A stretch of DNA of 16,633 nt from Desulfobulbaceae bacterium. GTDB lineage: Bacteria; Desulfobacterota; Desulfobulbia; Desulfobulbales; Desulfocapsaceae. The stretch covers positions 1 through 16,633 of the forward strand of contig JAUVON010000025.1 in the NCBI GenBank assembly GCA_030599175.1, written 5' to 3'. Below are positions 1 to 16,633 of the stretch, in pieces; position 1 is the first letter of the stretch; every line of letters starts with the position of its first letter. The position numbers were made by a program, and so were the translations under genes. The notes below the pieces were generated by a model. The model had not been told where the DNA came from, did no database searches, and worked only from the letters and a program-made list of their open reading frames with translations.

Positions 1-631
1 CCTTGGCGGGGAATGTGGTCATATGTGGCGTGTGGTACACCAGTATATGGAGACCATGAACGGGCCGGCTGATTTTCTTGAGAAGCCGGTTTCATCAATC
101 ACCGGTACCGTCTTTGAAAATGCTGCATCATCCAAGATGGTACATATCAGTGAATTTACGGCCGATCTCATCAAACATGGAAAACTCAAATTTGATAAGA
201 GTCGCAACAGTCATATAAAGGCAACGTTCCACGATTCCTGTAACCCTGCAAGGGCGATGGGACTTATTGATGAGCCTCGATATGTCCTTGACCATGTGGT
301 TGACTGGGTTGAAATGCCTGAAAATACCATAAGGGAACAGACCTTCTGCTGTGGTTCCGGAACCGGTTTGAATACCGATGAAATTATGGAATTGAGGATG
401 CGGGCAGGATTGCCTCGGGCAAATGCAGTGAAGTATGTTCATGAGAAACATGGAGTGAATATGCTTTCATGTGTTTGTGCAATCGATAGAGCGACACTGA
501 CTTCTCTGAACGACTACTGGACACCGGAGGTTGGTGTCTGTGGTGTGACTGAGCTTGTTGCCAACGCAATTGTCCAGGAAGGTGAGACCCGTGGTGAGCT
601 TGAAGAAGGTCTCCGGACGATGGTCTTCTAA
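1..631 (+). CDS. dsrK: DsrK, catalytic-type iron-sulfur subunit of DsrMKJOP (C-terminal part; gene runs off the left edge)
   Basis: The reading frame is already open at base 2 and gives the last 209 residues of a larger protein. It is related to heterodisulfide reductase subunit HdrD. DsrK sits on the cytoplasmic side of the DsrMKJOP complex and is thought to reduce the DsrC trisulfide made by sulfite reductase. Visible are the end of a first CCG domain (GGECGHMWRV just after the edge) and a second one: HDSCNPAR, then FCCGSGTGLN, then SCVCAIDRA. In the last motif the second cysteine of the usual CxxC is Asp (CAID). Family membership is secure because dsrJ, dsrO and dsrP follow in the usual order. 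The N-terminal ferredoxin part and dsrM lie outside the window. Confidence 0.93.
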   Translation, partial: LGGECGHMWRVVHQYMETMNGPADFLEKPVSSITGTVFENAASSKMVHISEFTADLIKHGKLKFDKSRNSHIKATFHDSCNPARAMGLIDEPRYVLDHVVDWVEMPENTIREQTFCCGSGTGLNTDEIMELRMRAGLPRANAVKYVHEKHGVNMLSCVCAIDRATLTSLNDYWTPEVGVCGVTELVANAIVQEGETRGELEEGLRTMVF

Positions 632-660
632 ATCCTGATCAGAATAGAGGAGTATATTTT

Positions 661-1062
661 ATGTACAATAAAAGATTTATCATACCGGGACTGGTCATAT
701 TTGTCCTCTTTGTCACTTTTCCGCTCTGGTTTAATGCTTTTTCCACCGCAAGCCCTGTACCAAAACCTGAATTGCCGCCGGGAGGGGAGAAAGAGTGTGT
801 AGCTCCTGCGTCCGAAATGCGGGATAGACATATGGTGCTGTTAAACGAATGGAGAGATGGAGTCCTGCGGGATGGGGAGCGTGATGTTATCACAGTGGGT
901 GGTAAGCAATATCGAAAAGGTTTGCAAATGGCCTGTATGCAATGTCACACAAGCAAGGAAAAATTCTGTGACACCTGTCACGACTACACCTCTGTCAAGC
1001 CTTTCTGCTGGGATTGTCATTTGACCCCGGAAGAGGCTGCGTTGAAGAAGGAGACACACTAA
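661..1062 (+). CDS. dsrJ: DsrJ, periplasmic triheme cytochrome c of DsrMKJOP
   Basis: A 133-residue protein with one N-terminal hydrophobic segment (about residues 6-26) that acts as an uncleaved anchor or signal. Three CxxCH heme c motifs lie at residues 92-96 (CMQCH), 103-107 (CDTCH) and 116-120 (CWDCH). Cys46 in KECVAPASEMRDRH matches the conserved DsrJ cysteine known from Allochromatium as an unusual heme ligand. The role is periplasmic electron transfer within the sulfite-reduction membrane complex, with an unsettled donor or acceptor. AGGAG lies about 8 bases before the ATG. The TAA stop overlaps the ATG of dsrO in TAATG, which implies translational coupling. Confidence 0.95.
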   Translation: MYNKRFIIPGLVIFVLFVTFPLWFNAFSTASPVPKPELPPGGEKECVAPASEMRDRHMVLLNEWRDGVLRDGERDVITVGGKQYRKGLQMACMQCHTSKEKFCDTCHDYTSVKPFCWDCHLTPEEAALKKETH

Positions 1063-1904
1063 TGGATAAGCAAAGAAGAAAATTTCTGAAGGTAGCTGGT
1101 GCAACGGCACTGGCCGGCATCAGTGCTCCTGCGGTTGTCAAGTTGACGTCCTCTCCAGCGATAGCATCTTCAGAACATGGTGCCGCAGCGGATGCTCATG
1201 GAGCCCCTGCCGATGCTCATAAGGCGGCCGCCCACGGTGCAGAAGAAGCACCCAAAGGTGTTCGTCTTGGGCTTTTGGTTGATATGCGTAAATTTTACGG
1301 TAAACCTGAACTGCTCGATAAAGCAATTGCCGCCTGCCATAAAGTTCATAATGTCCCACAGATCGACAACAGGAAGAGTGAGATAAAATGGGTCTGGAAA
1401 GCTCCATTTGAAAATGTTTTCCCGGAACATTCCAACAGTCATTCTTCAAAAATTCGAAAAGAAAATGATTTTTTAATTATGTGTAATCATTGCGATGAGC
1501 CTCCCTGTGTGAGGGTATGTCCAACACAGGCAACTTATCGACTGCCAAATGGTATTGTTGCCATGGACTTCCATCGCTGTATTGGCTGCCGTTTCTGTAT
1601 GATGGGTTGCCCGTATGGCGCCCGGAGTTTTAACTGGGAAAATCCGCGTCCGTATATCAAGGAGTATAATCCTGACTTCCCCAGCCGTATGCGGGGTGTG
1701 GTCGAAAAATGTAACTTCTGTGGTGAGCGTATTGCACTCGGGAAAGAGCCAGCGTGCTTAGAAGCTGTCAAGGAATCCGGTGCAATTGTTTTCGGTGATC
1801 TCAATGATCCCGGGTCTGAGATTCGCGAGGTGCTTGACAAGGAGAATACGATCCAGAGGAAGCCTTCTCTTGGAACTAAACCATCAGTCTTTTACATAGT
1901 GTGA
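1062..1904 (+). CDS. dsrO: DsrO, periplasmic ferredoxin-like iron-sulfur subunit with Tat signal
   Basis: The 280-residue protein begins with a twin-arginine signal (RRKFLK at 5-10, then a hydrophobic stretch to about 33), so it is exported folded with its clusters. After an Ala/His-rich linker come cysteine groups at 141/144/149/153, 173/176/179/183 and 217/220/232. Lone Cys92 (AACHKVH) remains from an ancestral first group, and Val236 replaces the last cysteine of the fourth group. This leaves ligands for three [4Fe-4S] clusters, as described for DsrO. It should pass electrons between DsrJ and the membrane subunit DsrP. The ATG at 1062 is preferred to codons further upstream: it has AAGGAG in front, overlaps the dsrJ stop and starts directly before the Tat motif. 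Confidence 0.95.
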   Translation: MDKQRRKFLKVAGATALAGISAPAVVKLTSSPAIASSEHGAAADAHGAPADAHKAAAHGAEEAPKGVRLGLLVDMRKFYGKPELLDKAIAACHKVHNVPQIDNRKSEIKWVWKAPFENVFPEHSNSHSSKIRKENDFLIMCNHCDEPPCVRVCPTQATYRLPNGIVAMDFHRCIGCRFCMMGCPYGARSFNWENPRPYIKEYNPDFPSRMRGVVEKCNFCGERIALGKEPACLEAVKESGAIVFGDLNDPGSEIREVLDKENTIQRKPSLGTKPSVFYIV

Positions 1905-1911
1905 GGATGTC

Positions 1912-3087
1912 ATGATTGAAAAAGTGTTTAAAGGAAACTCTCGCTACTGGATGTGGCTCGCATTTCTGAGCGCGTTCGTTGGAGTCGGAGCGATCTGTTA
2001 TATCAGACAATATCTCTTTGGCCTCGGATTGACCGGTATGGGGCGTGATCTGTCCTGGGGACTGTATATTTCTCAGTTTACCTTTCTCGTTGGTGTTGCC
2101 GCGGGAGGGTTGATGCTCGTTCTTCCATACTATATTCATAATTACAAGGTATTTGGCCGTCTTACTATTCTTGGTGAGTTTCTGGCCATTTCAGCGATCA
2201 TTATGTGCCTTATGTTCATTATGGCTGATATTGGCCAGCCGTTGCGTGGCTTGAACATGATGCTGCATCCGACCCCGAACTCCATGTTGTTTTGGGATAT
2301 GGTTGTATTGCTTGGGTATCTTGGGCTCAATGTTATCTGTGCCTGGGTTATTCTTACGGCAGAGCGTAAACAGGTCAAACCACCTAAATGGGTCTATTTC
2401 TTTGTTTATCTTTCAATTCCCTTTGCAGTTTCAATTCATACTGTAACGGCAATGCTCTATTGTGGTCTGCCCGGGCGTCATTTCTGGCTCTCCGCGATTA
2501 CTGCACCCAGGTTTCTGGCGTCCGCTTTTGCCGCCGGTCCTGCACTGATCGTTATTGCATGTCTTGTCATGAAGCGGGTGGCCAATTTTGATGCAGGGAA
2601 AGAGGCTATCAGCAAATTGACCACTATTATTATGTATGCTGCTCTCATAAATGCATTTTTTGTACTGCTGGAATTCTTCGTTGGATATTATTCCAATATT
2701 CCCGGGCATAAGCATTCCCTTGAATATCTTTTCTTTGGGCTTGAGCATCATGGTGTTGTGTATAATAACCTTGTACCGTTTATGTGGACATCTGTAATGC
2801 TCTGCTTTGGTGGGCTTGGTCTCTTTGCTTATATGAAAATCAGAAAGGTCGGCACCGACCTGATGGTTGGGATTGGTTGCGGCATGATTTTTTTCGCTCT
2901 GTGGCTTGATAAGGGACTTGGCTTTGTGCTGGGTGGACTGGTTGTCAGCCCGCTTCATGAAATTGTCGAGTATTATCCGACTGCGAATGAGATTGGAATT
3001 ACAGTTGGTATCTGGGCTACCGGATTTCTGCTTGTAACTTTAATGTACAAGATTGCAGTGGATGTTGAACATGAGGTAGAAGCATAG
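1912..3087 (+). CDS. dsrP: DsrP, NrfD/PsrC-family quinone-interacting membrane subunit
   Basis: A 391-residue, very hydrophobic protein in which about ten membrane spans can be picked out, from WLAFLSAFVGVGAICYI near the N-terminus to the last span around 365-385. This fits the NrfD/PsrC/HybB family, which exchanges electrons between menaquinone and a periplasmic iron-sulfur partner, here DsrO. GAGG stands 5 bases before the ATG, and the gene starts 7 bases after the dsrO stop, so it belongs to the same transcript. It is the last dsr gene in the run: a strong terminator follows 28 bases after its stop. dsrC is not adjacent. Confidence 0.95.
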   Translation: MIEKVFKGNSRYWMWLAFLSAFVGVGAICYIRQYLFGLGLTGMGRDLSWGLYISQFTFLVGVAAGGLMLVLPYYIHNYKVFGRLTILGEFLAISAIIMCLMFIMADIGQPLRGLNMMLHPTPNSMLFWDMVVLLGYLGLNVICAWVILTAERKQVKPPKWVYFFVYLSIPFAVSIHTVTAMLYCGLPGRHFWLSAITAPRFLASAFAAGPALIVIACLVMKRVANFDAGKEAISKLTTIIMYAALINAFFVLLEFFVGYYSNIPGHKHSLEYLFFGLEHHGVVYNNLVPFMWTSVMLCFGGLGLFAYMKIRKVGTDLMVGIGCGMIFFALWLDKGLGFVLGGLVVSPLHEIVEYYPTANEIGITVGIWATGFLLVTLMYKIAVDVEHEVEA

Positions 3088-3114
3088 ATTATTCTCTGTA
3101 AATATTGTAATTTG

Positions 3115-3147
3115 AAAGCCTCCGACTTGTCGGGGGCTTTTTTTTTT
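3115..3147 (+). terminator. Intrinsic terminator of the dsr operon
   Basis: The arms AAAGCCTCCGAC (3115-3126) and GTCGGGGGCTTT (3129-3140) form a 12-pair stem with one T-G wobble and a 2-base TT between the arms, so the innermost pairs must open. A run of ten T (3138-3147) follows. This is a textbook Rho-independent terminator just after dsrP. It also argues against any start of the next gene upstream of about 3150. Confidence 0.93.
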
Positions 3148-3207
3148 GTTAACTTGCGGGGTATAAAAACAGAGAAAGTAAATTCTAAGGTAAAACGAGA
3201 GTCGGCG

Positions 3208-3852
3208 TTGCATAAAAAACAGGTACTGATAGTATTTTATTCCTTTACCCGTCAGACAAAACTTATGCTGAATAAGTTTATTGAAGGGCTGGAAAGTGAA
3301 GGTATAGAAGTGACCATGCAGCGACTGGTTCCGGTTTCACCTTATGAGTTCCCGTTCAAGTCCTATGGCGGATTGATAAAAGCGACAATTGAGACGTTTT
3401 TTCAGATAAGATCTGAAATTAAATCGATAGATGAAAAGTGTTACGGGAATTGGGACAGAGTGATTATTGGCGGACCTACATGGTCGTATCATCCAAGCGG
3501 CCCTGTGCTTGAATTTTTAGACCGGTACGGTAGGGATGTATGTGCTGGTCAGCATGTGATCCCGTTTATATCATGCAGGGCGTATTGGCGTGTCCATAAC
3601 TGGGGGCTTCACCGACGGCTTAAAAAATGTGGCGCAGGAGTGGTAGAAGATCCCATTGTATTTACTCATCTCATACGTGAACCGTGGCGAACTATTGGTC
3701 TGATTATGCAGATGCGGGGGAAAATGGTACGTAAAGAAGAGAATTCATGGTTTCGGAAAAGATACCCGGGATATGGGCATAACAGGGAGCAGCGGACTGT
3801 TGCCTTGGAGAAGGGGAGACAACTTGCCCGGGAATTGCTTGACAGCCCTTAG
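3208..3852 (+). CDS. Flavodoxin-family protein, probable FMN-binding oxidoreductase
   Basis: The frame is open from before the dsr terminator, but those codons would be translated terminator. The best start is TTG at 3208 with GAGAG at 3197-3201, giving 214 residues. TTG at 3154 is the alternative. The N-terminus (QVLIVFYSFTRQTK, residues 5-18) resembles the first strand and phosphate loop of flavodoxins. IIGGPTWSYHPSGPVLEFL around residues 87-104 resembles the flavin-side loop of flavodoxin and NAD(P)H:quinone oxidoreductase families. The rest is charged and lacks membrane segments, so a soluble cytoplasmic protein is expected. It could serve as a low-potential carrier or flavin reductase, but no substrate can be inferred. 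It is separated from dsr by the terminator and converges with pilD. Confidence 0.75.
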   Translation: MHKKQVLIVFYSFTRQTKLMLNKFIEGLESEGIEVTMQRLVPVSPYEFPFKSYGGLIKATIETFFQIRSEIKSIDEKCYGNWDRVIIGGPTWSYHPSGPVLEFLDRYGRDVCAGQHVIPFISCRAYWRVHNWGLHRRLKKCGAGVVEDPIVFTHLIREPWRTIGLIMQMRGKMVRKEENSWFRKRYPGYGHNREQRTVALEKGRQLARELLDSP

Positions 3853-3864
3853 ATTGTACAATCT
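3851..3864. promoter_or_regulatory. 14-bp perfect palindrome between convergent stops
   Basis: AGATTGTACAATCT is its own reverse complement. It spans the stop of the flavodoxin-like gene and the stop of pilD. It lacks a loop and a T tract, so it is not a standard terminator. A chance palindrome or a protein-binding site are both possible. Confidence 0.25.
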
Positions 3865-4655
3865 CATGGCCATTGTCCTGTGACATAAAGATGATAAAAA
3901 TAGAGAATTTTTTCCGAGTAAAAAATATAGATCAGGGCTGCAATGGATAGAAAGGGGCCAAAAGGGATTCTGGTGCTGCCACCTTTTTTTTGCCATTTCA
4001 TCGCAATAAGCCCGACAATAGAACCGGCAGATGAACTCACAAGGATGATAAATGGAAGAGACTGCCATCCAAGCCATGCTCCTAACATAGCAAGGAGTTT
4101 GATATCCCCGCCTCCCATGCCATCCTGTTTACGTAAGAAGAAGTAGAGGAAGGCGATACTGTAGAGAACGCCCCCGCCGAGGAGTAAGCCGATCAGAGAA
4201 CTTTGCCAGGTTACGCTGCTGTTAACCAGTGAAAAGAGAAAGCCAAGGATAATTCCGGGAAGGCTTATTACATCGGGAATGATCTGGTGATGGATGTCAA
4301 TGAAGATGATGACCAGAAGGGATGCACCAAGGACGAAATAGCCACCAGCCTGTAGAGAATAACCAAATTTAAAGCAGACTGCGGCTGCAAGAAGGGCAGT
4401 CAGCATTTCTACTACAGGGTATTGAAGGGATATGGGTGTATGGCAATGTGAGCATTTCCCGCGAAGAAAAATGTAACTTAAAACAGGAATATTTTCATAC
4501 CACGAAAGGTCATTCAGACATTTGGGGCAATGGGAGGCCGGAAAGACAATAGAGGCATCTTGTTCAGGAAGCCGCAGGATGACGACATTGAGGAAGCTGC
4601 CGATTATTGCGCCAAAAAGAGCTGGAATTATGAGGATAATGGTTTCAGGTTGCAT
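3864..4655 (-). CDS. pilD: Type IV prepilin peptidase / N-methyltransferase (PilD/GspO family)
   Basis: A 263-residue polytopic inner-membrane aspartyl protease that cleaves and N-methylates type IV pilins and type II secretion pseudopilins. The N-terminal domain has GSFLNVVILRLP (19-30) and a zinc-type cysteine tetrad, CPKC at 43-46 and CSHC at 68-71, as in bifunctional PilD. The catalytic aspartates are Asp120 in FIDIHHQIIPD and Asp184 in GMGGGDIKL. Length is normal for the family. No pilin or secretion genes adjoin it here, so its substrates lie elsewhere. The ATG has no clear Shine-Dalgarno sequence, but the conserved N-terminus supports this start. It is divergent from pyrK. Confidence 0.95.
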   Translation of the reverse strand: MQPETIILIIPALFGAIIGSFLNVVILRLPEQDASIVFPASHCPKCLNDLSWYENIPVLSYIFLRGKCSHCHTPISLQYPVVEMLTALLAAAVCFKFGYSLQAGGYFVLGASLLVIIFIDIHHQIIPDVISLPGIILGFLFSLVNSSVTWQSSLIGLLLGGGVLYSIAFLYFFLRKQDGMGGGDIKLLAMLGAWLGWQSLPFIILVSSSAGSIVGLIAMKWQKKGGSTRIPFGPFLSIAALIYIFYSEKILYFYHLYVTGQWP

Positions 4656-4673
4656 TTTACGAATAAATTATCT

Positions 4674-4686
4674 GATTAGACTAATC
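4674..4686. promoter_or_regulatory. Palindrome GATTAG-A-CTAATC in the pilD/pyrK divergent region
   Basis: A perfect 6-bp inverted repeat around a single A lies 19 bases upstream of the pilD start, in the 104-base gap between pilD and pyrK. Its size and place fit an operator for a dimeric regulator, but no regulator family is recognised. No convincing -35/-10 pair was found in either direction. Confidence 0.3.
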
Positions 4687-4759
4687 GTCCTGAGCCTGGT
4701 AGATAAGCCTAGTTACCTGGGCAGTTAAAACAATAATTACATCAAGTGTATCGCTAACT

Positions 4760-5548
4760 ATGTCACAATACCAGGAAAAAGCAACCGTATCACGTGTTGA
4801 GCAATTATCGGCGAAAAACTATCGTTTAACTCTTGATTCCCCTGGTATCGCCGGGGCTGCCAAAGCTGGTCAGTTTGTCATGATTCGCACCGGACTAGCC
4901 AAAGACCCTCTATTGAGACGTCCGTTTTCAATTCATCAGACAAGCGCCAATGGCCACCTCCAGATCTATTTTAAAGTGGTTGGTCGAGGAACTGATATGC
5001 TTGCACGTGTAAAGGCAGGGGAGATAGTGTCGATTTTTGGGCCACTGGGTAGAGGGTTCCAGATAAATAAAAATTCTCCTGCAATAATCATCGGTGGTGG
5101 ACTGGGGATAGCTCCAATGCTCTTTCTTGCCAAGAGTATCTGTCGACTGAAAACTGATTGCAGTAATGACCATATTATCCTTGGGGGCAGGGAAAGATCA
5201 GAGGTAGAACCGCTTGTTAATGATTTCAAGCAGTTCGGTTTGAAGCTGGGTTTAGCAACGGATGATGGATCGTATGGACATCAGGGATATGTGACAGATC
5301 TTCTGAAATCTCTTGAACTGCATTCTGGATGTACCGTCTATGCCTGTGGTCCAGAGCCGATGATGGCCCGGGTCTATAGCATTAGCAAGTCCGGCGGCAT
5401 GCAATGTCAGGTGTCGGTTGAAAGTGTCATGGCGTGCGGTATGGGAGCCTGTCTTGGATGTAGCAGGATGACAAAGAAAGGAACTTATACCCATGTATGT
5501 CTTAATGGTCCTGTCTTCAATGCGGAGGAACTGATATGGAATTCATAG
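4760..5548 (+). CDS. pyrK: PyrK, electron-transfer subunit of dihydroorotate dehydrogenase B
   Basis: A 262-residue flavo-iron-sulfur protein that moves electrons from PyrD to NAD+ during pyrimidine synthesis. The FAD site is LLRRPFSI (51-58), followed by a ferredoxin-reductase fold with GGGLGIAPM (112-120) and ACGPEPMM (195-202). The C-terminal [2Fe-2S] ligands are Cys226, Cys231, Cys234 and Cys247 (ACGMGACLGC then HVCLNGP), the PyrK pattern. Length is normal. The last 13 bases overlap pyrD, which indicates coupled, roughly equal production of the subunits. No strong Shine-Dalgarno sequence precedes the ATG. Confidence 0.95.
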   Translation: MSQYQEKATVSRVEQLSAKNYRLTLDSPGIAGAAKAGQFVMIRTGLAKDPLLRRPFSIHQTSANGHLQIYFKVVGRGTDMLARVKAGEIVSIFGPLGRGFQINKNSPAIIIGGGLGIAPMLFLAKSICRLKTDCSNDHIILGGRERSEVEPLVNDFKQFGLKLGLATDDGSYGHQGYVTDLLKSLELHSGCTVYACGPEPMMARVYSISKSGGMQCQVSVESVMACGMGACLGCSRMTKKGTYTHVCLNGPVFNAEELIWNS

Positions 5549-6486
5549 ACAACAGGGAAGACATTTTTCCTGACCTGCGTGTTAATATCGGCTCCCTTGA
5601 GATAGCTAACCCGGTGATGACAGCCTCGGGTACCTTCGGATATGCAAGAGAATTTGAAAATCTTATGAACCTGCATCGACTGGGGGCGGTAATTGTAAAA
5701 GGTATTTCTCTTTATCCGCGTCCCGGGAATCCTCCTCCGCGTATTGTTGAAACCGCATGTGGAATGCTCAATGCCATAGGTTTGCAAAATGTCGGGGTGG
5801 ATAGATTTATCTCTGAAAAAATGGACTACCTTGCCGGTCTCAATATACCGGTTATTGTCAATATCCTGGGAGATTCTCTGGCTGAATACAGGGAAATTAC
5901 AGAGCGGCTGGCCGGGGTTCCTGGGGTTGCCGGGATCGAGGTGAATATATCCTGCCCCAATGTTAAAAAAGGAGGGGTTGCTTTTGGTACCGACCCGTCC
6001 ATGGCAGCAGCTGTGACTAAGGCTGTAAAAGAGCGTGCTGACGTTCCTGTGATGGTCAAGCTTTCCCCAAATGTATCTGACATTACCCTTGTGGCCCGGG
6101 CTGTTGAGGATGGTGGTGCCGATTCCATATCCCTGATCAATACTCTGATAGGGATGGCTATTGATTTGAAAACCAGACGACCTGTTCTGGCGAATGTAAT
6201 CGGAGGCCTTTCCGGCCCTGCTATTAAACCGGTGGCCTTGCGGATGGTTTACCAGGTGGCCTCCACTGTATCCATCCCGGTAATAGGAATAGGTGGCATT
6301 GAAACGACCGAAGATGCACTGGAATTTCTCCTTGCCGGGGCATCTGCTATACAGATTGGTACTGCCAATTTTATAAATCCGAGAGTGAGTGAAGAGATTG
6401 TTGAAGGTATAGGCAAGTATGTGGTCGATGAAAAACTCCCATCGATACGATCTATTATCGGTGGGCTGTCAATTAATGATGGCTAA
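5536..6486 (+). CDS. pyrD: PyrD, dihydroorotate dehydrogenase class 1B catalytic subunit
   Basis: A 316-residue soluble FMN enzyme that oxidises dihydroorotate to orotate. VMTASGTFGYAREF near the N-terminus and VIVKGISLYPRPGNPPPRI are family signatures. The catalytic base is Cys140 in VNISCPNVKKGG; a cysteine here, rather than the serine of class 2 enzymes, marks class 1. The C-terminal IGIGGIETTEDALEF and ASAIQIGTANF form the FMN phosphate site. The preceding pyrK makes it class 1B, using NAD+ through PyrK. GGAGG lies 7 bases before the ATG, inside the pyrK coding region. Confidence 0.96.
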   Translation: MEFIDNREDIFPDLRVNIGSLEIANPVMTASGTFGYAREFENLMNLHRLGAVIVKGISLYPRPGNPPPRIVETACGMLNAIGLQNVGVDRFISEKMDYLAGLNIPVIVNILGDSLAEYREITERLAGVPGVAGIEVNISCPNVKKGGVAFGTDPSMAAAVTKAVKERADVPVMVKLSPNVSDITLVARAVEDGGADSISLINTLIGMAIDLKTRRPVLANVIGGLSGPAIKPVALRMVYQVASTVSIPVIGIGGIETTEDALEFLLAGASAIQIGTANFINPRVSEEIVEGIGKYVVDEKLPSIRSIIGGLSINDG

Positions 6487-6549
6487 TCAAAAACACTTCA
6501 CAGTAGGGGACATTTTACGAGTCCATCAAGAAATGAAAGAATCGAAACT

Positions 6550-7824
6550 ATGATAGAAATTACGCCAATATCCAGGGTAGATGCAAGGATATATGTTCCC
6601 GGCTCAAAGAGCCTGACCCAGCGAGCTCTCATTGCGGCAGCCCTTGCTAAGGGAGACAGCCGACTTATCGGTTCTCTTGAAAGCGAAGACACGGAGTATT
6701 CCTCCAGGGCCCTTGTTCAGATGGGGGTTGAAATCGATAAAGGTGATAAATGGCGTGTTCGTGGTAATGGAGGGGTGATCCACCCAAGTGACGGGCCAAT
6801 CTATCTGGGCAACAATGGTACTGCTACTCGTTTTCTGACTTCAGTGGCCTCCCTTGGAAAATCGACCTTTATTATTGACGGGGATGAGCGGATGTATGAG
6901 AGGCCTATCAGTCCGCTGATAGATGCCTTGAGGGGATGGGGGGTTGATATATCTTCTATGAAAGGTAGCGACTGCCCTCCCCTTAAAATCAATGCACACG
7001 GTATAAGCGGCGGCACTACAGTATTGCCGGAGGGAAAATCCAGCCAGTATCTCTCCTCGCTCCTGCTGGTCGCGCCCTATGCCCGGCAACCCGCTGTTCT
7101 GCACGTGGAAGGGAGGGTGTTGTCAAAACCTTATGTGGCTATGACTCTGGCTGTGATGTCCGATTTTGGCATAGAGGTGGAAGCCTCTCCGGATTTCAGC
7201 CACTTTTCAATTCCTCAAGGGTGCTATCAGGCAAGGGATTATGAAATCGAGGGCGATGCCTCAAACGCGTCCTATTTCTGGGCTGCTGCTGCGGTGACCG
7301 GAGGAAGGGTGGTGGTTGAGAATGTACCTGTACCATCTCTCCAGGGAGATGCAATGCTGGTACCTCTTCTGGGACGTATGGGTTGCGAGGTGAGCAGGTC
7401 AGGAAATGGAATTGCTCTGCAAGGGTCTGAACGTCTGGAGGGAATAACCGTGGATATGGGAGATATGCCTGATGTTGTCCCAACTCTTGCGGTAGTTGCT
7501 GCCTTTGCCCATGGCGATACTGTGATTAGCAACATCGCTCACTTGCGTATAAAAGAGTGTGATCGATTGTCCGCTGTGGTGAAAGAACTTGGCAAACTTG
7601 GGGCGAAGATTGACGAATATGAAGATAGTATGGTCATTCATGGAGATGGTGGAAAAAATCTTCAGGGAGCGGAGATAGAAACCTACGAGGATCACAGGAT
7701 GGCGATGAGCCTGGCCGTTGCAGGACTTCGAGTCCCAGGAATAATAATTACCGGGGAAGAGTGTGTAGCGAAGTCGTTTCCTGATTTCTGGCAGCGATTT
7801 GCTCTTCTTGCAAACACTGGCTGA
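6550..7824 (+). CDS. aroA: EPSP synthase (3-phosphoshikimate 1-carboxyvinyltransferase)
   Basis: A 424-residue shikimate-pathway enzyme that joins phosphoenolpyruvate to shikimate 3-phosphate. The N-terminus has the substrate motif PGSKSLTQRALIAAALA (17-33). YLGNNGTATRFLTS (85-98) is the PEP loop, EGKSSQYLSSLLLVAPYA (161-178) the shikimate-phosphate loop, and RIKECDRLSAV and YEDHRMAMSLAV the C-terminal signatures. The PEP loop differs from the class I form GNAGTAMRPL at three positions. It lies 63 bases after pyrD on the same strand and may share the transcript. The Shine-Dalgarno sequence is weak. No terminator hairpin is visible in the 33 bases before the convergent mltA. Confidence 0.96.
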   Translation: MIEITPISRVDARIYVPGSKSLTQRALIAAALAKGDSRLIGSLESEDTEYSSRALVQMGVEIDKGDKWRVRGNGGVIHPSDGPIYLGNNGTATRFLTSVASLGKSTFIIDGDERMYERPISPLIDALRGWGVDISSMKGSDCPPLKINAHGISGGTTVLPEGKSSQYLSSLLLVAPYARQPAVLHVEGRVLSKPYVAMTLAVMSDFGIEVEASPDFSHFSIPQGCYQARDYEIEGDASNASYFWAAAAVTGGRVVVENVPVPSLQGDAMLVPLLGRMGCEVSRSGNGIALQGSERLEGITVDMGDMPDVVPTLAVVAAFAHGDTVISNIAHLRIKECDRLSAVVKELGKLGAKIDEYEDSMVIHGDGGKNLQGAEIETYEDHRMAMSLAVAGLRVPGIIITGEECVAKSFPDFWQRFALLANTG

Positions 7825-7857
7825 GGGCAAAGTCTGTACAATCGATTTCCCAGATCG

Positions 7858-9066
7858 TCACTTTTCGCTGTCAGGACGTTTTTTTACCAGAAAGTAAAGC
7901 TCTCCATCTTCTTTCATATGATTGGCCGCAAGTTCTGCAAAGTCGCCATGCCCCCAGAAAAGATCTACACGTCCTGTACCTTTTATGGCCGATCCTGAGT
8001 CCTGGGGGAAAACAAATCTGTTTAAAGGTTTCCAGTGGATAATCTCTCCCTGCTTATTTACCACAGGTTGTTTTGTTGACAGAAAACCGATTGCACCATT
8101 GGGTAGAGCCGAATTGTCGATTGCAATTGATCTGCCCGGGGTTAACACGGCGCCACTGCTTCCTCTGGGGCCCTGAGTATCACCCCAGTTAAAGAAAATG
8201 AAACGTGGGTTATGGTGAAGGATTCTCTGCAGTTGTTCCGGGTGCTGCTTTAAGTAATTACGGATTGCAGGGATAGTAACCTCTGCCAGGGACATTTTAT
8301 TTTCATCAACCAGTAATTTTCCGATACTGTTGTATTCGAGCCCGTTGGAGGATGCAAATCGGACTGCCCGGACAGAGTTGTCGGGGAACCTGATTCGACC
8401 GGATCCCTGGACGTGGAGGAGAAAGGCATCAAATGGATCCTTGAGCCAGGCCAGTTCGTATCCCTTTATGACGTCGAGTGTTTCGATCTCTGACCGACTC
8501 CAGTAATTGCTGAAGCCATTGTCAGTGATTCTACCGGTGCGGGTTTTATTTCCATCGTTCGTTTTCTCTTTCACCAGGTCATCGGGTAGAGAATAAATTG
8601 GGTAGAGGTAGGGCGCAGTTTTAGTGAGATTGCCTTCAAATACAGGTTCATAGTATCCGGTCACCAGCATCTGTCTTCCTCTGTTTCCTTCTCTTCCGCC
8701 GGCCTGATAAATAGTAAAATTTTCAACGATGAAATGCTGCAATGCCTGGGGCGTTGGGTTCTGTCTGATTTTCTCTGTAAAATCCTCGAGGGATTCAACT
8801 AACCAGCTTATAGGAAAGTGTATTTCTCCAAAGGTGGAAGTAATACCACCACTGCTGTTTTTCTCAAGAAATTCAATATGACTTTGAGCTGCGGAGAGGA
8901 TGGACTGGTAGTCCATATCATCAGAAAATGGTGGTGTTTTATCCGATTCGATATGGTGGAGAGGTTTATATATGTCTGAGCTGAAAAAAAGATACCAGAG
9001 TAAAGCAATAAGTGAGCAAAGGAGAAGAAGTAAGGAGAATGTTTTTAACTGCAGCGGGCGGGTCAT
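7858..9066 (-). CDS. mltA: MltA-family membrane-bound lytic murein transglycosylase
   Basis: A 402-residue peptidoglycan-cleaving enzyme that forms 1,6-anhydromuramic acid ends. One hydrophobic segment (about 9-28) directs export or anchors it. No clear lipobox is seen, so it may stay in the inner membrane rather than being an outer-membrane lipoprotein as in E. coli. The MltA domain includes VTGYYEPVFEGNLT (135-148) and AFLLHVQGSGRIRFPD. The C-terminal 3D domain has FFNWGDTQGPRGSSGAVLTP and QDSGSAIKGTGRVDLFWG, where Asp356 is the predicted catalytic acid. It begins 16 bases after the mltB stop on the same strand, with no obvious Shine-Dalgarno sequence, so translation may depend on mltB. Confidence 0.93.
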   Translation of the reverse strand: MTRPLQLKTFSLLLLLCSLIALLWYLFFSSDIYKPLHHIESDKTPPFSDDMDYQSILSAAQSHIEFLEKNSSGGITSTFGEIHFPISWLVESLEDFTEKIRQNPTPQALQHFIVENFTIYQAGGREGNRGRQMLVTGYYEPVFEGNLTKTAPYLYPIYSLPDDLVKEKTNDGNKTRTGRITDNGFSNYWSRSEIETLDVIKGYELAWLKDPFDAFLLHVQGSGRIRFPDNSVRAVRFASSNGLEYNSIGKLLVDENKMSLAEVTIPAIRNYLKQHPEQLQRILHHNPRFIFFNWGDTQGPRGSSGAVLTPGRSIAIDNSALPNGAIGFLSTKQPVVNKQGEIIHWKPLNRFVFPQDSGSAIKGTGRVDLFWGHGDFAELAANHMKEDGELYFLVKKRPDSEK

Positions 9067-9082
9067 ATGGGGGTTGGTAGCA

Positions 9083-10165
9083 CTACTTTTTAAAGGCTGC
9101 AGCCATTTCGGCTACGGCCATCGCATATTTATTGCTGTGATTGTATTCCGTTATGGTGTGCAGGTTGGGGTATCCGGCGACGAAGCGTTTTCCCCCGCCA
9201 AACAGAGGCGATTTCTCCAAACCTATAATTGACAATTGGCCATTGTTTTGCGGAGGAACCAGGTTACGATCCTGCACTTCGGCTACAATACGCCAGTTCA
9301 CTCTTCCCTTCCTTCCTTTTTTATAGGCATCATAGAGTATATCTGCTTTCAGCTTATTGCCAATTTCTGCAAATACAGGTCCATGGAGTACCCAATTGAA
9401 TTTTTTCAGATAGTTGGCTATCGATGCAAAAATATCAGCATCAGAGGAAATAAGGTCACGGCGGGAGTCACCGTCAAAATCCACAGCGTACTCATTAAAG
9501 CTCGACGGCATAAACTGGGCCTGCCCGAAGGCACCGGCGTAAGAACCTTTGACGGAGAGCGGGTCGATGTTATTCTCTCTGCAGAGCAGGAGATATTGAA
9601 TCAGCTCTTTTCGAAAGAACTCTGATCTACGGGGATATGCGTCAAAGAGGGTGTTAAGGGCCTGAAAAAGTGCAAATCCCCCCATGTTGGTGCCAAACCT
9701 TGATTCAATCCCCCAGATCGCGACAATAAACTCTCGGTCCACACCAAACTGTTTCTCGATTTTGTCAAAGAGCAGCCTGTGTTTTTTTAGTTCTTCTTTA
9801 CCTTTGGCAATAACGGCAGGTGTGATGAAGAGTGGCCAGTACTTATAATAGGGCTTGGACTCCCACTGGCGATCCATCAGTTCGAGAACCTTGCGATTAA
9901 TACGAACGCCCTCAAAAAGGTGCTGTAGATCTTCTTCTTTGAAGTGATGCTTATCCTGCAGTTCCTGAAAAAACTGGTGATATCTTGTACTGTTGATGTC
10001 AATAAGCTGCTTATCGGTGACATGGTCGGCAGCCTTTGAACCCTCCTGAGCCAGGCCGGTAGAAATCCATACAAGCAGTAAAAGAGTGCTCTGAAAAAGA
10101 ACCTGCAGGATTATCTGGGAGTGCCGAGGAGGATTGATAATGAAATCTCCTGAGATCGAAATCAA
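9083..10165 (-). CDS. mltB: MltB-family lytic murein transglycosylase
   Basis: A soluble-type lytic transglycosylase with a lysozyme-like fold. AIWGIESRFGTN carries the predicted catalytic glutamate (Glu154 counted from TTG), followed by the family signature GSYAGAFGQAQFMPSSF and FDGDSRRDL. The C-terminus LEKSPLFGGGKRFVAGYPNLHTITEYN is typical of MltB. A signal peptide lies around residues 15-41 (IILQVLFQSTLLLLVWISTGLAQ), so it acts in the periplasm. The start is uncertain. TTG at 10165 is the first usable codon but lacks a Shine-Dalgarno sequence. An in-frame ATT at 10141 has AGGAG five bases before it. It is followed directly by mltA and preceded by the DHH gene. Confidence 0.93.
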   Translation of the reverse strand: MISISGDFIINPPRHSQIILQVLFQSTLLLLVWISTGLAQEGSKAADHVTDKQLIDINSTRYHQFFQELQDKHHFKEEDLQHLFEGVRINRKVLELMDRQWESKPYYKYWPLFITPAVIAKGKEELKKHRLLFDKIEKQFGVDREFIVAIWGIESRFGTNMGGFALFQALNTLFDAYPRRSEFFRKELIQYLLLCRENNIDPLSVKGSYAGAFGQAQFMPSSFNEYAVDFDGDSRRDLISSDADIFASIANYLKKFNWVLHGPVFAEIGNKLKADILYDAYKKGRKGRVNWRIVAEVQDRNLVPPQNNGQLSIIGLEKSPLFGGGKRFVAGYPNLHTITEYNHSNKYAMAVAEMAAAFKK

Positions 10166-10216
10166 TTTCGTGAAACTACTTATTCGGGCATTTTAAAAAG
10201 TTTTGACCTGTTCGGG

Positions 10217-11173
10217 TTATGGGTAAACTGTATTCAACCGGTCAAGAAAATCATCGAGCATTGAGGCTGGCATGCTGTTAATGCCGGCAGCTGCCGCTCT
10301 TCCTCCACCTGTTGGGAAAAGCTTGCAAAGAGTGTCTGCATCACGACGGTCAGCCAGAGGTGCGCGCAGGCTGACTCTGAGAGTGAGATCCTCATTTTCA
10401 ACAATGAGAGCATGGGCTGCCATGGTTTCTTCACGAGCCTTCAAGTTAGAAAAGACACCCTGAATTCTGCGGGCCCAGGGAGCATTTGGAAAGAGATAGA
10501 CTCTGTTTTTTCCATTGACTGGGTACTCTTTTTGGTCCAGTGCCATTGCAAGGTCATCCTTATAGCCTTTTCGTAGGGTGCTGAGGATCGGGGAGGAAGT
10601 GAAGAACTCAAAAGGATCCTGAAAGTCATGTACTGCTCTGTACAGTTCCTCCGGGTGAAAGTGGAGATCTGCAACGGTGGATCCGTAGCCGTTATAATTG
10701 AATAGTTCTCCCATTTCCTGCAACTGCTGTGTCTGGAGTACGGTTAAGCCCGACTTATCTGCCAGTTTTTGTGCCTGTTGGTGCAGGTTGTCTCCAAAGG
10801 CTCCACAGATTGCCCATTGGCTGTTTCTCCCGCCTGATAAATTGTTGACAATGAGCGAAGTGCAGGTTTCAGGTGATACATCGATATTATATTGGAGGAG
10901 AGGTGAGTCAGGTATATTGCCGGCGAAATGATGGTCAAAATATTCAACCGAGTTATTATTGGCCAATAACGTATCCAGGAAATACCGATTGGAGTCCAGG
11001 GAGATATCAAATACACTGAAAGAACAGTTTTTCTTGTCAGCTACACGGGACAGTAAGGTAATGTCTCTTTTTACCCCGGTGATCAATGATGCTGACGGTT
11101 GGGGCTTTTCCAGGCGTAACTGGTGGAGAGCAAAAATGCCGTCGGCATCGCCGTTAAAAATATCAAAGTGCAT
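10217..11173 (-). CDS. DHH-family phosphoesterase
   Basis: A 318-residue cytoplasmic protein with the metal-binding signatures of the DHH superfamily (RecJ, exopolyphosphatase, nanoRNase and cyclic-dinucleotide phosphodiesterases). FNGDADGIFALHQLRL (6-21) supplies Asp9 and Asp11, FDIS supplies Asp56, YFDHHFAG supplies Asp80-His81-His82, and GAFGDN is a further motif. The C-terminal GGGRAAAAGINSM resembles the substrate-binding DHHA1 glycine loop. It is too short for RecJ. The real substrate cannot be told from sequence; short RNA, a cyclic dinucleotide or another phosphoester all remain possible. It lies 34 bases after the end of the lptD frame and upstream of mltB, within an envelope cluster. 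Confidence 0.85.
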   Translation of the reverse strand: MHFDIFNGDADGIFALHQLRLEKPQPSASLITGVKRDITLLSRVADKKNCSFSVFDISLDSNRYFLDTLLANNNSVEYFDHHFAGNIPDSPLLQYNIDVSPETCTSLIVNNLSGGRNSQWAICGAFGDNLHQQAQKLADKSGLTVLQTQQLQEMGELFNYNGYGSTVADLHFHPEELYRAVHDFQDPFEFFTSSPILSTLRKGYKDDLAMALDQKEYPVNGKNRVYLFPNAPWARRIQGVFSNLKAREETMAAHALIVENEDLTLRVSLRAPLADRRDADTLCKLFPTGGGRAAAAGINSMPASMLDDFLDRLNTVYP

Positions 11174-11207
11174 CCAGTTTCAATGCCTCGAAAAAGATTC
11201 TGTCGGG

Positions 11208-11669
11208 TTAATATTTAAACCCTATTGATTTGCCGATATTCGCCAGATCGAACAGGACAAGAAAAGTTGTGTCATATGGTGTATACAGGGCTTCAAGTCT
11301 CATTGACCAGCAGAGTGCCTGGTAGGTTAGTGAAGCAATAGCTTCGTCTGTCTGATCGAATTCGATTGAGTGTTTTACCCCGGCTCCTACAATCCAGCTG
11401 TTGAAGATTCGTGTTCTGATTCGGGCGTTGATCTGTTTAATTTCATCTTCCGGCCTGTAGCTGTAATCTAGGCTGAAATAGTCTCCTCTGCTATTGGTAT
11501 ATTCACTTTCAAGGATATGGCTGGCAAAACCGTTGTCATAGACATCATAGTAGCTTTTATAAGAGAGATTTGATCTTCTTGTTGGTCTCCAGCCCAGTTG
11601 AGTATAAATGTCTGAGAATGGCTCATCAGATTCTTCGCCGCGCAGGTCATACAATTGATCGATTTTCAG
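11208..11669 (-). CDS. lptD: LptD C-terminal part, separated from the rest by an in-frame TAA
   Basis: This is the direct continuation of the lptD frame after the TAA at 11670-11672. Read from the codon after the stop it gives 153 residues beginning LKIDQLYDLRGEE. The only alternative start is TTG at 11654, which has no Shine-Dalgarno sequence. It contains alternating beta-barrel strands (YFSLDYSYRPEDEIKQINARI) and a cysteine in YQALCWSMRLEA, where LptD proteins carry the barrel-side cysteine of an interdomain disulfide. It ends with an aromatic residue (SIGFKY), as outer-membrane barrels do. There is no further stop or frameshift. On its own it lacks a signal peptide and could not insert. 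See the matching entry for the N-terminal part. Confidence 0.82.
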   Translation of the reverse strand: MKIDQLYDLRGEESDEPFSDIYTQLGWRPTRRSNLSYKSYYDVYDNGFASHILESEYTNSRGDYFSLDYSYRPEDEIKQINARIRTRIFNSWIVGAGVKHSIEFDQTDEAIASLTYQALCWSMRLEALYTPYDTTFLVLFDLANIGKSIGFKY

Positions 11670-13529
11670 TTATGCATATTCCCGCCGCCTTTCCGTGTTT
11701 TTTTTGCCGTAGGAGAAGGTGTTTAAGAAGTTGTCAATACCGTAGGAAATGAAGTTCATATTGTCGATGGTATCAATATCATCAAAATCGGGCAAGTCGT
11801 CCTGGTCAACATCCTGAATATAGCCATATTTTATGAAAGGACGAAACTGGTGAGCGCTGTTTCGAAGAGTCTGTCCGGTGGAGAAGAAGTCTCTTTCCAT
11901 GGTCGTGGCAACTTCCATCTCAAATTCTGTAAGAAAACGATTCTGGCTGTCATCTCTGTCCCATTTTGAATCACCATAGTTTTGTATCGCGTAAAAAGTA
12001 TCTCGAAAGCCAAGTTCTGCACGGGATTCAAGATATGGGCTTAGCGGGATAGGTGTGGCAATGGAAGGGCGCAGGTCGACCCGATGTCCTCCGATACCGT
12101 CTTCCCTCCAGTAGTTAACATAGTCAGCGTTCCAGTCGAAGGTGAGGAAGGTTTCTCCAAGGGGGACTGCTCCGGTGAAGTCTAAGCTGGGCAGTTTCCA
12201 TAAAGGAGTGTTGATGTCAATGGGATCACTTTCAGCTTCGCTGATGGCTAAAAAATTAGTTTCAAATGCGATACCGTCCCAACTGCGTAGCAGCTTAAAG
12301 GTGTTTTTCCTTAATGGGTCTGTTTCTGTCTGGAATCCACGACCAAACGTTTCAAGGTACTTTTCCTGATTGCTGTTAAAACCGGTGGTTCCTGACTTAA
12401 ATTCAGTCAGGTAGTCCTGGTCGGAGACAATATCTATATCAAGCCGACTATACCAGTGGTCACCGAAGATATGATCGGCTTTGCCGCGAAGCCAGTATCT
12501 GTCACTATTAGTGTGGGTGAACCCGGTATCGTCATAATAGTCAGTCTCCGAAGGATCAGAGAGCCTGTCATCCAGATAATTGGCGGAAAATATGCCTTTT
12601 TCGTTTGCCTTCTCAATATAGCGGAATTCGACACCGGGCATAAACCCTCTATTGAGGTAAAATTCAGGGAAGAACGTTGCATCAATCGATTCTGAAATGT
12701 TCCAGAAAAACGGGAGATTAAAACCAAATCCTCCGTTCTTGGAGCTGGAAAACTCAGGAAAGAGGAAGCCTGTCTGGCGGGTATTTTTTATAGGGACAAC
12801 CAGATACGGGGTATAAAAAACAGGGACATTCTTAATATTAAATTTTGCATGCTTAAGAAAAGCATATCCGCCTGGGCGAATATCAACTTCTGAACTGGAG
12901 AAACTCCAGGGCGGCACCTCACCATCTTCAATTTTACATGTGATTACCCAACCGTCTTTAATTCGATACGTATCAAACCCTGTCTTTTCAATGGATTTAC
13001 CCTCAAGATGGAGAGAGTGTTCCTTGCGGATGATCGTTGCATCTGTGAACCGACCGGTTTCGTCGGTGAGTTTTATAGAGGCTTCAGTTGCCTGGAGTTG
13101 ATCCTCTGCAGTGATTATCTGCACATTTCCTTTAGCCTTAATTGACTCCAGTTCAACATCGTAGACAATCCAGTCTGCTTTGACGGTCACTGTTGTCTGG
13201 TATACTGCTGCTGTTTTGTCTACAATTTCATCGGCCTTGATTTCAGGAGGTTCAATCTTTTCCTCCAGAAGTTCTGCCCAGGATGAAACTTCGGCTTTCT
13301 TTTCAGGTGGGTTAAGAGGTTTTAGTGCCTTTTTTTCCAGTATGACATTGCCTTTTGCGACAATAATAATAGGATTTTCATAGTTTATGACCTTGTCAGC
13401 TGAGATATTCCATTCTTCAGTTGAGAGTTCTTCAGCCCTGCTCTCCCGTGTGACACCGGTCAATATCAGCAGACAAATTACGATGAATGCGTGACAGAGG
13501 GAAAATAGTCGTGGCGGACGTGATGACAC
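11670..13529 (-). CDS. lptD: LptD, LPS-assembly outer-membrane protein, ended early by an in-frame TAA
   Basis: LptD with LptE places lipopolysaccharide in the outer leaflet of the outer membrane. The start chosen is GTG at 13529, with AAGGAG six bases upstream; it leads straight into a signal peptide (RPPRLFSL, a hydrophobic core at about 12-26, then ESRAEEL). Residues 40-190 form an LptA/OstA-like domain (KVINYENPIIIVAKGNVIL). A conserved cysteine lies in WVITCKIEDGEVPPWSF (Cys198). The barrel follows, with VPVFYTPYLVVPIKNTRQTGFLFPEF as the strongest family signature. After 619 residues the frame meets TAA, with EYA before it and LKIDQLYDL after it. The whole frame would be about 772 residues, normal for the family. 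Longer starts back to 13703 are less likely, having no comparable ribosome site. Confidence 0.88.
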   Translation of the reverse strand: MSSRPPRLFSLCHAFIVICLLILTGVTRESRAEELSTEEWNISADKVINYENPIIIVAKGNVILEKKALKPLNPPEKKAEVSSWAELLEEKIEPPEIKADEIVDKTAAVYQTTVTVKADWIVYDVELESIKAKGNVQIITAEDQLQATEASIKLTDETGRFTDATIIRKEHSLHLEGKSIEKTGFDTYRIKDGWVITCKIEDGEVPPWSFSSSEVDIRPGGYAFLKHAKFNIKNVPVFYTPYLVVPIKNTRQTGFLFPEFSSSKNGGFGFNLPFFWNISESIDATFFPEFYLNRGFMPGVEFRYIEKANEKGIFSANYLDDRLSDPSETDYYDDTGFTHTNSDRYWLRGKADHIFGDHWYSRLDIDIVSDQDYLTEFKSGTTGFNSNQEKYLETFGRGFQTETDPLRKNTFKLLRSWDGIAFETNFLAISEAESDPIDINTPLWKLPSLDFTGAVPLGETFLTFDWNADYVNYWREDGIGGHRVDLRPSIATPIPLSPYLESRAELGFRDTFYAIQNYGDSKWDRDDSQNRFLTEFEMEVATTMERDFFSTGQTLRNSAHQFRPFIKYGYIQDVDQDDLPDFDDIDTIDNMNFISYGIDNFLNTFSYGKKNTERRREYA

Positions 13530-13541
13530 AATAGACTCCTT
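13527..13541 (-). promoter_or_regulatory. Ribosome binding site and GTG start of lptD
   Basis: On the minus strand AAGGAG (13541-13536), a 6-base spacer and GTG (13529-13527) form an ideal initiation site. It sets the lptD start at GTG, immediately before the signal peptide, and shortens the longest open frame by 58 codons. Confidence 0.75.
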
Positions 13542-13652
13542 ATGAGGGATGGCGTTGGGTGGAGGAGCTGAATCCTTCAATAGAAATAAGACAAAAAAAG
13601 CCAGAATATTTCTCATTATTTTGTGGTTTGGTAGTATAATTAAGCGATAAAT

Positions 13653-13664
13653 ATGATTAATCAT
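13653..13664. promoter_or_regulatory. 12-bp palindrome upstream of lptD
   Basis: ATGATTAATCAT is a perfect palindrome about 125 bases upstream of the lptD GTG. On the minus strand a TATACT, similar to a -10 box, follows it by about 15 bases (near 13634). This is a plausible operator position, but the -35 element is poor and AT-rich palindromes arise by chance. Confidence 0.25.
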
Positions 13665-13855
13665 TAAACTTCGGAGTTTACGTTTCTCAACGGAGACTGT
13701 CAAGTTTAAAGTCGTAAACTCAGAGGGTTTATTTACTGTCTGTTTCTTATTCTCTTGGGGAGGAACGAGGGGGGGGGAGTGAATTCTAAATTGATGTTCA
13801 AGATTGTAAATCTTTTAAATAAAATTTGTATTTCGATGAAATAGGTACTAATAGT

Positions 13856-13891
13856 GTCACGGTTACCTGCATCACCCTATTAACCGGTGAC
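13856..13891. repeat. Inverted repeat beside the transposon-like element
   Basis: GTCACGGTTA (13856-13865) and TAACCGGTGAC (13881-13891) pair over 10 bases with one bulged C and a 15-base loop. There is no T tract on either side, so it is not a normal intrinsic terminator. It ends nine bases before the left boundary of the MITE-like element and could be a hairpin in an RNA or part of an older insertion. Confidence 0.5.
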
Positions 13892-13903
13892 TAGTAGATA
13901 ACT

Positions 13904-14070
13904 AGTGCCTGTCCATAAATGGCCTTTTTACCCTGACTACTCGATTTCTGGTGAACTCGCTAATCGGTTGTTCTCAAAATTTAATCCTCGTCATATCATA
14001 TATATGGCTGCGGTTAAATTTATCGAGCGCCTCTATTTAGAGTAAAAAACCTCATCTATGGACAGACACT
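13904..14070. mobile_element. MITE-like non-autonomous transposon, 167 bp
   Basis: The ends are imperfect terminal inverted repeats. The left end begins AGTGCCTGTCCATAAATG; the right end, read inward, begins AGTGTCTGTCCATAGATG. 21 of the first 26 positions match, including a shared T5 tract. AACT flanks both ends (13900-13903 and 14071-14074). If the repeats are taken to start at GTG, the duplication is TAACTA (13899-13904 and 14070-14075). The inside has no coding capacity and holds a second inverted repeat, AAATTTAA (13977-13984) with TTAAATTT (14014-14021). Size, ends, duplication and lack of a gene are those of a MITE mobilised by an insertion sequence elsewhere in the genome. The IS family was not identified. 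Confidence 0.82.
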
Positions 14071-14187
14071 AACTAACGAAAAATATTTGCAATTGGTCAT
14101 TATTGCGGATATTTTTATGGACGCTGATTGGAGGAATGTGTTCAGGCAAGTTAATTCATTTTCATACAAAACATGATAATGGTGTTA

Positions 14188-14284
14188 GTCCCGATGAGCG
14201 GGACAGGTACTTTCACAAAATTCTTTCTTGAAAAAAGGAAGGATAAGCACCCTCGGGACAGGGTATAAACTCTGACTGTCAGAG
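14188..14284 (+). promoter_or_regulatory. Clustered hairpins upstream of rne, possible structured leader
   Basis: Three stem-loops follow one another: GTCCCG/CGGGAC around ATGAG (14188-14204), ACCCT/AGGGT around CGGGAC (14249-14264), and CTCTGAC/GTCAGAG around one T (14270-14284). The sequence CGGGACAGG occurs twice (14199 and 14254), so GTCCCG could pair with either copy. If the rne transcript starts upstream, this would be a folded leader about 220 bases before the ATG. In E. coli, rne has a long structured leader used for autoregulation; the link here is inference. The last palindrome could instead be an operator. Confidence 0.35.
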
Positions 14285-14500
14285 AGATTTTACGACACCA
14301 TATTTACTGCGAGTTACTGAAAAAACGTCGCTGAGAGAAAATGACTTTACTGAATGTATTCCGGTATGGATGTACAATGTTGGATAAAATTTGAAACTGT
14401 TTGCAAATCCAGAATAGTTATGGGATTCAGGCAGTGGATCAGAATTATGCCGTATCGTTTGAGAGATCTTTTTTAAAATGATCGGTAAAAGGGAAGAATA

Positions 14501-16501
14501 ATGGTTCAAGAGAAAGAGACAGAAAAAAGGAAAAGACCACTTAAAATAAAAGCGAAAATAGGTGCCTGGTGGAAGAGCACTGTTTTACCGGAGAAAGAGA
14601 GTGTTGAAGAAAATGTAAATGATATACTCCCTGAACAGGAAGACGGTGCTGAAGCGAGGAAGCCATCAGGCAGAACAAAAAGGACTCCACGAAAACGTCA
14701 GGTACGAAAGAAACCTTCAGTTAAAAGCTCTGAAGCACCGGGTGAAGAGGAAGGAATTGCCGAAACAGAGAAAAAGGTTCCGAAAGGTCAAAAAACCGGG
14801 GGAAAGAAAGATTCTTCAGTTTCGATACAATCTGATTCTGTAAAGGGAGATGTTGACACAAAGAGTGAAACTGGTTCTGAGGCGGATGGCACTGCAGAAA
14901 AGTCAGAATCTGAGTCAAAAGAGCAGTCCTCCAAAGGGAAAGAGCTTCCGAAGAAGAAAGAGGCTCCCAGGCCTAAACCGGTAAGGAAATTATTAATCAA
15001 TGCGGAAGAACCCGAAGAATGCAGGATAGCACTTCTTGAAAATGGGCGACTGGAATCCATCCATGTCTCATCTGTCACCCGAACCCGGACAAAGAACAAT
15101 ATTTATAAGGCAAAAATAGTCGCCATCGAACCCAGTCTTCAGGCAGCATTTGTGGACTATGGCACAGAGAAAAACGGTTTTTTGCCATTCAGTGAGATTC
15201 ACCCTGAATACTACAGAGAAGACCTGAGTGACCGGGTCAGGGAACTGGTTGAGGCGCAGCACTGGAAAAAACTGAGCATAGCAGACGTTGTTGAGAAAGG
15301 TCAGGAAATCCTGGCCCAGGTAGTGAAGGAAGAGGTCGGCAAGAAAGGTGCAAATATGACCACTTATCTTTCACTTCCCGGTAGATGTGTTGTTCTGATG
15401 CCGGGTTCTGATTCTTCCGGGATTTCGAGAAAGATTTCAGGAGAGGAAAAACGATCCCGTTTGCGTGAAGCAATGCATTCCACAGATATACCTGAGGGTA
15501 TCGGCTGGATTGTTCGAACTGCCAGCCTGGATATTACTAAGACGGCTCTTTCCAGGGATGTTGGATATCTGCTCAGGTTATGGGAAGAAACTAAGAAGAA
15601 AGGACAGGCGCTGGAGGGAGTAGGACTTGTCTATGAGGATCATCATAATGTACTGATGTTTCTGCGGGAACATTTTGATCCCAGTATCGTAGAGATACTT
15701 GTCGATGATCGCGTGGCAATGGATCAGGTAAATGAGTTTATAGGCCTTCTCCCATCAAAACAGAAAAATGTTAAGGTACGTCTGCACCGTGGTTCCAGGC
15801 CTATTTTCAACCAGTTCAGTGTTGAAGATCAAATTGAATCGATCTATCAGCCCCAGGTTAACCTGCCCTCCGGGGGGTCTATTGTAATAAATCCGACAGA
15901 AGCGCTCGTTGCAATAGATGTTAATTCCGGTTCGACTTCCAAGGGTAAGAATTTTGAGAAATCAATTTTTCTGGCGAATATGGAGGCAGCCAGTGAGCTT
16001 GCCAGACAGCTGCGGTTAAGAGATCTTGGAGGCCTTATCGTTGTAGATTTCATTGATATGCGAAGCAGAAAAAATATTCAGGCCGTAGAGAGAGAAGTTA
16101 AAGCGGCAATGAAGCTGGATAAGGCAAAGGTTGATTTCACCAGGATCTCAAAATTTGGTTTGATGGAGATTTCAAGACAGAAGCTTGGCGCTCCGATTGA
16201 GGCAGGAAATTACCGAAGGTGCGAGCATTGTAACGGCAGAGGATCTGTGCGGTCGGTTGAAACTCTTGCTCTCTTTTATCTTCGCAGAATTCAAACCGGT
16301 GCGAGCCGGAAGCCGGTGAATCGCATTGAATGTCACTTCCCGCTTGACGTAGCCTCTTATCTTCTAAATAATAAACGGGAAGAACTGACCACAATGGAAG
16401 CAAAGTATGAAGTCGAAGTAGCTATTATTGCTGAAACTACAATGAAACCGGCTGACAATAATATTGTTTTCCATAGGAAAGAGAAAGATGAGAAACAATA
16501 A
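14501..16501 (+). CDS. rne: Ribonuclease E/G family endoribonuclease with long N-terminal extension
   Basis: A 666-residue RNA-processing and decay enzyme. Residues 1-163 are low complexity, rich in Lys, Glu, Ser and Pro, and probably disordered. The conserved core starts with LLINAEEPEECRIALLENGRLESIHV and an S1 domain (IYKAKIVAIEPSLQAAFVDYGTEKNGFLPF). The DNase I-like catalytic part has metal ligands Asp473 (VAIDVNSGS) and Asp516 (VVDFIDMRSRKN). The zinc-link CEHCNGRG (574-581) joins subunits in RNase E/G tetramers. It ends soon after the small domain, so the C-terminal degradosome scaffold of E. coli RNase E is missing. The family is certain; rne versus rng is a naming choice. The ATG has GGGAAG upstream. 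No terminator is visible before the tRNA. Confidence 0.93.
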   Translation: MVQEKETEKRKRPLKIKAKIGAWWKSTVLPEKESVEENVNDILPEQEDGAEARKPSGRTKRTPRKRQVRKKPSVKSSEAPGEEEGIAETEKKVPKGQKTGGKKDSSVSIQSDSVKGDVDTKSETGSEADGTAEKSESESKEQSSKGKELPKKKEAPRPKPVRKLLINAEEPEECRIALLENGRLESIHVSSVTRTRTKNNIYKAKIVAIEPSLQAAFVDYGTEKNGFLPFSEIHPEYYREDLSDRVRELVEAQHWKKLSIADVVEKGQEILAQVVKEEVGKKGANMTTYLSLPGRCVVLMPGSDSSGISRKISGEEKRSRLREAMHSTDIPEGIGWIVRTASLDITKTALSRDVGYLLRLWEETKKKGQALEGVGLVYEDHHNVLMFLREHFDPSIVEILVDDRVAMDQVNEFIGLLPSKQKNVKVRLHRGSRPIFNQFSVEDQIESIYQPQVNLPSGGSIVINPTEALVAIDVNSGSTSKGKNFEKSIFLANMEAASELARQLRLRDLGGLIVVDFIDMRSRKNIQAVEREVKAAMKLDKAKVDFTRISKFGLMEISRQKLGAPIEAGNYRRCEHCNGRGSVRSVETLALFYLRRIQTGASRKPVNRIECHFPLDVASYLLNNKREELTTMEAKYEVEVAIIAETTMKPADNNIVFHRKEKDEKQ

Positions 16502-16510
16502 AAAACAGTC

Positions 16511-16539
16511 TTGAGTTCCCCTGTAAACTAGGGTATATA
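16511..16539 (+). promoter_or_regulatory. Sigma-70-type promoter of tRNA-Arg
   Basis: TTGAGT (16511-16516) and TATATA (16534-16539) are separated by 17 bases. The tRNA begins 14 bases after the -10 box, suitable for a short leader. The spacing is ideal and both boxes are close to consensus. Confidence 0.6.
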
Positions 16540-16552
16540 GACAAATCTCAAT

Positions 16553-16629
16553 GCACCAGTAGCTCAGCTGGATAGAGTACCTGACTACGAATCAGGGGGT
16601 CACAGGTTCGAATCCTGTCTGGTGTACCA
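16553..16629 (+). tRNA. tRNA-Arg (anticodon ACG)
   Basis: A complete 77-base cloverleaf. The acceptor arms GCACCAG and CTGGTGT pair fully, with one G-U at the first position. The D arm is GCTC/GAGT, and the anticodon stem CCTGA/TCAGG encloses CTACGAA with anticodon ACG. The T arm is ACAGG-TTCGAAT-CCTGT, discriminator A, with encoded CCA (16627-16629). ACG, read as ICG after deamination, decodes CGU, CGC and CGA arginine codons. The 3' end is four bases from the window edge, so any integration at this tRNA cannot be judged. Confidence 0.96.
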
Positions 16630-16633
16630 GTAA

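What the first reader, a model, noticed from the sequence alone, without database searches (positions are those of the whole stretch)
11670..11672. A single in-frame TAA splits an otherwise intact lptD
The lptD frame runs from a strong GTG start for 619 codons, meets TAA, and continues in the same frame for 153 codons to a normal C-terminus, with no other stop or frameshift. Both pieces show LptD features. Cys198 is in the first part and the barrel-side cysteine (about residue 740 of the joined frame) in the second, so the stop separates the two halves of the expected interdomain disulfide. LptD is essential in most LPS-containing bacteria, and a truncated barrel could not close. The stop falls where a Tyr codon (TAT/TAC) would fit (EYA-stop-LKIDQLYDL), one substitution away. 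Options are a read or assembly error, a recent or strain-specific nonsense mutation, LPS loss or a second lptD copy, or read-through; the base after the stop is C, a weak termination context. UAA is not the codon used for selenocysteine or pyrrolysine.
Basis: partly seen in the sequence, partly recalled or inferred. Interest (0 to 1): 0.75.

Follow-up and report, generated by a model that had tools for sequence, protein, structure and literature searches.

The report
Private stop codon in lptD
One draft genome of an uncultured bacterium shows a stop codon inside a gene needed to build its outer membrane; relatives read straight through that spot, so this is most likely a one-base assembly error or a stray mutation rather than new biology.

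Summary
lptD (minus strand, GTG at 13529, good ribosome-binding site) runs 619 codons, meets TAA at 11670-11672, and stays open for 153 more codons. Both parts match Pfam LptD. The window is one contig of a draft genome, 430 contigs, 86.8% complete. The stop is private to it: of 39 relative loci, 36 have a sense codon there, 1 a gap, 2 do not reach it, none has a stop; the nearest carry tyrosine. The gene aligns to its nearest relative without gaps, and substitutions after the stop are no more protein-changing than before it (3 of 18 versus 17 of 59). So it is an error or very recent. Read-through lacks support: no conservation, no local RNA structure, no UAA-reading tRNA among 25 matches. One lptD locus was found here and LpxC is intact. 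The truncated protein would lose about nine barrel strands and the barrel cysteine. Most likely a consensus error or captured rare variant; a true recent nonsense mutation cannot be excluded without reads.

The parts
11670..13529 (-). lptD, part before and including the in-frame stop: 619 codons from GTG
   Evidence: Pfam LptD 119.6 bits on the frame 11670-13703
11670..11672 (-). in-frame TAA, codon 620 of the lptD frame
   Evidence: 36 of 39 relative loci have a sense codon there, 1 a gap, 2 do not reach it, none a stop
11208..11669 (-). rest of the lptD frame: 153 codons and terminal TAA; C-terminal barrel strands
   Evidence: Pfam LptD 35.2 bits on 11208-11654
13536..13541 (-). AAGGAG, likely ribosome-binding site of lptD
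   Evidence: sequence upstream of the GTG
12936..12938 (-). Cys198 codon, periplasmic-side cysteine
   Evidence: Cys in 40 of 40 aligned relatives
11310..11312 (-). Cys740 codon, barrel-side cysteine, lies after the stop
   Evidence: Cys in 40 of 40 aligned relatives

Best explanation
The TAA is a single-base event private to this one assembled contig, in an lptD that is intact and under selection in its relatives. Most likely it is a consensus error of the draft assembly, or a rare strain variant that the assembler took up, and the organism itself makes a full-length LptD. Shown: the stop is present here and absent from each relative locus examined that covers the site, and the rest of the gene shows no decay. 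Inferred: that it is an error or rare variant rather than the state of the living population. No reads were available.
For: None of 39 relative loci has a stop at this column (36 sense, 1 gap, 2 not reaching it). The nearest relative (95% protein identity) and the next one (two pieces, 93% and 90%) have tyrosine. There are 78 window-specific differences where those two relatives agree: 57 synonymous, 20 missense, 1 nonsense, with no excess of missense after the stop. There are no gaps over 2322 bases. The genome is a 430-contig, 86.8% complete draft. LpxC and one LptF/LptG-type gene are intact, so LPS is presumably made. [quoted passage not shown] In E. coli at least one disulfide between non-consecutive cysteines is needed (PMC10567701, passages).
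Against: In the part of the assembly that could be compared it is not visibly error-prone: of 31 matched relative ORFs (9643 aligned residues) lptD alone has a stop inside the gene, and no match was split by a frameshift. Read depth and base calls at the site were not available. A real, very recent nonsense mutation would leave exactly the same pattern.
Confidence: 0.65

Rival explanations
1. A true, recent nonsense mutation in the sampled population or a dominant strain. LptD is truncated after 619 residues, loses the last barrel strands and the barrel cysteine, and is not functional.
For: The one-base difference, the otherwise intact gene and the low rate of other disruptions (1 of 31 matched ORFs) fit as well as an error does. 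One family relative (G028, listed 100% complete) shows no lptD by three searches although LpxC is present, so loss may be possible in this family. Only one LptF/LptG-type gene was found.
Against: LptD is found in 56 of the 58 genomes searched, the window's own included; the two without are G028 and the 72% complete G004. LpxC and one LptF/LptG-type gene are intact. A lethal or very costly change should not reach the consensus of a population (inference).
Confidence: 0.2
2. This copy is a dead duplicate or a strain's copy, and an intact lptD sits in the part of the genome that was not assembled.
For: The genome is 86.8% complete.
Against: The contig is collinear with the nearest relative's lptD locus over the whole window. 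Only one lptD was found in this genome, and each relative with a match shows one lptD, extra rows being pieces of the same gene. There is no sign of relaxed selection in the denser test.
Confidence: 0.1
3. The ribosome reads through the TAA, or the two pieces are made separately and joined in the membrane.
Against: No relative locus has the stop. The gene's own terminator is also TAA. Flanking RNA folds no better than shuffles, z 1.67 and 0.93. No UAA-reading anticodon among 25 tRNA matches. The first start codon listed for the downstream piece is a TTG 15 bases past the stop.
Confidence: 0.03

Closest known systems
LptD, LPS-assembly protein (Pfam PF04453, PF19838; solved structures such as 8h1r, 4q35)
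   Same: Both parts of the frame match the family above its cut-off. The intact relative P0001 (93% identity) matches 15 distinct PDB sequences, named LptD or LPS biosynthesis protein. An invariant cysteine lies on either side.
   Different: The frame stops at codon 620, so as written the protein lacks the C-terminal strands. In the aligned relatives only one cysteine per side is invariant, where E. coli has four cysteines (31, 173, 724, 725; PMC10567701 passages).
Single-base nonsense errors or sporadic nonsense variants in draft genomes from metagenomes (general knowledge, recalled)
   Same: One substitution, one contig, no other disruption of the gene, sense codon in the 36 of 39 relative loci that have a residue there.
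   Different: Nothing that I could see; reads were not available to prove it.

Membership tests
LptD | matches the LptD family profile | tested here: met
   PF04453 119.6 bits before and 35.2 bits after the stop, cut-off 22.4
LptD | cysteine on each side for the interdomain disulfide | tested here: met
   Cys198 and Cys740 of the joined numbering; Cys in 40 of 40 aligned relatives at both columns. They are separated by the stop. Formation of the bond was not tested.
LptD | complete C-terminal barrel in one open frame | tested here: not met
   TAA at codon 620. In the model of the relative P0001 this residue (665) lies in strand 658-673, with nine further strands after it (mean pLDDT 60.7 overall, 48-93 per ten-residue block from 661 to 810)
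Old pseudogene | relaxed selection or further disruptions | tested here: not met
   No gaps in 2322 bases; missense 17 of 59 before and 3 of 18 after the stop, p 0.37. With the 77% relative as outgroup the window branch has 9 of 39 and 4 of 10 missense, the nearest relative 16 of 42 and 0 of 12: that contrast leans toward relaxation, but numbers are small
Programmed stop read-through or recoding | stop conserved at the site in relatives | tested here: not met
   0 of 39 relative loci have a stop there (36 sense, 1 gap, 2 not reaching)
Programmed stop read-through or recoding | tRNA able to read UAA | tested here: inconclusive
   None among 25 tRNA matches, but the genome is 86.8% complete
Programmed stop read-through or recoding | RNA structure next to the stop | tested here: not met
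   z 1.67 downstream and 0.93 upstream: both fold less well than the mean shuffle

The most novel reading that the evidence does not exclude
The stop is real and fixed: an LPS-making bacterium of this family lives with a truncated, or two-piece, LptD. A family member with LpxC but no detectable lptD (G028) leaves room for this.
Probability: 0.04. Interest if true: 0.5.

Novelty: not a real feature. Interest (0 to 1): 0.1.

Why it matters
As it stands it matters mainly as a caution: a single base in a draft genome can make an essential gene look broken, and comparison with relatives resolves most of it. If the stop were real and fixed it would mean that LptD, essential in most LPS-bearing bacteria, can be lost or split in this group.

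Tried and rejected
A codon-usage scan for other single-stop splits in 53 contigs of this genome (390 kb) did not work as a yardstick. In its first form it gave 0 hits here and 1 in the control genome G006. In its second form it listed 9 places here and 7 in G006; the known lptD stop was among the 9 only because I named it, its downstream score being negative. Of the other 8 I followed one (L056, see noticed in passing); most of the rest look by eye like neighbouring genes with a start just after the stop, which I did not test. I replaced the scan by comparison of ORFs with the nearest relative.

The raw form of that comparison was full of stops in what look like shadow frames; one search keeps only the longest non-overlapping stop-to-stop ORFs of 100 residues or more. 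There 31 of 498 ORFs of the relative's sample matched at 80% or more; two rows had stops: lptD, and the ORF of the RNase G/E-like gene (named by recall), whose stop lies before its ATG. In reverse 33 of 330 matched, and 3 rows showed stops: lptD and 4703-5545 ahead of their likely starts, and 3088-3849 near its 5' end, where the start is not settled. Overlap was small: 32.8 kb at DNA level, about 16.6 kb of it the window itself.

Stops reported inside other relatives' lptD are not at this site. Those that locates (TAG in L010, TGA in L015 and twice in L017, TAA in L021) are at query positions 13 to 58, before the likely start at 59. The TAA counted for L003 and L023 do not appear in the matches, which start at residues 43 and 55. 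Codons were read in loci of 29 of the 55 other genomes with a match, plus the loci; for the rest one search lists no stops inside. At 45-50% identity the column is less certain.

A line 'Y>*' for the nearest relative comes from applying two changes of one codon singly; that frame is open.

A search for the 3' piece as a protein of its own gave 8 proteins, best 70% identity; it says nothing either way. A search with the joined frame, stop read as X, listed the best 120 of 739 proteins, all 706 residues or longer; the truncated form may be hidden in the 90% cluster of P0001. Contig ends inside lptD in two congeners (G002, G003) looked suggestive, but with contigs of about 6 to 13 kb this is expected.

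Literature: two search listings with abstract beginnings and passages of two papers (PMC7860988, 12 of 14 places; PMC10567701, 12 of 29 places). The passages of PMC7860988 said nothing on stops in lptD.

Full report
What is there. The minus-strand lptD frame starts at a GTG (13527-13529) with AAGGAG six bases upstream, runs 619 codons, meets TAA at 11670-11672 and stays open for another 153 codons to a terminal TAA at 11208-11210. Both parts match Pfam LptD above its cut-off.

Where it is. The window is the whole of contig C27 of a draft genome of 2.9 Mb in 430 contigs, 86.8% complete and 3.3% contaminated. Named relatives include Desulfobulbaceae metagenome genomes, Desulfopila and Desulforhopalus. 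The window is collinear with a 29-kb contig of the nearest relative, S3730MH12 (G005, MAXH01000181.1), at 88-95% DNA identity. Neighbours look ordinary: MltA-type and SLT_2-type proteins by Pfam, and a protein at 10217-11173 without a Pfam match. Others (sulfite-reduction membrane complex genes, PyrK, PyrD, AroA, RNase G/E) I name from recall of their sequences only. A tRNA-Arg ends the window.

Is the stop shared. No. Of 39 relative loci, some of them the same genomes from two collections, 36 have a sense codon in the column, one has an alignment gap (L018), and two (L005 and L032, the same contig) end before it; none has a stop. The nearest relative and the downstream piece of the next one (G002) both have tyrosine. 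In 40 aligned proteins, chosen from the 120 listed, the column is variable: Y 16, E 11, S 5, Q 3, T 3, F 1, D 1. A DNA search of the seven genomes of the genus found lptD in six, including this one.

Is the gene decaying. There are no gaps over 2322 bases against the nearest relative, nor in the two G002 pieces. Where G005 and G002 agree against the window there are 78 differences: 57 synonymous, 20 missense, one nonsense. The missense share is 17 of 59 before and 3 of 18 after the stop (p 0.37). With G001 as outgroup, window-branch missense is 9 of 39 before and 4 of 10 after, against 16 of 42 and 0 of 12 on the G005 branch; that leans toward slight relaxation after the stop, but it rests on few sites and a distant outgroup, and the denser comparison does not bear it out. 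About 4.5% of random single substitutions in this gene would make a stop (313 of 6948).

How often does this assembly show such breaks. In the stretch that could be compared, 31 matched relative ORFs and 9643 aligned residues, lptD is the only gene with a stop inside it, and no match was split. The sample is small, and about half of it is the window itself. So the assembly is not visibly error-prone, which is the main result against an error.

What the stop would do. In the AlphaFold model of the intact relative P0001 the residue lies in a strand (658-673) with nine strands after it (mean pLDDT 60.7, weakest at the N-terminus and at 291-500, mostly good from there to about 800). The barrel-side cysteine, invariant in 40 of 40, comes after the stop. 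In E. coli at least one disulfide between non-consecutive cysteines, which link the two domains, is required for proper function (PMC10567701, passages). The truncated product would therefore not be expected to work (inference).

Alternatives. No second lptD was found, within 86.8% completeness. LpxC is intact; one LptF/LptG-type gene is intact, where two are usual by recall. Wholesale LPS loss is therefore unlikely. Read-through has no support: not conserved, no structure, no UAA-reading tRNA among 25 matches, own terminator TAA. A tRNA-Sec exists in the genome, but it serves UGA (recalled).

Verdict. A private one-base stop in a draft assembly, most likely a consensus error or rare variant, less likely a real recent nonsense mutation. 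Reads decide.

Noticed in passing
L056 (contig C7 of the window's genome), minus strand, about 3011-3013: An in-frame TGA inside a rhodanese-like protein (CGGPT-TGA-GMSTT), where a cysteine would be expected (family and residue by recall); the genome has a tRNA-Sec over the Rfam cut-off. Looks like a selenoprotein.
   Followed up: partly
genome G028 (same family as the window's genome): Listed as 100% complete in 2 contigs, with LpxC, but no lptD by three searches, while its congener G012 has one. Could be true absence, strong divergence or an assembly gap.
   Followed up: partly
G002 and G003 lptD: In two congeners the lptD gene is cut by contig ends; G002's two pieces overlap by 24 bases of the window's gene. 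Expected from contig size.
   Followed up: partly
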